Made by a program: the position numbers and the translations under genes. A stretch of 64,000 nucleotides of DNA from Hornefia butyriciproducens. GTDB lineage: Bacteria; Bacillota; Clostridia; Peptostreptococcales; Anaerovoracaceae. Below, piece after piece: positions 1 to 64,000 of the stretch (position 1 is the first letter of the stretch; each line of letters begins with the position of its first letter). The notes under the pieces were generated by a model that saw only the letters and a program-made list of their open reading frames with translations, was not told where the DNA came from and made no database searches. The stretch covers positions 434,001 to 498,000 of the forward strand of contig NZ_VUMZ01000001.1 in NCBI RefSeq assembly GCF_009695915.1, in the 5' to 3' direction.

Positions 1-680
1 ACAAAAGCCGGGCGGAAGCGGAACTCCGTCTGTTCCTCTTCATCCTTTTCAAAGACCTCTGGATGGGGGTATTTCCTTTGTGCGAAAAAAACGAGTGCGA
101 CCGTGACAGCCGCAGGAATCCCGAGGGCGGCAAAACACAGGCGGTAGGCGGAAAAGAGTTTTCCCGTCCCTTTGATTAGCGTAACAACGAATAAAATCAC
201 AGGGCCCAGGAATGCGCCCAGCTGATCCAGAAATTCCTGATATGCGAACCCCTTCCCGGTTCCCACCTCGCTGGCCGCAAAACTCACCAATGTGTTTTTC
301 GCCGGTTTCTTCACCGCCTTGCCGATGCGCTCCAGAATCACCAGCCCGCAGGCGAGAATCCAGCCGTTCTCCGGAACCAGTGCCAGAGCCGGAATCGCAA
401 GCACCTGCAGAGTGTAACCGAAAATCACCAGCGTCCAGTAACGCCGGCTTTTGTCCGCAAGGAAACCGGAGAGCAGCCGCAGCGAATATCCACACAGCTC
501 ACCGACGCCGGAAACAAAGCCGATGGTCGCCGCCGATGCACCGGTCAAATTCAGATACTCTCCCAGAATGCTTCTGGCTCCTTCGTGAGTCATGTCCGAA
601 AACAGACTGACAATTCCCATTAACAAAATAAACGTCATCGCGCCGGAGTGGGCGCTGAATTTTCTTTCCCTCATACGCAT
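1..680 (-). CDS. MFS transporter, N-terminal part (runs off the left edge)
   Basis: Reading leftward from an ATG at 680, an open frame continues to the window edge, so only about 226 residues are visible. They contain several long hydrophobic segments and the early-loop pattern LADKSRRY, which matches the GX3D(R/K)XGR-type signature between helices 2 and 3 of major facilitator superfamily transporters. The start at 680 is chosen because AGGAG lies 6 bases upstream; ATGs at 713 and 722 have no ribosome site. The substrate cannot be told. The stretch GKAVKKPAKNTLVSFAASEVGTG is typical of MFS drug or metabolite exporters. The inverted repeat at 737-779 lies just upstream. Confidence 0.75.
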   Translation of the reverse strand, partial: MRMRERKFSAHSGAMTFILLMGIVSLFSDMTHEGARSILGEYLNLTGASAATIGFVSGVGELCGYSLRLLSGFLADKSRRYWTLVIFGYTLQVLAIPALALVPENGWILACGLVILERIGKAVKKPAKNTLVSFAASEVGTGKGFAYQEFLDQLGAFLGPVILFVVTLIKGTGKLFSAYRLCFAALGIPAAVTVALVFFAQRKYPHPEVFEKDEEEQTEFRFRPAF

Positions 681-736
681 ACGCTGCTCCTGATACTCCG
701 CATAACTCGGCATACTTCGCATAATTCAACAAATCA

Positions 737-779
737 GTGTCCGCTCATTAAGTCTCCGTTGGACTTAATGAGCAGACAC
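737..779. repeat. 18-bp inverted repeat between the MFS and oxidoreductase genes
   Basis: Arms 737-754 (GTGTCCGCTCATTAAGTC) and 762-779 pair at 17 of 18 positions around a 7-base loop. On the minus strand it follows the oxidoreductase gene, which ends at 835, and precedes the MFS start at 680. It could be a terminator, but only a weak T-rich stretch follows the stem. An operator for the MFS gene is the alternative. Confidence 0.6.
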
Positions 780-834
780 GAATTAGTTTTCGGCCATATC
801 AACTACGCACTTACATCAGTTCATATCATTGTGT

Positions 835-1836
835 TTACATTGTTATTATTGTCTTACCCTTGGATTGTCCGCACTTTACTTTTGCAAGAGCTTCATTAAT
901 CTGGTCCAGGCTGAAGACAGAATCAATAGATGTTTCCAGAGGATGATCCTTGTCAAACAATCTGCCGATCCTCTCTAACTGATACCCGTTCTCCTGCACA
1001 AAGAGGAAATCATAGGTCTGATCTTTTACCGCTGCCATTTTATCGTATTTGCTCCCGGCAATCTGAAAAAGTGCTCTCTTGAATAGCGGCATCCCGATTC
1101 TTTTTGCAAATCTTCCGTTTGGCAATCCTCGCAGAGATACCAGGCTTCCGCCTTTTTTCAGCACCCTGAATTCATTTGGGAGTTCACTGTCTCCAAGCGT
1201 ATCGAGGACATGATCCACATCCGCTAATACGTCCGCGTAATTTTTCTTCCTATAGTCAATGAACTTCTCCGCGCCAAGCCTTATTACACGCTCTTCATTT
1301 TCTCCGTTTCCGTTAGTATACACATGCAGTCCAAGCCTTCTGGCGACAGGAATTGCCATAGCGCCAAGACTTCCGGTACCTCCCGAGACAAACACAGATT
1401 CGCCTGTCTTCACCTGCATAATCTCAAAAGCCTGCATCGCCGTAAGTGCAGTAAGCGGCACTGTCGCCGCCTCCTCATAAGACAAATAATCCGGAATCGC
1501 AGCGAGTGCAGACTCTTTTACTGCCGCATATTCTGCAAATGCACCTATTTTCTTCAGCGGCATCCTGCCGTAGACCCTGTCTCCAGGTTTAAAATGTGCA
1601 GCAGTCTTTCCCGTTTTTTCAACCACTCCGGCAAATTCATTTCCCATTATAAGCGGCATCTTATATGGGACGATCAACTTCACCTCGCGCCGAATGATCA
1701 TATTATCCAGAGGATTGACAGCCGCTGCTTTAATCCTTACGAGAACCTCTTCACTTTCCGGAACAGGGATTGGAAGATTTTGAACATCTAAGCTCGTTCC
1801 CTTCTTATCATAGTGCGTAAGTACTGCTGCCTTCAT
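835..1836 (-). CDS. Zinc-free MDR family NAD(P)H oxidoreductase (quinone reductase-like)
   Basis: The 333-residue protein has the usual length for this family. It has a GroES-like N-terminal domain with GNEFAGVVEKTG near residue 65, followed by a Rossmann domain with the nucleotide-binding motif SGGTGSLG at 151-158. The catalytic-zinc cysteine and histidine of true alcohol dehydrogenases are absent, so a quinone or enone reductase is more likely than an alcohol dehydrogenase. The start overlaps the stop of the upstream Rrf2 gene by 4 bases (ATGA), indicating translational coupling in a nitroreductase-Rrf2-oxidoreductase operon. This grouping suggests a redox or electrophile-stress response. 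The exact substrate is unknown. Confidence 0.85.
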   Translation of the reverse strand: MKAAVLTHYDKKGTSLDVQNLPIPVPESEEVLVRIKAAAVNPLDNMIIRREVKLIVPYKMPLIMGNEFAGVVEKTGKTAAHFKPGDRVYGRMPLKKIGAFAEYAAVKESALAAIPDYLSYEEAATVPLTALTAMQAFEIMQVKTGESVFVSGGTGSLGAMAIPVARRLGLHVYTNGNGENEERVIRLGAEKFIDYRKKNYADVLADVDHVLDTLGDSELPNEFRVLKKGGSLVSLRGLPNGRFAKRIGMPLFKRALFQIAGSKYDKMAAVKDQTYDFLFVQENGYQLERIGRLFDKDHPLETSIDSVFSLDQINEALAKVKCGQSKGKTIITM

Positions 1837-2282
1837 TTCGTCTTCTCCCTTCCACCATCATGTTCATTGATGTATATGCGCATGTTGTTGATACAATCCG
1901 CAAGCGTGATCCCAGAAAGTTCCTTTTCCACACGCTCCTCCATATCCCGAAACATTCCGTTTAGAACAGGACGAATATTATGCCCGACAATGCAGGCGTC
2001 ATTCGGATTCTGATGGATATCAAACAGATGTAATGTACTGGTCTCCATGACGGATGTGTAAATATCAAAAAGTGAAATTTTTTCCGGCTCCCTGATCAGC
2101 CGAAAGCCGCTGATACCGCGACGCCCCTCAATGATTTCTGCTTTGCTGAGCCTTGTAGTAAGTTTTCGGATATAGCTCGCATTTGTTCCGACACTTGCTG
2201 CAATCTGAGCGGAATTCATCGGTGTTTCTGATTCCGAGATCAGGATCAGCATATGGAGTGCGGCCGAAAATTTCGTATCCAC
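1833..2282 (-). CDS. Rrf2 family transcriptional regulator
   Basis: The 149-residue protein has the Rrf2 layout: an N-terminal winged helix (SAQIAASVGTNASYIRKLTTRL), a short wing (RRGISGFRL) and a dimerisation helix. It has only isolated cysteines (NDACIVG and LADCIN), not the three-cysteine cluster of IscR or NsrR, so an iron-sulfur cofactor is doubtful. Translation starts at a GTG with GGAGG 7 bases upstream, 2 bases after the nitroreductase stop. It sits in the middle of a three-gene redox operon and probably regulates that operon through the inverted repeat at 3127-3155. The inducing signal is not visible. Confidence 0.88.
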   Translation of the reverse strand: MDTKFSAALHMLILISESETPMNSAQIAASVGTNASYIRKLTTRLSKAEIIEGRRGISGFRLIREPEKISLFDIYTSVMETSTLHLFDIHQNPNDACIVGHNIRPVLNGMFRDMEERVEKELSGITLADCINNMRIYINEHDGGREKTK

Positions 2283-2284
2283 AG

Positions 2285-3097
2285 TTACACCTCCAGCACA
2301 TATGTCGCAATATATTCCGTATCTCCCGCAACTGAGATTCCGGGATCAGCCTGAATAAATCGACCTTTGAGTCCACTTTCCTTTGCCGCTATTTCGAAAT
2401 GACAAAGTGCGATCCCCAAATCCACCTTCTGAATATCTCCGGTAGATTCCTTTGCATATCCCTTCGTCTTCTTTTCATAAAAATACACTTTGTTCTTCCC
2501 CACAACAGCTCTCCAGGGCTGCTTATTTGTGGCAGAAGGCGCAAGCCTTACCATTTCCAATGGCAACTCCCATATCCCTGCCGTTGCCACGCTTAGCGGC
2601 TTCTGAAAATCGTCATGGAAAAACAATTCCTCAAACGGAAGACGACTGTCCGATTTCAATCCCTTTCGCATCATACTCTCACGAATTGAGCGTTTCGCGG
2701 CCGCAAACCCGAGAGGCGTAACCGCAGGCATCACTTCATCATCTTCTAAATGAATAGCCTTCTCGAATGCCTTACGATCAATTGTCGCAGCCAGCCATAC
2801 TGTACCTAACCCCAAGGACGTTGCATAGAGAACAAACTTCTCAAATGCATATCCAAACGAGACTTCTGCATTTTTCTGTTTTCTACACTTTCCCGCTATA
2901 AAAGTGTCTGCGCCAATGATCACCGGGCTGGTAACACCTTCCTTTTTTGCGTTCAGGATCGTGAAGGTGACCGGAACTTCAAACAAACCCGTGTCTCCCT
3001 GAAGGAAATTCTTCACCTTATTCAATGTCTGCTCCGGAATCTCCTGTTCTCTATAAGTTCGTATGCTTTTTCTTTTCCTGATCACTTCTGTATCCAT
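2285..3097 (-). CDS. Nitroreductase family protein
   Basis: The 270-residue protein starts with the SIRTYRE motif that lines the FMN pocket in nitroreductases. It continues as the two-lobed, TM1586-like type of about 250-270 residues, with APSATNKQPWRAVV near residue 185 as the second flavin-contact motif. A flavin-dependent reduction is expected; the substrate is unknown. It is the first gene of the operon with Rrf2 and an MDR oxidoreductase. A promoter with the sequence TTGACA, 17 bases, TAATGT lies upstream, and a 10-bp inverted repeat overlaps its -10 element. Confidence 0.85.
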   Translation of the reverse strand: MDTEVIRKRKSIRTYREQEIPEQTLNKVKNFLQGDTGLFEVPVTFTILNAKKEGVTSPVIIGADTFIAGKCRKQKNAEVSFGYAFEKFVLYATSLGLGTVWLAATIDRKAFEKAIHLEDDEVMPAVTPLGFAAAKRSIRESMMRKGLKSDSRLPFEELFFHDDFQKPLSVATAGIWELPLEMVRLAPSATNKQPWRAVVGKNKVYFYEKKTKGYAKESTGDIQKVDLGIALCHFEIAAKESGLKGRFIQADPGISVAGDTEYIATYVLEV

Positions 3098-3126
3098 TTT
3101 TTCTCCTTAATATCATATTTAAATTT

Positions 3127-3155
3127 GTATCTGATACTAATACATTATCAGATAC
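3127..3155. promoter_or_regulatory. Probable Rrf2 operator over the nitroreductase promoter
   Basis: GTATCTGATA (3127-3136) and TATCAGATAC (3146-3155) are a perfect 10-bp inverted repeat with a 9-base spacer. It overlaps the -10 (TAATGT, 3142-3147) of a minus-strand promoter whose -35 is TTGACA (3165-3170), 17 bases away. The Rrf2 gene is in the operon this promoter would drive. Binding is inferred, not seen. Confidence 0.65.
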
Positions 3156-3208
3156 TATCATTCTTGTCAACAACAAAATCGGCAGGTCACAATAATATTC
3201 GGAAAACT

Positions 3209-3301
3209 GAGTGAGTAACGGCGAAGCTATCAAAAGCAAGGACGCGTTAATACAATTCTTTGCGAACGATGGATCCGGCAGCGTTGATTTCAAAGTTTAA
3301 A
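3209..3301 (+). other. Short open stretch of unknown origin at a deletion junction
   Basis: Starting from a GTG, about 30 codons read VSNGEAIKSKDALIQF and then end near 3301 with a stop. They abut the point where the permease gene on the other strand loses its C-terminal half. I do not recognise the peptide. It may be the tail of a gene joined here by rearrangement, or chance coding. Confidence 0.2.
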
Positions 3302-3919
3302 GGTGGATACGACTTGATCTCTGGAATAGAGCAGCCGATCCTTTACGGTAAGATTTGGAGACTCTATATCCACCTTGCTATTATTATTGCGGATAAAATC
3401 AGCAATCTGATCTTCCATGCGCAGGTTATCTATCAATGTCCCGCCAAGAACCGCAATGACAAGACCCAGCACCACATAGGTCACGGCAATCTTCACACCA
3501 AAGATACTGATGAGAAGCACAAGACTCCCCAAATCCACCATTGGCGATGAAATGAGAAATGATAATGTCACCCCAAGCGGAAGCCCTGCGCTCGTAAATC
3601 CCATGAAAATCGGAATAGAGGAGCAGGAACAGAATGGTGTAACCGTTCCGAGCAGCGCGCCTACCGCATTTGCTCCTATTCCATGAAATCTTCCCATAAT
3701 CTTCCTGCTCCGCTCCGGAGGAAAGAAACTCTGAATGTAAGAAATCAGAAAGATCAACACACAGAGCAATGCCGTGATTTTAATTGTGTCATAAATGAAG
3801 AACTGTATACTGCCACCAATCCGACTATCTAAATTAAATCCGAACATGAGCAGCAATTGCTCAATCAGGGCATTCAACCACTTCATCCCAAGGATCTGAT
3901 CCTGAATAAAAGTCCACAT
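3290..3919 (-). pseudogene. ArsP-type permease, truncated after the first half
   Basis: The frame encodes an N-terminal half of the ArsP_1/UPF0718 permease family: membrane segments, the PPERSRKIMGRFHG loop and the core motif TVTPFCSCSSIPIFMGF near residue 95, then LISSPMVDLGSL. Family members are usually about 300-340 residues with a second membrane bundle. Here the protein stops at 209 residues, right after QVVSTFK, where that second half should begin. The start overlaps the acr3 stop (TAATG), so it is the third gene of an arsenic operon. Loss of function is likely but not proven. Confidence 0.7.
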
Positions 3920-4959
3920 TACACAAACCTCGCTGTCGTTTTATTTGCTATTCGCACAAGCAGGAGCATGACGGGTACCTCCGTTAGAACGCCTACAGTG
4001 GTGGCGAGCGCTGCAGGACTTGTCGTACCAAATAGTGCAATCGCCACAGCTACCGCAAGTTCAAAGAAATTTGATGCTCCGATCATCCCGGCAGGAGCCG
4101 CAATATCATGCGGTAATTTCAGCAGCTTGCTTGCTCCGTAAGCGATAAAGAAGATCAGAAAGGTCTGAATGGTTAACGGCACCGCTATCAAAACAATATG
4201 AAGCGGATTAGACAGAATCACCTCTGCCTGTGAACTGAAGATAATAACCAACGTCAACAGCAGCCCTATCGTTGTGGCATTGTCGAACTTGTGGATAAAA
4301 GTACTCTCAAAGTAATCCGCGCCTCTTTGCTTCGTGACCGTTATCCTCGTCAGGACGCCGCCGACAAGCGGAATCACTACAAACAGAAATATGCTGACGA
4401 ACAGAGTGCTGTAGGGAACAACCACATTAGAAACGCCTAAAAGAAATTTTACGATCGGAACAAAAGCCACAAGGATGATAAGGTCATTTGTAGCCACCTG
4501 TACGACCGTATAAGCAGGATTTCCCTTTGTAAGCGTACTCCACACAAACACCATCGCCGTGCATGGAGCAGCACCTAAAAGCACTGCTCCTGCAAGGTAT
4601 TCTGTTGCCAATTCCGAAGATATGAAAGCTTTGAATACTACAAATAAAAATAGATAAGCAATTCCGTACATAGTGAAGGGCTTGATCAGCCAGTTCGTCA
4701 CCCACGTGACCAGAAGCCCTTTCGGGTTCTTCCCAATTTGTTTTACGCTCTGAAAATCCACTTTCATCATCATAGGGTAGATCATGACCCAAATGAGAAC
4801 AGCGATAGGAATCGAAATGCCGGAAATCTGAAATTTTCCGAGTGTGGCAGGAATGGCCGGGGCAAAATGCCCGAGCAGCACTCCTATAGCCATGCAAAGC
4901 AGTACCCACACAGAAAGATACCGCTGAAATGTATTAATCCCTTTGCTCTGATTGTTCAT
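3919..4959 (-). CDS. acr3: ACR3-family arsenite efflux permease
   Basis: The 346-residue, ten-helix membrane protein matches the Acr3 branch of arsenite/H+ antiporters in length and motifs. It has the N-terminal MMKVDFQSV segment, the helix-4 segment GAAPCTAMVFVWS with the essential cysteine near residue 150, and GASNFFELAVAVAIALFG in the C-terminal half. It extrudes arsenite across the cytoplasmic membrane. A GGAGG ribosome site precedes the ATG. It lies between an ArsR regulator and a truncated ArsP-like permease. About 100 bases carrying a strong hairpin separate it from arsR, which could set differential expression. Confidence 0.93.
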   Translation of the reverse strand: MNNQSKGINTFQRYLSVWVLLCMAIGVLLGHFAPAIPATLGKFQISGISIPIAVLIWVMIYPMMMKVDFQSVKQIGKNPKGLLVTWVTNWLIKPFTMYGIAYLFLFVVFKAFISSELATEYLAGAVLLGAAPCTAMVFVWSTLTKGNPAYTVVQVATNDLIILVAFVPIVKFLLGVSNVVVPYSTLFVSIFLFVVIPLVGGVLTRITVTKQRGADYFESTFIHKFDNATTIGLLLTLVIIFSSQAEVILSNPLHIVLIAVPLTIQTFLIFFIAYGASKLLKLPHDIAAPAGMIGASNFFELAVAVAIALFGTTSPAALATTVGVLTEVPVMLLLVRIANKTTARFV

Positions 4960-5015
4960 GACTTCGCCTCCATTAGTTTTATATATTGAAATGCATCTAT
5001 GTTTATGACCTTTAT

Positions 5016-5041
5016 ATAGGCAATCCCAAGGGACTGCCTAT
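5016..5041. repeat. Hairpin between arsR and acr3
   Basis: ATAGGCAATCCC (5016-5027) pairs with 5030-5041 at 11 of 12 positions around a 2-base loop. No T-run follows on the minus strand, so this is more likely an RNA processing or stability hairpin, or a protein-binding site, than a terminator. Confidence 0.5.
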
Positions 5042-5059
5042 GTTAATGAAAGATATTGA

Positions 5060-5380
5060 TTATTCCTTTTTCTTGCATCCGCAGGATACGCTGCTGTCTG
5101 TTTCACAGTCACATCTTGCGTAGGCGCTGATCATTTCACGGAACTCTCTAACCCCGTTTGCTGAAATGGAGTAATGCATCCATTTTCCCTCTTTGTAGTA
5201 ATCAACAAGACCACTGTCTGCAAGAATTTTCATGTGATGCGAAAGAGTCGGCTGCGTGATATTCAGTTCTTCCAGCAGATCACATCCGCACTTTTCTCCA
5301 TGCTGCAGCGCAAGCAGGATCGCAAGGCGGTTCTCATCTGTGAGTGCCTTCATTTTTTTAACATCTTCTCTCAATCCCAT
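5060..5380 (-). CDS. arsR: ArsR-family repressor of the arsenic operon
   Basis: This small winged-helix protein of 106 residues carries KCGCDLLEELNITQPTLSHHMKIL, the ArsR recognition helix preceded by a C-x-C pair that binds As(III) in type-1 ArsR proteins. Further cysteines occur in a C-terminal tail (CDCETDSSVSCGC), which may add metal ligands. The ATG at 5380 is preferred over the GTG three codons upstream because GGAGG sits 8 bases before it. The gene is upstream of acr3 in the same direction. It probably represses its own operon and is released by arsenite or antimonite. Confidence 0.92.
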   Translation of the reverse strand: MGLREDVKKMKALTDENRLAILLALQHGEKCGCDLLEELNITQPTLSHHMKILADSGLVDYYKEGKWMHYSISANGVREFREMISAYARCDCETDSSVSCGCKKKE

Positions 5381-5503
5381 GACCTTCACCTCCAGGAGAT
5401 ATACATATTATGTCGCACGCATTCACGGTTGTCAATGCATCAATGTATATTTTTTAATAAGGACTTCTCTCCTTCAATGGCTGCAGTATGGAAGCCTTCC
5501 TCC

Positions 5504-5558
5504 AACATCTATCTTACAGCCACAACTCCCCAGCATCTAACTCGGCAACTCAATATGG
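5504..5558 (+). repeat. Dispersed repeat, copy 1 (partial)
   Basis: This shares the run ACAGCCACAACTCCCCA and the following CATCTAACTCGGCAACTCAA with the repeats at 11,265 and 15,844. It lacks their right half and the rlmD remnant found beside them. It suggests a decayed element end. Confidence 0.6.
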
Positions 5559-5725
5559 CTTTCCTGCAATATTAACTCTCTACAGTTCTTTCTTACTGGA
5601 TTTCAGGAACTCCATGATCTCATCATAGGTCCTGTCGCTTTTAACAAATGCGTCCACCGCTGCCGGATATGATTACAATGCCGTTCAGAAAAGAGTCAAT
5701 GAAATGCTGTCATAATTCTTTCTCG

Positions 5726-5759
5726 GGTGCGTTAACATCTTTACTGATGGTAGCGCACC
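5726..5759. terminator. Possible terminator downstream of the flavin reductase
   Basis: Arms GGTGCGTTAACATC (5726-5739) and 5746-5759 pair at 12 of 14 positions with a 6-base loop. It lies 17 bases after the flavin reductase stop. The minus strand lacks a clear T-run; the plus strand is T-rich after it. Confidence 0.4.
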
Positions 5760-5775
5760 TGACATTTTATTTTGC

Positions 5776-6348
5776 TTATTTTTTCATTAAGCTTGCTCCG
5801 GCTTTCCACGCCTTTCCGACCTGTTCTCCGGAAACATAATAGCCGTGCTGGAATTGGTCAAAAATCAGTGCCTGTAGCTTAGACGGATCAACCTTTCCGT
5901 TCTCAGATAACACTCTTTCCTCGGCAGCCGTATTGATGATCTTTCCAACGATACAGTAGAAGCTCTCGGTTTCGCTCACCTCTGCCAGTTCACATTCCAT
6001 GACAACGGGGAATTCATCGATGATGGGTGCATTAACGAATTCGCTCTTTACTGCTGTATAACCGGTGCGTTCAAACTTATCGTTCATTTTATTGCCTGTA
6101 GCAATTCCAAAGAAGTCAGCAACATCCATGTGCTCCTTATCGGCAAGTGCTACAGTGAAAGCCTTTGTCTTCAGAAGGTTCTGCGTGGTCTTGTGCTCCT
6201 CATCAATAAACAGAGCAATTCTGTCCGCATTGCAGATCATACCCCATGCTGCGTTCATGACGTTCACTTTTCCATTCTCGTCGTATGCCGCTACCATCAA
6301 AACCGGCATCGGATACACTGCCTGTACTACACCAAGATTTTTCTTCAT
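5776..6348 (-). CDS. Flavin reductase-like domain protein
   Basis: The 190-residue protein has the flavin reductase (split-barrel FMN-binding) fold signature: an N-terminal VYPMPVLMVAAYDENGKVNVMNAAWG, then ALFIDEEHKTTQNL and FTVALAD, as in the flavoredoxin type. It probably binds FMN and moves electrons between NAD(P)H or an iron protein and flavin. It is cytoplasmic, with no signal peptide. It lies 21 bases downstream of a flavodoxin-like reductase in the same direction, so both likely come from the promoter controlled by the divergent HxlR gene at 7037. Confidence 0.85.
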   Translation of the reverse strand: MKKNLGVVQAVYPMPVLMVAAYDENGKVNVMNAAWGMICNADRIALFIDEEHKTTQNLLKTKAFTVALADKEHMDVADFFGIATGNKMNDKFERTGYTAVKSEFVNAPIIDEFPVVMECELAEVSETESFYCIVGKIINTAAEERVLSENGKVDPSKLQALIFDQFQHGYYVSGEQVGKAWKAGASLMKK

Positions 6349-6369
6349 TATGATTGTCCACCTTTCATG

Positions 6370-6918
6370 TTATTGAATTGAGTTACCAAGGGCATACGCC
6401 TCTTGAAGTTCTTTTTTGCCATCTGTGTCACCGGGCTGGGTTACATATCCACAGAGAATTTTTCCGAGGCTCCTCCATCCGATATGCTTTTCAAGATGAT
6501 CATACCAGTGCTCGCTTTCCTCAAATCCAGCGCCCTCTGCAGCCATAATCAGGACAGATTCCTTTTTAGGATTTCTGCAGTTTGGATCACTTTCAGCAAT
6601 TGCGAACAGTCGATCAAATGCGTTCTTCAAAAATCCAGAAATAAACCAGTAGTATAACGGCGAAGCAAGAACCACCACATCCGCTTCCTTATATAGTGGA
6701 TATATCTTCTCCATGTCATCTCTCTGTGAACACGGATGCTCCGAATCTTTACCACCGCCCCAGCAGCCAATGCATCCGTTGATTTTCATTCTGGATAACT
6801 GAAACTCTGTAACTTTATTCCCAACTTCTTCTGCACCCTTCTTAAATTCAGCTGTGAGTGCAGATGTGTTTCCTTTTGGACGCGGGCTTCCGTTAAGGAT
6901 AATTATATTTTTTGCCAT
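6370..6918 (-). CDS. Flavodoxin-like NAD(P)H-dependent oxidoreductase
   Basis: The 182-residue protein opens with IIILNGSPRPKGNTSAL, the phosphate-binding loop of the NADPH-dependent FMN reductase/flavodoxin fold. It then shows CIGCWGG near residue 50 and the flavin-contact loop ASPLYYWFISGFLKNAFDR near residue 85. The cysteine pair before the loop is typical of iron-sulfur flavoprotein relatives but is too small a set for a cluster. AGGAGG lies before the ATG. It is the first gene of a two-gene operon, divergent from an HxlR regulator. Confidence 0.88.
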   Translation of the reverse strand: MAKNIIILNGSPRPKGNTSALTAEFKKGAEEVGNKVTEFQLSRMKINGCIGCWGGGKDSEHPCSQRDDMEKIYPLYKEADVVVLASPLYYWFISGFLKNAFDRLFAIAESDPNCRNPKKESVLIMAAEGAGFEESEHWYDHLEKHIGWRSLGKILCGYVTQPGDTDGKKELQEAYALGNSIQ

Positions 6919-6991
6919 AGCGCACCTCCTGCATCGTTCTTGACTTCTTCAGCAAGACAATGTATATTATACAAGTACATAAATTATTTTC

Positions 6992-7018
6992 AAGTACCTA
7001 CATATAAGTAAGGTACTT
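6992..7018. promoter_or_regulatory. Probable HxlR operator in the divergent promoter region
   Basis: AAGTACCT (6992-6999) and AGGTACTT (7011-7018) form an 8-bp inverted repeat with an 11-base spacer. CAAGTAC also recurs at about 6972. The site lies between the flavodoxin-like gene and the HxlR gene, where a shared operator is expected. Confidence 0.6.
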
Positions 7019-7036
7019 ACTTCGAGGTAAGCTATT

Positions 7037-7366
7037 ATGAAAAACGACATAGCCGATGCAGATTTTGAGACAACCGGGTACAGTTATACCCTTTCTCTTA
7101 TAGCAGGAAAGTATAAGCCCATAATTCTTTACTGTTTGATGGAATATGAGCCAGTCCGCTTCAATGAAATGCAGCGATATTTGAAGAAGGTCGCTGATAA
7201 GACTTTAAGCCAGAATCTAAAGGAACTCGAAGCCGACGATCTCATCATCCGCAATGTCTATCCGCAGATTCCTCCCAAAGTCGAATACTCCTTGACAGAG
7301 CGCGGTCATTCCCTTGTAAAAGTGCTCGACAAGCTCTGTGACTGGGGAAATGAAAACCGAAAATAA
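7037..7366 (+). CDS. HxlR-family transcriptional regulator
   Basis: The 109-residue protein has the compact HxlR winged helix: AGKYKPIILYCLMEYEPVRFNEMQRYLKKVADKTLSQNLKELEADDLI, then PPKVEYSLTERGHSL as the wing and WG near the C-terminus. Members of this family often respond to electrophiles or redox change. It has no cysteine in the DNA-binding core, unlike the thiol-sensing HypR type. It is transcribed away from the flavin operon and probably controls both directions. A strong terminator follows at 7386. Confidence 0.9.
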   Translation: MKNDIADADFETTGYSYTLSLIAGKYKPIILYCLMEYEPVRFNEMQRYLKKVADKTLSQNLKELEADDLIIRNVYPQIPPKVEYSLTERGHSLVKVLDKLCDWGNENRK

Positions 7367-7385
7367 CTGAATATCCAATCTGCAT

Positions 7386-7424
7386 GCCTGCGAGTGTTCT
7401 TCGGAATGCCCGCAGGCTTTTTTT
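7386..7424 (+). terminator. Rho-independent terminator of the HxlR gene
   Basis: The stem GCCTGCG...CGCAGGC (7386-7417), with an inner extension around a TTCG loop, is followed by seven Ts (7418-7424), 20 bases after the HxlR stop. Confidence 0.85.
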
Positions 7425-7482
7425 ATTTTCCTCCGCTCAAACCGGCTCTGAGTCTCCACTGGATACTGGAGGTGGATATGTT

Positions 7483-7707
7483 ATGACAGACGAAATCACA
7501 AATGTTCAATCCGAGCTTGACAGCCACCACCGGGAAGAAGCCATGAACCGGATCAAGGAGCTGCAGGACTTCATCGTCGGTCAGGAAACCGACATCACAG
7601 AGTTTGATGAGGCTCTGGTCAAAAAGCTCATCGAGAAAATCACCGTCTTCGCCGACCACTTCACCGTGGAATTCAAGTCCGGCACCACAATCGGCATCGA
7701 AGCATAA
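7483..7707 (+). pseudogene. C-terminal fragment of a large serine recombinase (copy 1)
   Basis: The frame ends with EALVKKLIEKITVFADHFTVEF followed by KSGTTIGIEA, the last segment of large serine site-specific recombinases of Clostridia. The catalytic N-terminal domain and zinc ribbon are missing, so it cannot act. From about 7513 to the terminator it is nearly identical to the fragment at 14,170. An ATG at 7483 with GGAGG upstream would allow a 74-residue peptide, which may be incidental. Confidence 0.7.
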
Positions 7708-7712
7708 GACAA

Positions 7713-7763
7713 GGCTCCTTGCCACTGAACCTAATCAGTAGCGAGGAGCCTGATTTTTCTTTT
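7713..7763. terminator. Terminator after recombinase fragment 1
   Basis: GGCTCCTTGCCACT (7713-7726) pairs with 7737-7750 with wobble positions, followed by TGATTTTTCTTTT. It may also serve the convergent sirtuin gene ending at 7776. A near copy is at 14,419-14,456. Confidence 0.75.
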
Positions 7764-7775
7764 AAAGCCCTGTCT

Positions 7776-8765
7776 TTATTTCATCTTCGCAAACACATCA
7801 CCAATATCCCCATCAATGCAGATGCTTTTGTTTGCAATTTCGCCCGGACAAAATGCCTCGCCATAATTGATACAAGCATACACTGCCTTTTCATTTTCCA
7901 TCGTCATTTGCCAGAACGGGTACTTCACAATGACAGGTGTATTGGCTCCTACGCCAAGCTCCAGATAAAGCACCTGAAGATTCTTAGTCTTAAGCAGGAA
8001 TTCCGCATATGCCGCAGACACTCTGTGCCACCCTTCATCCTCGACAAAGGAATCATCCGCACGAAGATTCATAGTAACATCCGAACCATCATCTGGACAT
8101 TTCGGAATGAGCGATACCGGAATCTTCATTTTCAGTTCACCACTTTCAGGAACCTGAAACACCCCATTCTCGTCCCTTATGAACCCCTGAGCCTCCATTG
8201 CTTTCATTACCCATTCTTCATTATCATAGGTTTTCTGCATGGATGAATTGGCGCTCTGGAAAAGTCCATAGTCTCCTTGGGTGTAGAACAGACGCCTTTT
8301 ATCGAATCCTGCTCTCTGAAACTGGTGATCTACGTTCGTTGTAACAACAAAATAATCCTTATCTTTCACAAGTGAGAGCAGTTCCCTATAGACAGGCTTC
8401 GGTGCATCAATATATCGGTTGAAATAGATATGCCTTGCCCACCACGCCCAGCGTGTTTCTTCATCGGGGAAGGGATAGAAACCGCCGGAATACATATCCC
8501 GGATGCCGTACTTTCTTGCAAAATCAAAGAAGTACCTTTCAAATCTCTCTCCGCTATAGGTCAGTCCGGCGGAAGTAGAAAGTCCGGCACCCGCTCCGAC
8601 CACAATAGCATCTGCCTCTTCGATCTCTTTCTTTAATCCAGAGAGTCGTTCCTCCTTAGAACCTGTTTCGAATGTCATATTTCTGCTGAAATAACGCACC
8701 GCACTGAGTCCCTTTTGAATGCTCTCCTGATAACCGTTCGGCATTTCATCGTATAAGTTCTTCAT
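7776..8765 (-). CDS. SirTM-type sirtuin (macrodomain-linked protein ADP-ribosyltransferase)
   Basis: The protein, about 329 residues, has the sirtuin NAD pocket GAGAGLSTSAGLTYSG near residue 58 and TTNVDHQFQRAGF near residue 145. It lacks the catalytic histidine of deacetylases: the corresponding segment is YTQGDYG. Loss of that histidine with retained Asn and Gln is the hallmark of class M sirtuins, which ADP-ribosylate a lipoylated carrier protein. The ATG at 8765 is preferred to one 10 codons upstream, because the longer frame reads into the macrodomain remnant. It is the last gene of an Rrf2-regulated operon. The usual GcvH-like carrier and lipoate ligase are not in the window. Confidence 0.85.
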   Translation of the reverse strand: MKNLYDEMPNGYQESIQKGLSAVRYFSRNMTFETGSKEERLSGLKKEIEEADAIVVGAGAGLSTSAGLTYSGERFERYFFDFARKYGIRDMYSGGFYPFPDEETRWAWWARHIYFNRYIDAPKPVYRELLSLVKDKDYFVVTTNVDHQFQRAGFDKRRLFYTQGDYGLFQSANSSMQKTYDNEEWVMKAMEAQGFIRDENGVFQVPESGELKMKIPVSLIPKCPDDGSDVTMNLRADDSFVEDEGWHRVSAAYAEFLLKTKNLQVLYLELGVGANTPVIVKYPFWQMTMENEKAVYACINYGEAFCPGEIANKSICIDGDIGDVFAKMK

Positions 8766-9140
8766 AGTATTTTTTATCCTCGTCCTTAAAAACATTAAAG
8801 ATCACCCTTTCCATACTGCCCGGATGCTTTTTCATCCAATCGTTCACCGTTTGTACCGCAATCTCCGCCGCCCGTTTGTTCGGAAAGCGAAATACACCGG
8901 TAGAAATACAGCAGAAACGATACCTTTTTCTTCTGCTCTACCTGTCAGATATTCATCCTGAACAGCGAGTACATCATCTGAAAAAGCCTTCGGCATACGG
9001 ATGTTCATAAGCGACCGAAGAATGCGTCGTTTTCCTTCAGTGCCTTTAGGCGTTTCCAAATCTTTATATTGAACAGAATCTGTTCTAAATTCCTCTACGA
9101 GATAATCCAGCCGCTGATTCTGTGTCATTTTCTCATTCAT
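8746..9140 (-). pseudogene. Macrodomain ADP-ribosyl hydrolase with an internal deletion
   Basis: The first about 70 codons (MTQNQRLDYLVEEFRTDSV ... EEKGIVS) match the start of the SirTM-linked macrodomain hydrolases. At about 8915 the frame jumps directly into the far C-terminal part (FCCISTGVFRFPNKRAA ... KKYYEELIR), which continues in a different frame to a stop at 8746-8748. The whole ADP-ribose-binding core between them is missing. In the first frame translation ends near 8844 after a nonsense tail. The start is the ATG at 9140, just before the ferredoxin gene's stop. The eraser enzyme of this operon is therefore dead while its sirtuin partner is intact. Confidence 0.8.
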
Positions 9141-9144
9141 ACTG

Positions 9145-9765
9145 TTACCTTCTTTCCACCGCACCTACAGGACATTTCGTCATGCAGTTCCCACAATGCA
9201 GGCAGTGTTCCTGCTCGATAACATAGGGAATACTATCTGTCATGATGCAGTTCTGCGGACAGACTGCCGCACAGCTTCCACAGCCGATGCAGGCATCAGT
9301 AATGAAATATCCCTCTGCCTTTTTCTCTGCTCCTCCGAAGGTAAAGGAGACACGCTCGATCGGTTTCTTTGAAAGATCAAACCACTCACCGCTGCCCTCA
9401 TATATCTGAAACACCGTCAGAGCATGCATAGACTCCTCTGTGGGATATATCTTTCGCATATACGGATTTTTCTCGAACAGCTCCGGAATCTTATCATATC
9501 CAAGCTCCCGAACTTTTCCGCGGATAGACACAGCCACACTGCTCATGGTATCCTCACCCTTCATCGCAGTAAGAGCAAGAAACTCTCTTTTCTTCAGTCT
9601 GTCATAAAAGCCTTTGCCCTTTGCGGTAAGGAAATACAACCCATTTTCATCACTGTCCATCATATCGATTGCTGCCGTCACCGGAAGGCACTCGTCATCG
9701 ACAGTCGCTACAATCGTTCGATGGATTTCATTCACTATATAGTCAAGATAGTCTTTTGCTGTCAC
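9145..9765 (-). CDS. Pyridoxamine-oxidase-like split barrel fused to a 2[4Fe-4S] ferredoxin
   Basis: The 206-residue protein has two parts. Residues 1 to about 140 form a PNPOx-like FMN-binding barrel (TIVATVDDECLPVTAAIDMM, NGLYFLTAKGKGFYDRLKK). Residues about 150 to 206 carry two ferredoxin motifs, CIGCGSCAAVCPQNC and CLHCGNCMTKCPVGAV, each CX2CX2CX3C. It probably passes electrons between a flavin and ferredoxin-type clusters in the cytoplasm. It starts at a GTG with GGAGG 8 bases upstream. It is encoded between an Rrf2 regulator and the macrodomain-sirtuin pair. A link to lipoyl or redox control is inference. Confidence 0.88.
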   Translation of the reverse strand: MTAKDYLDYIVNEIHRTIVATVDDECLPVTAAIDMMDSDENGLYFLTAKGKGFYDRLKKREFLALTAMKGEDTMSSVAVSIRGKVRELGYDKIPELFEKNPYMRKIYPTEESMHALTVFQIYEGSGEWFDLSKKPIERVSFTFGGAEKKAEGYFITDACIGCGSCAAVCPQNCIMTDSIPYVIEQEHCLHCGNCMTKCPVGAVERR

Positions 9766-9822
9766 GGTTGACGCCTCCTTAGAAAAAGCCCCCGAAGCTG
9801 TCTGCCCCGGAGTCCCGTTTTG

Positions 9823-10263
9823 TCAGGTTTCTTTTGTCAGAATCTCCTGCATTCCTGTCCTCAAGTCCGCTATGGTGTACTTTTTCATCTCGTCCTCCAT
9901 AGCGTTTTGAATGTCTTTCAGCTTGTCATCCAAAAGAGCATGGATGTTTCTTCCTACAGGACACTCCGGACTCGGATTTTCATGAAACCGGAATAAGTCT
10001 CCGCCCTCTACAGGCTCTATGGCCTGATATACATCATAAAAGGATATCTCCGACAGTTCTCTTGTTGGCGAGATTCCGCCAGTTCCCCTTGCTACTGTGA
10101 TAAGCCCTGCACTCTGCAGCTGTGTGAGTATTTTTCGAATGATGACCGGATTGGTTCCTATACTTCCCGCGAGAAAATCACTCGTAACCTTATATTCATC
10201 CTTAAACGTATCCACACAGGTGAAGATATGTAAAGCCACCGTAAATCTGCTCGATATCTGCAT
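9823..10263 (-). CDS. Rrf2 family transcriptional regulator (second)
   Basis: The 146-residue protein starts at MQISSRFTVALHIF, chosen because GGAGG lies 8 bases upstream of the ATG at 10,263. It has an Rrf2 winged helix (VTSDFLAGSIGTNPVIIRKILTQL) and the wing RGTGGISPTRE. There is a single cysteine (SPECPVG), so no iron-sulfur cluster of the IscR type is expected. It heads the ferredoxin-macrodomain-sirtuin operon. Its promoter carries TGTAA-N9-TTACA at 10,302-10,320, and the same site overlaps the promoter of the neighbouring SnoaL-like gene, suggesting that it controls itself and that gene. Confidence 0.9.
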   Translation of the reverse strand: MQISSRFTVALHIFTCVDTFKDEYKVTSDFLAGSIGTNPVIIRKILTQLQSAGLITVARGTGGISPTRELSEISFYDVYQAIEPVEGGDLFRFHENPSPECPVGRNIHALLDDKLKDIQNAMEDEMKKYTIADLRTGMQEILTKET

Positions 10264-10283
10264 ATAAAACACCTCCGTCTATC

Positions 10284-10320
10284 ATTCTACATCACGCATG
10301 CTGTAATTTCAACGGTTACA
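10284..10320 (-). promoter_or_regulatory. Promoter and Rrf2 operator upstream of the Rrf2 gene
   Basis: On the minus strand, -35 TTGAAA (10,307-10,312), 17 bases, then -10 TAGAAT (10,284-10,289). The sequence TGTAA-N9-TTACA (10,302-10,320) covers the -35. Spacing and position match the site at 11,182-11,204. Confidence 0.7.
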
Positions 10321-11094
10321 TTAGAATTTGCCGTTTGTGTTCTGCCAAGTCTCTTTGTCAGCAATGGTTTCCATGACATCCCAATGCTCTGCCACCTTAC
10401 CGTTCTCAATCCTCCACAGATCGTAGTAGGAAGTAGGAGTTCCGCCAAAGGTGCCCTCGGAAACGGCCAGTACATAATTGCCCTGTGCAAGAACCTGATG
10501 GATATTGTCATAGATCATCTGAATGCCCTGCTTACCAAGCGCATCAAGCGCAGCGCCGAGACCGGAAAGGCCGTCAGCAATTCCTGTGTTGTGCTGAATA
10601 TAGATGTCACCGTCAAAGTAGGAAGGTGTCTTTTCAGGAGCCTTGCCCTGCATTACATCATGAAGGAAGTTCTTGATAATCTCACGGTTCTCCTCAGTCT
10701 TATCGAGGTCTTCCAGCGAGTCGTAGCCGTCAACCTGTGTATGTCCGGACGGATTCGGAGCTGCCTTTGCCGCGAGATTGTCCCAATGCTCAGCAATCTT
10801 ACCGTCAGCATCGAAACGGAAGATGTCAAAGGCGACCTGTTCTCCGGCTCCTGCGAAGTTGTAGATCGTCTGCAGAAATACCTTGTCTCCGTCCTCGAAA
10901 GCACGAATGTTATTGACAGTAGTCTTAACGGGAGCGGATGCAAGATAGGCAACGCTGCCTACAAAAGCGTCAGCGCCTGTGCCATAAGCGAGGTTGTGCT
11001 GAATGTAGCCGGGAGCAAGAAGCTCCTTTGCCTTTGCGGTATCACCGTTTGCGAATGTGCCGATAAGTGCCAGTGCCTTTTCTTTCTTTGTCAT
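10321..11094 (-). CDS. Tandem SnoaL-like (NTF2-fold) protein
   Basis: The 257-residue protein contains two successive SnoaL-like domains. Each carries the YIQHN motif (LLAPGYIQHNLAYG near residue 30, DIYIQHNTGIADG near 165) and a closing DLWRI/DIFRF...AEHWD segment. Proteins of this type bind small hydrophobic ligands or act on polyketide-like or hydroxylated compounds; most stand-alone bacterial copies have no known substrate. The ATG at 11,094 follows AAGGAGG; the longer upstream frame lacks a ribosome site. Its promoter has the same operator as the downstream Rrf2 gene. Confidence 0.82.
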   Translation of the reverse strand: MTKKEKALALIGTFANGDTAKAKELLAPGYIQHNLAYGTGADAFVGSVAYLASAPVKTTVNNIRAFEDGDKVFLQTIYNFAGAGEQVAFDIFRFDADGKIAEHWDNLAAKAAPNPSGHTQVDGYDSLEDLDKTEENREIIKNFLHDVMQGKAPEKTPSYFDGDIYIQHNTGIADGLSGLGAALDALGKQGIQMIYDNIHQVLAQGNYVLAVSEGTFGGTPTSYYDLWRIENGKVAEHWDVMETIADKETWQNTNGKF

Positions 11095-11165
11095 GATGGT
11101 ATCCTCCTTAAAAATCTGTAATTTGCGTTTCTGATGTAACCACCGTGGTTTCATCCGATGGCATT

Positions 11166-11204
11166 AATATAACACGCAGCAGATGTAATGTCAATAGTTA
11201 CATC
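11166..11204 (-). promoter_or_regulatory. Promoter and Rrf2 operator upstream of the SnoaL-like gene
   Basis: On the minus strand, -35 TTGACA (11,189-11,194), 17 bases, -10 TATATT (11,166-11,171). The inverted repeat GATGTAA-N9-TTACATC (11,182-11,204) overlaps the -35. Confidence 0.75.
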
Positions 11205-11210
11205 AATTTT

Positions 11211-11248
11211 TTTCAAAAAAAATTGCCGGACGCTTTTTGTGCATCCGG
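11211..11248 (-). terminator. Minus-strand terminator upstream of the SnoaL-like promoter
   Basis: CCGGATGC and GCGTCCGG (plus-strand positions 11,226-11,248) form a stem with a 7-base loop, followed on the minus strand by CAATTTTTTTT. It would insulate the promoter at 11,166-11,194 from transcription entering from the right. Confidence 0.7.
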
Positions 11249-11264
11249 AATTTATTATTAGTTC

Positions 11265-11386
11265 TGACATCTATCTCACAGCCACAACTCCCCAACATCT
11301 ATCTCGGCAACTCAACATAGTGACATCTATCGTGGCAACTCAACTCTCACACTTTTTGAGCTGATTTGCCCTTGGATAAGTTACCG
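11265..11386 (+). repeat. Dispersed repeat, copy 2
   Basis: About 120 bases nearly identical to 15,844-15,966. Inside it the unit ACATCTATC(T/G) followed by (C/T)GGCAACTCAA recurs. It lies about 75 bases from an rlmD 3'-end remnant, as does copy 3. Confidence 0.85.
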
Positions 11387-11459
11387 AGAAGCGCATGTCC
11401 CGCCCGATGCCAAATTTGCCCGATTCCCCGAAAACCGCTGTATTACTAGGCTTTCGCGC

Positions 11460-11504
11460 CTATTTTCCTTCGACTCTTGACATCAATACTACGGTCTCAA
11501 TATG
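11460..11504 (-). pseudogene. rlmD: Vestigial 3' end of an rlmD gene (remnant 1)
   Basis: On the minus strand 15 codons read HIETVVLMSRVEGK then stop. This is the terminal motif of RlmD/RumA methyltransferases; the intact gene at 20,868 ends HVETVCLMSKVK. Nothing of the gene upstream of this remains. It has the same orientation as the intact gene and is best explained as an att-site scar of an element integrated at the rlmD 3' end. Confidence 0.75.
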
Positions 11505-11578
11505 GCACGAGACAAGCACCTGAATGTCTGGATTCTATATCTGATACAATGTAACTTTTCCGGCATTTACACTCCTTA

Positions 11579-11636
11579 ACCCAAAATGCACACTGGGTCT
11601 GTATTTCCTCGTTTCATACAGATGGGTGCATTGGGT
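11579..11636. repeat. Nested inverted repeats, possible structured RNA
   Basis: Three nested helices share one axis: ACCCA (11,579-11,583) with TGGGT (11,632-11,636), ATGCAC (11,586-11,591) with GTGCAT (11,626-11,631), and TCTGTAT (11,598-11,604) with ATACAGA (11,616-11,622). The loop is 11 bases. The strand of any transcript is unknown. Confidence 0.5.
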
Positions 11637-11757
11637 GTATGCAAACTATCACACCTGCTGATCTTCGTTTTCCAGGCACAAATAGACCTGGAAATCCTCA
11701 ATTTTCAACATTATAACATTTCGATTAAAATGATTCCACTCTGCCACTCAACACAAA

Positions 11758-11781
11758 AACACCCCGCCGGAGCGGAGTGTC
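11758..11781 (-). terminator. Terminator after recombinase fragment 2
   Basis: On the minus strand ACACTCCGC, TCCG loop, GCGGGGTGT, then TTTTTG. It follows the recombinase fragment stop at 11,803. Confidence 0.75.
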
Positions 11782-11802
11782 TGTCACCTGATTTATGTTC
11801 AG

Positions 11803-12015
11803 TTATACCTCTATCTCGGTACCGTCCCGAAAGGTGAAAATCATCTCCTTCCGGCGGCCTACTGTGACGAAATCCACCATGCAGGCCCACAGCCACGGAT
11901 CAAATTCCTCAATCACACCGTTCTGTTCTTTCAGCTTCCCGATGAAATCCTCAATCCGTTCTGACCTTGCGTTCTTTTCCGATATCTGGCGGTTCGCTTC
12001 ATCAAACTGCTTGGT
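11803..12015 (-). pseudogene. C-terminal fragment of a serine recombinase (copy 2, different type)
   Basis: The minus-strand frame reads IEDFIGKLKEQNGVIEEF, then LWACMVDFVTV, then IFTFRDGTEIEV and stop. This is the C-terminal end of large serine recombinases whose family members typically end DFVTVY...FTFKDGTEI. It differs from copies 1 and 3. Only about 70 residues remain and there is no catalytic domain. Triple-serine-integrase elements encode several different recombinases side by side, which would explain two types here. Confidence 0.7.
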
Positions 12016-12058
12016 TCAAAGATTTTCGGCAGTTTCATAATGCCCTCCTTCAAATAGC

Positions 12059-12739
12059 TTATGAACAACCTGTACCGTCGATATTACAGGCAACGGGCGT
12101 ATTGTATCCATCATTGAGGATCCCGCCCTTTTCCTTAATGATATTCAGATTTTCCTCTAAATCATTGAGGGTAATTGCACTTCCTTTTAAGTCATAATGC
12201 TTCCCATTTATTTCAAGAAACAGCGTCGGGAAGGATGTGACTCCTATTTTTCTTGCCTCATAAAAGTCCGGATGGTACTTGCCCTCTTCAGAAATACGGA
12301 CGAAATCCTCTGCGATCTTGTCTGCAGGAAGGTCATAGGATTTGGCGATTGATTCGATCGTCGCCACATCAGAAAGTGATTTGCCATCCAAATAGAATGC
12401 TTCATGCATCTTTGACGCAAGATTAACATGTTCTCCTTTAGGTAAGAAGCTCCTGAGAACTCCAAATCCTATTGCGGCATCATTCGAGTCAGGAACCATA
12501 CTTCCCGTCTCTAACAAGTTCAGATATGGCTTGCCGAATTCCACTCCAAACATATCTGCGATTCTTTTATTCGTATCACTCATATACGGAAATGCCGAAA
12601 GCGAATGTCCGTCCATAAATAATCCACCTGATAGCACCGTTACTTCCAATTCCGGATGTGCTTCAATAAACGGTTTAAGAATTGTCTCAAACCCATAGCA
12701 CCATCCACAATAGCTGTCAAAAATATAATACACCTTCAT
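12059..12739 (-). CDS. DsbA-family thioredoxin-fold protein
   Basis: The 226-residue protein starts MKVYYIFDSYCGWCYGF, with the redox motif CGWC at residues 11-14 immediately after the first strand. It continues with the helical insertion of the DsbA/FrnE family and the cis-proline strand VTSFPTLFLEI near residue 165. There is no signal peptide, so it acts in the cytoplasm, like FrnE-type proteins. Two further cysteines sit at the extreme C-terminus (CNIDGTGC). The start has AAGGTGG 6 bases upstream. It is transcribed with the radical SAM gene just upstream, 31 bases away. Confidence 0.85.
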   Translation of the reverse strand: MKVYYIFDSYCGWCYGFETILKPFIEAHPELEVTVLSGGLFMDGHSLSAFPYMSDTNKRIADMFGVEFGKPYLNLLETGSMVPDSNDAAIGFGVLRSFLPKGEHVNLASKMHEAFYLDGKSLSDVATIESIAKSYDLPADKIAEDFVRISEEGKYHPDFYEARKIGVTSFPTLFLEINGKHYDLKGSAITLNDLEENLNIIKEKGGILNDGYNTPVACNIDGTGCS

Positions 12740-12770
12740 CTAAATACCACCTTTCTGATTTTTGTCCTGG

Positions 12771-13649
12771 TCACAGGCTTCTCATGCTGTCTCTTCGCAT
12801 CCGCAATCGCTCTTCTCCCTGTTCGTCTGCACCCTGTTTGAGCATCGCCAATATCTTCTCTTTGTCATCCGGAAGATGTCCATATACCGGCATCATATTG
12901 GAGACATTCGTTGCATCCAGCAGCGTGTGGATTTCAAGCGTCTTCACAAAGGTATACAGTTCCTGTATCTTTTCTGTCTCTGTAGCTTCTACAAACTCAC
13001 CCCTTCTCACTTCTTCCATAAGCGGCGTATCAGGGAAGATGGAGAGTCCGGAAGCCAGCACCCTGACGGGCGACAGATGGTTCAACACTTCTGCCGTTTT
13101 AATGGCATGCCCCATACCATAATCATGGCCTCCCAGTCCGTATAAGAAGATGACGGAATAATGCATTCCTGCTTCATCCAGCTTGGAGAGCTGCTCTACG
13201 ATATCACTTCCATGATAACCCTTATTCATCTTATCGAGAACAGCATCATCACCCGGCTCGATTCCGAATACGATCATGTCATATCCCATTTCTTTCAGTG
13301 ACTTAAGCTGCTCCACAGACTTGTTCTTTACGCTGTCAACCCGGCCATATCCACCAACGGAAACGCCCCAGGGCAGGTATTCTTTGATCAAGTCCATGAT
13401 TCTTTTAAGTCTGTCGTAGCTCAGCAGGAACGGGTCAGCTCCCTGCAGAAAAATCCGCTTTACCTTCCATCCGGAATCTCTTATTTCCTGAAGATCCTCC
13501 CGTATCTCACTCTCAGGAGATACAGAAAACGGTGCTTCCTTGTAAAAGGTACAGAAGCGGCACTTGTTATGCGAGCAACCTGACGTTACTTGTAAAAAAC
13601 AGGAACCTGCCTCATAGGGCGGTCTGACAATTCCACATGAAAAATGCAT
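12771..13649 (-). CDS. Radical SAM protein
   Basis: The 292-residue protein has the iron-sulfur motif GCSHNKCRFC at about residues 24-33. Its first spacing is four residues instead of the usual three, as I recall for an Elp3/HemN-like radical SAM subgroup. Further motifs are FLQGADPFLLSYDRL, GGYGRVDSV and MIVFGIEPGDDAVLDKMNKG, which build the SAM-binding barrel. The reaction is unknown. AAGGAGG precedes the ATG. The upstream region carries an ArsR-type operator (13,676-13,705) identical in layout to that of the ArsR gene at 13,751, so both are probably under the same sensor. Confidence 0.88.
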   Translation of the reverse strand: MHFSCGIVRPPYEAGSCFLQVTSGCSHNKCRFCTFYKEAPFSVSPESEIREDLQEIRDSGWKVKRIFLQGADPFLLSYDRLKRIMDLIKEYLPWGVSVGGYGRVDSVKNKSVEQLKSLKEMGYDMIVFGIEPGDDAVLDKMNKGYHGSDIVEQLSKLDEAGMHYSVIFLYGLGGHDYGMGHAIKTAEVLNHLSPVRVLASGLSIFPDTPLMEEVRRGEFVEATETEKIQELYTFVKTLEIHTLLDATNVSNMMPVYGHLPDDKEKILAMLKQGADEQGEERLRMRRDSMRSL

Positions 13650-13675
13650 AAAAATTCCTCCTTGTTTCTATATAT

Positions 13676-13705
13676 CCTTATATCTCGTTTTGACGATATA
13701 TAAGG
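13676..13705. promoter_or_regulatory. ArsR-type operator upstream of the radical SAM gene
   Basis: CCTTATATCTCG (13,676-13,687) pairs with CGATATATAAGG (13,694-13,705) at 11 of 12 positions. The core is ATATC-N10-GATAT (13,680-13,699), the same core as at 14,075-14,094. Confidence 0.7.
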
Positions 13706-13750
13706 CCTTAAATTAAACGGGATTCTCATCCCGCCTAATTTATGCACAAC

Positions 13751-14065
13751 TTAAATTTCGTGTCCGAAGTAGTCTGACAGTGCAGCCAACATCTCTTCAT
13801 TCCGTCTGTAATATGTCCACTTTCCGTGCCTTTCGGAAAGAAGCAAGCCTGCTTTTTGCAGCATATCTAGGTAATGAGATACGGTTGACTGTGATATCCC
13901 GGCTTTGTCGCAGATGCTTCCAACACACACACCGCCTTTCAGATCCACCACATCATCAAAATGTCCTCCCTGCGGCGGAAAGTTTTTCTCCGGTTCCTTC
14001 AACCACTCAATAATACTGAGCCGTGTTTCATTTGATAGTGCTTTAAAAATTTCAATCTTATCCAT
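13751..14065 (-). CDS. ArsR-family transcriptional regulator (second)
   Basis: The 104-residue winged-helix protein reads FKALSNETRLSIIEWLKEPE at the start, CDKAGISQSTVSHYLDMLQKAG as the recognition helix and GKWTYYRRN as the wing. Cysteines in GGVCVGSICDKAG lie near the metal-binding position of ArsR/SmtB proteins, so a metal or thiol signal is possible. No ribosome site precedes the ATG. A promoter with TTGACA, 16 bases, TATAAT places the transcript start at or next to the ATG, so the mRNA may be leaderless. It probably represses itself and the radical SAM-DsbA pair. Confidence 0.87.
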   Translation of the reverse strand: MDKIEIFKALSNETRLSIIEWLKEPEKNFPPQGGHFDDVVDLKGGVCVGSICDKAGISQSTVSHYLDMLQKAGLLLSERHGKWTYYRRNEEMLAALSDYFGHEI

Positions 14066-14071
14066 ACATTT

Positions 14072-14099
14072 ATTATATCTATCTTTCGCGATATGTCAA
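14072..14099 (-). promoter_or_regulatory. arsR-like promoter with operator, probably leaderless
   Basis: Minus strand: -35 TTGACA (14,094-14,099), 16 bases, -10 TATAAT (14,072-14,077). ATATC-N10-GATAT (14,075-14,094) fills the spacer. The start codon at 14,065 is 7 bases past the -10. Confidence 0.7.
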
Positions 14100-14121
14100 T
14101 GCTTATAAGCAAAAAATCGGC

Positions 14122-14148
14122 TGATAGAGAAATATATTTACTCTATCA
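14122..14148. terminator. Weak inverted repeat, possible minus-strand terminator
   Basis: TGATAGAG (14,122-14,129) and CTCTATCA (14,141-14,148) form an AT-rich stem; on the minus strand GCCGATTTTTTG follows. No gene on that strand is seen immediately upstream. Confidence 0.35.
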
Positions 14149-14169
14149 ACCGCCACATCAGAGCCATAC

Positions 14170-14415
14170 AATGCCATCGCTGATGAGATTTTCCGGCTCC
14201 GCGACCAGAAGGAACAGTCCGAGGTCGACAGCTACCACCGGGAAGAAGCCATGAACCGGATCAAGGAACTGCAAGACTTCATCGCCGGTCAGGAAACCGA
14301 CATCACAGAGTTCGATGATGCGTTGGTCAAAAAGCTCATCGAGAAGATCACCGTCTTCTCCGACCACTTCACCGTGGAATTCAAGTCCGACATCACAATC
14401 GAAATCGAAGCATAA
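14170..14415 (+). pseudogene. C-terminal fragment of a large serine recombinase (copy 3)
   Basis: The plus-strand frame reads NAIADEIFRLRDQKEQSEVD and continues into EALVKKLIEKITVF-type sequence ending ITIEIEA. It is a near copy of the fragment at 7483 with about 15 more codons at the front (FRLRDQKE belongs to the family's coiled coil). It has no in-frame start with a ribosome site and no catalytic domain. It marks one edge of a decayed mobile element. Confidence 0.7.
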
Positions 14416-14418
14416 AAA

Positions 14419-14456
14419 GACTCCTCGCCACTGAACTTAATCAGTAGTGAGGAGCC
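14419..14456. terminator. Terminator after recombinase fragment 3
   Basis: GACTCCTCGCCACT (14,419-14,432) pairs with 14,443-14,456, followed by TTTCTCTTTATTT. It is a near copy of 7713-7750. Confidence 0.75.
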
Positions 14457-14467
14457 TTTCTCTTTAT

Positions 14468-15769
14468 TTATTCTGCTTTATCTGTTGGCAAATAGAAGAT
14501 TTTACCGTCTTTTGAAATCAGTTGCACATCCTCGGCGTACAGTTCACTGTTATCCTGCGGATATTCAATAGATTTCGCTGACGCTTGAACTGCTATCATG
14601 TCCACTATTTTTTCGTCAATCGCCCTGAAATTGAGTTCGTCGTTAAATAATCCGGGAAGAAAATGAATAACACCATCGAAGCCAGCTCTTTTTCGCCTGA
14701 TTTCATCGGTATCAATGCCTAATCGTTTTACGGATGTCTGATGCCACCCAGTCAATAATGCTTGAGTGTCTTCCACCTGCTTTGTGTATGTCGGCAATAG
14801 CGCTACACACTGCTCTCTTGATACAGTCCCCATATGAAGCGTATACCTCAAGTCGGAAATCTTATACAGAACATCAAGTAATGCTTTCTGGTACGTATAC
14901 CAGTTTTGCGCCTCTTTTAATTCCTTTTCATAGGCTGCATAATCCAAATCGTTTTTCTTTGAATAGCCAGCCAGTGTTAAATTGACCTGACCAAGCAACT
15001 GCGTGCATTCTTCTTCCAGACTATCGAGCTGTGCAATCTTTGACAGCCTCAATTCATCATTCTCAAGGATCTCTACTTGAAAATCAGCAATTTTCTTAAC
15101 ATGAGCAACGAGCGAAAAAACTCGGCTTCGAAACTCGTTGTCTTGGAAATCAGATATTTTAGATATATCATCGCTGATTTCACCCAATTCCGCATTTATC
15201 CGTGTCATGTAATACTGCCCGACAACCATTGACGCAACTCCCATAGCTGCCGCTGCAGTGTTTGCTACTACAGCAGTTCCTTTTTGAGCTTGAACCGCCA
15301 CAAGATTTGCATGACCTTGAATTCCATCAGCACCGCGATAAAATCCTCGAACCGCGCCTTCCATAGCCTGAGAATTGGTAAGCTTAGCACCAGCCGGAAT
15401 TATGGCACGATATAAAACTTCGTTTCCCGCTTTTGCAGCTTGGACTGCATTTGTCCTAGCTACACCAGCTTGCGCCAATCCGGGAACAAGATTATTCACC
15501 CGTGCCAGAACTTTACTATCAGTTATCTCTACCAGCCTACTCTCGTCCGGTATTGCTTCTGCAGGGAGCATCTCCATCTGAATAGCAAGTTCATTGAGCT
15601 TTTGATCTGACTGAGATAATTCGCTGGTTTGCTTTGTAATTATCGTACCGTTATCCTTATCAGATTTATCCTCACCTTCGGGCGAACTCACTCTTTTTCC
15701 CCTATAAGTTAGCAAAGCAACAATGGCCAGCACTGCCACAATGCATATTCCAACTACAACATACTCCAT
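14468..15769 (-). CDS. Membrane-anchored coiled-coil protein of unknown function
   Basis: I do not recognise a named family with certainty. The 433-residue protein has an N-terminal membrane anchor (residues about 3-21), a charged linker to about 50, a second hydrophobic stretch at about 165-187, then a long helical region starting VGQYYMTRINAELGEISDDI that looks like a coiled coil to about 270. Proteins with this QYYM-x2-IN-x-EL-x2-I pattern are widespread and uncharacterised in Gram-positive bacteria, as far as I recall. AAAGGAGG precedes the ATG. It stands alone between a recombinase fragment and a repeat. A role in envelope sensing or defence is possible but unsupported. Confidence 0.7.
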   Translation of the reverse strand: MEYVVVGICIVAVLAIVALLTYRGKRVSSPEGEDKSDKDNGTIITKQTSELSQSDQKLNELAIQMEMLPAEAIPDESRLVEITDSKVLARVNNLVPGLAQAGVARTNAVQAAKAGNEVLYRAIIPAGAKLTNSQAMEGAVRGFYRGADGIQGHANLVAVQAQKGTAVVANTAAAAMGVASMVVGQYYMTRINAELGEISDDISKISDFQDNEFRSRVFSLVAHVKKIADFQVEILENDELRLSKIAQLDSLEEECTQLLGQVNLTLAGYSKKNDLDYAAYEKELKEAQNWYTYQKALLDVLYKISDLRYTLHMGTVSREQCVALLPTYTKQVEDTQALLTGWHQTSVKRLGIDTDEIRRKRAGFDGVIHFLPGLFNDELNFRAIDEKIVDMIAVQASAKSIEYPQDNSELYAEDVQLISKDGKIFYLPTDKAE

Positions 15770-15843
15770 TTTCGAAGTTCCTCCTTTTACTGTTCTATAA
15801 TAGAAACAGTAAACTTTGCGAACATATCAAGTCGTTCCAGCCT

Positions 15844-15966
15844 TGACATCTATCTCACAGCCACAACTACCCCAACATCTAACTCGGCAACTCAACATAG
15901 TGACATCTATCGTGGCAACTCAACTCTCACACTTTTTGAGCTGATCTGCCTTTGGATAAGTTACCG
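15844..15966 (+). repeat. Dispersed repeat, copy 3
   Basis: About 120 bases nearly identical to 11,265-11,386, in the same orientation and at the same distance from an rlmD remnant. The partial copy at 5504 shares its left half. Confidence 0.85.
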
Positions 15967-16039
15967 CAGACAATTACCCGTTCCACCAACTCGAAACTGT
16001 CTGAAGCCGAAAAATGCCTGAAATCAAGGGCTTTCGCGG

Positions 16040-16084
16040 CTATTTCCCTTCGACCCTTGACATCAATACTACGCACTCCATATG
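16040..16084 (-). pseudogene. rlmD: Vestigial 3' end of an rlmD gene (remnant 2)
   Basis: On the minus strand 15 codons read HMECVVLMSRVEGK then stop, the terminal motif of RlmD. The codons before it (INSC) already depart from the intact gene, so the junction is at or just before the histidine. Downstream of the stop, AAGCCCTTGATTTCA resembles the sequence just downstream of the intact rlmD (about 20,843-20,860). Confidence 0.78.
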
Positions 16085-16198
16085 GCAAGAGTTGATACCA
16101 TGAATGTCAAAATGACTCTTGCCCGTTATCGGAAACTTATCATACCCTTTTTTGAGCATTTCCTCGTTATCGGGAACTTGTCAATAAGACGGTTATCA

Positions 16199-16738
16199 TT
16201 ATCCGACAATACCGGAATTGATAACCTTCATTTTACTATGATATTTTGGACATCTTTCTTTGCAAATATAAACGTATCCGTCCTTCGGCTCTTCTTCATC
16301 CTCGAAAAAATCTTCTGCCGGAATGGATCGCGTATAATATGTTTTGCAAGTCGGACATTCTACATCGTTCTCTCTAAAAATGCCACGCTTACAAATAATG
16401 CTCACCCTGTCATGGTTAAAAAGTTTCTTGCAATGGTAGCACTCATAAATAGTTGGTGTCAGACGAATATACGGCTCTCCATAGAGCAATCTGTTTTCTT
16501 CCCATTCTTCACTGCCAGGTTCTACATCCTTAAAGAGAAAGCAGTTTCCAGTCGAATCCTCTTCGGTAACAGTACCACGGAAAAGCTCAAATATTTTTCT
16601 GTAGAACGGATCACCTTCTCCTGATTCAAATTCCTGTTTCATTTTAATTGCGTCTAAATGCTCAAACCCGCATTCGCCTTCAACTAAGGTTTCATGGTAA
16701 CCATATTCTGTACATTGAACTTCAAAATATAAGCCCAT
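16199..16738 (-). CDS. Hypothetical protein with a cysteine-rich zinc-ribbon-like part
   Basis: I do not recognise the family. The 179-residue acidic protein starts MGLYFEVQCTEYGYHE and has a C-terminal half with paired cysteines (YECYHCKKLF, IICKRGIF, VECPTCKTYY, ICKERCPKYH), likely one or two zinc ribbons. AGGAGA precedes the ATG. It is the last gene of a nine-gene leftward run of small, acidic, mostly unknown proteins; such runs resemble immunity-gene arrays of polymorphic toxin systems. The stop is about 115 bases from rlmD remnant 2. Confidence 0.75.
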   Translation of the reverse strand: MGLYFEVQCTEYGYHETLVEGECGFEHLDAIKMKQEFESGEGDPFYRKIFELFRGTVTEEDSTGNCFLFKDVEPGSEEWEENRLLYGEPYIRLTPTIYECYHCKKLFNHDRVSIICKRGIFRENDVECPTCKTYYTRSIPAEDFFEDEEEPKDGYVYICKERCPKYHSKMKVINSGIVG

Positions 16739-16748
16739 ATTCTTTCTC

Positions 16749-17141
16749 CTATTGATTTAACCGCCCTATTCTATCCGCACTTGCCCGAACTCGTTTTCTT
16801 CCATCCCTGGTCAAAGTATTTCCATCCATAAGAAAGCCGTTCTTCTCTTCTCTCAAATCGGCAAATAAAACAGCCAGTTCTTCTATAGCAGCATCGACCT
16901 GACCTTCCATTTCTGTGGATATGTCAGGATCTCTCTCTTCGAATTGAATCTTGGATAAATACTCCCATGTTGCATTGGAAACTGCATTCCCATCCGCACA
17001 CTTATTCAGAAGCCGCCAAAGAGAGTCAAGATACTCTTGGGCTTTGTAATCTGCCTTTACTGAAGCCGGCACCTCGCAGTTCTTTGCCCGGTACTCTGCC
17101 TCTATCTTTTTATACTCTTTCCAGTAAGAGCTAATCCTCAT
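16749..17141 (-). CDS. Small hypothetical protein
   Basis: No family is recognised. About 130 residues, mostly helical by appearance (SYWKEYKKIEAEYRAK, EYLDSLWRLLNKCADG, VDAAIEELAVLFADLREEKNG), ending TRDGRKRVRASADRIGRLNQ. The ATG at 17,141 is preferred over the GTG three codons upstream because AGGTG lies 6 bases before it. It lies 10 bases upstream of the zinc-ribbon gene and 26 bases downstream of the next small gene, in a tight operon-like run. Confidence 0.7.
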   Translation of the reverse strand: MRISSYWKEYKKIEAEYRAKNCEVPASVKADYKAQEYLDSLWRLLNKCADGNAVSNATWEYLSKIQFEERDPDISTEMEGQVDAAIEELAVLFADLREEKNGFLMDGNTLTRDGRKRVRASADRIGRLNQ

Positions 17142-17167
17142 ATCAATCACCTGATCCGGACTTTTTT

Positions 17168-17566
17168 CTAATACATTTCCTCTACTCTCTTATCAAGAAC
17201 CGGATCCTTTATCGGAGAACCGTCTGTATTAAGTATCAGTTCCTGCGTTCCTTTGAACATGCAATAGCCGTCTTCATTCACATCCCAGTCTTGAATCCAA
17301 CTCCATGAATTCTCTGGATCCCTGAGTAGGATATTCCCTTTTCCATCACATAACTGTCCCTCGTCACCGACCCAGGATCGATAATCCCAATAAAGCCTCA
17401 GCTCCTCGGATGCATGTTCATACATCCAGTGTTCAAAATCCTCGTGAAACTCCTGTTCCTCTTCTTCACTCATCTCGCGTTGCATTTCTTCTTCTGAAAA
17501 CTGTGAAAAGTATTCTTCTGCCAACGCTTGAGACTCATCCCAAAGTGGCTCTGGTGGTCTCATCAT
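17168..17566 (-). CDS. Small acidic hypothetical protein
   Basis: No family is recognised. About 132 residues, strongly acidic at the front (QFSEEEMQREMSEEEEQEFHEDFEHW written in part), then a tryptophan-rich part (LRLYWDYRSWVGDEG, SWSWIQDWDVNEDGYCMFKG) that looks like a small beta-domain with a repeated G-x-L/I pattern. AGAGGTG precedes the ATG pair; 17,566 is chosen over the upstream GTG. Its size, charge and setting resemble immunity proteins of toxin systems, but this is inference. Confidence 0.7.
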   Translation of the reverse strand: MMRPPEPLWDESQALAEEYFSQFSEEEMQREMSEEEEQEFHEDFEHWMYEHASEELRLYWDYRSWVGDEGQLCDGKGNILLRDPENSWSWIQDWDVNEDGYCMFKGTQELILNTDGSPIKDPVLDKRVEEMY

Positions 17567-17583
17567 AATGCTCACCTCTACTA

Positions 17584-17868
17584 TTAATCCACATCCGAAA
17601 TATCAGCTTCTGAAAAATCCCAGTCTCCATTGATTGCCTGCAGAACGGCTCTGTAAGTAATACGCTTTGGTATGATTTTGACGCACCAATCACTGTGATC
17701 AGAAAAAGGTGTGACAACAACAGACTGCCGTTCCGGTTCAAATCGTATTCTGTGGATTTGTCTGAAAGTTAACTCGCGCTCTTCTCCTGATTCTATCGCT
17801 TCCTCAATTTCCTTCTTAAAGTCAGGATGGTTTTGTGCATATACCATCCAGCCATATGTCATGATCAT
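17584..17868 (-). CDS. Small hypothetical protein, translationally linked to the ATP-grasp gene
   Basis: No family is recognised. About 94 residues starting MIMTYGWMVYAQNHPDFKKE, then ELTFRQIHRIRFEPERQSVVV and DWCVKIIPKRITY. The ATG at 17,868 follows AGGTG by 5 bases; the longer upstream frame overlaps the ATP-grasp gene and has no ribosome site. It begins 4 bases after the ATP-grasp stop, so the two are probably co-translated. Confidence 0.7.
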   Translation of the reverse strand: MIMTYGWMVYAQNHPDFKKEIEEAIESGEERELTFRQIHRIRFEPERQSVVVTPFSDHSDWCVKIIPKRITYRAVLQAINGDWDFSEADISDVD

Positions 17869-17872
17869 ATTC

Positions 17873-19123
17873 TCACCTATTGTCAGCCTTGACCCACCAA
17901 CCGCGGCCATCACGATAGCCGTACTTTTCCATGATTGGTGACAGAGCCACTATTGAATGCGGGTGTTCCTCGTCTTCACTCATGAGTCCTTCGGCTTTAG
18001 CAATTTGAATCAGCCGTTCTTCCAGAGAATCCATTAATTCCGCCCACGCGTCTGTGATTGCACAGGCATTCTCATATTCCTCTGTACCTTCTTCGAAATC
18101 GTACACATCATCTTCAACCCACCAGAACTTATTGAATGCTCCGGCAAACGCATCGACTAATTCCTGAGTGCCTTTCAGATTATTAGCCACATCCCACATT
18201 TCCTCTAATGAGACTTCCGGGAGTGGATCTCCTGCCATAATTACGGTTCCTTCCTCGAAGAAGTCTTCCACCGGGATCCAGGTTCGTTCCTGCATAGCCT
18301 CAATCGTATTGTTCCAGAGCACCAGTGGATTAGCACCCACGAAACCGCTTTCCTGCGCATCATTAACTTCAATAATGATCCATTCACCGGATGCAGTTTT
18401 GGCAACATCAATAGCCGGGAAGGACACAGCAAGTCTTTGTGCAGCCCAGTCAGTCAATTTGAGAACTTCCTGTAGTTCGCTTTCCGGTAAAGAGTATTGA
18501 TGACCCATATACCAGTAAGGACCGTACGCCATACATTTGCCTTCAAAGTAGAAGAACCGGAATTCATAACTGATAGGAACCATATCCGGATACGAATCCG
18601 CATCGATCACCTGCAGTGGAACATATTCACGCACAGCTACCTTCTGCCAGGACAGTATGCTGTCGCGTTCCCATTCCTTTCTCAAAGCGTTATACTGATC
18701 AATGTTCTCGATGATGCACTGTGACTTTTTATGGCGATTTGTCTGCCTATTGCCTTTAATAAAGACAGGGAATGAGAAATCAATCAGGAGTTCTTCCACT
18801 TGAGGCAGCTCATCATATATCTTTGTGAACGGTGTTTTATCCTTCAGCGACGGGTACCATTCTTCAATTGTGCTGCAACGCAGATGTTCTCCCTCGTGCA
18901 CGAGCAGCTTCATTCCCATGTCCTCGAGTGTCGCTTCCACTCCGGCGTAATCCTCAACCGCGCCTATATGCAATAAAACAGGAGCCTCTACTTCTGAAAC
19001 AACGGATCTGCATTCAAAGTTGTTCCTGAAATCGAAGTCATATACATCGTTTCCTGTCTTCCGTAGCAGGACAGCAATATTTCCAATTGTAAAAAAGTCA
19101 TCACTGATCGTTCTAATATCCAT
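17873..19123 (-). CDS. ATP-grasp domain protein
   Basis: The 416-residue protein has an ATP-grasp-like core of the R2K type: FPVFIKGNRQTNRHKKSQCI with a nucleotide-binding lysine near residue 122, VAVREYVPLQVI, YEFRFFYFEGKCMAYGPYW, and the metal-binding end FPAIDVAKTASGEWIIIEVNDAQESGF near residue 245. About 150 residues follow, rich in acidic residues and helices, with no recognised fold. R2K proteins are thought to ligate or modify peptides or other macromolecules and have been found in conflict and peptide-tagging contexts. It is the only recognisable enzyme among the small genes of this run. The substrate is unknown. Confidence 0.78.
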   Translation of the reverse strand: MDIRTISDDFFTIGNIAVLLRKTGNDVYDFDFRNNFECRSVVSEVEAPVLLHIGAVEDYAGVEATLEDMGMKLLVHEGEHLRCSTIEEWYPSLKDKTPFTKIYDELPQVEELLIDFSFPVFIKGNRQTNRHKKSQCIIENIDQYNALRKEWERDSILSWQKVAVREYVPLQVIDADSYPDMVPISYEFRFFYFEGKCMAYGPYWYMGHQYSLPESELQEVLKLTDWAAQRLAVSFPAIDVAKTASGEWIIIEVNDAQESGFVGANPLVLWNNTIEAMQERTWIPVEDFFEEGTVIMAGDPLPEVSLEEMWDVANNLKGTQELVDAFAGAFNKFWWVEDDVYDFEEGTEEYENACAITDAWAELMDSLEERLIQIAKAEGLMSEDEEHPHSIVALSPIMEKYGYRDGRGWWVKADNR

Positions 19124-19133
19124 CTGTTAACCA

Positions 19134-19436
19134 CTATTCGCAATCGTGCGCTTCTTTAATATCTTGAATCGAGATACACTCTTCTATACCATCATCCTCG
19201 ATTCGAACTATATAATCACCATCCGCTGTAATATCAACAATCTCTCCTTCCCTTCCATCAGCGAGAGAAACGTGATAAAAAACATCTACGATTGGTGCCT
19301 CAATATACTTATCTCCTAACTCACGAAGTATTTCTTTCTCGGCTATTTCTACCGAATCTGTAATAAAGTCTGTGACCCCATCACAATACCAATAATAGTC
19401 ATCCATCCTGACTATTTGTCCAGGCATCATCAACAT
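19134..19436 (-). CDS. Small hypothetical protein
   Basis: No family is recognised. The product of about 100 residues includes MPGQIVRMDDYYWYCDGVTD, then AEKEILRELGDKYIEAP and a small beta-barrel-like end (GREGEIVDITADGDYIVRIEDDGIEE). The start is uncertain: ATGs at 19,460, 19,436 and 19,406 are in frame and none has a clear ribosome site. Any but the last overlaps the next gene's end. The pattern suggests coupled translation within the run. Confidence 0.6.
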   Translation of the reverse strand: MLMMPGQIVRMDDYYWYCDGVTDFITDSVEIAEKEILRELGDKYIEAPIVDVFYHVSLADGREGEIVDITADGDYIVRIEDDGIEECISIQDIKEAHDCE

Positions 19437-19815
19437 ATCTTCTTTTGAATGCCATGCCACGAGGAAGGATTACCCCTCCTCCAGAAAATAGCAGTTCGAT
19501 TTCTCCGGAACAATCGTCATAGAAAAAATCCACCCGATCAAAGCGATGCATAATATCTACTATTTTCAGGCATAATTTTTCAACTTCTTCTGTTGGAACA
19601 CTGAAGGGTTTTTCCATCTGTATCTTGCCCATCTCATCACTCTCTTCGTATTTTCCTTCCCCCGATATTTGTATTTCATAGATACAATGTGTTTCCGGTC
19701 CGTCTGGAAATGAATAATGTGATGAACGTACTACAATGCCCTTGATATCATTCACTATTCGTTTGTTTCTTTTCAGTTCTTCTTTATAGCTTTTTCCCGT
19801 ATTCACGACACCCAT
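19399..19815 (-). CDS. Small hypothetical protein
   Basis: No family is recognised. The 138-residue protein has a mixed alpha/beta look: SYKEELKRNKRIVNDIKGIVV, a strand pair (HCIYEIQISGEG), a helix (TEEVEKLCLKIVDIMHRF) and a glycine-rich turn (ELLFSGGGVILPRG). It overlaps the upstream gene by 13 bases and the downstream one by up to 60. No signal peptide or membrane segment is seen. Confidence 0.68.
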   Translation of the reverse strand: MGVVNTGKSYKEELKRNKRIVNDIKGIVVRSSHYSFPDGPETHCIYEIQISGEGKYEESDEMGKIQMEKPFSVPTEEVEKLCLKIVDIMHRFDRVDFFYDDCSGEIELLFSGGGVILPRGMAFKRRYVDDAWTNSQDG

Positions 19816-20213
19816 ATCAACTCCTGCTCACCGAGTCTTTTGCTTTCGCCCTCATCTATTATTCTGTAACGAAATCCCCGACCATAACGTGGTCCGACTT
19901 GGAAGCTTACAAAAGCATATTCATAATTACTATAAATGCCGACTGCCCCACGTCCTTCCGGAAAATACATCCCGCTGACAGGAGAAATTCTGTTTTTTGT
20001 CCCAACTTTTACTATCTCTAAAACCCCATTTTCGTATTTATATGTTTCGAGCGGATCAGATATATAAAAACCCACTGTACGCTTGTTTCCATAAGCAAAA
20101 TCAATATAAAAGACACTTGGTGGTGTGCCAAAATGAGGGTCACTCTCTGTATTTGATATTTCCTCTAACATTTCAGTACAAATGTCCAGAAGCTGATTCT
20201 TGACTCCTATCAT
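19803..20213 (-). CDS. Small hypothetical protein
   Basis: No family is recognised. The 136-residue, beta-rich protein reads PPSVFYIDFAYGNKRTVGFY, YKYENGVLEIVKVGTKNRI and a final RYGRGFRYRIIDEGESKRLG. GGAG lies 7 bases before the ATG. Its start overlaps the stop of the first gene of the run (TAATG), so these two are translationally coupled. Confidence 0.68.
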   Translation of the reverse strand: MIGVKNQLLDICTEMLEEISNTESDPHFGTPPSVFYIDFAYGNKRTVGFYISDPLETYKYENGVLEIVKVGTKNRISPVSGMYFPEGRGAVGIYSNYEYAFVSFQVGPRYGRGFRYRIIDEGESKRLGEQELIWVS

Positions 20214-20806
20214 TATTGATCTCCATTGTCCGGGCTTATCATTTCAGCCTCTTTCGTCAGCATATAAACAACAACCGTTCCGATATCATTATATGGATGA
20301 TTCAGTTCACCCCATTCCCCGAAACGTAGCTTGAAACATCCATTTTTTGCATAACGAAAGCAATAGTACTTTAGCTTTCCATCCTTTGGATCTATTTCAC
20401 TTAGGTCTATTCCAGTATTATTGAATATGAATTCCTTTGCTATCAATTCTGCTTCAAGTCTTGTGCAGAGTGGAGCCACGTTTTTCTTCTCCCAGTTTTC
20501 TCTCCATTCTGGGTCCGGAACAACATATCTGCATTCACCCACAAGTTCTGCTGTTCTTTCCCACCGTTCAAGTCCGGTTTTTGATAGCAAATGAGACCGA
20601 ATCCACATTTTAGGTGACTTAAGATCCTCATGCAAAGAAGCGAATTCTGCAGCAATATCAGAGATCGCCTTCTTTAACGATGGCGATATATCCCTGTATC
20701 GCAAAAACCGAATTGTCGGTATTTTTTCTATCCTCTCAAGCATCTGCTTTGATACAGTATCATAAAATGCGCAGGATTTACTTACCTCTATGACAAAACT
20801 TATCAC
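20213..20806 (-). CDS. Hypothetical protein, first gene of the small-gene run
   Basis: No family is recognised. The 197-residue protein has a helical first half (DISPSLKKAISDIAAEFASL, LSKTGLERWERTAELVG) and a beta-rich end (LKYYCFRYAKNGCFKLRFGE, DIGTVVVYMLTKEAEM). No promoter is obvious in the 60 bases between its start and the rlmD stop, so it might be read from the rlmD promoter; the rlmD gene is in the same direction and no terminator is seen between them. This would give an inserted cargo operon expression as soon as it lands behind rlmD. Confidence 0.68.
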   Translation of the reverse strand: MISFVIEVSKSCAFYDTVSKQMLERIEKIPTIRFLRYRDISPSLKKAISDIAAEFASLHEDLKSPKMWIRSHLLSKTGLERWERTAELVGECRYVVPDPEWRENWEKKNVAPLCTRLEAELIAKEFIFNNTGIDLSEIDPKDGKLKYYCFRYAKNGCFKLRFGEWGELNHPYNDIGTVVVYMLTKEAEMISPDNGDQ

Positions 20807-20842
20807 CGAATTGACTTCCGGACCGAAACCCGGGAATCCCTT

Positions 20843-20867
20843 GAAATCAAGGCTTATACGCCCTTTT
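20843..20867. other. Sequence just downstream of rlmD resembling the remnant flanks
   Basis: GAAATCAAGGCTTATACGCCC here resembles AAATCAAGGGCTTTCGCGGC at 16,021-16,040 and GGCTTTCGCGCC at 11,449-11,460, each directly outside an rlmD stop codon. This is the expected neighbourhood of an element end. The exact crossover bases cannot be fixed by eye. Confidence 0.5.
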
Positions 20868-22355
20868 TCACTTAACCTTTGACATCAAACAGACCGTCTC
20901 CACGTGTCCGGTCCAGCAGAAAAGATCTGCGGGGGTCGCTTCTATGAACCGGTAGCCCTTCCCGTTCAGGTATTTCACATCCCGGGCCAGTGTGGCCGGA
21001 TCACAGGATATGTAGACTATTCGGGAGGGCTCTGCCGCAGTCACGGCATCCAGAAGGCGTTCATCGCAGCCGGCGCGGGGAGGATCCAGAATCACGACAT
21101 CTGCCTTTGTAACGCGAAGATCCTCATCGACCGGAGCCGAAGCTGCGAAATCAGCCGTATCGCCGCTGTTCCCCATCAGCCTGGGAAGCACAGATTCCGC
21201 CTTTCCGCATACATATCGTGCATTTACGATCCCATTGATTACCGCATTACGGTTAGCGTCCAGAACGGCACTTCTCTGTGATTCAATACCGATGACCTTT
21301 GTGCCCGCGAAAGCCTCCTCGTCACGCTTCCGTAGCTCATTCAAAAGCCACTGGCCGATGGTCCCGGCTCCGCAGTACAGATCCAGAATCGTCTCGCCGC
21401 CGGTCAGAGCCGCATACTCTGCCGCCTTATTGTAAAGTTTCACCATCTGTGCAGGATTTACCTGGTAGAATGACAGCGGAGAAATTTCATACCGCATACC
21501 GCCGAGTTCTTCATTAATAGTCGGGCGACCCGCAAGAACCTCGGTTTTGTCACCGAAAATTTCGCCGGGCTTTCCTTTATTGATGTTCAGAATAACGCTC
21601 TCAAGGCTGAAGGGCTCTTCGACGGCCTCGTCCAGCATCGCCACAAGCTTGGCGGCGTGGGGAATCCCCTTGCCGTTGATCACCAGAATCACCATGACCT
21701 CGCCGGTGCCGAACGCCGTACGGACGACCATATGCCGCATAAGGCCCTTTTCCCAGCGGGGATCGTAGCCGGTAATGTGATCCTGCCGCATGAACTCCCG
21801 CAGCGCTTCCGCCGCCGAGGCAACCGGTTCCGTCTGCAGGGCGCAGTCGGGACAGTCCGTCACCTCACGGCTTTTTCCGCGGTAAAAGCCAACCGCCGGT
21901 TCTCCGAGATTTTCAACAATCCCGCCCTTCCGCGTGATAATCCCGCCGGTTGAGACCGCCATCGACGCTTTGTTCCGGTAGCGCCAGGGGGACTCCGCCT
22001 CCAGAGCCGTCCGGATCAGAGGATCCCTCAGCCCCGCGATGCGGGTCAGCGCGTCCCGTACGTGCCGCTCCTTCAGCCTCAGCTGCGCGTCATAGGTAAG
22101 TCTGCCCATGGGGCATCCTCCGCAGCGGGAGTCCAGGGAACAAAAGCCTTCTGTCCTGTCTTCCGACGGTTCGTCAATACTGAGTAGCCGGGCGAGGGCA
22201 TAACGTTTCTTCACCCGGAAGATCTCCGCCTGCACTGTATCACCCGGAAGCGCTCCTTTCACAAAGACGGTCAGGCCGTCTTCACTGTGTCCGATTCCGC
22301 TTCCGTCTGTAGTCATATCGTTTATCTGCAATCTGATTTTTTGTCCTTTATCCAT
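20868..22355 (-). CDS. rlmD: 23S rRNA (uracil-5)-methyltransferase RlmD/RumA
   Basis: The 495-residue protein has a TRAM-like N-terminal barrel (residues 1-60), the iron-sulfur cysteines CSLDSRCGGCPMG near residue 72 plus DCPDC near 167, and a methyltransferase domain with LDLYCGAGTIG, VILDPPRAGCDERLL (catalytic region) and YISCDPATLARD. It ends HVETVCLMSKVK. The family methylates U1939 or U747 of 23S rRNA. A promoter with extended -10 TGCTATAAT places the transcript start next to the ATG, and there is no ribosome site, so translation may be leaderless. Its 3' end is a known integration site for serine-integrase elements, and two spare 3' ends lie downstream. Confidence 0.92.
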   Translation of the reverse strand: MDKGQKIRLQINDMTTDGSGIGHSEDGLTVFVKGALPGDTVQAEIFRVKKRYALARLLSIDEPSEDRTEGFCSLDSRCGGCPMGRLTYDAQLRLKERHVRDALTRIAGLRDPLIRTALEAESPWRYRNKASMAVSTGGIITRKGGIVENLGEPAVGFYRGKSREVTDCPDCALQTEPVASAAEALREFMRQDHITGYDPRWEKGLMRHMVVRTAFGTGEVMVILVINGKGIPHAAKLVAMLDEAVEEPFSLESVILNINKGKPGEIFGDKTEVLAGRPTINEELGGMRYEISPLSFYQVNPAQMVKLYNKAAEYAALTGGETILDLYCGAGTIGQWLLNELRKRDEEAFAGTKVIGIESQRSAVLDANRNAVINGIVNARYVCGKAESVLPRLMGNSGDTADFAASAPVDEDLRVTKADVVILDPPRAGCDERLLDAVTAAEPSRIVYISCDPATLARDVKYLNGKGYRFIEATPADLFCWTGHVETVCLMSKVK

Positions 22356-22362
22356 GGTTTTT

Positions 22363-22371
22363 ATTATAGCA
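22363..22371 (-). promoter_or_regulatory. Extended -10 promoter of rlmD
   Basis: Minus strand TGCTATAAT (-10 core 22,363-22,368) lies 8 bases before the ATG at 22,355. A poor -35 (TTGAAC) would have 15-base spacing, so the TG extension likely compensates. Confidence 0.6.
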
Positions 22372-22373
22372 TG

Positions 22374-22400
22374 AAAACCACCCGTTCAACAGGTGGTTTT
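22374..22400. terminator. Terminator between the V-ATPase operon and rlmD
   Basis: AAAACCACC (22,374-22,382) and GGTGGTTTT (22,392-22,400) form a perfect 9-bp stem with a 9-base loop; the Ts are inside the stem. It lies about 180 bases after the subunit D gene and overlaps the rlmD promoter region. Confidence 0.65.
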
Positions 22401-22467
22401 CCTCATTTCGTATCTCAGTGTATGTGCGGCTTGGCCCCGGCGTCGCGGTTTATATAAGGTTTCGCGC

Positions 22468-22515
22468 CGGCATCACCGCTCGTGAACCTGCCCCGGCGTA
22501 ACCGCCCGTGAGGCT
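22468..22515. repeat. Short imperfect tandem repeat after subunit D
   Basis: CGGCATCACCGCTCGTGAACC (22,468 on) recurs as CGGCGTAACCGCCCGTGAGGC (22,494 on) with a 26-base period. It is GC-rich and non-coding. Confidence 0.4.
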
Positions 22516-22581
22516 CCGCCGGTTCACGGCTTCGTAGCTGAGGACCGTATTTCTGCTGCCGAAGAGCTCCGCTGCCGGCCG

Positions 22582-23280
22582 CTACTGGCAAGATTCCACC
22601 ATGCGCTCGATGGCGGCTTCGTCCTTCGCCTTTTTCTCGGCGATGGCTTCCTCCAGCATCATATCCTTGACCTTCATCAGTCTTGTCTGGTTGCCTCGTT
22701 CGTTTTCGTCCAGCTTCATCTGGATATATTTAATCGTGACCTGGAGTCGGGGAATCATGACGTATTCCAGCGCATTCACGCGTCGACGCGTCTTTTCCAG
22801 CTCAGCCGCAAGCAGAGCCGTCTCTTTCTCCTTGGCCGCGAGGTCCAGAAGCATCGGAAAAATATCCGACAGCTCGGAAATCGCATTGTCCAGTTCTCCT
22901 GAGGTCCTGGCGAATCCATAAGGGAAGATGTCGGCAGGATCCTCCGCCGTGGTTCTGAAATCGAAGACCGGCACATCCACACTCATGATGTTTCTGCTGC
23001 TGACCTGAAGCTCAACGCCCTGTTTCGGGAACATCAGAGATTCTTCCATAACCTCCTGACTCATGATGGAGCTCGCCACCGTGAAGTTTTTGTAAACATT
23101 CCCAAGGCGCTTCTCCACATCCTCCCGGAGACGCCCGTTTTCACGGGCGAGATCCAGAAATTCCTTCATCAGCTCGTCCCGCTTGTCCTTCAGAAGCTTG
23201 TGGCCGCGGACGGCTGTCTTCAGGCGCTTTTTCAACGAAGTCAGCATCATCCTTGTAGGATTGACATTCATTCGTTCCAT
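22582..23280 (-). CDS. ntpD: V-type ATPase subunit D
   Basis: The 232-residue protein is the central rotor shaft. It has the conserved N-terminal NVNPTRMMLTSLKKRLKTAVRGHKLLKDKRDELM and the C-terminal coiled coil RRVNALEYVMIPRLQVTIKYI, both diagnostic of subunit D. The long, helical, charged composition fits the shaft that turns inside the A3B3 head and joins subunit F. It is the last gene of the operon, 4 bases after subunit B. The length is normal. Confidence 0.96.
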   Translation of the reverse strand: MERMNVNPTRMMLTSLKKRLKTAVRGHKLLKDKRDELMKEFLDLARENGRLREDVEKRLGNVYKNFTVASSIMSQEVMEESLMFPKQGVELQVSSRNIMSVDVPVFDFRTTAEDPADIFPYGFARTSGELDNAISELSDIFPMLLDLAAKEKETALLAAELEKTRRRVNALEYVMIPRLQVTIKYIQMKLDENERGNQTRLMKVKDMMLEEAIAEKKAKDEAAIERMVESCQ

Positions 23281-23283
23281 CGC

Positions 23284-24681
23284 TTACTCCTTCGTTTCCG
23301 TTCCCTCGTTCTCCTTCAGGTATTTCTCGATCAGTTCATCCTTGATACGTTTCAGTTCGCCCTTCGGCAGAAGCCTCAGGAGTTCCCATCCGAGATTCAG
23401 CGTATCCTCAATGCTTCGGTCTGTATCGTATCCCTGGGACACATAGCGTTTCTCGAATTCCTCGCTGAACTTCGCATACATCAGGTCGACGTCCGTCAGA
23501 GCCGCTTCGCCCAGAATGGACATCAGTTCCAAACTTTCCTTGCCCTTTGAATAGGCGGCGAACAGCTGGTTCATTGTATCCGCATGATCCTCTCGGGTTT
23601 TCCCGACGCCGATTCCCTTGTCCTTCAGACGGGACAGCGACGGCAGAACGTCGATAGGCGGCTTGATTCCCTTCCTGTCCAGCTCACGGGACAGAATGAT
23701 CTGTCCCTCTGTGATATATCCGGTCAAATCCGGAATCGGATGGGTGATATCATCCTCCGGCATCGTCAGAATCGGGATCATTGTAATGGAGCCGGGATAA
23801 CCTTTTTTCCGTCCGGCTCTCTCGTACATCGTCGCGAGGTCGGTGTACAGATAGCCCGGGTAGCCGCGTCTGCCCGGAACCTCCTTGCGGGCGGCAGATA
23901 CCTCACGGAGTGCCTCAGCGTAATTGGTGATATCCGTCAGAATGACCAGCACATGCATGTTCAGATCGAAAGCCAGGTATTCGGCCGCAGTCAGCGCCAT
24001 ACGCGGCGTGGCGATACGCTCTACCGCCGGGTCGTTGGCCAGATTCATGAACATGACAGTTCTGTCGATCGCTCCTGTTCTTCGGAAGTCGGAGGCGAAA
24101 AAGTCCGCCTCCTCATAAGTGATTCCGATCGCCGCAAAGACTACAGCGAAGTTTCCGGCATCGTCACCGAGGACCTTTGCCTGACGGGCAATCTGTGCAG
24201 CCAGATCCGCATGGGGAAGTCCGCTTCCCGAGAAAATCGGAAGTTTCTGTCCCCGGACCAGCGTGTTCAGGCCATCGATGGCAGATACGCCGGTCTGAAT
24301 GAACTCCGCAGGGTAATCTCTGGCTGCCGGATTCATCGGAAGTCCGTTAATATCCATCTGTTTCTCTGCGATAATCTCCGGTCCGCCGTCCTTGGGACGC
24401 CCCATTCCATCGAATACACGGCCCAGCATCTCCGGTGAAACGGACAGCTGTGTTCCGTGCCCCAGGAACTTTACAGCACTCTCTTTCAGGTTGATTCCCG
24501 CAGAGCTTTCGAACAACTGAACTGTAGCGTCCCCGCCGTTAATTTCCAGCACCTTGCAGAGCCGGCGTTCTCCATTGGGCAGAATGATCTCTCCCAGTTC
24601 GTCATAGGTGACGCCTTCCACGTCCTGTACCATCATCAGAGGTCCGGCAACTTCAGATATCGTTCTGTATTCCTTAATCAT
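23284..24681 (-). CDS. ntpB: V-type ATPase subunit B
   Basis: The 465-residue protein is the regulatory nucleotide-binding subunit of the head. It begins [18 protein letters not shown], typical of clostridial NtpB. It carries [27 protein letters not shown] in place of a normal Walker A loop, which is expected, since B does not hydrolyse [32 protein letters not shown] follows in the C-terminal half. Its start overlaps the subunit A stop by 8 bases, so the two are made in a fixed ratio. Confidence 0.96.
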
Positions 24682-26452
24682 CGTCTTCCGCCCCCTTATT
24701 TACTATATCAGTGATTTCCTTCTTCATCTCGGTCAAGATCTCCTCGTAGGACGAATCGATGTCCTTCTCCTCAATATACTTGAATCTGCCGATGGTCTCT
24801 CTGACCGGGACAGCGGCCAGCTGGTTAAACGGCGCTCCTTTGGAAACAGCGTCCACCGACTGATCATAGTATCCCAGAATCAGCTTCAGCAGTTTATACT
24901 GCTTGTTCATCGAGGAATATGTGTCCACATCGTGGAACGCGTTCTGGTGGAGGTAGTCCTCACGAATGGACTTGCAGGCCTCCAGTTTGACACGATCCTC
25001 GAAGGACAGCGCGTCCACTCCGACCAGCTGCACGATTTCGTTCAGTTCCGCTTCCTCCTGAAGCAGACGGATAGCCTGGTTCCGAAGAGCCGGGAAATCT
25101 TTTGCAACATTTTCCTCAAACCACGGCGTCAGACGGTCCACATAAAGCGAATAACTGGACAGCCAGTTGATCGCCGGGAAATGTCTGGCGTGGGCCAGCC
25201 CCGCATCCAGAGACCAGAACACCTTGACGATACGCAGTGTCGCCTGGGAAACAGGCTCCGAGATATCGCCGCCCGGAGGAGATACCGCTCCAATCGCGGA
25301 AAGCGCTCCGATCCGTCCGTCGCTGCCGAGAGCGACCACGCGTCCCGCTCTTTCATAAAACTGCGCCAGACGAGACGCCAGATAAGCAGGATATCCCTCT
25401 TCACCCGGCATTTCCTCAAGACGACCGGACATTTCTCGCAGAGCCTCCGCCCAGCGGGATGTGGAATCCGCCATAAGCGCCACCGAATATCCCATGTCGC
25501 GGAAATATTCCGCGATGGTAATTCCCGTGTAAATAGATGCCTCACGGGCGGCTACCGGCATATCGGACGTATTCGCGATCAGCACGGTTCTCTTCATCAA
25601 TGATTCGCCGCTCCTCGGGTCCTTCAGTTCAGGGAATTCCATCAGTACATCAGTCATCTCGTTTCCGCGCTCACCGCAGCCGATATAGACGACGATGTCC
25701 GCGTCCGCCCATTTCGCCAGCTGATGCTGCACTACGGTTTTTCCGGAGCCGAACGGTCCGGGGACCGCGGCGACACCGCCCTTGGCGATGGGGAACAGCG
25801 TATCGATGACCCGCTGCCCTGTTACCAGCGGCATGTCCGGCACCATCTTCTCTTTGTACGGTCTGCCCCGGCGCACAGGCCACTTCTGCATCAGGCTGAG
25901 TTCTTCGATGCTTCCGTCATCTTTTTTAATTCTGCAGACTGTCTCATCGACGGTAAATGCTCCGCCTTCGACAGACTCCACAGTACCGCTTACTCCCCAT
26001 GGAACCATGATCTTTTGTTCCACGATAACGGTTTCCTTAACGGTTCCGATGATGTCCCCCGGTCCGACGCGGTCGCCGGCCTTTGCGACAGGCACAAAAT
26101 CCCATTTCTTTTCCCGGTTCAGCGCGGGAACCTGGATGCCTCGCTGAATGTTTGCCCCTTGCTGCTCGAACATGACCTCCAGCGGGCGCTGGATGCCGTC
26201 GTAAATGCTCTCGATCAGTCCGGGCCCCAGTTCGACAGAAAGCTGCGCTCCTGTTGAAACCACAGGTGCTCCCGGTCCGATTCCCGCCGTTTCTTCATAT
26301 ACCTGAATGGAGGCCATATCGCCTCTCATCTCAATGATCTCTCCGATCAGTCCAAGGTCACCTACGCGGACCACGTCGTACATATCCGCATCTTCCATAC
26401 CAGACGCTACTACCAGTGGCCCCGATACTTTAACGATTGTTCCCTGACTCAT
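24674..26452 (-). CDS. ntpA: V-type ATPase catalytic subunit A
   Basis: The 592-residue catalytic subunit has Walker A GPFGSGKT at residues 232-239, the A-type non-homologous insert before it (about 110-190), and [32 protein letters not shown] written in part for the nucleotide site. It hydrolyses ATP to drive ion pumping, or makes ATP in reverse. The start codon overlaps the subunit F stop by 1 base, and its end overlaps subunit B. Length and motifs are complete. Confidence 0.97.
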
Positions 26453-26775
26453 TATCTATCACCTCCGAATAGTATGTCTGCGCCGACTGCGCGTTCCACC
26501 GATTTACGGACGTTGTTCAGTCCTGTACCGGACGGGCCGTCCTTATTGGGGATCGGTATGATGGCAGGCAGCCTTGAATCCTTGTATTTATCAATTTCTT
26601 TTTCCAACTGTACGGCAAGGCCTTCTGTGATGTAAATGATGGCGTATTCGCCTTCTGCCCATTTCCGCAGAGCCGCTTTCGCCTCCTCTGCCTTTTCGGT
26701 CGGAAACACGTCCAGACCGACTGCTTTGAATCCAAGCACAGAATCCCTGTCGCCGATGACTCCGATTTTATACAT
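26452..26775 (-). CDS. ntpG: V-type ATPase subunit F
   Basis: The 107-residue protein has the small alpha/beta fold of the stalk subunit: [25 protein letters not shown] at the start, then [18 protein letters not shown] and the proline-rich [20 protein letters not shown], all diagnostic of subunit F. It binds the D shaft at its base. It overlaps subunit C by 8 bases. In Enterococcus hirae the gene for this subunit is called ntpG. Confidence 0.94.
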
Positions 26776-27775
26776 ACGGTTCCCTCAATCTTTCACCTGT
26801 CTCCTCCGGCGATGCACCGACCAGAATCCCCGTCAGGACGATCCTCAGATTGTCGATCTCGACCTCCTTTGCCAACCAGTAGCCGGCGATAGGGACAATG
26901 CCGAAGGAAAGATATTTGGCTTTCTTGTTGTATTCCATCAGCGCGTCTTCCAGCATTTTCTCGAACAAAGTAAAGTCCCCTTCTTCTTTGATCATCCGGC
27001 CTCCCTCGGCCATCATATCCTTCAGACCATAGGGAATCAGCTTGTCCGCCACCTGGGAATAGGGTTCCTCCCAGCTCTGAATATAGAACTGTTCCTGGAT
27101 ATTTCCGCCGTCCAAATAAACCGTCTGAAAAAAGGACCACGCCTTGCCGATTTCTCTGAGCCGCACGAACGCCTTGAGGTTCAGGAGGTCGATCTGCAGT
27201 TTCACAATGCCGATCAGAAATTCCTCACCACTCTCCTCGGCCGCACGGAGCATGTCCCTGTAGCAGGCTTTGTCCATGATGATATCGATCATCTGGGGAT
27301 CATGTCCCCTGCTGTAAAGGTCCATCGCCTCTTCAATGGCGTGCTTCATGTTGACGGGCATGAACATATAGTTCCGGTCCCGGATCATCGCCATCATTTT
27401 ATTCCATTCTATATCGCCCGTCGACATCAGAAACGTGTCGTCCGGCGTGATTCCGAGAAGCTCTGATTTCAGGCAGACCTTCACATTATGGTAATCGTAG
27501 GGGTACAGGTACAGCGCAAGTTCTTTGCGCTCCGGCAATGTATTGTAGATCATATCGAACAGTTTGTTCTGTTCTCTTCTGATAAACGCTTCCACATCGC
27601 CTTCCTTGACCTCCGGCGATTCTCCGTAGCCAAATTCCTGAAGGAGGGCCTCTGCCGCGTCAAAATCCGTACAGTTCGCCAGTCTCATGAGGTCCTGACG
27701 CTTCATCAGATTCCGGACGTAGCAGCCAATGAACGCATCGGCAAAGATATAATCATTTTCTTTTCTTTTTGCCAT
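26768..27775 (-). CDS. ntpC: V-type ATPase subunit C
   Basis: The 335-residue protein is the helical funnel subunit joining the shaft to the membrane rotor ring. It is recognised by length, operon position between E and F, and motifs CYVRNLMKRQDLMRLANC, LYLYPYDYHNVKVCLKSELLG near residue 110 and the mid-segment DLLNLKAFVRLREIGK. It is related to V-ATPase d and A-ATPase C proteins. No anomalies were seen. Confidence 0.94.
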   Translation of the reverse strand: MAKRKENDYIFADAFIGCYVRNLMKRQDLMRLANCTDFDAAEALLQEFGYGESPEVKEGDVEAFIRREQNKLFDMIYNTLPERKELALYLYPYDYHNVKVCLKSELLGITPDDTFLMSTGDIEWNKMMAMIRDRNYMFMPVNMKHAIEEAMDLYSRGHDPQMIDIIMDKACYRDMLRAAEESGEEFLIGIVKLQIDLLNLKAFVRLREIGKAWSFFQTVYLDGGNIQEQFYIQSWEEPYSQVADKLIPYGLKDMMAEGGRMIKEEGDFTLFEKMLEDALMEYNKKAKYLSFGIVPIAGYWLAKEVEIDNLRIVLTGILVGASPEETGERLREPYV

Positions 27776-27787
27776 GTTCCTCCGCTC

Positions 27788-28372
27788 CTATTCGCCAAAC
27801 AGCACCTTTGCAACTTCTGCTGTCAGCTCGCCTTTCACCTCGTCCACAAGAGACTCGATACTGCCGCTGACATATACCTGTCCGTTTTTCAGGAGCACGC
27901 CGCCCCGGATCGGTTCTGTTTCGTCCGACACGGAAAAAGCGCCTCCCTCTGTTTCACGATTCAGCTTTTCTGCAAGCTGCGGTCCGACCTCCGCGGCGTC
28001 CTTCTCATTGAAGACGAGTTCGCCGCCGGTGCTCCCAGTGCTCTTCACAATACCGGCCAGGAACTCCACGTACCTGTCTTTGTCCATGGACGCAATCTGT
28101 CCGATAGCTCCGTCAAAGCAGTCCGCGATCATCTCCTGTTTCCTGGCCAGAATCAGCTTGCGTCCGTCTATGGCCGCAACCGCCTCGCGGCGGTTCACCG
28201 TTCTGACTTTGTCCGCGGCGCCACGTTCCCGCGCTTCGGAAACAACGGCTTCCGCCTTCTCTCTGGCCTCCGCGATGATTGCATCACTGCCGGAATCGGC
28301 TTCGCTGAGAATGGAGCCCGCAACGGTTTCCGCTTCACTCATGATCTTTGATGTAATCTTCTCTATGCCCAT
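27788..28372 (-). CDS. ntpE: V-type ATPase subunit E
   Basis: The protein of about 194 residues is the peripheral-stalk subunit, with an N-terminal coiled coil (ITSKIMSEAETVAGSILSEA, IIAEAREKAEAVVSEARERG) and a globular C-terminal end (LVFNEKDAAEVGPQLAEKL, RGGVLLKNGQVYVSGSIESL). The ATG at 28,372 is chosen because AGGAAG lies 7 bases upstream; a TTG six codons earlier lacks one. It pairs with subunit G/H at 30,839 to hold the head still. Confidence 0.92.
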   Translation of the reverse strand: MGIEKITSKIMSEAETVAGSILSEADSGSDAIIAEAREKAEAVVSEARERGAADKVRTVNRREAVAAIDGRKLILARKQEMIADCFDGAIGQIASMDKDRYVEFLAGIVKSTGSTGGELVFNEKDAAEVGPQLAEKLNRETEGGAFSVSDETEPIRGGVLLKNGQVYVSGSIESLVDEVKGELTAEVAKVLFGE

Positions 28373-28393
28373 TTTGTCACTTCCTGTCAATCA

Positions 28394-30838
<2,445 letters not shown>

Positions 30839-30852
<14 letters not shown>

Positions 30853-31165
30853 TGGTGCTCACAATCCTTTCTACTATCAGACCGATAGCTTTTTCTTTAT
30901 TCTTCTTCGCCGCTTCGACCAGCTGTGTACTGTCCGATTCTGCCTGCTTCATGGCGGCGGCGTACTTCTGGTCCGATTCCTCCTGTCCTTCCTTCATAAA
31001 GGCGTCGTAGATATCCTTCGCTTTAGTCTGCGCCTCCTCTGCGATCCTTCCGGCCTCCGCTTCTGCGTCTTCGATTCGTTTCCGAGCCTCCGTGCGCGCG
31101 TCCCGCTGCACCTGATCCGCCCGGTCTTCACACTCTTTTATCTTCGAGAGTTCCTCGACGAACAC
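30839..31165 (-). CDS. V-type ATPase peripheral-stalk coiled-coil subunit (G/H)
   Basis: The protein of about 108 residues is almost entirely coiled coil, with many Glu, Lys, Arg and Ala (FVEELSKIKECEDRADQVQR, RKRIEDAEAEAGRIAEEA), the usual look of the subunit partnering E in the outer stalk (NtpF in Enterococcus, AhaH in methanogens). The GTG at 31,165 is preferred because AGGGAGG lies 8 bases upstream; the longer frame has no site. It is the first gene of the nine-gene operon. Confidence 0.85.
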
Positions 31166-31243
31166 GCTGCTCACCTCCCTTTCATAAAATTCTTTAACAC
31201 GTCTTCCTTTAACAAAATAAAATGCGCACAATTCTTAATCTAT

Positions 31244-31272
31244 AGTATACTTTATTTCCCGCCAGGAATCAA
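31244..31272 (-). promoter_or_regulatory. Probable V-ATPase operon promoter
   Basis: Minus strand: -35 TTGATT (31,267-31,272), 17 bases, -10 TATACT (31,244-31,249). It gives a leader of about 70 bases before the GTG of the first gene. Confidence 0.55.
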
Positions 31273-31295
31273 CGATAGTTATTAGTTTATCAAGA

Positions 31296-31332
31296 ACAAA
31301 TCACCCCATGTGATTTGTTGTTCGGCAACAAA
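31296..31332. repeat. Two overlapping hairpins upstream of the V-ATPase promoter
   Basis: ACAAATCAC-CCCAT-GTGATTTGT (31,296-31,318) is a perfect 9-bp stem. TTTGTTG-TTCGG-CAACAAA (31,314-31,332) is a perfect 7-bp stem. They share bases, so they exclude each other. Within the same about 240-base gap lie a palindrome CTTTGTACAAAG (31,395-31,406) and no gene. Confidence 0.5.
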
Positions 31333-31467
31333 TATATGTACATTTTTTCAATTCTGTACGGGAACCGCGAGGCCGGAACAAAAAATACTTTGTACTTTGT
31401 ACAAAGACCTCAAGAGAGAAGGCGGCGACTCCCGCGACGAGAGCAGCTGCCGCGAAGCGCCGCGCAC

Positions 31468-31501
31468 AAAAAAAGGGAACTGCCGGCGTTCAGCAGTTCC
31501 C
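31468..31501 (-). terminator. Terminator of the winged-helix gene
   Basis: GGGAACTGC (31,475-31,483) and GCAGTTCCC (31,493-31,501) form a perfect stem; seven Ts follow on the minus strand (31,468-31,474). Confidence 0.9.
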
Positions 31502-31519
31502 TCCGCAAAACTTGAAATT

Positions 31520-31795
31520 TCAGGACTCCTGCGGCATGCCTACGTAGTAGGCTCTGCCCTGATCGGTAACCGCATACCGGGTTCTGATCCGTCCTTCTCT
31601 GTCGAAATATTGATCCACTCCCGTCAGGATGCCGGTCTTCTGCAGCGTCTGCATGATGTCCTCGATGTTCCTCGCGTTACACTGTTTTTCCTGATACTCA
31701 TTCTTCAGGCCTCTGCAGACATCGATGGATGTCAGCGGTCTGCCCAGGCTGACGGCATACTCTACAATCCGGAATTTAAATGGTAACTGCTGCAT
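31520..31795 (-). CDS. Small winged-helix-like protein
   Basis: The protein of about 91 residues starts MQQLPFKFRIVEYAVSLGRP with AGGAGGG 6 bases upstream of the ATG at 31,795. RNIEDIMQTLQKTGILTGVDQY is a likely recognition helix, and FDREGRIRTRYAVTDQGRAYYVG the wing. The final TDQGRAYY is typical of winged-helix regulators. No target is obvious; it is monocistronic between the V-ATPase operon and the exporter genes. A TATATTATAG stretch near 31,875 may be its promoter. Confidence 0.7.
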   Translation of the reverse strand: MQQLPFKFRIVEYAVSLGRPLTSIDVCRGLKNEYQEKQCNARNIEDIMQTLQKTGILTGVDQYFDREGRIRTRYAVTDQGRAYYVGMPQES

Positions 31796-32063
31796 GACTA
31801 CCCTCCTGTTCCAATTCCATGAAACAACGAATATATTCTGCTTCACACTGTTAGTACACCTCTCCTTATCTATAATATACACCAAATTCTGTTTTTGTAC
31901 ACAGGAATTAAAAAATTTATACAATATTTTAACCTATCTTTTACACATTGTATTTCTGCACGGTCTGCGATGCGCCGGAGAACACGGGAGTAAGCACGAA
32001 GAAATCCTGAATCCTATATGCTACGGCCTCTCTCTTTCTTCAGAAGCAAAACTTAACCAAATG

Positions 32064-32098
32064 AAAAAGCCCCGGCGTATTGAACGTCGGGGCTTTTT
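32064..32098. terminator. Bidirectional terminator downstream of the YhgE-like gene
   Basis: AAAAAGCCCCG (32,064-32,074) and CGGGGCTTTTT (32,088-32,098), extended inward by three pairs, lie 13 bases after the stop at 32,112. Confidence 0.92.
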
Positions 32099-32111
32099 CA
32101 TTTAGTTAGTA

Positions 32112-34130
32112 TTATTTGGGAGAAACCTCATCCATCTTGTAGATGAAGGTTACTGATTTGTAAGTTTTTGTATTGCCGAAGCTGTTGTAGTCCTGCGCAG
32201 CCTTCTGGATGGCCTTGGCGTTGTCCACCACGTCCAGCAGATTGCTGGCGTTCAGCTTGTCAATCTCGCTCTTCGCTTTGTTCATAGCGCTGTCAACGCT
32301 CTTGTCCAGAGTCTTCGCGCCTTTTGCCAGCGCTGCCGCACCGGAGGCCAGCTCAGCCTCCTTGCTGCTGAAAGTCACTGTGCCGTTGTACAGCTGCATA
32401 GAGCCGGACGCCAGCTTGTTCACGCCGCTGACCAACTCTGTGCTTCCGCCCTGCAGAGCGACAACTCCGTCGTAAACCTCTTTAGAACCTTGACTTAACG
32501 ATTGAGCTCCTTTGACTAAGTCGCCATCATCAGAAAGCGCATCTTTTACCTTGTTTACGCCTCCAGATACACTGTCTGCACCGGAAGCAACCGATTTAGC
32601 GCCAGCTTCAAGTTTGGAAATGTCCTTACTTTTCTCAATTCCATGCAGCACATCACTGACACCCTGAGTATACGACTTAACACCAGAATGATAGTTAGTC
32701 AAAGCATCCAACTGTTTCTTAGTCCCCTGCAAGTTCGCTTTCTCAACCTCTAGCTTCGCTTTGGCGGCAACTGCTTCTTTATAGGTATCCGAATCACTCT
32801 GCCCGGCGGCCTCTAATTTTTTTATTGCCGCGTCGTATTGAGAAATGCCGCTGTCCGCCTTACTAATCGCACTTCCGATCTGAGCGGCATAGTTTTCCTC
32901 AGTAATTGAAATATTATTCAATCCTGCGGCTTTCATCTGTTGGTTTACAGATGTAATAATTGTATCTACAACCTCATCTGTTCCCTTATTGATACTATCG
33001 TTATTTGCAGTGATTTCCTCTAGATTATCTGTGATCCCTGAAATAACCTGCGGAATGCCCTTCGATACGTCATTCGCGCCTTTACTGACATCGCTTGCCC
33101 CAGATGCCAGAACATTTACCTGTCCATGCATTTCTTTTAGCCCTGCGAGCAGAGCCGCGTTGCCGTCCGAGACCTGCTTAGAACCGGCAGCCAACTTGCT
33201 GACACCTCCCGCCAGTGCCGGCGTTTTGGACTTAAGCAGATTTGTTCCGCTCGCCACGTCCTTCGCACCGTTTTTAATAGTCTTGCTGGCTGCGGAAAGC
33301 TTTCCGGCTCCTGAAGCGACCTTATCCGCTCCGTTCGAGAGCTGACTCGTTCCATTTGCCAGCTTCTTCGCAGCACTCTTCACCTCATCCATTTTATCTT
33401 TAAGGTCTGAGGCATTGTTGACATCGGACATATCGATATCCTGGAACATTTCATCGGTAACTACAGAATAAGCATTCTCCACGTTATACTTTGTGGTATC
33501 GCACTCGATCGTGACGCTCTCCGGAATATCGATGTCCTTCGCGCCGGAATCCAGTTCTGACAGATTCAGGCTCAGGCTCTCGCTCAGTCCCGGTAGGGCG
33601 TATCCGACCACTGTGTTTCTGGTTCCGTCATCGATCACCTTGCCGTTATCGACGGACACGTTGGAGAAATCATCGTTGTCGAAGATGAAGGCTGTCATGA
33701 CCGCGAACGGTACATAGACGTTGTTCCTTTTGATATTATTTGTATAGGTGATGTGAATTTTCACATGACCGCTTTCCCCCGCAAGGTCGGCAGGGGAGAT
33801 GGCTTTTCCGTCCAGCGTGTAGGACACCTTCATGGTGACCGGCAGCTGCGCGTCGTCATAGCCTTTGTACTTCAGGTTACCCTCGTCGCTGACCACACGT
33901 TTATATTCGTTTCCGTTGGCCTTCTGCATGATGTAAACTGTCTCTTTTCCGTCGTTTCCGCCGGAGCTGTCCGTCGTCGAGACCTTGTTTGAACTGCTCT
34001 TGCCGCTCTTCTCCGAGGTCGCTCCAAAGGAGAAACTGTTCAGGCTGAAGAAGCAGACGACTGCGACGATCAGCGTTACCGCCAATGCAGCGGTGAGCCT
34101 TCCTCTCTCTGTGATTCCTTTCCCTTTCAT
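32112..34130 (-). CDS. Secreted YhgE/Pip-like protein with coiled-coil repeats
   Basis: The 672-residue protein has a signal-like N-terminal helix (TAALAVTLIVAVVCFFSLNSFSFG), an extracellular beta-rich part (VTMKVSYTLDGKAISPADLAG, GHVKIHITYTNN), and from about residue 260 many copies of an A/S-x-G-A-x-x-L heptad-like repeat (LSNGADKVASGAGKLSAAS, VSKLAAGSKQVSDGNAALLAG). Such repeats occur in YhgE/Pip proteins and MmpL partners. It lacks the C-terminal membrane domain of full YhgE. It is 120 bases downstream of an MMPL exporter and likely works with it in the envelope, for example in lipid or peptide export. Confidence 0.8.
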   Translation of the reverse strand: MKGKGITERGRLTAALAVTLIVAVVCFFSLNSFSFGATSEKSGKSSSNKVSTTDSSGGNDGKETVYIMQKANGNEYKRVVSDEGNLKYKGYDDAQLPVTMKVSYTLDGKAISPADLAGESGHVKIHITYTNNIKRNNVYVPFAVMTAFIFDNDDFSNVSVDNGKVIDDGTRNTVVGYALPGLSESLSLNLSELDSGAKDIDIPESVTIECDTTKYNVENAYSVVTDEMFQDIDMSDVNNASDLKDKMDEVKSAAKKLANGTSQLSNGADKVASGAGKLSAASKTIKNGAKDVASGTNLLKSKTPALAGGVSKLAAGSKQVSDGNAALLAGLKEMHGQVNVLASGASDVSKGANDVSKGIPQVISGITDNLEEITANNDSINKGTDEVVDTIITSVNQQMKAAGLNNISITEENYAAQIGSAISKADSGISQYDAAIKKLEAAGQSDSDTYKEAVAAKAKLEVEKANLQGTKKQLDALTNYHSGVKSYTQGVSDVLHGIEKSKDISKLEAGAKSVASGADSVSGGVNKVKDALSDDGDLVKGAQSLSQGSKEVYDGVVALQGGSTELVSGVNKLASGSMQLYNGTVTFSSKEAELASGAAALAKGAKTLDKSVDSAMNKAKSEIDKLNASNLLDVVDNAKAIQKAAQDYNSFGNTKTYKSVTFIYKMDEVSPK

Positions 34131-34250
34131 TTTACTTACTCCTCCAATAATACTTACTTTTTATAACCTTTGAATTCCTCCGCGGCAGCGGTTACAAAAG
34201 AAACCCGCCGGGTTCCGCGAGGGAATCTCTCCGTACTTGTTCTTTGTGGA

Positions 34251-36380
34251 TCAGGCCTCCTGAACGACCTGCTTTTTCTCTTTTTTGTAAATATCTCTCA
34301 GCCCGCCGGTCGTCTTGCAGATGAGTTTATCAAAGGCCATGAGCATGGACGGCAGGATAAAGATTACGGTCAGCATACTGATAATCGCTCCCCGTGCCAT
34401 CAGTCCGCAGAGGACGCTGATGACGCCGATATCGGAATACAGCGATACACCGAAGGTTGCGGTGAAGAAACCCACCGCACTGGTGATTACGGACGGCATC
34501 GACGTTGAGGAGGCGATCATAACCGCTTCCCGCTTGGCCTTGCCGGCCATCCGCTCCGTCTTGTACCGGGTGGATGTCAGAATCGCATAATCGACCGTTG
34601 AACCGAGCTGAATCGTGCTGATGCAAACCGGAACGATGAACGCAAGTTCCAGGCCGGTAAATCCGGAAATCCCCAGGTTTACGTAAATCGCGAACTCGAT
34701 GACTGCCACCAGAATGAACGGCAGGGTCACGGACCGCAGTACAATGAGGATGATCAGGAACACCGCAGCGATGGATATGATGTTCACCACCCGGAAATCC
34801 TTGGCAGTCAGGTTGATCAGATCCATGGTCGCCGGGCCTTCGCCAATGACCTTGGCGGTGGGATCGTATTTGGCAACCACCTTCTTCAGTGTCTTGATCT
34901 GCGTATTGCACGCATCAGTCGAGACTTTATAATTGGAGTTGACCATGATCAGCTGATGCCCCTTGGCAATCATCGCGTCGGTAATCTCGTTGGGCAGTAT
35001 TTCCTTAGGAATAGCAGTTCCTGTGAAGGCGTCCAGTCCCAGTACGTTTTCAACACCCTTGACATTCTCCATATCCTTGCTCATCGCATAGCCCTTCTTG
35101 GATGAGAGATTTGCATCCGCGATAACCATGTGCGTCGTGCCGATGTGGAAATCCTCCTCCAGCTTGTCGTTCGCCTTCAAGAATGGAGCCTGTTCTTCCG
35201 AAAGACCCTGGCTTCCGTTCAGGATCTTGGCAAAATCATAGACTGTATTGTCATGATTGTAACCGTAAATCGCCGGGAACAGCAATACACAGAAAATCAG
35301 GATATATACGCCGTAACGGGCGGTGAGCCCGTGGGCCAGTTTCTCTGTGTTCGGGATCAGTCCGCGGTGTCTCGTCTTTTTCAGAAGCTTGTTGAAGAGC
35401 ATCATCAGAGACGGCAGAACCGTAACGCTGGCCAAAACGCCGAAAACAACGCCCTTCGCCATTACGATTCCCAGATCACGGCCCATCGTATATGTCATGA
35501 AACACAGTGCCAGGAAACCGGCGATGGTGGTGATGGAACTTCCGGCCACCGAAACCAGCGTATCGTCGATGGCGTTGGCCATAGCCTTCAGATCCTCTTC
35601 TCCTTTGTCCAACCGCTCTTCATAGCTGTGCCAGAGGAAGATGGAATAGTCCATTGTAACGCCCAGCTGCAGCACCGCCGCGATAGCTTTTGTTACATAG
35701 GATATCTCCCCCATGAAAATGTTCGACCCGAGGTTGTACATGATTGCCATGCCGATGCTTGCCAGAAACAAGAATGGCGCAAGGTAGGAATCCAGCAGAA
35801 GCATCATCGCGATCAGCGAAAGGATTACTGCGATAAACACATATTTGGCTTCCTCCTGCTCACACAGAGCCTTCAGATCCTGCACGCAGGCACTCATGCC
35901 GGACACATAGCACTGCTTGGTACTGACCTTCCGGATCTCCTTGATGGCGTTCAGCGAGCCTTCATCCGAGGTGGAGCGGTTAAAGAACACTACGATCATC
36001 GAGGCGTTCTCGTTGTCAAAGTCCTCTCTTACCTTCTCTGGATACATGCTGCGGGGTACCGACGGATCGATGACGTCCTGCAGATTGACCACTGAATCCA
36101 CGTGCTTGATTGTCTTATACTTTTTCGCCATACGGCTCACATCGCTCTTGCTCATGTTTTCCGTAACGACGATGGTGAAGCCTCCTTTATGAAAGTCCTT
36201 CAACAGAAGATCCTGTCCCTTCATGGTTTCCATGGTATCCGGCAGGTATGTCAGCATATCGTAATTGATATGCGTGTTGAGATACCCGAACACCGATGGA
36301 ATCAGGAGCAACAGGCTCACCACCAGGATCACCATCCTGTACTTTACCACTTTCTTGCCAAATCCACGTCCGAATTTCAT
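34251..36380 (-). CDS. MMPL/RND-family exporter
   Basis: The protein of about 709 residues has twelve predicted helices in two halves. Each half has a large outside loop and a sterol-sensing-like core (VLQLGVTMDYSIFLWHSYEERL near residue 265, QLGSTVDYAILTSTRYKTERM near 610). The proton-relay pairs TMDY/TVDY are conserved, as in MmpL proteins. The ATG at 36,380 is chosen because GGAGG is 6 bases upstream; the longer frame lacks one. A promoter TTGACT, 17 bases, TAATGT carries a TetR-type site. A weak 5-bp stem (AACCCGCCGGGTT) lies in the gap to the next gene. Likely substrates are lipids or drugs. Confidence 0.88.
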   Translation of the reverse strand: MKFGRGFGKKVVKYRMVILVVSLLLLIPSVFGYLNTHINYDMLTYLPDTMETMKGQDLLLKDFHKGGFTIVVTENMSKSDVSRMAKKYKTIKHVDSVVNLQDVIDPSVPRSMYPEKVREDFDNENASMIVVFFNRSTSDEGSLNAIKEIRKVSTKQCYVSGMSACVQDLKALCEQEEAKYVFIAVILSLIAMMLLLDSYLAPFLFLASIGMAIMYNLGSNIFMGEISYVTKAIAAVLQLGVTMDYSIFLWHSYEERLDKGEEDLKAMANAIDDTLVSVAGSSITTIAGFLALCFMTYTMGRDLGIVMAKGVVFGVLASVTVLPSLMMLFNKLLKKTRHRGLIPNTEKLAHGLTARYGVYILIFCVLLFPAIYGYNHDNTVYDFAKILNGSQGLSEEQAPFLKANDKLEEDFHIGTTHMVIADANLSSKKGYAMSKDMENVKGVENVLGLDAFTGTAIPKEILPNEITDAMIAKGHQLIMVNSNYKVSTDACNTQIKTLKKVVAKYDPTAKVIGEGPATMDLINLTAKDFRVVNIISIAAVFLIILIVLRSVTLPFILVAVIEFAIYVNLGISGFTGLELAFIVPVCISTIQLGSTVDYAILTSTRYKTERMAGKAKREAVMIASSTSMPSVITSAVGFFTATFGVSLYSDIGVISVLCGLMARGAIISMLTVIFILPSMLMAFDKLICKTTGGLRDIYKKEKKQVVQEA

Positions 36381-36429
36381 TCTGTCCTCCAAATAATACT
36401 GCAAGGTTTTCTCCTTGATTTCACAGACC

Positions 36430-36462
36430 ACATTACCACATTATTGACCGTCAGTCAATAAT
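36430..36462 (-). promoter_or_regulatory. MMPL promoter with TetR operator
   Basis: Minus strand: -35 TTGACT (36,453-36,458), 17 bases, -10 TAATGT (36,430-36,435). ATTATTGAC-N5-GTCAATAAT (36,440-36,462) is a perfect 9-bp repeat over the -35; core TTGAC-N5-GTCAA. Confidence 0.75.
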
Positions 36463-36555
36463 TATCCGTATTCTTTTTTTATACAATATCACGAATCTGT
36501 CGTAACGCTGTGTTCCCAGCGCATATAGGCATTACTTAAGTTTACCGTGATTAAC

Positions 36556-36584
36556 TTGACCAAAAGTCAATTCAATGCTACTAT
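36556..36584 (+). promoter_or_regulatory. TetR gene promoter with matching operator
   Basis: Plus strand: -35 TTGACC (36,556-36,561), 17 bases, -10 TACTAT (36,579-36,584). TTGAC-N5-GTCAA (36,556-36,570) repeats the core of the site at 36,444-36,458. The leader to the TetR start would be about 170 bases; it holds a TCGGGA/TCCCGA hairpin near 36,626-36,650. Confidence 0.7.
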
Positions 36585-36764
36585 TGTATTAAGTAAAGGT
36601 AGCGGATTACGAAAAATGCACCGTGTCGGGACGAACGCATCGTATCCCGATGGAAAGACCGACAGACTGCGTCGAACAGTATACAGTCGGCGGATTCCGT
36701 CAAAACATGCTGCGCTGCGGCTAACGACCGCCTCGTTCGCATAAGGAGAGAAAAGAGAAAAAAG

Positions 36765-37373
36765 ATGGGTAGAGTTGAAGAAAAAAAGCAGCAGAAAAAA
36801 AAGGCGCTGATGAACAGTGCCTATGATCTGTTTACCACGGTGGGTTTTCATAAGACTACCATCATGGCCATTGCTCTCCGAGCCGGAGTTGCAAAAGGGA
36901 CCTTCTATCTGTGGTTCAAAGACAAGGAGGATATACGCAACGCTCTGATCATCGAGAAATCCTCGGAGCTTCTAACTGCCGCGCTTGCAGAACTGGAGCA
37001 TGCACCTCGGGAGATGTCCCCCCTTGACAAATTGATTTACATCGTGGATTATGTGATCACATGTCTGTCACGGGACATCGCTCTGCTGCGTTTCATCGCC
37101 AAGAACCTGTCCTGGGGACTCTTCACCCGTTCGAACCTTTATCAGCCGACGGGCGAGAACAGCGCGCCACTGAGTTTCCGGGACTTCATACGGCAGCTGC
37201 TGGAGGAGGATAATGTACAGCCCACCCGAGAGATGGAACTCGCCATTTTCACCACCATAGAACTAGTCGGCTCCACCTGCTACAGCGTGATCCTCAACGG
37301 TGAGCCCGTAACGCTCAGTGAATACAAGCCCTATCTTTTCCGCTGCATCCGCAGGCTTTTCGATCCGGAATAG
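36765..37373 (+). CDS. TetR-family regulator of the MMPL exporter
   Basis: The 202-residue protein has an N-terminal TetR helix-turn-helix: KKALMNSAYDLFTTVGFHKTTIMAIALRAGVAKGTFYLWFKDKEDI written in part, residues 12-57. A ligand-binding helical domain follows (LLRFIAKNLSWGLF, FIRQLLEEDN). It is divergent from the MMPL operon, and both promoters carry the same TTGAC-N5-GTCAA site, so it very likely represses both. A run of GAGA and As precedes the ATG; AAGGAG is rather far (16 bases), so expression may be low. Confidence 0.9.
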   Translation: MGRVEEKKQQKKKALMNSAYDLFTTVGFHKTTIMAIALRAGVAKGTFYLWFKDKEDIRNALIIEKSSELLTAALAELEHAPREMSPLDKLIYIVDYVITCLSRDIALLRFIAKNLSWGLFTRSNLYQPTGENSAPLSFRDFIRQLLEEDNVQPTREMELAIFTTIELVGSTCYSVILNGEPVTLSEYKPYLFRCIRRLFDPE

Positions 37374-37375
37374 CG

Positions 37376-37470
37376 TCGGACACAAAGTCCGAACCGACCG
37401 TCGTCGGCCGTGCGCGGTACGAACACAAGGCGACCGTCGCCGGCGTGTGCTGTGCGAGTACGGCCACAGG
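37376..37470. repeat. Imperfect direct repeat after the TetR gene
   Basis: CGACCGTCGTCGGCCGTGCG and CGACCGTCGCCGGCGTGTGC, each followed by a similar GT(A/G)CGA segment, are two about 32-base imperfect repeats between tetR and whiA. Part can fold (GGCGAC/GTCGCC), perhaps as a terminator. Confidence 0.4.
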
Positions 37471-37493
37471 AACCGCTGAACCGGCACATCGAC

Positions 37494-38435
37494 CTACAGC
37501 TTTGCGGCGAAATCGAGAATCCTCTTCATCCGGTTGTTCACGCCGGATTTTTTCAGTGGCGGACTCATCATTTCTCCCAGCTGAGTCAGACTCGCCTCCG
37601 GATTATACTGCCGCAGAAGCGCCAGTTCCCGCAGTTTGGGCGGCAGCGCATCCAAGCCACCGGTTTTTTCAATTCGCCGGATCGCTTCCATCTGTCGCTG
37701 AGAGGCGTCCAGCGTCCGGTCTGTATTGGCTGTGTCGCAGTTCGTCATCCGTACCGCCTGATTCACCAGTTCTTTTTTTATCTTCACATCCTCATATTCC
37801 AGAACTTTGGAATGAGCGCCCATAATCGCAAGCGTATCACTGATGTACTGCGAGTTTTTCATGTAGACCACATACCGGTCCTTTCTCTGCGTGATTTTAG
37901 CGGACAGATCGTCAAAAGTATTAATCAGCCGCCGCAGATCCCTGGCGAGATTTTCACTGCCGCAGACAAACTCCAGATGATAGCCTTTCTCCGGAGAATT
38001 CACGCTTCCGGTTCCCAGAAAGATCCCCCTCAGATACGCCTTCCGGCAGCATCGGGTCTTCACAATTCCGTCGTAGATTCCGTCACTGATATAGTTATTC
38101 CCTTCACGGACCAGCAGGATTCCGGTCTCGCGGAGGATCGATTCGCTGCGCATCTCAGGATCAATCGTCAGAATATAGGTGTGTCCCTTTTTCAGCGCCG
38201 AAGCTTCTCCGATCAGCAGTTCCGCTTCAATGCGGAAATATTCCTGAAGCATTTTTTTGTAGTGCCGGGCTACCGCCGGACTGTCGGTGGTGACAACGAT
38301 CTGAAATTTTCCGCCGCCCACCAGCCGGATACTGCCGGACACGCGGAGAAATCCCGCGATTTCCGCCAACTGGCAGCACTTGCGCTCCGGTTCTATACGC
38401 GCCAGCTCATTCTTTGTCTCCGATGAAAACGACAT
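37494..38435 (-). CDS. whiA: WhiA, DNA-binding cell division/sporulation regulator
   Basis: The 313-residue protein has the two-part WhiA design: an N-terminal homing-endonuclease-like domain (SFSSETKNELARIEPERKCCQLAE, GFLRVSGSIRLVGGGKFQIVV, CCRKAYLRGIFLGTGSVNSPEK) and a C-terminal helix-turn-helix (PPKLRELALLRQYNPEASLTQLGEMM, KKSGVNNRMKRILDFA). The catalytic residues of endonucleases are absent, as expected. It is normally encoded behind rapZ and yvcK; here kce lies between. AGGAG precedes the ATG, right after the kce terminator. Confidence 0.96.
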   Translation of the reverse strand: MSFSSETKNELARIEPERKCCQLAEIAGFLRVSGSIRLVGGGKFQIVVTTDSPAVARHYKKMLQEYFRIEAELLIGEASALKKGHTYILTIDPEMRSESILRETGILLVREGNNYISDGIYDGIVKTRCCRKAYLRGIFLGTGSVNSPEKGYHLEFVCGSENLARDLRRLINTFDDLSAKITQRKDRYVVYMKNSQYISDTLAIMGAHSKVLEYEDVKIKKELVNQAVRMTNCDTANTDRTLDASQRQMEAIRRIEKTGGLDALPPKLRELALLRQYNPEASLTQLGEMMSPPLKKSGVNNRMKRILDFAAKL

Positions 38436-38449
38436 TTCCTGCTCTCCTA

Positions 38450-38478
38450 AAAAAATCGGGCAGCCGAACCGGCTGCCC
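38450..38478 (-). terminator. Terminator between kce and whiA
   Basis: GGGCAGCC (38,458-38,465) and GGCTGCCC (38,471-38,478) form a perfect stem; the minus strand continues GATTTTTTTAGG. The T-run abuts the whiA ribosome site, so whiA needs read-through or a promoter inside kce. Confidence 0.85.
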
Positions 38479-38493
38479 TCGTATCTGCTATGA

Positions 38494-39324
38494 TTATTTC
38501 AGCGGCGGCAGGCTCAGGATCTCCCTTGCCTCTGCCGGCGTCGCGATGGGTCTTCCCAGAAGTTTCGCGATCTCCACAGCCTTGGCGACCATCTCGCCGT
38601 TGCTCTTGGCCAGAACGCCCTTCTCCAGGTACAGATTGTCCTCGAAGCCGACTCTGACGTGTCCGCCCATGGCGATGGTTCCCGCCGCAATATCCCACGC
38701 GGTCTTGCCGATTCCGGTCGCAGTCCAGGTGGATCCTGCCGGAATGGCATTCTTCATGATCACCAGATCCTCGATGGTCGCATTCATCTGCACGCCCAGC
38801 ACGAAGTCCCAGTGCAGCGGGTGAACCAGAAGCCCCTTGCGGTCCGCAACCTTCATCGCCAGGTCGATCATGCCCTTGTCGAATACTTCCAGCTCCGGCT
38901 TGATCCCTCTCTCCTTCAGGATCTTCGCGAAGTTTTCAATCGTAGTATTGGTGTTGACAAAGATGTCGTCTCCGCCGAAGTTGCAGGTGCCGCAGTCCAG
39001 CGTCGCCATCTCGGGCGTCGGCGTGATCTCTGTGGATTCCAGTCTCTCCAGATCGGTCATACCTACCGCTCCGCCGGTAGACGGCTGAATGATGGCGTCC
39101 GGGCATTCCTTGCGGATCGCGTCTACACAGACCTGAAAACGTTCCTTGCTCTGGGTCGGAGTTCCGTCATCCTCTCTGACGTGAAGATGAATCAGCGCAG
39201 CGCCGGCATCATAAGCCGACTTGGCTTCTCTGACAACTTCCTCCACTGTATAAGGTACGTTCGGATTCTGTTCCTTCGTAACTTCCGCGCCGCAGATGCA
39301 GGCACTGATGATTAACTTTTCCAT
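38494..39324 (-). CDS. kce: 3-keto-5-aminohexanoate cleavage enzyme (BKACE family)
   Basis: The 276-residue protein matches the Kce/BKACE family in length and motifs. The catalytic set known from Kce is at the same places: Glu14 (CICGAE), His46 and His48 (LIHLHVRE), and a glutamate at 228 (VRVGFEDN). Kce condenses 3-keto-5-aminohexanoate with acetyl-CoA to give 3-aminobutyryl-CoA and acetoacetate in lysine fermentation; other BKACE proteins use different keto acids, so the substrate is an inference. It sits alone between rapZ and whiA, where yvcK/glmR is expected. It has its own strong terminator. Confidence 0.85.
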   Translation of the reverse strand: MEKLIISACICGAEVTKEQNPNVPYTVEEVVREAKSAYDAGAALIHLHVREDDGTPTQSKERFQVCVDAIRKECPDAIIQPSTGGAVGMTDLERLESTEITPTPEMATLDCGTCNFGGDDIFVNTNTTIENFAKILKERGIKPELEVFDKGMIDLAMKVADRKGLLVHPLHWDFVLGVQMNATIEDLVIMKNAIPAGSTWTATGIGKTAWDIAAGTIAMGGHVRVGFEDNLYLEKGVLAKSNGEMVAKAVEIAKLLGRPIATPAEAREILSLPPLK

Positions 39325-39389
39325 AACTGATTACTCCTTTAACAATAAAATATGATTTGGTTGATTGGTTCTACACACATATTCTATCA

Positions 39390-40262
39390 CTAAAGCTCCC
39401 GGTGTTCAAGTGTAACACGATAACCTTCCTCACGGAAGATTCTCGCCATCTCGTTGGCGAGGGTCACCGAGCGATGCTGCCCTCCGGTGCACCCGAAGGC
39501 GATATTCAGATGATTCTTTCCCTCCTTTACATAACAGGGAACGATGGTATCGATCATCACGGTGAGCTGCTCGATGAATTTCTGAGCGATATCGTGCCGC
39601 AGCACATACCGCTGGACTTTTTTGTTATTGCCGGTGAGATGTTTCAGGCTCTCCACATAATAGGGATTCGGGATGAACCGCACGTCGAACACCATGTCGG
39701 TCTCCTGGGGAATTCCGTACTTGAAGCCGAAGGAGATCACGTTAATCGCGAAGGTACTGCTGATGTCGCCGTCCGGATTGTAGAGTTTGCTCATTTCCAG
39801 ATTGAACTGCGCAACCTTCAGGTTGGTGGTGTCCAGAACATGATTGGCCCTGGCCCGCAGATCCGCCAGCATACTCCGTTCCTTCTCGATCACTGCCTTG
39901 CTTGTCCTTCCCGTGGACAAAGGATGATTCCTCCGTGTTTCGTTGTACCTGCGGATCAGTGTGGAGTCCGAGGCCTCGATGAACAGAATGCTGAACTCGA
40001 TATCCTCCCGCATCCTGAGATAGTCGATGGTATCATTCAGTCCGCTGAAGAACTCGTCGCTGCGGATATCCACAACAAAGGCCGCCTTCGTCATCCGGAT
40101 CGTCCGGAACATGGCGAGATCCAGGAAGCTTTTGATCAGCGCCGGAGGCATATTGTCGATACAGTAGTAGCCGTGATCTTCAAACCAGTCTGCAGCGTGA
40201 GTCTTCCCTGCGCCGGAAAGTCCGGATATAATGACTACTTTCATTTTTTCTTCTTTACTCAT
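39390..40262 (-). CDS. rapZ: RapZ nucleotide-binding RNase adapter
   Basis: The 290-residue protein has Walker A GLSGAGKT at about residues 14-21, FVVDIRSDEFF and FIEASDSTLIRRYNETRRNHPL in the kinase-like half, and the C-terminal IAFGCTGGQHRSVTLANEMA, the signature of the RapZ/YvcJ family. In Gram-positive bacteria YvcJ affects competence and glucosamine metabolism. It starts 3 bases after the PHP gene stop and is part of the murB-PHP-rapZ run. The usual next gene, yvcK, is absent. Confidence 0.96.
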   Translation of the reverse strand: MSKEEKMKVVIISGLSGAGKTHAADWFEDHGYYCIDNMPPALIKSFLDLAMFRTIRMTKAAFVVDIRSDEFFSGLNDTIDYLRMREDIEFSILFIEASDSTLIRRYNETRRNHPLSTGRTSKAVIEKERSMLADLRARANHVLDTTNLKVAQFNLEMSKLYNPDGDISSTFAINVISFGFKYGIPQETDMVFDVRFIPNPYYVESLKHLTGNNKKVQRYVLRHDIAQKFIEQLTVMIDTIVPCYVKEGKNHLNIAFGCTGGQHRSVTLANEMARIFREEGYRVTLEHREL

Positions 40263-40265
40263 GAG

Positions 40266-41030
40266 CTATCTCTCCTCTATGTTCACGATCCGTTCCAGCG
40301 GAAGTCCTGCCTCGAAGGCTCTCGCAAGCCCGCCCTCAAAGCTTCCGACCCGGTCCGGCGTATGGGCATCACTGCTGATGACGAATTTCACATCCTCTTT
40401 CATCGCGATCCGGATTTCCTCCACCGTCAGGTGGCTGTGCCAGGTACTGATCTCCATCCAGGTGTCCGTCTCTGCACAGGCTCGCGCCAGTGCGGCCATG
40501 TCTACCCTGCCTTTGTCTCCCGGATGGGTCAGCATCCTCAGATTGTTATTGCGGATCGCTGCGATGTTCATGGCGGTATTGGCCCGCGTAAGCGCCCGTC
40601 GCGTTCCCGGAAGCCGGATTCCGCGGCTGTCCAGCCAGTTCCCCAGCATATGCGCATGAAGTGTGCCGAAATGATATCCCGCGAGAACAAAGTCATACCG
40701 GCCGAATTCCTCCGGCTGCACATCCAGGCAGTTTCCGTAGTTCTGAATCACATTCGCCTCGACACTGAGGAATATGCGGATCTGCGGATATTTCTCCTGC
40801 AGACGCCGGATCTCCTCCCGCATCTCCGGAAGCCTGTTCCGGTCCTCGCCGTAGAACAGATGCCCCGGTCCGTGATCGGAAATCGCAACAGCGTCCAGCC
40901 CCTTCTCCACCGCCGCCCGGACATTTTCCTCCATGGTGCCCTTCCCGTGCGGCCGGAGAGTTCCCGGCGAGTACACAGTATGGGTATGAATATCAAAAGT
41001 CATTCTGTATCTGCTGAAATCAGTCTCCAA
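40266..41030 (-). CDS. PHP-domain phosphoesterase
   Basis: The 254-residue protein has PHP metal-binding motifs: FDIHTHTVYSPGTLRPHG near residue 12, AISDHGPGHLFYG near 50, and FVISSDAHTPDRVGSF near 215, with EANVIQ and HPGD between. It is likely a phosphatase of the YcdX or histidinol-phosphatase type; the substrate is unknown. The start is a TTG with GGAGG 8 bases upstream inside murB; an ATG 9 codons later is the alternative. The genes overlap by 11 bases. Confidence 0.88.
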   Translation of the reverse strand: METDFSRYRMTFDIHTHTVYSPGTLRPHGKGTMEENVRAAVEKGLDAVAISDHGPGHLFYGEDRNRLPEMREEIRRLQEKYPQIRIFLSVEANVIQNYGNCLDVQPEEFGRYDFVLAGYHFGTLHAHMLGNWLDSRGIRLPGTRRALTRANTAMNIAAIRNNNLRMLTHPGDKGRVDMAALARACAETDTWMEISTWHSHLTVEEIRIAMKEDVKFVISSDAHTPDRVGSFEGGLARAFEAGLPLERIVNIEER

Positions 41031-41886
41031 TGATGCGAACCTCCGGTTCCAGTACGACGCCGAACTTATCCCTCACTGTGTTCTGCACCAGGTGCATCAA
41101 ACGGATTATATCATCAGCTGTGGCGTCTCCTTTGTTGATAATGAATCCGCTATGCTGCTCGGAAACCTGTGCTCCGCCCACTGACAGTCCCTTGAGCCCC
41201 GCATCCTGAATCAGTTTTCCGGCGAAGTAGCCCTCCGGACGTTTGAAAAAACTTCCGGCACTTGGATACTGCACCGGCTGCTTCGCATTCCGCCTTCGGG
41301 TAAGCTCGTTCATCTCTGCAGCAATGGCGTCATGATCACCCGGCTTCAGACCCAGGGTCACCGAAAGGATGATGTCCCCGGAAGTCTGGAAAACACTGTG
41401 ACGATAGGACAGTTCCATTTCCTCTGCGGCAACGGTTTCGACCTGTCCCGTCCCGATGCGGAGAATCTGCGCCTCTGTCACTACATCTTTCATCTCTCCG
41501 CCGTAGGCGCCGGCGTCCATGAACAGAGCTCCGCCGATACTTCCCGGAATTCCGCTTGCGAACTCGAATCCGGTCAGATTTGCCGCAAGAGCCGCCTTCG
41601 CTGCTGCAGCAACCGATACATCCGCACCGCAGACCACGGAGACTCCGTGAACGGCGACGGCGCGGAAGTCTCTGCCGAGGCGGATCACGGTTCCTTTGTA
41701 GCCCCTGTCCGTGAACAGCGTGTTCGACCCCTTCCCGAGCATTATACAGGGTTTACCCTCCCTTTTCAGAGACAGAACCGTCTCCGCAAGTTCCTCAGCG
41801 GTATCACAGACCACCATTTCCGCAGCTCTTCCCCCGGCCCGGAACGTTGTATATTCTCTCATGTCAACATCATAAAACTTTCTCAT
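41020..41886 (-). CDS. murB: UDP-N-acetylenolpyruvoylglucosamine reductase
   Basis: The 288-residue enzyme makes UDP-MurNAc for peptidoglycan. It has FAD motifs TTFRAGGRAAEMVV, MLGKGSNTLFTDRGYKGTVI and ASGIPGSIGGALFMDAGAYGGEM (short form), the catalytic serine in YPSAGSFFKRP, and KGDATADDIIRLM at the end. It is a compact type. Its start overlaps the AI-2E-type gene stop by 4 bases (ATGA), an arrangement that couples the two. Confidence 0.96.
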   Translation of the reverse strand: MRKFYDVDMREYTTFRAGGRAAEMVVCDTAEELAETVLSLKREGKPCIMLGKGSNTLFTDRGYKGTVIRLGRDFRAVAVHGVSVVCGADVSVAAAAKAALAANLTGFEFASGIPGSIGGALFMDAGAYGGEMKDVVTEAQILRIGTGQVETVAAEEMELSYRHSVFQTSGDIILSVTLGLKPGDHDAIAAEMNELTRRRNAKQPVQYPSAGSFFKRPEGYFAGKLIQDAGLKGLSVGGAQVSEQHSGFIINKGDATADDIIRLMHLVQNTVRDKFGVVLEPEVRIIGD

Positions 41887-43118
41887 AAAATATCCCTTCG
41901 ATCGATGTCATATTTATTAAATTCCTGATAATCCTTTGTTTCCTCAGCGAGACCCTTACGTCTCAGCCGCTTTTCTGTGTAGATCTTGAAGTAGTGATAT
42001 ATGATGGCGAACACCGGAACGCCCAGAATCATTCCCAGGAACCCGAACAGCCCGCCGCCCAGAATGATGGCAAACATGACCCAGAAACTGGACAGACCCG
42101 TGGTTCCTCCCAGAATTTTCGGTCCCAGAATATTTCCGTCGAACTGCTGCAGCGCGAAGATCATAATCAGAAATTCTCCGGCCTTGATCGGATCAATAAC
42201 GCAGATGATGATAGCCGACGGCACCGCACCAATAAATGGCCCGAAGAACGGAATGATGTTCGTCACTCCCACGATGGTGGAGCACAGCGCAACATAAGGA
42301 AGGCCAAGGATCTTCATCAGCACGAAGCAGATCAGTCCGATAATCAGCGAGTCGATAATCTTTCCGTTGATAAAGCCTCCGAATGTTCTGTTTGTAAAAT
42401 TGCCGAATTCAAAAATCTCTTCCGCTTTATCCCGCCGGAACAGTGCGTAGATGATTTTGCAGATCTCCGCTTTGAATTTCTCTTTGCTGTTCAGAAAGTA
42501 CACTGCAACGATGATTCCAATCAGAATGTTCAGGAAGGTCTTAATCGTCATGTACAATCCCTGAGAAATCATTTCCACATATCCGCCTACATTCGGCATA
42601 ACCCTCTTCTGAATGAATTTCATCAGATATTCAGAAGCATGATTCACCGTATTGGTAAAGGAATCTGACAATGCTTCATACCTGCTCCCCGCCAGCATCT
42701 TCGTTACCCATTGGCTGAAGTCCTGAATTCGGTCGGGCATCACCGTCACCAGTGCCACGATACTCTTCACAATCTGAGGGATCAGAAGCGCCGCCACAGC
42801 TGCGAACACGGCAATCAGAACGGCCAGCGCCGCGGTGGTTCCCATGACCTTCGCGAAGATGAACGCCCGTCTTTTATTCTTGCACCGGTTCTCCAATCTG
42901 TGATATGTTCGTCTGGTGACCAGATTGAATACCGGGCACAAAAGATACGCCATGATGAGGCCGTAAATAAACGGCTTCAGAATATTGACCAGCGTGCCGA
43001 TGGCCGATGAAATGTGAGACATATTCTGCAGTATAAAGTAAAACAGAATGATCGCCACCGCCGTCAGGAACAGCGTCGCCCCAAGCTTCAGATACTTTTC
43101 GTCGAAGCGCTCTTTCAA
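41883..43118 (-). CDS. AI-2E family transporter (UPF0118 type)
   Basis: The protein of about 411 residues has about eight hydrophobic helices. It has the family motif LGLPYVALCSTIVGVTNIIPFFGPFIGAVPSA, written here only in part, at about residue 290, and GFLGMILGVPVFAIIY near the end. This family exports or imports small molecules or ions; only some members move autoinducer-2, so the substrate is open. A TTG at 43,118 with AGAGAGG 7 bases upstream is the likely start; an ATG 12 codons earlier has no site. It is divergent from a metallophosphoesterase. Confidence 0.88.
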   Translation of the reverse strand: MKERFDEKYLKLGATLFLTAVAIILFYFILQNMSHISSAIGTLVNILKPFIYGLIMAYLLCPVFNLVTRRTYHRLENRCKNKRRAFIFAKVMGTTAALAVLIAVFAAVAALLIPQIVKSIVALVTVMPDRIQDFSQWVTKMLAGSRYEALSDSFTNTVNHASEYLMKFIQKRVMPNVGGYVEMISQGLYMTIKTFLNILIGIIVAVYFLNSKEKFKAEICKIIYALFRRDKAEEIFEFGNFTNRTFGGFINGKIIDSLIIGLICFVLMKILGLPYVALCSTIVGVTNIIPFFGPFIGAVPSAIIICVIDPIKAGEFLIMIFALQQFDGNILGPKILGGTTGLSSFWVMFAIILGGGLFGFLGMILGVPVFAIIYHYFKIYTEKRLRRKGLAEETKDYQEFNKYDIDRRDIL

Positions 43119-43236
43119 TTTGCTACCTCTCTTCAAAAATATTATGGTATTCACGGTTATTCTACCACAAAAAAATACTCTTTACCACAGCGGTTCCGGC
43201 CCCGCTGTGACTTTTTACATGCCCAGCTATGACTTT

Positions 43237-43258
43237 TTGCTTTTTTGTGATACAATGA
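43237..43258 (+). promoter_or_regulatory. Probable promoter of the metallophosphoesterase gene
   Basis: The plus strand reads TTTTTTGTGATACAATGAG, an extended -10 (TGATACAAT) about 25 bases before the ATG at 43,281. AAAAGGAG follows as the ribosome site. Confidence 0.55.
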
Positions 43259-43280
43259 GAAACCGGAAAAGGAGCAGACT

Positions 43281-43853
43281 ATGAATTTTTTTGTAATAAG
43301 CGATACGCACGGGCATCTGGAAAAGGTCTACGATATGTTCGACCGTCTTTCTGAAATGACTATCGACGGGAAACCTGTCGATATGATCCTTCACTGCGGG
43401 GATCACCTGCGGGACGGGGAAATCATCGGAGAGCGGCTTGCCGTACCGGCGGTTTCCGTCGCCGGAAACTGCGACGGCTGTCGGAAGCGGGATTTCCGGG
43501 TCGTTCCGTCGCCCGCCGGAAAAATTCTGATTACGCACGGGCATCTGGAAGGAGTCGACTACGATCTGTCCACGCTTCGCTATCTGGCGCAGGAAAACGG
43601 ATGCAGAGCCGCGTGCTTCGGACATACCCACGTTCCGGTATTCGAGGATATCGGCGGCGTTCTGATGATCAATCCGGGGAGCCTGACCTTCCCCCGGGAC
43701 GGGACCACCGGCTCCTGCGCCCTGCTGAACGCCACAGAAAACGGGTTCGACGGCGGCATTTATTACTATGAACATCTTTTCGGCGGGAAGGACCGAAAAA
43801 AATCCCGGGGAGGATTCCTCCGGGGGATGATTAATTACAGCGACAGATTCTGA
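43281..43853 (+). CDS. YfcE-type metallophosphoesterase
   Basis: The 190-residue protein has the five motifs of calcineurin-like phosphoesterases of the MJ0936/YfcE type: ISDTHGHL, ILHCGDHLRDG, VAGNCDGCRKRD, ITHGHLEGVD and CFGHTHVPVFEDIGG, then LINPGSLTFPRDG-like sequence. It hydrolyses small phosphodiesters in vitro; the cellular role is unclear. The last 19 bases overlap the end of the convergent flavodoxin-like gene, and a terminator for that gene lies inside this coding sequence. Confidence 0.93.
   Translation: MNFFVISDTHGHLEKVYDMFDRLSEMTIDGKPVDMILHCGDHLRDGEIIGERLAVPAVSVAGNCDGCRKRDFRVVPSPAGKILITHGHLEGVDYDLSTLRYLAQENGCRAACFGHTHVPVFEDIGGVLMINPGSLTFPRDGTTGSCALLNATENGFDGGIYYYEHLFGGKDRKKSRGGFLRGMINYSDRF
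43796..43828 (-). terminator. Terminator of the four-gene operon inside the phosphoesterase gene
   Basis: ATCCCGGGGAGG (43,802-43,813) pairs with CCTCCGGGGGAT (43,817-43,828) at 10 of 12 positions; on the minus strand TTTTTTTC follows. It serves the gene ending at 43,835 yet encodes the end of the opposite gene. Confidence 0.75.
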
Positions 43854-44929
43854 TCTGCCGCTTTTTCTTTCCCGCAGATCCTGGCTGCCATCTCTGCCGC
43901 GCGCTTCTGGATGCGCAGTCTCTCCAGGATGCTGCCGGGATCGTTGGCAGTCTCCACCAGTGCGAAGTTGCCGGGCAGAATAAAGTTTTTGTTGAAGCAC
44001 ATGGCGCCGATAATCTGTTCCGCCACGATGTCGCCGCCGCTGTATCCGGAAACGACAAGCGCATATACCTTTTTCCCGGAGAAGTCGTTGGTGCGGAACA
44101 GTGCCGTCAGGCGGTTGATAAAGGCGGTGATATTGGCACTGACCGCATCGTTGTAGTTGGGGCAGATCATGACCAGAGTGTCGCAGCGCAGAATGGCCGG
44201 ATACACCTGTTCCACCATTACGCCGCCGTACAGGCAGTCCCCTTGCTCGCCGAAGTGGACACAGGTTTCGTAGCTGCATCCGCTGCAGTCCACCACAGTT
44301 CCGTTGCGCAGAGAAATTTCCGTGATATCGCAGCGGCCTCCGATACCCTGCCGGATCATTTCCCACAGAAGCAGGGAATTGGATGTGGTGCTGTTGCTGG
44401 CGTGTACCGCCAGAACCTTCGGCCTCGGTGAGAACGGCATCCGAAAGGACAAAATCTTACGCACCAGATTTTCCACGCTGCGGGCGTAGGCTTCGTAATG
44501 CCCCACCCGGCTGATTTTACTCATCACGTTGAAATTGTACAGGTCTCCGGTAGCTTCCACCAGCGCTTTGCCGGGAAACGCAGCGCCCGCTCTGTTCGCA
44601 GAGAATACCATCTGCCGTGCCAGATTCTTGGTGTACAGTTCTCCCTTCCCATCGATCAGGATACCCGCTGTCGTCCCCCGGAGGCTGTCCCGGTTCTCAT
44701 TCAGCCAGCCGATCAGCCGCTGAGCATCCAGACATACGCCGCAATGCGGAAGACATACGGCAATGAGCAGAGGGCCTCCATTCCAGCGCTTATTCTCAAT
44801 CGCACCGGTAAATGCTGCACATCCGCAAAACTCCTCCGCGGGGATTTCCCGCAGGGCGCGGTTCAGCACATAATCGATGCGCCGCGTGTTTCCGCCTTCC
44901 TCCCATCCGATCTTCAGAACCGTCAACAT
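43835..44929 (-). CDS. Flavodoxin/NADPH-FMN reductase-like protein
   Basis: The 364-residue protein ends the four-gene operon. Residues about 1-155 are an unfamiliar domain with VLKIGWEEGGNTRRIDYV and ICLPHCGVCLDAQRLIGW-type text. Residues about 168-340 are flavodoxin-like: VLAVHASNSTTSNSLLLWEMI as the phosphate loop, VDCSGCSYETCVHFGEQGDC with clustered cysteines, then VMICPNYNDAVSANITAFINRL and VSGYSGGDIVAEQIIGAM. The cysteine set C-x2-C-x4-C-x7-C could carry an iron-sulfur cluster, as in iron-sulfur flavoproteins. It begins 20 bases after the dehydrogenase-like gene. The partner is unknown. Confidence 0.8.
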   Translation of the reverse strand: MLTVLKIGWEEGGNTRRIDYVLNRALREIPAEEFCGCAAFTGAIENKRWNGGPLLIAVCLPHCGVCLDAQRLIGWLNENRDSLRGTTAGILIDGKGELYTKNLARQMVFSANRAGAAFPGKALVEATGDLYNFNVMSKISRVGHYEAYARSVENLVRKILSFRMPFSPRPKVLAVHASNSTTSNSLLLWEMIRQGIGGRCDITEISLRNGTVVDCSGCSYETCVHFGEQGDCLYGGVMVEQVYPAILRCDTLVMICPNYNDAVSANITAFINRLTALFRTNDFSGKKVYALVVSGYSGGDIVAEQIIGAMCFNKNFILPGNFALVETANDPGSILERLRIQKRAAEMAARICGKEKAADQNLSL

Positions 44930-44949
44930 CTCTTCGCCTCGTTTCCTTC

Positions 44950-46002
44950 TTATTCCAGTTCCCGCAGGTGCATATATGCGCCTCGGATCCGTTCATACAG
45001 AGCATCCTCCACCATGAGATCTTCAAACTCGTTTCCGCTGTCGGTCAGCCGGTTGCGGATCCCGAGGAACGCGCCGTCTCCGTCTTTGTTCCCGAACCAG
45101 AGAGAGCTGTAATGCCATTGGCCCCGCAGCGTCAGCAAAATTGAGAGCGCCGCCGAGGAGAGAGCCGGCGCAATGTACGGCTTATATCCCAGCCGCCGTA
45201 CAATCTGATTTGCGTTCACCGTCAGATCGGTCAGCTCCCGGGAGAGCCCGTCGTCATAGTGCTCGATGCTGTTCGCAATGACCAGGTCCCGTCCGTGGGG
45301 GCCGAATGCCCGTCCTTCCGTCAGATAAGCGGAGAAACGATCATCCCGCTCTGCGTAATAGGACGCCCGGGCGTTCATCACGCCGAGCCCATAGCCGCGG
45401 AACTGCCGGGCATCCAGTCCCGAGCTCCGCACAAAGACCTTCGCGAGGGGATCCACAGGATCCGACACCACCGCCACAAGCCCTGAAAACTCCGCTTCTG
45501 CGGCCAGCGCTCCATACTGCCGGACCAGAGTGCGGTTCGTCTCAAGCTGCGCCATCCGCACATCCCCTTTCGCTCCGATCGCAGGAACGCCCCGGCTGGC
45601 ACAGAAGACCAGAATGTCACAGTCACAGATCTGTTCCTGCGGAACGACCCTGATCGGCGGGAGCACGGGATATACGTCAGCCACTGATTCAGCATGCTCC
45701 TCCGGTCTGCGGATTTCTTTCGCGGTCTCCTTCGCGGTGCGGGCTTCCTCCGGTCCCGGATACCGGATCTGATTCATTTCCATCTCCAGACGGGCCAGAT
45801 TGGCTTCATTCAGATCACAGATTCCAATGCTCTCCAGCACATCTCCGCCCAGCAGACGAAGCCCGATGAGCATGGTGGTCCCCACGTCACCGAGCGCGAT
45901 GATATTCAGCCGCAGCTTTTTCTTTCCGTTCCGGGGATCAAGACCGGTGACCGCGCCGGCGTCCAGTCCCTGCTCCCTCAGAATCTCACTTATTTTTTTC
46001 AT
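44950..46002 (-). CDS. Lactate/malate-dehydrogenase-like NAD-binding protein
   Basis: The 350-residue protein has a Rossmann start LNIIALGDVGTTMLIGLRLLG at about residue 32, followed by an acidic strand end, ICDLNEANLARLEMEMNQI. DILVFCASRGVPAIG and VVSDPVDPLAKVFV follow, where LDH/MDH enzymes have SNPVD-type sequence. A usual LDH is about 315 residues. The catalytic histidine and arginine pair is not clear by eye, so enzyme activity is uncertain. The ATG at 46,002 overlaps the large gene's stop by 4 bases. It is in the operon led by a KDD-like sigma-54 activator, so an amino-acid-catabolism role is likely. Confidence 0.72.
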   Translation of the reverse strand: MKKISEILREQGLDAGAVTGLDPRNGKKKLRLNIIALGDVGTTMLIGLRLLGGDVLESIGICDLNEANLARLEMEMNQIRYPGPEEARTAKETAKEIRRPEEHAESVADVYPVLPPIRVVPQEQICDCDILVFCASRGVPAIGAKGDVRMAQLETNRTLVRQYGALAAEAEFSGLVAVVSDPVDPLAKVFVRSSGLDARQFRGYGLGVMNARASYYAERDDRFSAYLTEGRAFGPHGRDLVIANSIEHYDDGLSRELTDLTVNANQIVRRLGYKPYIAPALSSAALSILLTLRGQWHYSSLWFGNKDGDGAFLGIRNRLTDSGNEFEDLMVEDALYERIRGAYMHLRELE

Positions 46003-49000
46003 GCCTTTTTCTTCCCCCATTTCAGCCGGATCAGCCGGGCGATCGCATTATCGATAAAGGCGGTCGGCGCCAGATTTTCATCCAGCTCAATTCCGGTTCC
46101 CATCTCCGGAATCCGCGGATAGGTGATTACCTCTCCGATCCTCTTCAGTGTCAGCTTTCGTTCATAGATGGACTGATATTCCTTTTCAATGACCTGCCAG
46201 ATATTCCGGGCGTTTTCCAGGCACGTCATGGAATACCTGAATATCTCCCCGACATTTCCGTCCGCGATGAACACCGGCGTGGTATAAGGCATAATCAGAT
46301 TGATTGAACCGCTCCTGAGCCCGTCCTTGTCGTTCGCCGGCGTCAGACTGTCCCCGCCGATAAAGGGATAGCAGTCCCGCTCATTCAGCCAGATCTTCAG
46401 CGTCGGCAGGAAATATGCGCTCTCCACCTCACGCCCCCGAACTTCCATAGCATCTCTGGCGTTTCCGGTCATGACTCCCACAACGATCTTTCGTACATCA
46501 ACCTCGTTCTTCTTCAGAATCGGATCGATGATGTTCATCCGGTATCCTTTGTGCAAAAGATCGTCTATGAGAATCACCGGGCGATCGAAAGATCGGATGG
46601 CTCTCGCCTGGGAATCCAGCGGCGAGTAATACCGGGACTCTCGGATCGTGAAGCCGTCCAGATCCGAATTGAAATACTTCTCCGTGTGGAGCACCTTGGT
46701 CACAGTGTTCGGCACCAGTACGTCAGCCAGCGCCTTTCCGAAGGGTACCGTCATATACGGTCCTCTCAACCCGCTCTTGTCGTGCACCGGCGGAACTCCG
46801 TTAATCTCAGCCACCCTCCGGATGATTTTATTGTGCACCGCGCTGGTGTTAAAGGAGAGCACCAGCTGCCCCGGATGAATCTCCGTCATCACCTTCAGCA
46901 GATTTCCGTGGGCCTCGTCAATCGCCCGGAGCACGGCAGACCGCTTATTCAGCGGATTCTTGATCATCGTCTCCACATCCCTGAAAATCACAATGGGGGA
47001 ACGCATGTCCACCGCATAGACGGGCTTTCCGCCGCGTCCCTCCGCGATGTTCACAAATCCCTGCTTCTTCAGCGCGTCGATGATTCTCGGATTCATCCCT
47101 GAGGCGTCCACAGGATGATATACCGCATAGGCAAAATCCCGGGAGATCAGCTCTGTCAGAATTTCCGTCAGCACAATCTGGCTGATGTTGGAGATGCTCC
47201 GACTCTTCTTGGTGTACAAAAACCCGATCGCTGCGATGCCGCCTGCTGCGGCCTCCCGGATATGCGAGGCAATCTTCAGGTCGCCGAATTCCCTCAGCAG
47301 CTGATTGGTTTCCAGCCGGTGAGCCGCCGCATACGCGACACACCGCCTGCTGCGTCCTGCAGATTCGATATAAAGTCCCCGTGTCTTTTCCCGTTCCAGA
47401 TATTCTGCGATTTTTCCGAAGTCATAGCCCATTCCCTCCAGATCTCTGCGAATCGGCTCAAGCGTCTCCGGAGACTGGCTGCTATAGGAGCTGATGCTGA
47501 TTTCTCTGGCCTGCAGCACGTGCTTGTACGCAGGCTCCCGCAGATACAGGCTTTTCTCATAGATATAGTTCTGCGCCACCGGGTCGATGAGATTGGAAAT
47601 ATCCCGGTTAAGGTCAATATTCTCACGAATCCTGGTGGAACTGATGTCCTCATAATATTTTTTCAGAGTCAGCGTGATCACTTTTCCGGTAATCGGATAG
47701 ATCCTGGCGTCCTGCGGACCGCGTTCCTGTTCCTTGGATTCCCTGGCAAAGACAATATGGTTCATCCCGTGGATAGAATCCTCTGCCGGCGTCTTCCGGT
47801 AGCAGGAGGCGTGACGGACCACGTCGGATCCGACCGCGATATAGAGTTCCCGTCCCTCGAAGGCCTGCTTCAGTCTCCGCACATCGTCATTGTTCGCGAT
47901 GTTCACGGAAAAATCATCCGGAAACGGATAAATCCCCTCTTCATCCGCCACCGACATATTCATGATCTTGCGGCGCTGGAGCCGTGGCTGCGTGTTCTTG
48001 GACCAGGAAAACTCATCCAGCGCCAGATACACGTCGAACCCCATATTCCGGATAGTTCTGGCCACTGCCTTATGCCCCAGACTGAACGGGTCGAAGGTGC
48101 CCGGGTAAAACGCAACCTTCCGCCGGGCCGGAAAACAGAATTCCCCCTTCTGCGCCCGGTGCTCGCAAATGTACCGATAGAGGCTGTTCAGCACAGCTGC
48201 GTTGTTATAGAATTCCAGAGCATCCTCGGTTTTCTCATGGAGCAGCGCCAGGAGTTTTTTGTGACAGTGCAGAAAGAGTTCATCCTTCTCATCGAGGGAC
48301 ATCTCCGTGCTCCCGAAAAGATATTTCCCCATGACCCAGAAGGCCTCCCGGCTCGCCAGCTTATCGTAGTTGGCGTACCCTCTTATCAGCATGTACAGCA
48401 GACGGATGCGCCTGCTGTTCCAACACTTCTCCGGTTCACGGAAGCGGTCTCTGTATTCACTGTAGTTCTCCAGAATCACGCCAATGGTGTTGATGGTCGC
48501 GGAGATCAGCTTGTCGTTCCCTGTTCCGACGACGCGTTCCAGTGTGTTGATAAACTCATCCAGCTCCTGAGGAGGCAGACGGAGCACCACATTCCCCAGA
48601 TAGTCCGGTATGTACTTGGAGAACTGGTAGTCGCCGATTTCCAATCCGTTGAACAGTTCCACCGAAAGTTCGTTCCGCTGCTCCGGACTCATCCGATCCA
48701 CAATTGTGAGCAGCCCGCGTCCTGCGGTTCTCCTCACCGTCACCGTCTCGCTGACCTTGATCAGATTGGAGAGATGCGTCGCCACATGGAGAATTTCGCC
48801 TTTGTTCTCCGGCCGTATCACGTAATCGATCATCATCTCGATGTTGGCGACCTTGACGACCCAGGGCGTTCCGGCCTTCAGGTCATCCAGGAACATATTG
48901 CTCATGCGTTCCGTGAAGGACTGCTCCTCGGTGATCCCTACAACTTTTTTCAGATGCTCCACGTGCTCCCGACCCACGCCACGACCGTGCAACGCACTGT

Positions 49001-50795
49001 CTGCATGAACCGCGGCAACAGCCAGCTTCTCCGTTCCGCTCTCGCCGGCACTGCGGATAAACTTGTCCAGAATTGTGATTTCCTGCCGGGAGCATTCCTC
49101 CTCCCTCAGTTCCATAATGGTCTTCAGCAGGATCATGATGATTTCCTCATCATAATCCGTTCTCCGGTAATAATCGATCAGGATGTTCATGTAGTTATAC
49201 AGACAGCTTGGCTTGCAGAAGCGAAGCACCGCGGCTGAGAAACTGTTCAGGCTGTTGCGTATCCATTTCTTATGCTGATCCGTCAGTTTATAGTCAGGCT
49301 CGATGATTTTTTGGAGATACTCCGCGAACAAAGTGAGGTTCGTCACGGCCTTGTCCGGAAGGGATTCACCCTCCGGCAGTTCTTTTTTGTATTCCTCGTT
49401 GAAGGTCCCGACAATCTGCCCCAGAAGCTCCGCCGCCTGACTTCGGATGTCTCCCTCCTTATGAGCCAGCAGCTCATACAGAAAGCGAATGGTCATCAGT
49501 TTCTGACGTTCGGTCATGTAGGTGGAATATTCTCCGAGAATGCTCACATATGTCCGGATGTTCTTCCAGTTCTGCTCGCTGCGGGCCGCCTCAATCAGGT
49601 TTCCGAATTCAGCGTCCACATGGAAACGGCTCATCAGACGGATGTTGTGGTCGATGGCCTTGTACCGCAGCTGTTCGATAACCTCTTCTCCCTCCAGCAA
49701 CACCATCTCCCGTTTCCGGGGTTTCCCGCAATGGGCAGGGTAGCGGGACGGTATCTCCGGCAGGGCAACGTCTACTCCCCGTTCCTTCATGTAGTCTTCG
49801 AAGTCCTCCAGCTTGTCGTACACCCTCTGATACCGCTGTTTCTTTGCCTCATCCACATTATCCAGCTTGTCCAGGATCACATCGAAGGCATCCGCCAGCG
49901 TATAGAAGCAGACCCGCTCTCTGTCGTTCCCGTCCCGGCAGCTCTTTACCCGGAAATCAGCATAAATCAGAATCAGGGATTCCGCGGACAGATTCTCCAG
50001 CTCCAGATCCCAGGTCGAATGATTGGCCGCGATGTGGCCGATAGTCGGCATTCCGAACCGGTCGTAGCATCGGTCCGTGTAGTAGTAGTGAAGATACGGG
50101 ATGCGCCGCTCCTCGCTTTTTCGACAGCCGTATTTCCCGATATCGTGCCCCGCCGCCGCTCCGGATACGATTCCCAGATCCACCGGAGCTCCGGCTTCCG
50201 CAAGCTGGCGGGCCACATGCATCGCAACATAGTGCACGCCTCCGATGTGCCCCAAAGTATTGAACGGCGTGATGTCTGTGCCGATACGCATGAACTCATA
50301 AAAATAGCGGTGCTTCACCAGATGATGAAGCTTGATGTACTCACGCGTATAGCCTCCCTCTTCAATTTCGTCGTCTGTCAGAAACACCATGCTGCGGGTC
50401 GGATCAAAGGGAAGATTTTCCTCTTCATAGGCGTACAGTCCCCTCAGAATCTGGAGGAGCAGCACACTCCCTTCCTCATAAACCGCCCGGTGCTCCGGCT
50501 CCGGCATCGTCTCGAAAAGCTGGTGGAGAATATCCCTGAAGCACCAGGACAGCCACCCCTCGGGAGGCTCCTCATTCAGCGTGCCGAAATATTCCGCAGC
50601 GACCTTCACCACCTCCCGGGAATCGAACCGCGGGTTCTCCAGCAGAAGGTCCGACAGCTCCTGCGCCATCTCCCACAGTCCCGCCGATGCGATTTTCCGT
50701 TCCATCTCCCTGCGGGTCTTTCCCGTTTCCTTCAGAAACGCCCGATCCAGCAATGCTTTGTTCAATGCTCTGTAAATCAGAGATTCTCTTCTCAT
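45999..50795 (-). CDS. Giant HD / helical-repeat / NadD-like / GNAT-like / PRTase-like protein
   Basis: The protein of about 1,598 residues has several enzyme-like domains. Residues about 180-310 are an HD-type metal hydrolase (GHIGGVHYVAMH, then AAGHDIGKYG with HD at 218-219, ANHST). Residues about 370-880 are helical repeats of ARM/HEAT appearance. Residues about 893-1,060 are a nucleotidylyltransferase of NadD type (VAFYPGTFDPFSLGHKAV, then DISSTRIRENI). Residues about 1,100-1,265 look like a GNAT acetyltransferase. Residues about 1,290-1,500 are phosphoribosyltransferase-like with a PRPP loop (RPVILIDDLLHKGYRM). GGAGG is 6 bases before the ATG at 50,795. NAD or nucleotide metabolism is inferred. 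I know no characterised protein of this form. Confidence 0.75.
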   Translation of the reverse strand: MRRESLIYRALNKALLDRAFLKETGKTRREMERKIASAGLWEMAQELSDLLLENPRFDSREVVKVAAEYFGTLNEEPPEGWLSWCFRDILHQLFETMPEPEHRAVYEEGSVLLLQILRGLYAYEEENLPFDPTRSMVFLTDDEIEEGGYTREYIKLHHLVKHRYFYEFMRIGTDITPFNTLGHIGGVHYVAMHVARQLAEAGAPVDLGIVSGAAAGHDIGKYGCRKSEERRIPYLHYYYTDRCYDRFGMPTIGHIAANHSTWDLELENLSAESLILIYADFRVKSCRDGNDRERVCFYTLADAFDVILDKLDNVDEAKKQRYQRVYDKLEDFEDYMKERGVDVALPEIPSRYPAHCGKPRKREMVLLEGEEVIEQLRYKAIDHNIRLMSRFHVDAEFGNLIEAARSEQNWKNIRTYVSILGEYSTYMTERQKLMTIRFLYELLAHKEGDIRSQAAELLGQIVGTFNEEYKKELPEGESLPDKAVTNLTLFAEYLQKIIEPDYKLTDQHKKWIRNSLNSFSAAVLRFCKPSCLYNYMNILIDYYRRTDYDEEIIMILLKTIMELREEECSRQEITILDKFIRSAGESGTEKLAVAAVHADSALHGRGVGREHVEHLKKVVGITEEQSFTERMSNMFLDDLKAGTPWVVKVANIEMMIDYVIRPENKGEILHVATHLSNLIKVSETVTVRRTAGRGLLTIVDRMSPEQRNELSVELFNGLEIGDYQFSKYIPDYLGNVVLRLPPQELDEFINTLERVVGTGNDKLISATINTIGVILENYSEYRDRFREPEKCWNSRRIRLLYMLIRGYANYDKLASREAFWVMGKYLFGSTEMSLDEKDELFLHCHKKLLALLHEKTEDALEFYNNAAVLNSLYRYICEHRAQKGEFCFPARRKVAFYPGTFDPFSLGHKAVARTIRNMGFDVYLALDEFSWSKNTQPRLQRRKIMNMSVADEEGIYPFPDDFSVNIANNDDVRRLKQAFEGRELYIAVGSDVVRHASCYRKTPAEDSIHGMNHIVFARESKEQERGPQDARIYPITGKVITLTLKKYYEDISSTRIRENIDLNRDISNLIDPVAQNYIYEKSLYLREPAYKHVLQAREISISSYSSQSPETLEPIRRDLEGMGYDFGKIAEYLEREKTRGLYIESAGRSRRCVAYAAAHRLETNQLLREFGDLKIASHIREAAAGGIAAIGFLYTKKSRSISNISQIVLTEILTELISRDFAYAVYHPVDASGMNPRIIDALKKQGFVNIAEGRGGKPVYAVDMRSPIVIFRDVETMIKNPLNKRSAVLRAIDEAHGNLLKVMTEIHPGQLVLSFNTSAVHNKIIRRVAEINGVPPVHDKSGLRGPYMTVPFGKALADVLVPNTVTKVLHTEKYFNSDLDGFTIRESRYYSPLDSQARAIRSFDRPVILIDDLLHKGYRMNIIDPILKKNEVDVRKIVVGVMTGNARDAMEVRGREVESAYFLPTLKIWLNERDCYPFIGGDSLTPANDKDGLRSGSINLIMPYTTPVFIADGNVGEIFRYSMTCLENARNIWQVIEKEYQSIYERKLTLKRIGEVITYPRIPEMGTGIELDENLAPTAFIDNAIARLIRLKWGKKKA

Positions 50796-50812
50796 CAATT
50801 TCCTCCGGCATC

Positions 50813-52900
50813 CTACAGCCCGTATTTCAATTTTTTTCGCGCTAAGGTCGTCTGGGGAAGCCCCAGCATATCCGCCGCCTTACGCGTAGTCTTCTCTTTC
50901 TTCAGTGCGTATTCGATTAAACGTTTTTCCTGCTGCTCCATGATCTGATGGAAATCCAGTCGATCATTCCGGTCATAAGTCTTGCGGATGCTCCGGACCA
51001 GATCGCCGTAGGCGCTTTCATTCAGAAGCGCGTCAACATCCTCGTCGCCGATGACATTTCCTCTGGTGCTTATCACCAGACGATGCACCACGTTCTCCAG
51101 TTCCCGCACATTGCCTGGCCAATAGTAATCATACAATCGGTTCAACGCTTCGGGGGAAAGCTCCTTGGCCGTACCATACCGCTTGTTACATTTCTCCACA
51201 AAGAATTCCGCCATCACGAGGATATCCGCCCGCCGTTCCCGCAGCGGCGGAACCTCGATGGTGCAGATATTCAGCCGGTAGTACAGATCCTCCCGGAATT
51301 TGCCCTGATCCACCAGCTGGCGCAGCGGCACGTTGTTGGCGCAGATCACACGCACATTCACATTGATCTGTTTCGTTCCGCCCACCCGGTAGAACTGGTT
51401 TTCCTGGAGTACCCGCAGCAGCTTGGACTGCATGTTCATGGAAAGAGTTCCGATCTCATCCAGGAACAGAATACCCTCGTTAGCCGCCTCGAAGTATCCG
51501 GCTTTTCCGCCGGCCTGTGCCCCGGTGAACGCGCCGGACTCGTACCCGAAGAATTCGGATTCCGCCAGATTCTCCTGAATCGTGGCACAGTTAATCCGGA
51601 CGCAGGGCTTGGCGCACCGCTCGCTGTTCTGATGAATCAGTTCCAGCACCTTCTCTTTTCCGACACCGGTCTCTCCCTGAATAATCACGTTACAGTCGTA
51701 ATGGGCGATATTCAGAACGTCCTCTACCATATTGCGGGTCACAATGTCCTGATAAATGAAGCCGTCGTCCCGTCCCGCGTTCTCCACGGCTCGGCTCTTC
51801 GCTCTGCTCTGCACCTGGTGCCGGCTTCCGGAATAACTCCGGTACATTCCGTCGATTTCCTCCAGCTTGGGCGCCAGAACATACAAAATCTGCCGGGAAA
51901 AGTCCAAGAACCCGTCAATAAACTGATCGAAGGCGTAGCTGATTACCATCTTTCCGAGGGCTTCCGCACAGAGCGCCGCGATGTTGTAATTGCTGTCAAA
52001 GGAAGTAAAGTAAATGGCTCCCCGGTTTTTCACCAGTTCTACGGCCATCGTTTCCGTTCCCGCGATATCGTCAGTAACGATCACCATGTCGATCGGGCTG
52101 CGTATCTTCAGATCCTGTTTCAGAGTTTCGTAGGTTTTCACCGGCTCGCTGAAGTTCACAAAATGAATGTCTTTAATCAGTGGCGTCAGCACGCGGACGA
52201 TCTCCTCTCTGGAAATGTTGTCGTTATAGTAATCGTCCACGATTCCGATGACCTGATATTCCGGTCCGATGGCCTCCCGCATGGACGCCGCGTACAGCAG
52301 CATCGTATGGAGATTGTTCCCCAGAATCGCCACCGTACGGCAGTCCTGCTCCTGTGCCGCAATATAAGAGCCGTAAATACTTCCTGACTCGTCGAAAGCC
52401 GCCATCATGGCTTTGTCACTCAGATTCAAAAGCATACTAGGCCGATATACCGGTGATGTTTCAAAGATGATTCCGTAGCCGGAACAGCGGATCTGCCCGT
52501 AGTCGAAGTCGATTTCTGTAATCTCGTCAATATGCAGCGGAAGAGATGTCAGCGAGGTCAGACAGTATATCCGGTCACCCGGCTGAATCGCAACATCTGC
52601 ATTAAAACTGGGGGAGACTGCTTCCACAGTTCCCATCAGCACGCCTCCGGAACGGGTGAACGGGTTCTGCAGCTTGCCCCTCTTCTCCACAATGTCGAAG
52701 ATGCGCGCCCGGATCTTGTCCTCTGCATAGCCGCTGCTGCTGCAGATCTGCTGAAAGCTGTCCCACTCTATATTGATCAGTTCAAGGCGGATACGCGCCT
52801 CTCCCCGCCGGATTTCCCGATCCGTATCCAGCCTCCAGGCGATAGGCGGAAAGACTCCCTTCGGCTCCAGCACTCTGCCAAGTCCAAATTCTCGTTCCAT
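50813..52900 (-). CDS. Sigma-54 activator with a KDD-like N-terminal domain
   Basis: About 695 residues. The first about 340 resemble the lysine-fermentation enzyme L-erythro-3,5-diaminohexanoate dehydrogenase (KDD): GRVLEPKGVFPPIAWRL, RGKLQNPFTRSGGVLMGTV, PGDRIYCLTSLTSLPLHIDEI and AILGNNLHTMLLYAASMREA. The last replaces the GxxGKSGM dinucleotide loop of KDD, so NAD binding is probably lost or changed. Residues about 375-620 are a sigma-54 AAA+ domain with Walker A GETGVGKE, the GAFTGA loop and Walker B ILFLDEIG. The end is a Fis-type helix-turn-helix (TTRKAADMLGLPQTTLARKKL). GGGAG precedes the ATG at 52,900. It leads the operon and probably senses a lysine-pathway intermediate. Confidence 0.85.
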   Translation of the reverse strand: MEREFGLGRVLEPKGVFPPIAWRLDTDREIRRGEARIRLELINIEWDSFQQICSSSGYAEDKIRARIFDIVEKRGKLQNPFTRSGGVLMGTVEAVSPSFNADVAIQPGDRIYCLTSLTSLPLHIDEITEIDFDYGQIRCSGYGIIFETSPVYRPSMLLNLSDKAMMAAFDESGSIYGSYIAAQEQDCRTVAILGNNLHTMLLYAASMREAIGPEYQVIGIVDDYYNDNISREEIVRVLTPLIKDIHFVNFSEPVKTYETLKQDLKIRSPIDMVIVTDDIAGTETMAVELVKNRGAIYFTSFDSNYNIAALCAEALGKMVISYAFDQFIDGFLDFSRQILYVLAPKLEEIDGMYRSYSGSRHQVQSRAKSRAVENAGRDDGFIYQDIVTRNMVEDVLNIAHYDCNVIIQGETGVGKEKVLELIHQNSERCAKPCVRINCATIQENLAESEFFGYESGAFTGAQAGGKAGYFEAANEGILFLDEIGTLSMNMQSKLLRVLQENQFYRVGGTKQINVNVRVICANNVPLRQLVDQGKFREDLYYRLNICTIEVPPLRERRADILVMAEFFVEKCNKRYGTAKELSPEALNRLYDYYWPGNVRELENVVHRLVISTRGNVIGDEDVDALLNESAYGDLVRSIRKTYDRNDRLDFHQIMEQQEKRLIEYALKKEKTTRKAADMLGLPQTTLARKKLKYGL

Positions 52901-52968
52901 AAAAAATACTCCCATCCTCAGCTATGCAGTCACTCATGCGCCCTGGCGCCGGATTGCGCACCGCGGAG

Positions 52969-52989
52969 CTGCCGTCAGACTGCCGTCAG
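52969..52989. repeat. Short direct repeat in the leader of the sigma-54 activator gene
   Basis: CTGCCGTCAG occurs at 52,969-52,978 and again at 52,980-52,989. The leader runs from a promoter at about 53,033 to the start at 52,900. Its role is unknown. Confidence 0.4.
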
Positions 52990-53032
52990 CATCCACCAGG
53001 TCCTGCGGGGACTTGATGAACAGACTCTGTTT

Positions 53033-53041
53033 ATTATAGCA
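53033..53041 (-). promoter_or_regulatory. Extended -10 promoter of the sigma-54 activator operon
   Basis: Minus strand TGCTATAAT (-10 core 53,033-53,038) gives a leader of about 125 bases. No good -35 is seen. A sigma-54 type -24/-12 motif was not found here by eye. Confidence 0.5.
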
Positions 53042-53087
53042 TAGATGACAGGAGTATTGTGTTTTTTGTTCCATTTTTGGGTCGGAA

Positions 53088-53774
53088 TTATCTTTCTTCG
53101 CCTTTCTGCTTCGCATTCTCGTTTCTGAGTTCCTCGCTGATGTGCACGCCGGTAATCGCGAACTCCACCCATTCGGCGATGTTGACTGCGTGGTCTCCGA
53201 TGCGCTCGCAGTATTTGGCGATCATCAGCAGATCCAGACACAGCTCCGGAGAATCCTCTCCACTGCGTATCATGGAGATGAGATCTTCCCGCATTTCATC
53301 GAAATGCCGGTCTACCACATCATCTGATCTCATGACCTCATAAGCCAGATCCAGATCTCTCTCCACAAAGGAACGGATCGCTCCGGTAACCATATCTGCA
53401 GCGGATTCCGCCATCGCCTTCAGATGGGTATGATGCTTGGAATCCTCACCCTCTATGTATTTCGCGATCTCTGCGATGTCCGACGCCTGATCGCCGATTC
53501 GCTCCATGTCTGTAATCATCTTCAGCGCGGCGGAAATCGTACGGAGATCCCGCGCTACCGGCTGCTGCTGAAGCATCAGCTTGAAACACATCGTCTCGAT
53601 TTCGCGTTCCTTCTCATCGATTTCCGGATCAGTCTCCTCGACGATTTTCAGCAGCTCGTCATTATCCTCCAGCAGTCCGTTCATCGAGTTGGAGATCACC
53701 AGCTCACAAAGGCTTCCCATCTTGATCAGTTCCACATTCAGCTGTGCGAGCTGTGCGTCAAATCGGTTTCTCAT
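53088..53774 (-). CDS. phoU: Phosphate uptake regulator PhoU
   Basis: The 228-residue protein is all helical, with two PhoU repeats carrying the metal-binding E-x-x-x-D patterns (DPEIDEKEREIETMC, then ITDMERIGDQASDIAEIA and YCERIGDHAVNIAEWV). It links phosphate transport by PstSCAB to histidine-kinase signalling. It begins at the pstB stop with a 1-base overlap (TGATG) and is last in the operon. No terminator was recognised between it and the sigma-54 activator promoter. Confidence 0.96.
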   Translation of the reverse strand: MRNRFDAQLAQLNVELIKMGSLCELVISNSMNGLLEDNDELLKIVEETDPEIDEKEREIETMCFKLMLQQQPVARDLRTISAALKMITDMERIGDQASDIAEIAKYIEGEDSKHHTHLKAMAESAADMVTGAIRSFVERDLDLAYEVMRSDDVVDRHFDEMREDLISMIRSGEDSPELCLDLLMIAKYCERIGDHAVNIAEWVEFAITGVHISEELRNENAKQKGEER

Positions 53775-54526
53775 CAGCCAAACCTCCCTGTAATATACTC
53801 TTCTGTTTTCTTGTTTGACGGTACTGAGAACAGTTTCTCAGTCCGATCGTATTCGATCATCTCACCCAGCAGGAAGAACGCCGTGTTGTCCGCAACACGC
53901 AGCGCCTGCTGCATATTGTGCGTCACCATGATGATCGTGTATTTCTTCTTCAGTTCCAGAACCAGATCTTCAATCTTGGAGGTGGAGATCGGATCCAGGG
54001 CGCTGGTCGCCTCGTCCATCAGAAGAACCTCCGGCTGCACAGCCAGAGCCCGTGCGATACAGAGCCTTTGCTGCTGACCGCCGGACAGACCCATAGCATT
54101 TTTCTTCAGCCGGTCCTTCAGTTCGTCCCATATGGCGGCTCCCCGAAGAGAAGATTCCACAATCTCGTCCAGTTGAGTTTTGTTCTTGACGCCGTGTGTA
54201 CGGGGACCGTAAGCGACATTGTCATAAATGCTCATCGGAAAGGGATTCGCCTTCTGAAACACCATTCCGACACGCTTTCTCAGGTGGTTCACATCCATCC
54301 GGGAATCGTAGATATCCTGTCCGTCCAGCAGCACATCGCCCTCGATGCGGCAGCCCTCGACCAGATCGTTCATTCGGTTCAATGTCTTCAGCAGCGTGGA
54401 TTTTCCGCAGCCGGAGGGTCCGATAAACGCCGTGATCTCATTGGACGGCAGATTCAGGTTGATGGACTTCAGCGCATGGAACCCACTGTAATAAAGATTC
54501 AAATCCCTTATCGTAAATTTGTCCAT
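53774..54526 (-). CDS. pstB: Phosphate ABC transporter ATPase PstB
   Basis: The 250-residue ATPase has Walker [10 protein letters not shown] near residue 33, Q-loop [13 protein letters not shown], signature [15 protein letters not shown] and Walker [13 protein letters not shown]. Length and motifs are normal. AAGGA precedes the ATG just after pstA. It powers import of inorganic phosphate together with PstA, PstC and the lipoprotein PstS. Confidence 0.97.
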
Positions 54527-54528
54527 TT

Positions 54529-55377
54529 CTAGTTTTCCTTTTTATTCTTTCCGGCGACCTTTCCGGCAATCAGGCCGGAGACCGCATTGATAATAATTAC
54601 CATGACCAGCAGAATCACAGCCGTTGCGTAGGCCTGCTTCATGTAAAGGCCCTCTGATAAGAGCGCGTACATGTGAACAGACAGGGTCCTTCCGGAATGA
54701 AGCAGACCCGTCGCAACGCCTGTAACTGTACCTGCTGTATAAATTAAAGCCGCCGTTTCGCCAACAATTCTGCCGATTCCAAGTATAACACCGGCCAGTA
54801 TTCCCGGCACTGCTGATGGCAGTACAATGTGAAAAACGGTTCTCAGCTTTCCCGCGCCAAGGCCGAAGCTTCCTTCCCGGTAACTGTCCGGTACAGACTT
54901 CAGCGCTTCCTCTGTCGTTCTCATGATCAGCGGCAGAATCATAATTGCCAGCGTCATGGTTCCCGCCAGAATGGAAAGTCCCCATCCCAGGGCGACGACA
55001 AAGAACAGGAATCCAAACAGTCCGTAGACGATGGATGGTATTCCGGACAGGGTCTCCGTGGTCAGACGGATCACCCGTACCAGTTTATTTCCCCGCTCCG
55101 CATACTCTACCAGGTAGACCGCGGAAAACACCCCGAAGGGCACGGCTACAAGCAATGACAGAACGGTAATAGTCAATGTATTGATGATGGCCGGCATCAT
55201 GGAGACATTCTGGGTCGTATATTTCCACTGAAACTGCTCCGGCGTGATGTTGGGGATTCCTTTGATCAGAATATATCCGATCAGAACTACCAGAACCAGC
55301 ACTGTAAGCACAGCTGAAAGATAGACAAGAAGACGCAGCGCCAGCGATCCTTTGTGGTTTCTGTAATACTCAGTCAT
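54529..55377 (-). CDS. pstA: Phosphate ABC transporter permease PstA
   Basis: The permease of about 282 residues has six helices and the EAA-type loop [43 protein letters not shown], written here only in part, near residue 190. The ATG at 55,377 is chosen for AGGAG 8 bases upstream. The start overlaps the pstC end by 8 bases. It has the same fold as PstC, with which it pairs. Confidence 0.96.
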
Positions 55378-56230
55378 TCTTCTCACTCCTTTCCTTTGCA
55401 ATCGCAAACAGCAGATTGATGATCAGAATGAAGGTGAACAGCACCACCGCCGTCGCGATCAGCGCTCTTCTGTGCAGCCCTGTGGCATACCCCATTTCCA
55501 ACACGATATTGGTTGTCATGGTACGGGCTCCTGCCAGAATGCTGTTCGGCACCAGTGCCTGATTTCCGATTACCATGGATACCGCCAGAGTCTCTCCGAT
55601 GGCACGGCCGATTCCGAGGATCACCGCCGCCACGATTCCCGACTTCGCCGCCGGAAGAACTGCGCAGAACACGCTTCTCTCATGGGTCGCTCCCAGTGCA
55701 AGGGAACCCTCATAATAACTTTCCGGTACGGCCCGGATGGAGGATTCCGAAACCGCGATAATCGTTGGAAGGATCATCATGCCCAGCATCAGCGAGGCAG
55801 TCAGGATACCCTTTCCGTTCGTTCCGAACATCTGTTGGATGAGGGGCACAATCACCGTCAGCCCGAAAAATCCGTAGACGATAGACGGAATGCCCGCGAG
55901 CAGATCAATCGCCGGCTTCAGAAGACGATGCAGCCGGTCATTACAGAATCTGGCCATAAATGTGGCGCAGAGGATCCCCACCGGCACTCCGATGATAATC
56001 GCACCTGCGGTTACATAGATACTTCCGATAATCATCGGCAGTATCTCGTATACATCCTTGGATGGTTCCCAGTTGACTCCGGTCAGGAACCGGACGAATC
56101 CGATTTCATGAATAGCCGGCACGCCGTTTCCGAAGATGAAGATACAGATCAGCGCGACGGCTATAATAGAGGCGCATGCCGCCAGTAAGAATACCAGCCG
56201 CATGCCCTTTTCTTTCAAGCTATTGTCCAT
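55370..56230 (-). CDS. pstC: Phosphate ABC transporter permease PstC
   Basis: The 286-residue permease begins with a cytoplasmic lead and a helix (LVFLLAACASIIAVALICIFIFG), then VNWEPSKDVYEILPMIIGSIYVT, typical of PstC. It has the permease loop IRAVPESYYEGSLALGATHERSV near residue 170. CGGAG precedes the ATG. It is in the pstSCAB-phoU operon, probably controlled by the PhoR-PhoP type system through sites upstream of pstS. Confidence 0.96.
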   Translation of the reverse strand: MDNSLKEKGMRLVFLLAACASIIAVALICIFIFGNGVPAIHEIGFVRFLTGVNWEPSKDVYEILPMIIGSIYVTAGAIIIGVPVGILCATFMARFCNDRLHRLLKPAIDLLAGIPSIVYGFFGLTVIVPLIQQMFGTNGKGILTASLMLGMMILPTIIAVSESSIRAVPESYYEGSLALGATHERSVFCAVLPAAKSGIVAAVILGIGRAIGETLAVSMVIGNQALVPNSILAGARTMTTNIVLEMGYATGLHRRALIATAVVLFTFILIINLLFAIAKERSEKND

Positions 56231-56256
56231 TTACGTTACTCCGTCTTTTTCACGTC

Positions 56257-57150
56257 TTATTTCAGCTCGTCCCATTTGGTGATTTCACCGGTGTAGATTT
56301 TCTGAACCTGCTCGCTGGTGATCTCAGAGAGGCTGTTGTCTTTGTTGACGATGACCGCGATTCCGTCTCTGGCGATTTCCTTGGACTTAACGCCTTTGTC
56401 GGTCTCTTCCTTCTCCAGGTCTCTGGACGCCATACCGATGTTGCAGACGCCTTCGGTCGCGGAAGTAATTCCGGTAGTGGAGTCAGACTCCTGTACCTCG
56501 ACCTTGACATCGCTGTTAACCTTCTGATAGGCTTCCGCCAGCTTTTCCATCAGCGGGGTTACAGAAGAGGACCCTGCTACAGAAATCTTTCCGGATGCAT
56601 CGCTCTTGCTGTAGGTCTTGCTTGTGTCTTCCGGAACATATCCTTCCTTCTCAACGATTTTCTGGCCTTCCTTGCTCATGATGTAGTTGATGAAGTCCTT
56701 CGCTGCAGCGTTGGTCTTCTTTCCGATAACGATGTTGAACGGTCTCGATACCTTGTAGGTTCCCTTCTTGACGTTCTCGACAGAAGCTTCATTTCCGTCA
56801 ACCTTCAGAGCCTTTACAGAGCTTGCCAGAGAACCCAGCGAGATGTAACCGATAGCGGCTTTGTTACCCTGAACAGTCTGGATCATGACCGCTGTGCTGT
56901 TGGTAATCTCTGCATCCTTGATCGTATTGTCCGTCTTGTTTCCGTCCTTGTCCTTCGTCTCAATGCCGAACAGCTCGATGAACGCGCCTCTTGTTCCGGA
57001 TCCCTCTTCTCTGGAGATGACGCTGATCTTCCCTGATGCGTCTGAGTCGGACGACCCGGATGAGCTGCTTCCGCAGGCAGTGAACATTGTGGCTGCCATC
57101 GCGGCGATCACGCCGACTGCAAGTACCTTTTTCATTCTCTTCAGTTCCAT
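56257..57150 (-). CDS. pstS: Phosphate-binding lipoprotein PstS
   Basis: The 297-residue protein has a lipoprotein signal (MKKVLAVGVIAAMAATMFTACGS) with the acylated cysteine after FTA, then two periplasmic-binding lobes. Phosphate-contact motifs include ISREEGSGTRGAFIELFG at the front and VAGSSSVTPLMEKLAEAY near residue 190. The usual order of these two lobes appears swapped: the motif that normally starts the protein (GSSSV) lies in the second half and the SREEGSGT motif in the first. That permuted order is unusual and may reflect a duplicated or circularly permuted lobe. AGGAGG lies 9 bases before the ATG. Confidence 0.9.
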   Translation of the reverse strand: MELKRMKKVLAVGVIAAMAATMFTACGSSSSGSSDSDASGKISVISREEGSGTRGAFIELFGIETKDKDGNKTDNTIKDAEITNSTAVMIQTVQGNKAAIGYISLGSLASSVKALKVDGNEASVENVKKGTYKVSRPFNIVIGKKTNAAAKDFINYIMSKEGQKIVEKEGYVPEDTSKTYSKSDASGKISVAGSSSVTPLMEKLAEAYQKVNSDVKVEVQESDSTTGITSATEGVCNIGMASRDLEKEETDKGVKSKEIARDGIAVIVNKDNSLSEITSEQVQKIYTGEITKWDELK

Positions 57151-57235
57151 TATGATATTCCTCCTAATTTATTATTTTCATTTTCACCGATCCGACCAGC
57201 CACGCTTTTGGACCGGCGATCGTTTTTCTGTTTAC

Positions 57236-57312
57236 AGCTATATAATAGCGATCGAATGTAAAGACCGTAACCATAGTAGTGTTAAATGAACGTAAAAATG
57301 TAAAAAAGTGAA
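57236..57312 (-). promoter_or_regulatory. Candidate Pho boxes upstream of pstS
   Basis: On the minus strand TT(C/T/A)AC-type hexamers repeat: at plus positions 57,307-57,312, 57,299-57,304, 57,291-57,296 and 57,280-57,285, and again near 57,266 and 57,257. They are spaced 8-11 bases. TATTAT (57,242-57,247) could be the -10. Confidence 0.5.
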
Positions 57313-57403
57313 CAGGGATACAGGCAAAGTCCTGCAGTGGATGTGGGACACAGGAGAAACACAGAAGAGCGAACAGAAAAGGAAAGCAGAAAAAGAGAGC
57401 CCC

Positions 57404-57443
57404 GCTCCGGCAGACATGCCCTTTCGTCATGCCTGTCCGGAGC
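57404..57443 (-). terminator. Terminator of the C69 peptidase gene
   Basis: GCTCCGG with CCGGAGC at the ends and CATG/CATG inside form a long stem with one bulge. On the minus strand GGGGCTCTCTTTTTC follows. It is about 65 bases after the stop at 57,510. Confidence 0.7.
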
Positions 57444-57509
57444 GAAAGCCCTCCGATATGTGGTCTGATCATCTTCAATTCAAATTCTGCAACAGCGTCT
57501 CATGTCTGT

Positions 57510-59213
57510 TTATTTCAGATATCCGGTAAAACCTGCCGGAGCGTAGACGGTCTTTCCGACTTTATAAACCGGGTAGATCAGATCGTCCGTGTATTCGCCG
57601 TTTTTGTAAACAGATTTTGCCTTGTTTTTCAGAACAAAAGTATCTTTGCCTTTTTTCAGTGTATAGCGGTTTCCTTTCACCGTGACCTTGAAGCCCTTGG
57701 ACTGAGCGTATGTCTTCAGGGATACCGGTCTGGTAAATGTGACCTTGCCTTTGTCGCTGCCGCGGTCGTTGTCGTTATACGTCGCAGTATACTCCAGCGC
57801 CCGGTACAGAACGGTGGAATTGTTCAGCTGCTTCTTTGCGGCCGCCTTTCCGACGGATGTGACATACGCACGTCCGGCCGTCTTGCTCTTCTTATACTTC
57901 GCCGTCACCGTCTTCAGCTGCTTCTTCACCAGTTCGTTTTCTTTCGCTTCCTGTCTGCTCCAGAAGTCTTTGGTACCCTTACTCAGGAATTTCCGGTCGG
58001 ACTGCGCCAAAGTTGCGTTTCTCTTGAACATCCAGTATGCGCTCCCGGTGCTTGCCGCAGAGCCGTCCACTTTGTATTCCGCAGCAGTATCCGTGATCCC
58101 GCTGAAGCTGGGAACGAAGACCGAATGCTCCGCATTCCCCATCAGTAGCCACTGTACCTGACAGGCGTCTGTCGGAAGCTTCGCATAGGTCTGAATGATA
58201 TGAACGTCGGAGGATCGCGTGGTGCCGATCGGCCGTCTTGTCGCATTGGCCGCATCCGACATATCATATTTGGTTCCCTCATAACGATCCCGGAACAGCT
58301 TCATAATCTGTGTCACTGAAACCTTTTCGTCCGGAGAATACAGAAGCGGATAGAACTTGTCATTGTCATAATCTCCCGCGTCAGACGGCGCCAGAACTCT
58401 ATGGCCCTCCCAGGTTCTCATATTGGAGTATTCCTCCCTGAATCCTGCGATGGATTTGGCCAGATTATATTTTCCGTCCTCTTTCACGGCTCCCACCTTG
58501 TCGATTGTAGAGAAAAGATTCTTTGAGAAAATGTAATTCGACTTGTCGCCGGGATCCACTGTGCCGATCATGATCTGATTGCCGAATACCGCCACCTTAT
58601 CCGTCGGAAGTTTCATGGCGCAGTATGTGTGTCCCCCGTAATTTTCGAAGATCCACGCTTCTTTTTTGTCAGACAGGAGGATGGTGTTCCATTCCTCTGC
58701 ACCGTACTTGTCGTGAAGGCGGGCAAGCAGCTGTGCTCCCTGTTTCGCGGACTTCACCTGGCACGCCACAAGTCCCGGAAGAATGGCCTCACGCAGACCC
58801 TTTCCGGTGTCCTTTACCGGATCGGCCTTCTCGTATTCCTCACTGACCTCCGTGGAAACTGTGCCGACCACCGCTACACCGTATTCGTTGGTGCAGGAAG
58901 CCGGATACTGACCGTCCTCTGCATCGGAGGAATCCGGAACGTAGGTGAACTTGTAGGTGGTCTTCGGCAGTTTGACCTTGAAACCGGTACCGGTGTCTTT
59001 ATAATACCGTCCGGATTTGGTGATTCTCTTCTGAACCTTGAACATCTTATTATAGGCTCCGCTGCCCTGGTCCTCACTCCGCGCGATAAGTGTTGTTCCC
59101 TCTTTACTGACATCCCTGCCAACGTACATCCCCGTGCAGGCGAACGCGCCCGCAGTCGTCATGACCATGGCAAATGCCGTCATACACACGATCAGTCTGA
59201 TTCTTCTTTTCAT
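57510..59213 (-). CDS. Secreted C69-family dipeptidase
   Basis: The 567-residue protein starts with a signal peptide (IRLIVCMTAFAMVMTTAGAFA) directly followed by CTGMYVGRDVSKEGTTLIARSEDQ; the Cys after the signal is the N-terminal nucleophile of C69 dipeptidases, so cleavage activates it. The central motifs NEYGVAVVGTVSTEV, WIFENYGGHTYCAMKLP and FGNQIMIG are typical. About 140 C-terminal residues form an added region with repeated KxxYKKxKTAG and KVTFTRPVSLKTYAQ segments, resembling surface or adhesion repeats. It releases amino acids from peptides outside the cell, fitting an amino-acid fermenter. Confidence 0.88.
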   Translation of the reverse strand: MKRRIRLIVCMTAFAMVMTTAGAFACTGMYVGRDVSKEGTTLIARSEDQGSGAYNKMFKVQKRITKSGRYYKDTGTGFKVKLPKTTYKFTYVPDSSDAEDGQYPASCTNEYGVAVVGTVSTEVSEEYEKADPVKDTGKGLREAILPGLVACQVKSAKQGAQLLARLHDKYGAEEWNTILLSDKKEAWIFENYGGHTYCAMKLPTDKVAVFGNQIMIGTVDPGDKSNYIFSKNLFSTIDKVGAVKEDGKYNLAKSIAGFREEYSNMRTWEGHRVLAPSDAGDYDNDKFYPLLYSPDEKVSVTQIMKLFRDRYEGTKYDMSDAANATRRPIGTTRSSDVHIIQTYAKLPTDACQVQWLLMGNAEHSVFVPSFSGITDTAAEYKVDGSAASTGSAYWMFKRNATLAQSDRKFLSKGTKDFWSRQEAKENELVKKQLKTVTAKYKKSKTAGRAYVTSVGKAAAKKQLNNSTVLYRALEYTATYNDNDRGSDKGKVTFTRPVSLKTYAQSKGFKVTVKGNRYTLKKGKDTFVLKNKAKSVYKNGEYTDDLIYPVYKVGKTVYAPAGFTGYLK

Positions 59214-59248
59214 GAGCTTTCTCCTCTCAATGATTAGACCACGGTATT

Positions 59249-59257
59249 ATTATAACA
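59249..59257 (-). promoter_or_regulatory. Extended -10 promoter of the C69 peptidase gene
   Basis: Minus strand TGTTATAAT (-10 core 59,249-59,254), with a second TATAAT about 20 bases upstream. A leader of about 30 bases reaches the ATG at 59,213, preceded by GGAG. Confidence 0.5.
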
Positions 59258-59365
59258 CAAATTTCTGTTATATTATAGCGTTTTCCCGGAAATCTATTCT
59301 TCATGAGCTGAGTATCCTGACATGCCTGCGACGAGGACCTGGCAGAACCGCACACCCGGCATACG

Positions 59366-59394
59366 AAAAGGGCTGCCCTATTTTAGGACAGCCC
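59366..59394 (-). terminator. Terminator of the nfnAB operon
   Basis: GGGCTGCCCTA (59,370-59,380) pairs with TAGGACAGCCC (59,384-59,394), 10 of 11 positions; the minus strand continues TTTTCG. It is about 70 bases after the stop at 59,465. Confidence 0.8.
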
Positions 59395-59464
59395 CCTGCA
59401 TTTCGCATTTCATCCGCTTCCGATTCCGGCGCATCCCCGCGTCTGAATCAGCCTTTGTTCAGAC

Positions 59465-60853
59465 CTATCTGGAAAGATATTCGTCGATTCCGGCCGCGGC
59501 AACCTTGCCTGCGCCCATCGCCTTGATGACGGTTGCGGCTCCTGTTACCGCATCTCCGCCTGCGAAGATCTCCGGACGGTTGGTGTTGGCCTTCTCGTCG
59601 GTTCCGATTCCGCCTCTCTCGTTGGGTTCCAGATTCTCCGTGGTATCGAGAATCAGCTTGTTCAGCTTGGTTCCGATCGCCATGATGACGTAATCCACGT
59701 CCTCGACGAAGTTGGAGCCTTTAATCTCAACCGGGCGTCTTCTTCCGGAGGCATCCGGCTCACCCAGTTCCATCTTGACGCACTCGATGCCCTTGACGTC
59801 GCCGTTGCCATCGTCCAGGATACGAACCGGATTCGTCAGATAGTGGAAGATGATGCCTTCTTCCTCCGCATGATGGATTTCCTCAGCTCTGGCGGGAATC
59901 TCATCAGCGGAACGGCGGTAAATGATGTACACATCGTCCGCGCCCATTCTCTTGGCACATCTGGCGGCGTCCATCGCAACGTTTCCGCCTCCGACGACTG
60001 CGATGCGCTTGCGGTGCATGATCGGAGTATCATATTCGTCTTTATAGGCCTTCATCAGATTGATTCTGGTCAGATACTCATTCGCGGAGACAACGCCCAG
60101 CAGGTTCTCTCCCGGAATATGCATGAAGGACGGCAGTCCCGCGCCGGTTCCGATAAATACGGATTCATATCCCTCGTCCTTGATCAGCTCATCTACCGTA
60201 ATCGCTCTTCCGATGATGGCGTCTGTAACAAACCGGACGCCCTTCGCCTCCAGCTTGGACACCTCTGCAGCCACGATTTCCTTCGGCAGACGGAACTGCG
60301 GAATACCGTATACCAGTACGCCGCCGGTTTTGTGCAGACTCTCGAAGACCGTCACCTCATAGCCTTTGTTGATCAGATCGCCGGCGCACGCCAGTCCTGC
60401 AGGACCCGCTCCGATAATCGCAACCTTATGGCCGTTACTCTCTGCCTTCGGAATCTCCTCGTCTCCATAGTTCGCAGCGTGCCAGTCCGCAACAAAGCGC
60501 TCCAGACGGCCGATGGAAACCGGCTCGCCCTTGACGCCGCGGACGCACTCGCCTTCACACTGGTTCTCCTGCGGGCAGACACGTCCGCAGATCGCAGGAA
60601 GAGAACTGTCCTCGCTGATGATCTGGTACGCCGCCTCGAAGTCTCCCTCGGCGACCTTTGCCACAAAATCAGGAATCTTAATCATGACCGGACATCCGGA
60701 CATACATGGTTTTTTCCTGCACCGGACGCATCTCATCGCTTCACTGATAGCCATCTCCGGGGTATATCCCAGGGTCACCTCCAGGAAGTTCTTGTTGCGG
60801 ACATTCGGATCCTGCTCCGGCATCGGATTCTTGGTGTTTCTCAAATTAATCAT
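59465..60853 (-). CDS. nfnB: NfnB (NADPH-binding bifurcating subunit, GltD-like)
   Basis: The 462-residue protein has N-terminal cysteines for two [4Fe-4S] clusters (CVRCRKKPCMSGCPV; CGRVCPQENQCEGEC), an FAD loop VAIIGAGPAGLACAGDL near residue 150 and an NADPH loop IAVVGGGNVAMDAARCAKRMG near 285. Homologues are often annotated GltA or glutamate synthase small subunit. Here no large subunit is present and NfnA is adjacent, so an electron-bifurcating NADH-dependent ferredoxin:NADP+ oxidoreductase is likelier. The ATG at 60,853 overlaps the nfnA stop by 8 bases. Confidence 0.9.
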   Translation of the reverse strand: MINLRNTKNPMPEQDPNVRNKNFLEVTLGYTPEMAISEAMRCVRCRKKPCMSGCPVMIKIPDFVAKVAEGDFEAAYQIISEDSSLPAICGRVCPQENQCEGECVRGVKGEPVSIGRLERFVADWHAANYGDEEIPKAESNGHKVAIIGAGPAGLACAGDLINKGYEVTVFESLHKTGGVLVYGIPQFRLPKEIVAAEVSKLEAKGVRFVTDAIIGRAITVDELIKDEGYESVFIGTGAGLPSFMHIPGENLLGVVSANEYLTRINLMKAYKDEYDTPIMHRKRIAVVGGGNVAMDAARCAKRMGADDVYIIYRRSADEIPARAEEIHHAEEEGIIFHYLTNPVRILDDGNGDVKGIECVKMELGEPDASGRRRPVEIKGSNFVEDVDYVIMAIGTKLNKLILDTTENLEPNERGGIGTDEKANTNRPEIFAGGDAVTGAATVIKAMGAGKVAAAGIDEYLSR

Positions 60854-61700
60854 AGTAACGTACACCTCCTGTCAGACGGCAAACGTGTTCTCTGTCGTAT
60901 TTTTCCTGCTCGCCATAGTACGCGCTTCTCTGAAGCACCTCGTCCCAGTCAACCTTGGAGCCGTCGAATTCCGGTCCGTCCACGCAGACGAACTTGTCCT
61001 CGCCGTCAATGTTGACGCGGCAGCCGCCGCACATTCCGGTTCCGTCGATCATATATGCCGTCAGGGACGCAATGGATTTGATTCCATGCTTCTCTGCAAT
61101 CTGACAGGTGAACTTCATCATGATCGGCGGTCCGATCGCGACGATTTCGTCGTATTCGTTGCCTTCGCTGATCAGCTGCTCCAGTTTTTCAGTGGTGAAC
61201 ATCTTCTCGCCCGCGCTTCCGTCATCGGTCACCAGGAACAGACGATCTGTTCCCGCCGCGAACTCATCCTGCAGGATGACCAGATCTTTGTTCTTGAAAC
61301 CGGTGATCATGTCCACGTGGATGCCGTGGTCATGCATCCCGACTGCGAGAGGATACGCCAGAGCATTTCCGGTGCCTCCGCCGACAACGCAGACCTTTTT
61401 CAGTCCTTCCATGTTCGTCGGTTTTCCCAGCGGTCCGACGATGTCTGCGAAGCAGTCGCCGACCTCCATCTGATCCATCAGCATGGTGGATCTGCCGACC
61501 GCCGCGTAAATCAGGTCGATAGTGCCCTTCTCGGAGTCATGTCCCGCCATGGTGAGAGGAACTCTCTCACCATATTCGTCAGTACGAAGGATAATGAACT
61601 GACCCGGTTTCGCCTTTCTGGCGACCAGCGGTGCGCTGATCACCAGCCAGGTGATATTATCATTAAGTTTTCTTTTACTTAGAATTTCAAACCTTTTCAT
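60846..61700 (-). CDS. nfnA: NfnA (NADH-binding bifurcating subunit)
   Basis: The 284-residue protein has the ferredoxin-reductase-like fold of dihydroorotate dehydrogenase electron-transfer subunits: PLVARKAKPGQFIILRTDEYGERVPLTM for FAD, VCVVGGGTGNALAYPLA for NADH, and a C-terminal [2Fe-2S] motif DGTGMCGGCRV...KFVCVDGPEF. It pairs with NfnB to couple NADH and reduced ferredoxin oxidation to NADP+ reduction. It is 18 bases after the PFOR stop. AAAGGAGG precedes the ATG. Confidence 0.9.
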   Translation of the reverse strand: MKRFEILSKRKLNDNITWLVISAPLVARKAKPGQFIILRTDEYGERVPLTMAGHDSEKGTIDLIYAAVGRSTMLMDQMEVGDCFADIVGPLGKPTNMEGLKKVCVVGGGTGNALAYPLAVGMHDHGIHVDMITGFKNKDLVILQDEFAAGTDRLFLVTDDGSAGEKMFTTEKLEQLISEGNEYDEIVAIGPPIMMKFTCQIAEKHGIKSIASLTAYMIDGTGMCGGCRVNIDGEDKFVCVDGPEFDGSKVDWDEVLQRSAYYGEQEKYDREHVCRLTGGVRYYD

Positions 61701-61718
61701 CTTCAGAACCCTCCTTTC

Positions 61719-64000
61719 CTAATTGTCGTAGCTCTTCTTTTCCTGAAGCAGATGTTCATACCTCTCCACAGATTCCTTCTCGGACTGCGTGAACAGAGCT
61801 TCCGCTCTCTCCGGGAATTTCAGCTTCAGCGAGTTGTAACGGACTTCGCCCATGATGAAGTCACGGAAGCTGTCGGTCGGCTTGTGGCTGTCGAGGAACA
61901 GCGGATTTCCGCCTTCTTCAGCAACTGCCGGGTTGAATCTCATCAGATTCCAGTATCCGGAGCGTACCGCTTCCTTCATCTCCAGCATGGCCTTGTTCAT
62001 GCCCTTCTTGATTCCGTGGTTGATGCACGGCGCATACGCGAGAATCAGGGAAGGTCCGTCATAAGCCTCGGCCTCTCTCAGCGCTCTCAGCGTCTGCTCA
62101 GGATTGGCTCCCATCGCGATCTTGGCGACATATACGTACCCGTAAGCCATGGCGATCTGCGCCAGATCCTTCTTCTTGACCTCTTTGCCGGAAGCTGCGA
62201 ATTTCGCCACAGCGCCGGTCGGGGTGGACTTGGAGGCCTGTCCGCCTGTATTGGAGTAAACCTCAGTATCGAATACCAGGATATTCACGTTCTGTCTGGA
62301 GGCGATGACGTGATCCAGTCCGCCGTAGCCGATGTCATAAGCCCAGCCGTCGCCGCCGAAGATCCACATGGACGGCTTGACCAGCATATCCTTATTGTCC
62401 AGAACGAACCGGGCGTCCTCATTGCTGTCCGCGATCTTCTCACAGGCAGCGACCAGATTGTCACCGGTAATGCCGGAGGATTCCGCATCATCCATGGTCG
62501 CCAGCCACGCCTTGGCCGGTACGCCGATGGTCTCAACGAGTCTTTCCGCAGCATGCTTCACTTCATCTCTTCTGTTGTTTACAGACGTTGCCATACCGAG
62601 TCCAAACTCCGCGTTGTCCTCAAAGAGGGAATTGGACCATGCCGGACCGCGTCCGTCCTTGTTGACCGTGTACGGCGTGCTCGGAGCACTGTGCCCCCAG
62701 ATAGAGGAGCATCCCGTCGCATTCGCGATGTACATTCTGTCTCCGAAAAGCTGTGTAACCAGCTTGGCGTAAGGAGACTCTCCGCATCCCGGGCAGGCGC
62801 CTGAGAACTCAAGCAGCGGCCGCAGGAACTGAGATCCCTTGACGGTATTCGACTTGAAGGGAACCTCCTTCTCCGGAACGTCTTTGAACAGATAATCGAA
62901 TTTCTTCTGGCTGCTCTGAACGATCTCGTCCTCCGCGGGTTTCATCTCCAGGGCTTTCTTTCTGGCCGGGCATACATCCGCGCAGGATCCGCATCCGGAG
63001 CAGTCCAGAGCGGAAATACCGATGGAGAAGAACTTGTCCTTTGTGCCCTTCATCGGCAGGTAATCACCGTTCGCTCCCGCGACCTCGGATTCATCCATGA
63101 CAAACGGCCGGATAACGCCGTGGGGGCAGACATAGGAGCACAGGTTGCACTGCATACAGTTTTCCTTGATCCATTTTGGAACATCTGTGGCAATGCCGCG
63201 CTTCTCGAAGGCAGCCGTGCCGGAAGGCTCGGTTCCGTCTGCAGATGTCATATATGCCGATACCGGAATATTATCTCCGTTCATAGTTGCCATCGGCACC
63301 AGAATGTCATTCAGGAATGTAGACATCTCTTCATCCCGTCCGACCAGTTTCTCCGGAGCCGGGTCGTCCGGTGCCTCCGCCCAGGAAGCGGGAACCTCCA
63401 CCTTGTGGACGTTCTTGATTCCGGCGTCCACGGCAGCGCAGTTCATATCGACGATGTTCTGACCCTTCTTGCCGTAGCTCTTCTTAATCATTTCCTTCAT
63501 GTAGCCTTCCGCCTCATCGATCGGAATGATATCCGCAAGTTTGAAGAATGCAGCCTGAAGGATGGAGTTCGTTCTCCGTGCGCCCAGACCGATTTCCTTT
63601 GCGATGGAAACGGCGTCGCAGGTGTAGAACTGAACGTTGTTCTTTGCAATATATCTCTTGACCTTTGCCGGAATATGCTCCTCAAGCTCCTCGTCATTCC
63701 AGACGCAGTTCAGCAGGAAGAATCCGCCCGGTTTGACATCCTGCACCATGTCATATTTCTGCAGATACGCAGAATTGTGACACGCCACGAAGTCTGCCTG
63801 TTTGACATAATATGTGGATCTGATCGGTTTGTCGCCGAAACGCAGATGCGAAATGGTGACGCCGCCCGACTTCTTGGAGTCATACTGGAAGTATGCCTGT
63901 ACCTTTTTGTCGGTATGGTCGCCGATGATCTTGACGCTGTTCTTGTTGGCGCCGACTGTGCCGTCTGCACCCAGACCCCAGAACTTGCAGGCCTTTGTGC
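61719..64000 (-). CDS. Pyruvate:ferredoxin oxidoreductase, C-terminal part (runs off the right edge)
   Basis: The open frame enters from beyond 64,000 and ends at 61,719, so about 760 residues are visible. It includes the gamma-type domain (SYLQKYDMVQD region), two ferredoxin motifs (CMQCNLCSYVCPHGVIRP and CSGCGSCADVCPARKKAL), the extra CPGCGESPYAKL cluster residues, and the thiamine-diphosphate domain (FGGDGWAYDIGYGGLDHVI, FDTEVYSNTGGQASKSTPTGA). It oxidises pyruvate to acetyl-CoA and reduces ferredoxin. It sits upstream of nfnAB, which can use that ferredoxin. The N-terminal domains lie outside the window. Confidence 0.96.
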   Translation of the reverse strand, partial: TKACKFWGLGADGTVGANKNSVKIIGDHTDKKVQAYFQYDSKKSGGVTISHLRFGDKPIRSTYYVKQADFVACHNSAYLQKYDMVQDVKPGGFFLLNCVWNDEELEEHIPAKVKRYIAKNNVQFYTCDAVSIAKEIGLGARRTNSILQAAFFKLADIIPIDEAEGYMKEMIKKSYGKKGQNIVDMNCAAVDAGIKNVHKVEVPASWAEAPDDPAPEKLVGRDEEMSTFLNDILVPMATMNGDNIPVSAYMTSADGTEPSGTAAFEKRGIATDVPKWIKENCMQCNLCSYVCPHGVIRPFVMDESEVAGANGDYLPMKGTKDKFFSIGISALDCSGCGSCADVCPARKKALEMKPAEDEIVQSSQKKFDYLFKDVPEKEVPFKSNTVKGSQFLRPLLEFSGACPGCGESPYAKLVTQLFGDRMYIANATGCSSIWGHSAPSTPYTVNKDGRGPAWSNSLFEDNAEFGLGMATSVNNRRDEVKHAAERLVETIGVPAKAWLATMDDAESSGITGDNLVAACEKIADSNEDARFVLDNKDMLVKPSMWIFGGDGWAYDIGYGGLDHVIASRQNVNILVFDTEVYSNTGGQASKSTPTGAVAKFAASGKEVKKKDLAQIAMAYGYVYVAKIAMGANPEQTLRALREAEAYDGPSLILAYAPCINHGIKKGMNKAMLEMKEAVRSGYWNLMRFNPAVAEEGGNPLFLDSHKPTDSFRDFIMGEVRYNSLKLKFPERAEALFTQSEKESVERYEHLLQEKKSYDN

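Follow-up and report, generated by a model that had tools for sequence, protein, structure and literature searches.

A giant protein with HD, NadD-like and PRTase-like domains and two redox-enzyme-like partners in anaerobic clostridia

The giant gene and its neighbours

The window, a 64,000-nucleotide stretch of the Hornefia butyriciproducens genome, holds a gene for a very long protein (here called the giant), with two genes for redox-enzyme-like proteins (partners 1 and 2) downstream of it in operon-like order (Table 1). From N- to C-terminus, the giant's single open frame encodes an HD domain, HEAT-like repeats, a NadD-like domain, a GNAT-fold domain and a PRTase-like domain.

Table 1. Features of the giant gene and of the genes around it
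Feature	Residues	Position	Strand	Remarks
Sigma-54 activator, N-terminal KDD-like domain		50813..52915	(-)	Upstream; ends 17 nt before the giant
Shine-Dalgarno-like GGAGG		50802..50806	(-)	6 nt before ATG 50795; read directly
Giant (predicted polyenzyme) gene		45999..50795	(-)	1,598 codons from ATG 50795, plus stop
N-terminal helical region	2-150	50349..50795	(-)	Poorly conserved; helical in model
HD domain	151-345	49764..50348	(-)	Seven conserved residues
HEAT-like helical repeats	346-889	48132..49763	(-)	AlphaFold2 model; Foldseek, VIA-align
NadD-like adenylyltransferase domain	890-1095	47514..48131	(-)	Profile, fold and alignment matches
GNAT-fold domain	1096-1270	46989..47513	(-)	Little conserved; fold matches
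Type I PRTase-like domain	1271-1545	46164..46988	(-)	PRPP-type loop VILIDDLLHKGYR; Foldseek, hhalign, Pfam
Partner 1, LDH/MDH-fold protein		44950..46020	(-)	Frame shares 22 nt with the giant's end
Partner 2, FMN_red protein		43835..44929	(-)	Begins 20 nt past partner 1

Is such a gene real, or the product of a fusion or assembly error? An error is ruled out by 51 full-length homologues (35-54% identity, domain order kept), which bear out the domains and order of the original prediction; the lineage-specific fusion error that it had envisaged was not found, the homologues keeping all domains together. Near-invariant residues fall in the HD domain, the ATP site of the NadD-like domain and the PRTase-like domain. 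Among 52 sequences (the set without the three second copies), invariant positions number 35 of 195 in the HD domain, 38 of 206 in the NadD-like domain and 27 of 275 in the PRTase-like domain; the other regions have 22 of 544 (HEAT), 4 of 175 (GNAT) and 0 of 150 (N-terminus). Nor was there a family-wide loss of NadD-like or PRTase-like catalytic residues. Among the papers listed by a literature search restricted to open-licence PMC papers, none deals with this architecture.

The HD domain

The HD phosphohydrolase superfamily is characterized by an H...HD...D set of metal ligands, and this motif is present in the giants (52/52). Seven residues (H184, H218, D219, K222, H237, H260 and D281) are each conserved in 52/52, and all of them except K222 are candidate metal ligands. 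Pfam detects the domain in 21 of 46 giants. The genome's own NadD has an HD protein beside it that we take, from position and motif, to be YqeK. When this one protein was compared with the giant's HD domain by hhalign there was no significant profile match (E 0.025, probability 2%), so membership of the YqeK family finds no support. A PDB sequence search with the HD profile gave weak matches at most (best E 0.11), and no HD protein is among the matches listed for the N-terminal model by Foldseek and VIA-align.

The NadD-like domain

This domain shares with NadD (TIGR00482) the fold and the signatures GxFDPxxxxH and ISSTxI: H909 and S1054 are found in 52/52 giants, S1053 in 51/52, and residue 1055 is Thr in 43/52. 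The TIGR00482 score (39.5 bits; 44.7 in the genome search) is far under the curated cut-off of 112.45. When 51 giants were aligned with 21 canonical NadDs, 14 of the 38 columns conserved in the latter proved identical in all the giants, among them G900, F902, D903, P904, H909, R942, G990, D992, R1019, I1052, S1053, S1054 and I1057. A Trp present in 21/21 canonical NadDs is Tyr in 51/51 giants, and their YT pair is missing, corresponding to gap columns in 51/51; Trp and the YT pair presumably form the nicotinate side of the NadD pocket. A passage in PMC8562812 assigns Trp117 no position other than the inhibitor site. Further NadD-invariant positions are altered in the giants (G899 to Pro; H906, the first His of HxGH, to Ser, Thr or once Ala; P928 to Asp; K931 to Ser), making adenylyl transfer by the giant uncertain.

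The domain retains the ATP-binding signature without the presumed nicotinate side. A separate NadD above the cut-off occurs in 54 of 57 giant carriers, and on this ground the idea that the giant is an NAD-synthesis enzyme standing in for NadD was rejected. Since the score is below cut-off, the nicotinate side is replaced and a separate NadD is so general, the giant's product is probably something other than NAD itself.

The GNAT-fold and PRTase-like domains

The top structural matches of the GNAT fold include N-terminal and ribosomal-protein acetyltransferases. GNAT enzymes have a loop for the CoA pyrophosphate with the pattern Q/RxxGxG/A. The presumed loop columns of the giants (about 1200-1206, placed by eye and not by structure alignment) are variable and have no conserved Gly, and the CoA loop looks lost. 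There is consequently little support for a cofactor-modifying step.

In the PRTase-like domain the acidic pair and Gly of a PRPP loop are conserved (D1412 52/52, D1413 49/52, G1418 52/52), as is R1420 (52/52), and Pfam detects a PRTase in 23 of 46 giants. The closest relatives, a moderate match, are XPRT and PurR-like proteins, which share the type I fold and the acidic PRPP-type loop followed by Gly. The giants differ in their invariant Arg1420, in a large C-terminal part and in the end of the loop, which is HKG or NKG instead of mostly ANG (XPRTs) or KAG or RGG (PurR-like proteins). PRTases commonly have Thr at the position where 45 of 52 giants carry Lys. A PDB sequence search with the PRTase profile gave weak matches only (best E 0.22). 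We looked for a stand-alone form of the domain and found none: matches came from 8 of 398 phylum genomes, and all 8 were inside giants, in frames of 1,573-1,667 aa.

Partner genes and other neighbours

Partners 1 and 2 are each found downstream of the giant in 51 of 53 loci examined, and they are the only neighbours common to more than 10 of 52 giant loci. As to whether homologues keep the same neighbours, they usually do for these two genes, and the conserved unit is one of three genes, two of which lay outside the original finding. In the class sample, partner 1 occurs in 31 of 32 giant-bearing genomes and in 0 of 359 others; in the giant's own family it was found in 30 of 31 carriers and in none of the 12 non-carriers tested. 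In the window, an internal Met of partner 1 at 46002 is another possible start.

Partner 1 has the Rossmann GxGxxG of L-lactate and malate dehydrogenases, the first Gly being Ala in 22/51. The catalytic residues of LDH/MDH are given as Arg109, Asp168, Arg171 and His195 in PMC4109310. Aligned against eight true LDHs (two MAFFT methods agreed), partner 1 keeps the equivalents of Arg109, Arg171 and His195 and lacks the full set, with Asp168 replaced by Met and Asn140 by Asp, both in 51/51. It also has extra invariant residues (Arg237, Arg275, Lys280) and a variable N-terminal extension. Iron-sulfur flavoproteins carry a compact motif of four Cys on an FMN_red fold. Partner 2 shares with these and with NADPH-dependent FMN reductases the FMN_red domain (51/51) and a cysteine cluster (invariant Cys 215, 218, 223 and 232), but the spacing C-x2-C-x4-C-x8-C differs from the usual iron-sulfur flavoprotein pattern, and there is an extra N-terminal region. 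A PDB sequence search with partner 2 gave nothing up to E 0.1.

The sigma-54 activator is possibly a local regulator of the giant; it is not a conserved neighbour. Does its KDD-like domain point to lysine fermentation? KDD passes its cut-off in 19 of the 29 carriers and in 4 of the 50 non-carriers compared, and GRDB (glycine/betaine reductase) occurs in 25 of 29 (in G032 only as a fragment) and 5 of 50. The 29 are the 32 class carriers minus G293, G354 and G459, the 50 were hand-picked from 359, and the Fisher tests ignored kinship. Because phylogeny confounds the comparison the link is only a hint, and we did not adopt it. GRDB is absent from the genome studied here.

Distribution and copies without partners

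The giant occurs in some anaerobic clostridia, usually beside the two redox-enzyme-like genes; carriers number 31/119 in its own family and 32/391 in the class, possibly lower bounds because scoring used the best few candidates per genome. A mobile or phage origin was considered and rejected. There was no phage match, none of 53 viral stretches matched by the C-terminal part was confirmed, and at E 0.01 neither PHROGs nor PADLOC, whose models describe anti-phage defence systems, gave a family; the PADLOC comparison covered all three proteins. Only one record labelled 'plasmid' was matched; it comes from Acetoanaerobium noterae and is 2.63 Mb long.

Four copies (L100, L109, L110 and L069) have no partner neighbours; three of them group in a single clade (FastTree support 1.0), so that only two independent lineages are represented. 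In that order they have lost 14, 8, 19 and 5 of 43 NadD invariants, 0, 0, 0 and 1 of 36 HD invariants, 0, 0, 1 and 1 of 23 HEAT invariants, 1, 0, 0 and 0 of 4 GNAT invariants, and none of 27 PRTase invariants. When 51 other copies were each compared with the rest, 46 had lost no NadD invariant and five had lost one; the maximum losses in partner-bearing copies were HD 2, HEAT 3, GNAT 2 and PRTase 1. L069 (from G060), although partner-less, retains H909 and most of the NadD signature. NadD decay with HD and PRTase spared indicates that NadD integrity goes with the partners, an association seen across two independent lineages. The decay in these four copies is the one exception to the family-wide retention of key NadD residues. 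As these copies keep the rest intact, the HD and PRTase-like domains must hold a separate role.

Proposed function and alternatives

Fusion of NadD to an HD hydrolase that cleaves NadD products has a precedent (PMC9426524): the mycoplasma NadD-YqeK fusion JCVISYN3A_0380, like the giant, couples a NadD-family adenylyltransferase to an HD hydrolase for make-and-break of a dinucleotide. The giant differs in having HD first, the extra HEAT, GNAT and PRTase parts, two redox neighbours and a changed NadD pocket. We tentatively propose, as the likeliest reading though with rather less than even confidence, that the giant is a polyenzyme that makes a non-nicotinate nucleotide and is able to break it down, with the partners handling this compound. 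The PRTase-like domain would transfer ribose 5-phosphate from PRPP to a base or small acceptor. The NadD-like domain would use ATP to adenylylate the resulting mononucleotide, giving a dinucleotide joined by a pyrophosphate. By analogy with NadD-YqeK, the HD domain may hydrolyse phosphate or pyrophosphate bonds in the intermediate, the product or a misformed product. The HEAT repeats and degenerate GNAT fold could serve as a scaffold for the other domains or as a docking site for a partner, and partner 1 (NAD fold, remodelled active site) and partner 2 (FMN-reductase-like, with cysteines) would generate the dinucleotide, reduce it or put it to use. An unlikely extension is that the product is a novel dinucleotide redox cofactor, which the giant assembles from PRPP, ATP and a base other than nicotinamide and can dismantle again, the partners being its dedicated oxidoreductases. 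The original suggestion that one chain may build, break and modify a nucleotide or NAD-like cofactor thus stands for building and breaking as a proposal only, probably falls for NAD itself, and has little support for modification.

Could the giant instead be a sensor or regulatory scaffold that takes up ATP, PRPP and other nucleotides as ligands of its HD, NadD-like and PRTase-like domains? It would report energy or purine state, the PRTase fold acting as in PurR, with the HEAT repeats relaying to a partner; as Pfam finds no DNA-binding domain in the window's giant, signalling would be protein to protein. The HEAT-like scaffold, the kinship with XPRT and PurR-like proteins, the apparent loss of the CoA loop and the Lys in the PRPP loop fit this idea. 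We nevertheless think it improbable, given that the near-invariance of the six HD ligand candidates and of the adenylyltransferase signature goes beyond the demands of mere ligand binding, and that the partners are enzyme-like.

Another role, for which we see only a small chance, is to repair or salvage common nucleotides or pyridine cofactors, the giant and its redox partners clearing NAD, flavin or dinucleoside polyphosphates when these are damaged or incorrect. NadD-YqeK offers a precedent for proofreading, and for Ap4A hydrolysis as cited there (PMC9426524), and dehydrogenase-fold and flavin-reductase-like partners would suit repair or salvage; but the presumed nicotinate side of the pocket is replaced, the need for a PRTase is not obvious, and so patchy a distribution is odd for general repair. 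That the HEAT repeats bind protein or RNA, which the transferase domains adenylylate or ribosylate, is very unlikely: the repeats and the acetyltransferases among the GNAT matches speak for it, and the unconserved CoA loop (at its by-eye position) and the lack of common neighbours beyond the redox partners against it.

If the proposed polyenzyme mechanism is true, it brings to light a pathway for a nucleotide cofactor or signal in anaerobes, and the fixed three-gene unit with its natural losses of one step makes it directly testable. Should the giant turn out to be a sensor, a hub of 1,600 residues that binds nucleotides and is conserved like an enzyme would still be new.

Consequences for annotation

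None of the families or systems compared covers the giant's chain, its architecture or its gene group. NCBIfam NF005519, of a length typical of the NadD-YqeK fusion, is a 361-position model, against 1,598 residues in the giant. What is new is the architecture and the system; the chemistry is predicted. Partner 1 can be misannotated as lactate dehydrogenase: it is the sole match of the LDH model in its own genome, although it scores just 24.6 bits where the cut-off is 303.55.

Structure and conservation of the giant protein

The giant protein (about 1,600 residues, with HD, HEAT, NadD-like, GNAT-fold and PRTase-like parts) is real and conserved. Its open frame has an ATG start preceded by a good Shine-Dalgarno-like site; residues are numbered here from a TTG 3 bases upstream (1,599-residue form). 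The HD, nucleotidylyltransferase and PRPP-loop motifs named in the original prediction are all present where it placed them. Literature searches of open-licence papers did not find the protein. Comparison of the window copy with 51 homologues gave 193 positions that are at least 96% conserved. Invariant positions cluster in the HD, NadD and PRTase domains, with few in the GNAT domain and none in the N-terminus. None of the 52 sequences varies at the candidate HD ligands, at the PRPP-type loop residues D1412, G1418 and R1420, or at the second His of the adenylyltransferase motif.

The sole Pfam match of the window copy is its NadD-like part; Pfam HD and PRTase domains were found in 21 and 23 of 46 scanned members, respectively. 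Two AlphaFold2 models were each built from 12 sequences: that of residues 885-1599 (pLDDT 72, pTM 0.74) matches NadD, GNAT and XPRT/PurR structures, and that of residues 1-892 (pLDDT 76, pTM 0.54) matches HEAT-type repeat proteins. No HD protein was among the fold-search matches listed, and the proposed HD assignment rests on Pfam and residue conservation. Because parts of the NadD region have low confidence in the 885-1599 model, that domain is assigned from sequence profiles (E about 5e-7 to NadD entries; E 1.2e-14 to the NadD of the same genome).

Features of the window and of the loci of the second giant copies
Feature	Locus	Position	Strand	Evidence
Giant protein	window	45999-50795	-	
Partner 1, LDH/MDH fold	window	44950-46020	-	
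Partner 2, FMN_red	window	43835-44929	-	
Sigma-54 activator, KDD-like N-terminal domain	window	50813-52915	-	E 1.8e-39, under family cut-off
3-keto-5-aminohexanoate cleavage enzyme	window	38497-39324	-	NF052387, 403 bits, cut-off 382
APH-fold kinase-like	L109	10905-11843	divergent	Pfam APH
APH-fold kinase-like	L110	10259-11182	divergent	Pfam APH
APH-fold kinase-like	L100	4017-4946	divergent	Pfam APH

Operon-like gene group and distribution

At matches below E 1e-100 the giant occurs in 31 of 119 genomes of its own family and 32 of 391 in the class sample; Fusibacter (four species or strains), Alkalithermobacter and Acetoanaerobium are among the named carriers. Its PRTase profile matches 8 of 398 phylum genomes, own genome included; other phyla were covered by pattern scan only.

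In the window, partner 1 overlaps the giant gene by 22 nt and partner 2 begins 20 nt past partner 1. An LDH/MDH-fold gene lies at +1 on the same strand in 48/52 giant loci. When 53 loci were compared directly, each partner was present at 51 and absent at L069 (the G060 copy) and L100 (a second copy); partner 2 was assessed at the giant loci. Partner 1 was found in 31/32 class carriers and 0/359 other genomes, the one exception (G293) being rated 84% complete with its giant frame cut short. Within the family the figures are 30/31 (G060 lacks it) and 0/12 tested non-carriers. Both partners are present in Acetoanaerobium noterae, on a record that also carries the giant (L134, NZ_CP154629.1; 4 annotated features); it is filed as a plasmid, and from its 2.63 Mb looks like a chromosome.

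Copies without partners

No partner gene adjoins the second giant copies of G314, G270 and G423, which form one clade, or the sole copy of G060. The first three genomes each also carry a first copy and partner 1. The four partnerless copies have lost 14, 8, 19 and 5 of 43 NadD invariants, respectively, 0, 0, 0 and 1 of 36 HD invariants, and none of 27 PRTase invariants; the 51 other copies, each tested singly, lack 0 or 1 NadD invariant. This pattern associates the adenylyl-transfer part, not the HD or PRTase part, with the two redox partners; the association comes from two lineages, and in G060 the loss is partial. In place of partners, each second copy has beside it a divergent kinase-like gene scoring 65-72 bits with Pfam APH (cut-off 23.2) and under the NCBIfam aminoglycoside phosphotransferase cut-offs.

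Predicted chemistry

When 21 true NadDs (the 20 best-scoring loci and the own one) were compared with 51 giants, 14 of 38 NadD-conserved columns, including nucleotide-binding signatures, were identical in all giants. However, on what is presumed to be the nicotinate side the giants have replaced the Trp and lack the YT pair, and four further NadD-invariant positions differ, as do other columns. A separate NadD above the TIGR00482 cut-off (112.45 bits) is encoded by 54 of 57 carriers. Partner 1 keeps Arg109, Arg171 and His195 of LDH (catalytic residues from an excerpt of PMC4109310) but has Met at Asp168 and Asp at Asn140 in 51/51; its additional invariant basic residues might fit a phosphorylated substrate. 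An FMN_red domain is found in 51/51 partner 2 proteins, which also share four invariant cysteines. The own genome has no lactate dehydrogenase above the model cut-off, and since partner 1 is the sole match it could be misannotated as one.

An economical reading is that the PRTase domain would act first and adenylylation would follow, with partners 1 and 2 providing redox handling. HD hydrolysis would be an off-switch or proofreading step, as PMC9426524 reports for NadD-YqeK. The giant might instead be a sensor, a repair system or a macromolecule modifier, each of which is possible.

Neighboring genes

The N-terminal domain of the upstream sigma-54 activator is related to L-erythro-3,5-diaminohexanoate dehydrogenase (KDD) and is perhaps used as a sensor; the regulator is not a conserved neighbor across 52 giant loci. 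KDD matches below cut-off, in frames of 686-731 residues, occur in the own genome (G000:C4) and in G011, G072, G083, G095 and G212. The gene for the cleavage enzyme, which belongs to lysine fermentation, has rapZ on one side and whiA on the other.
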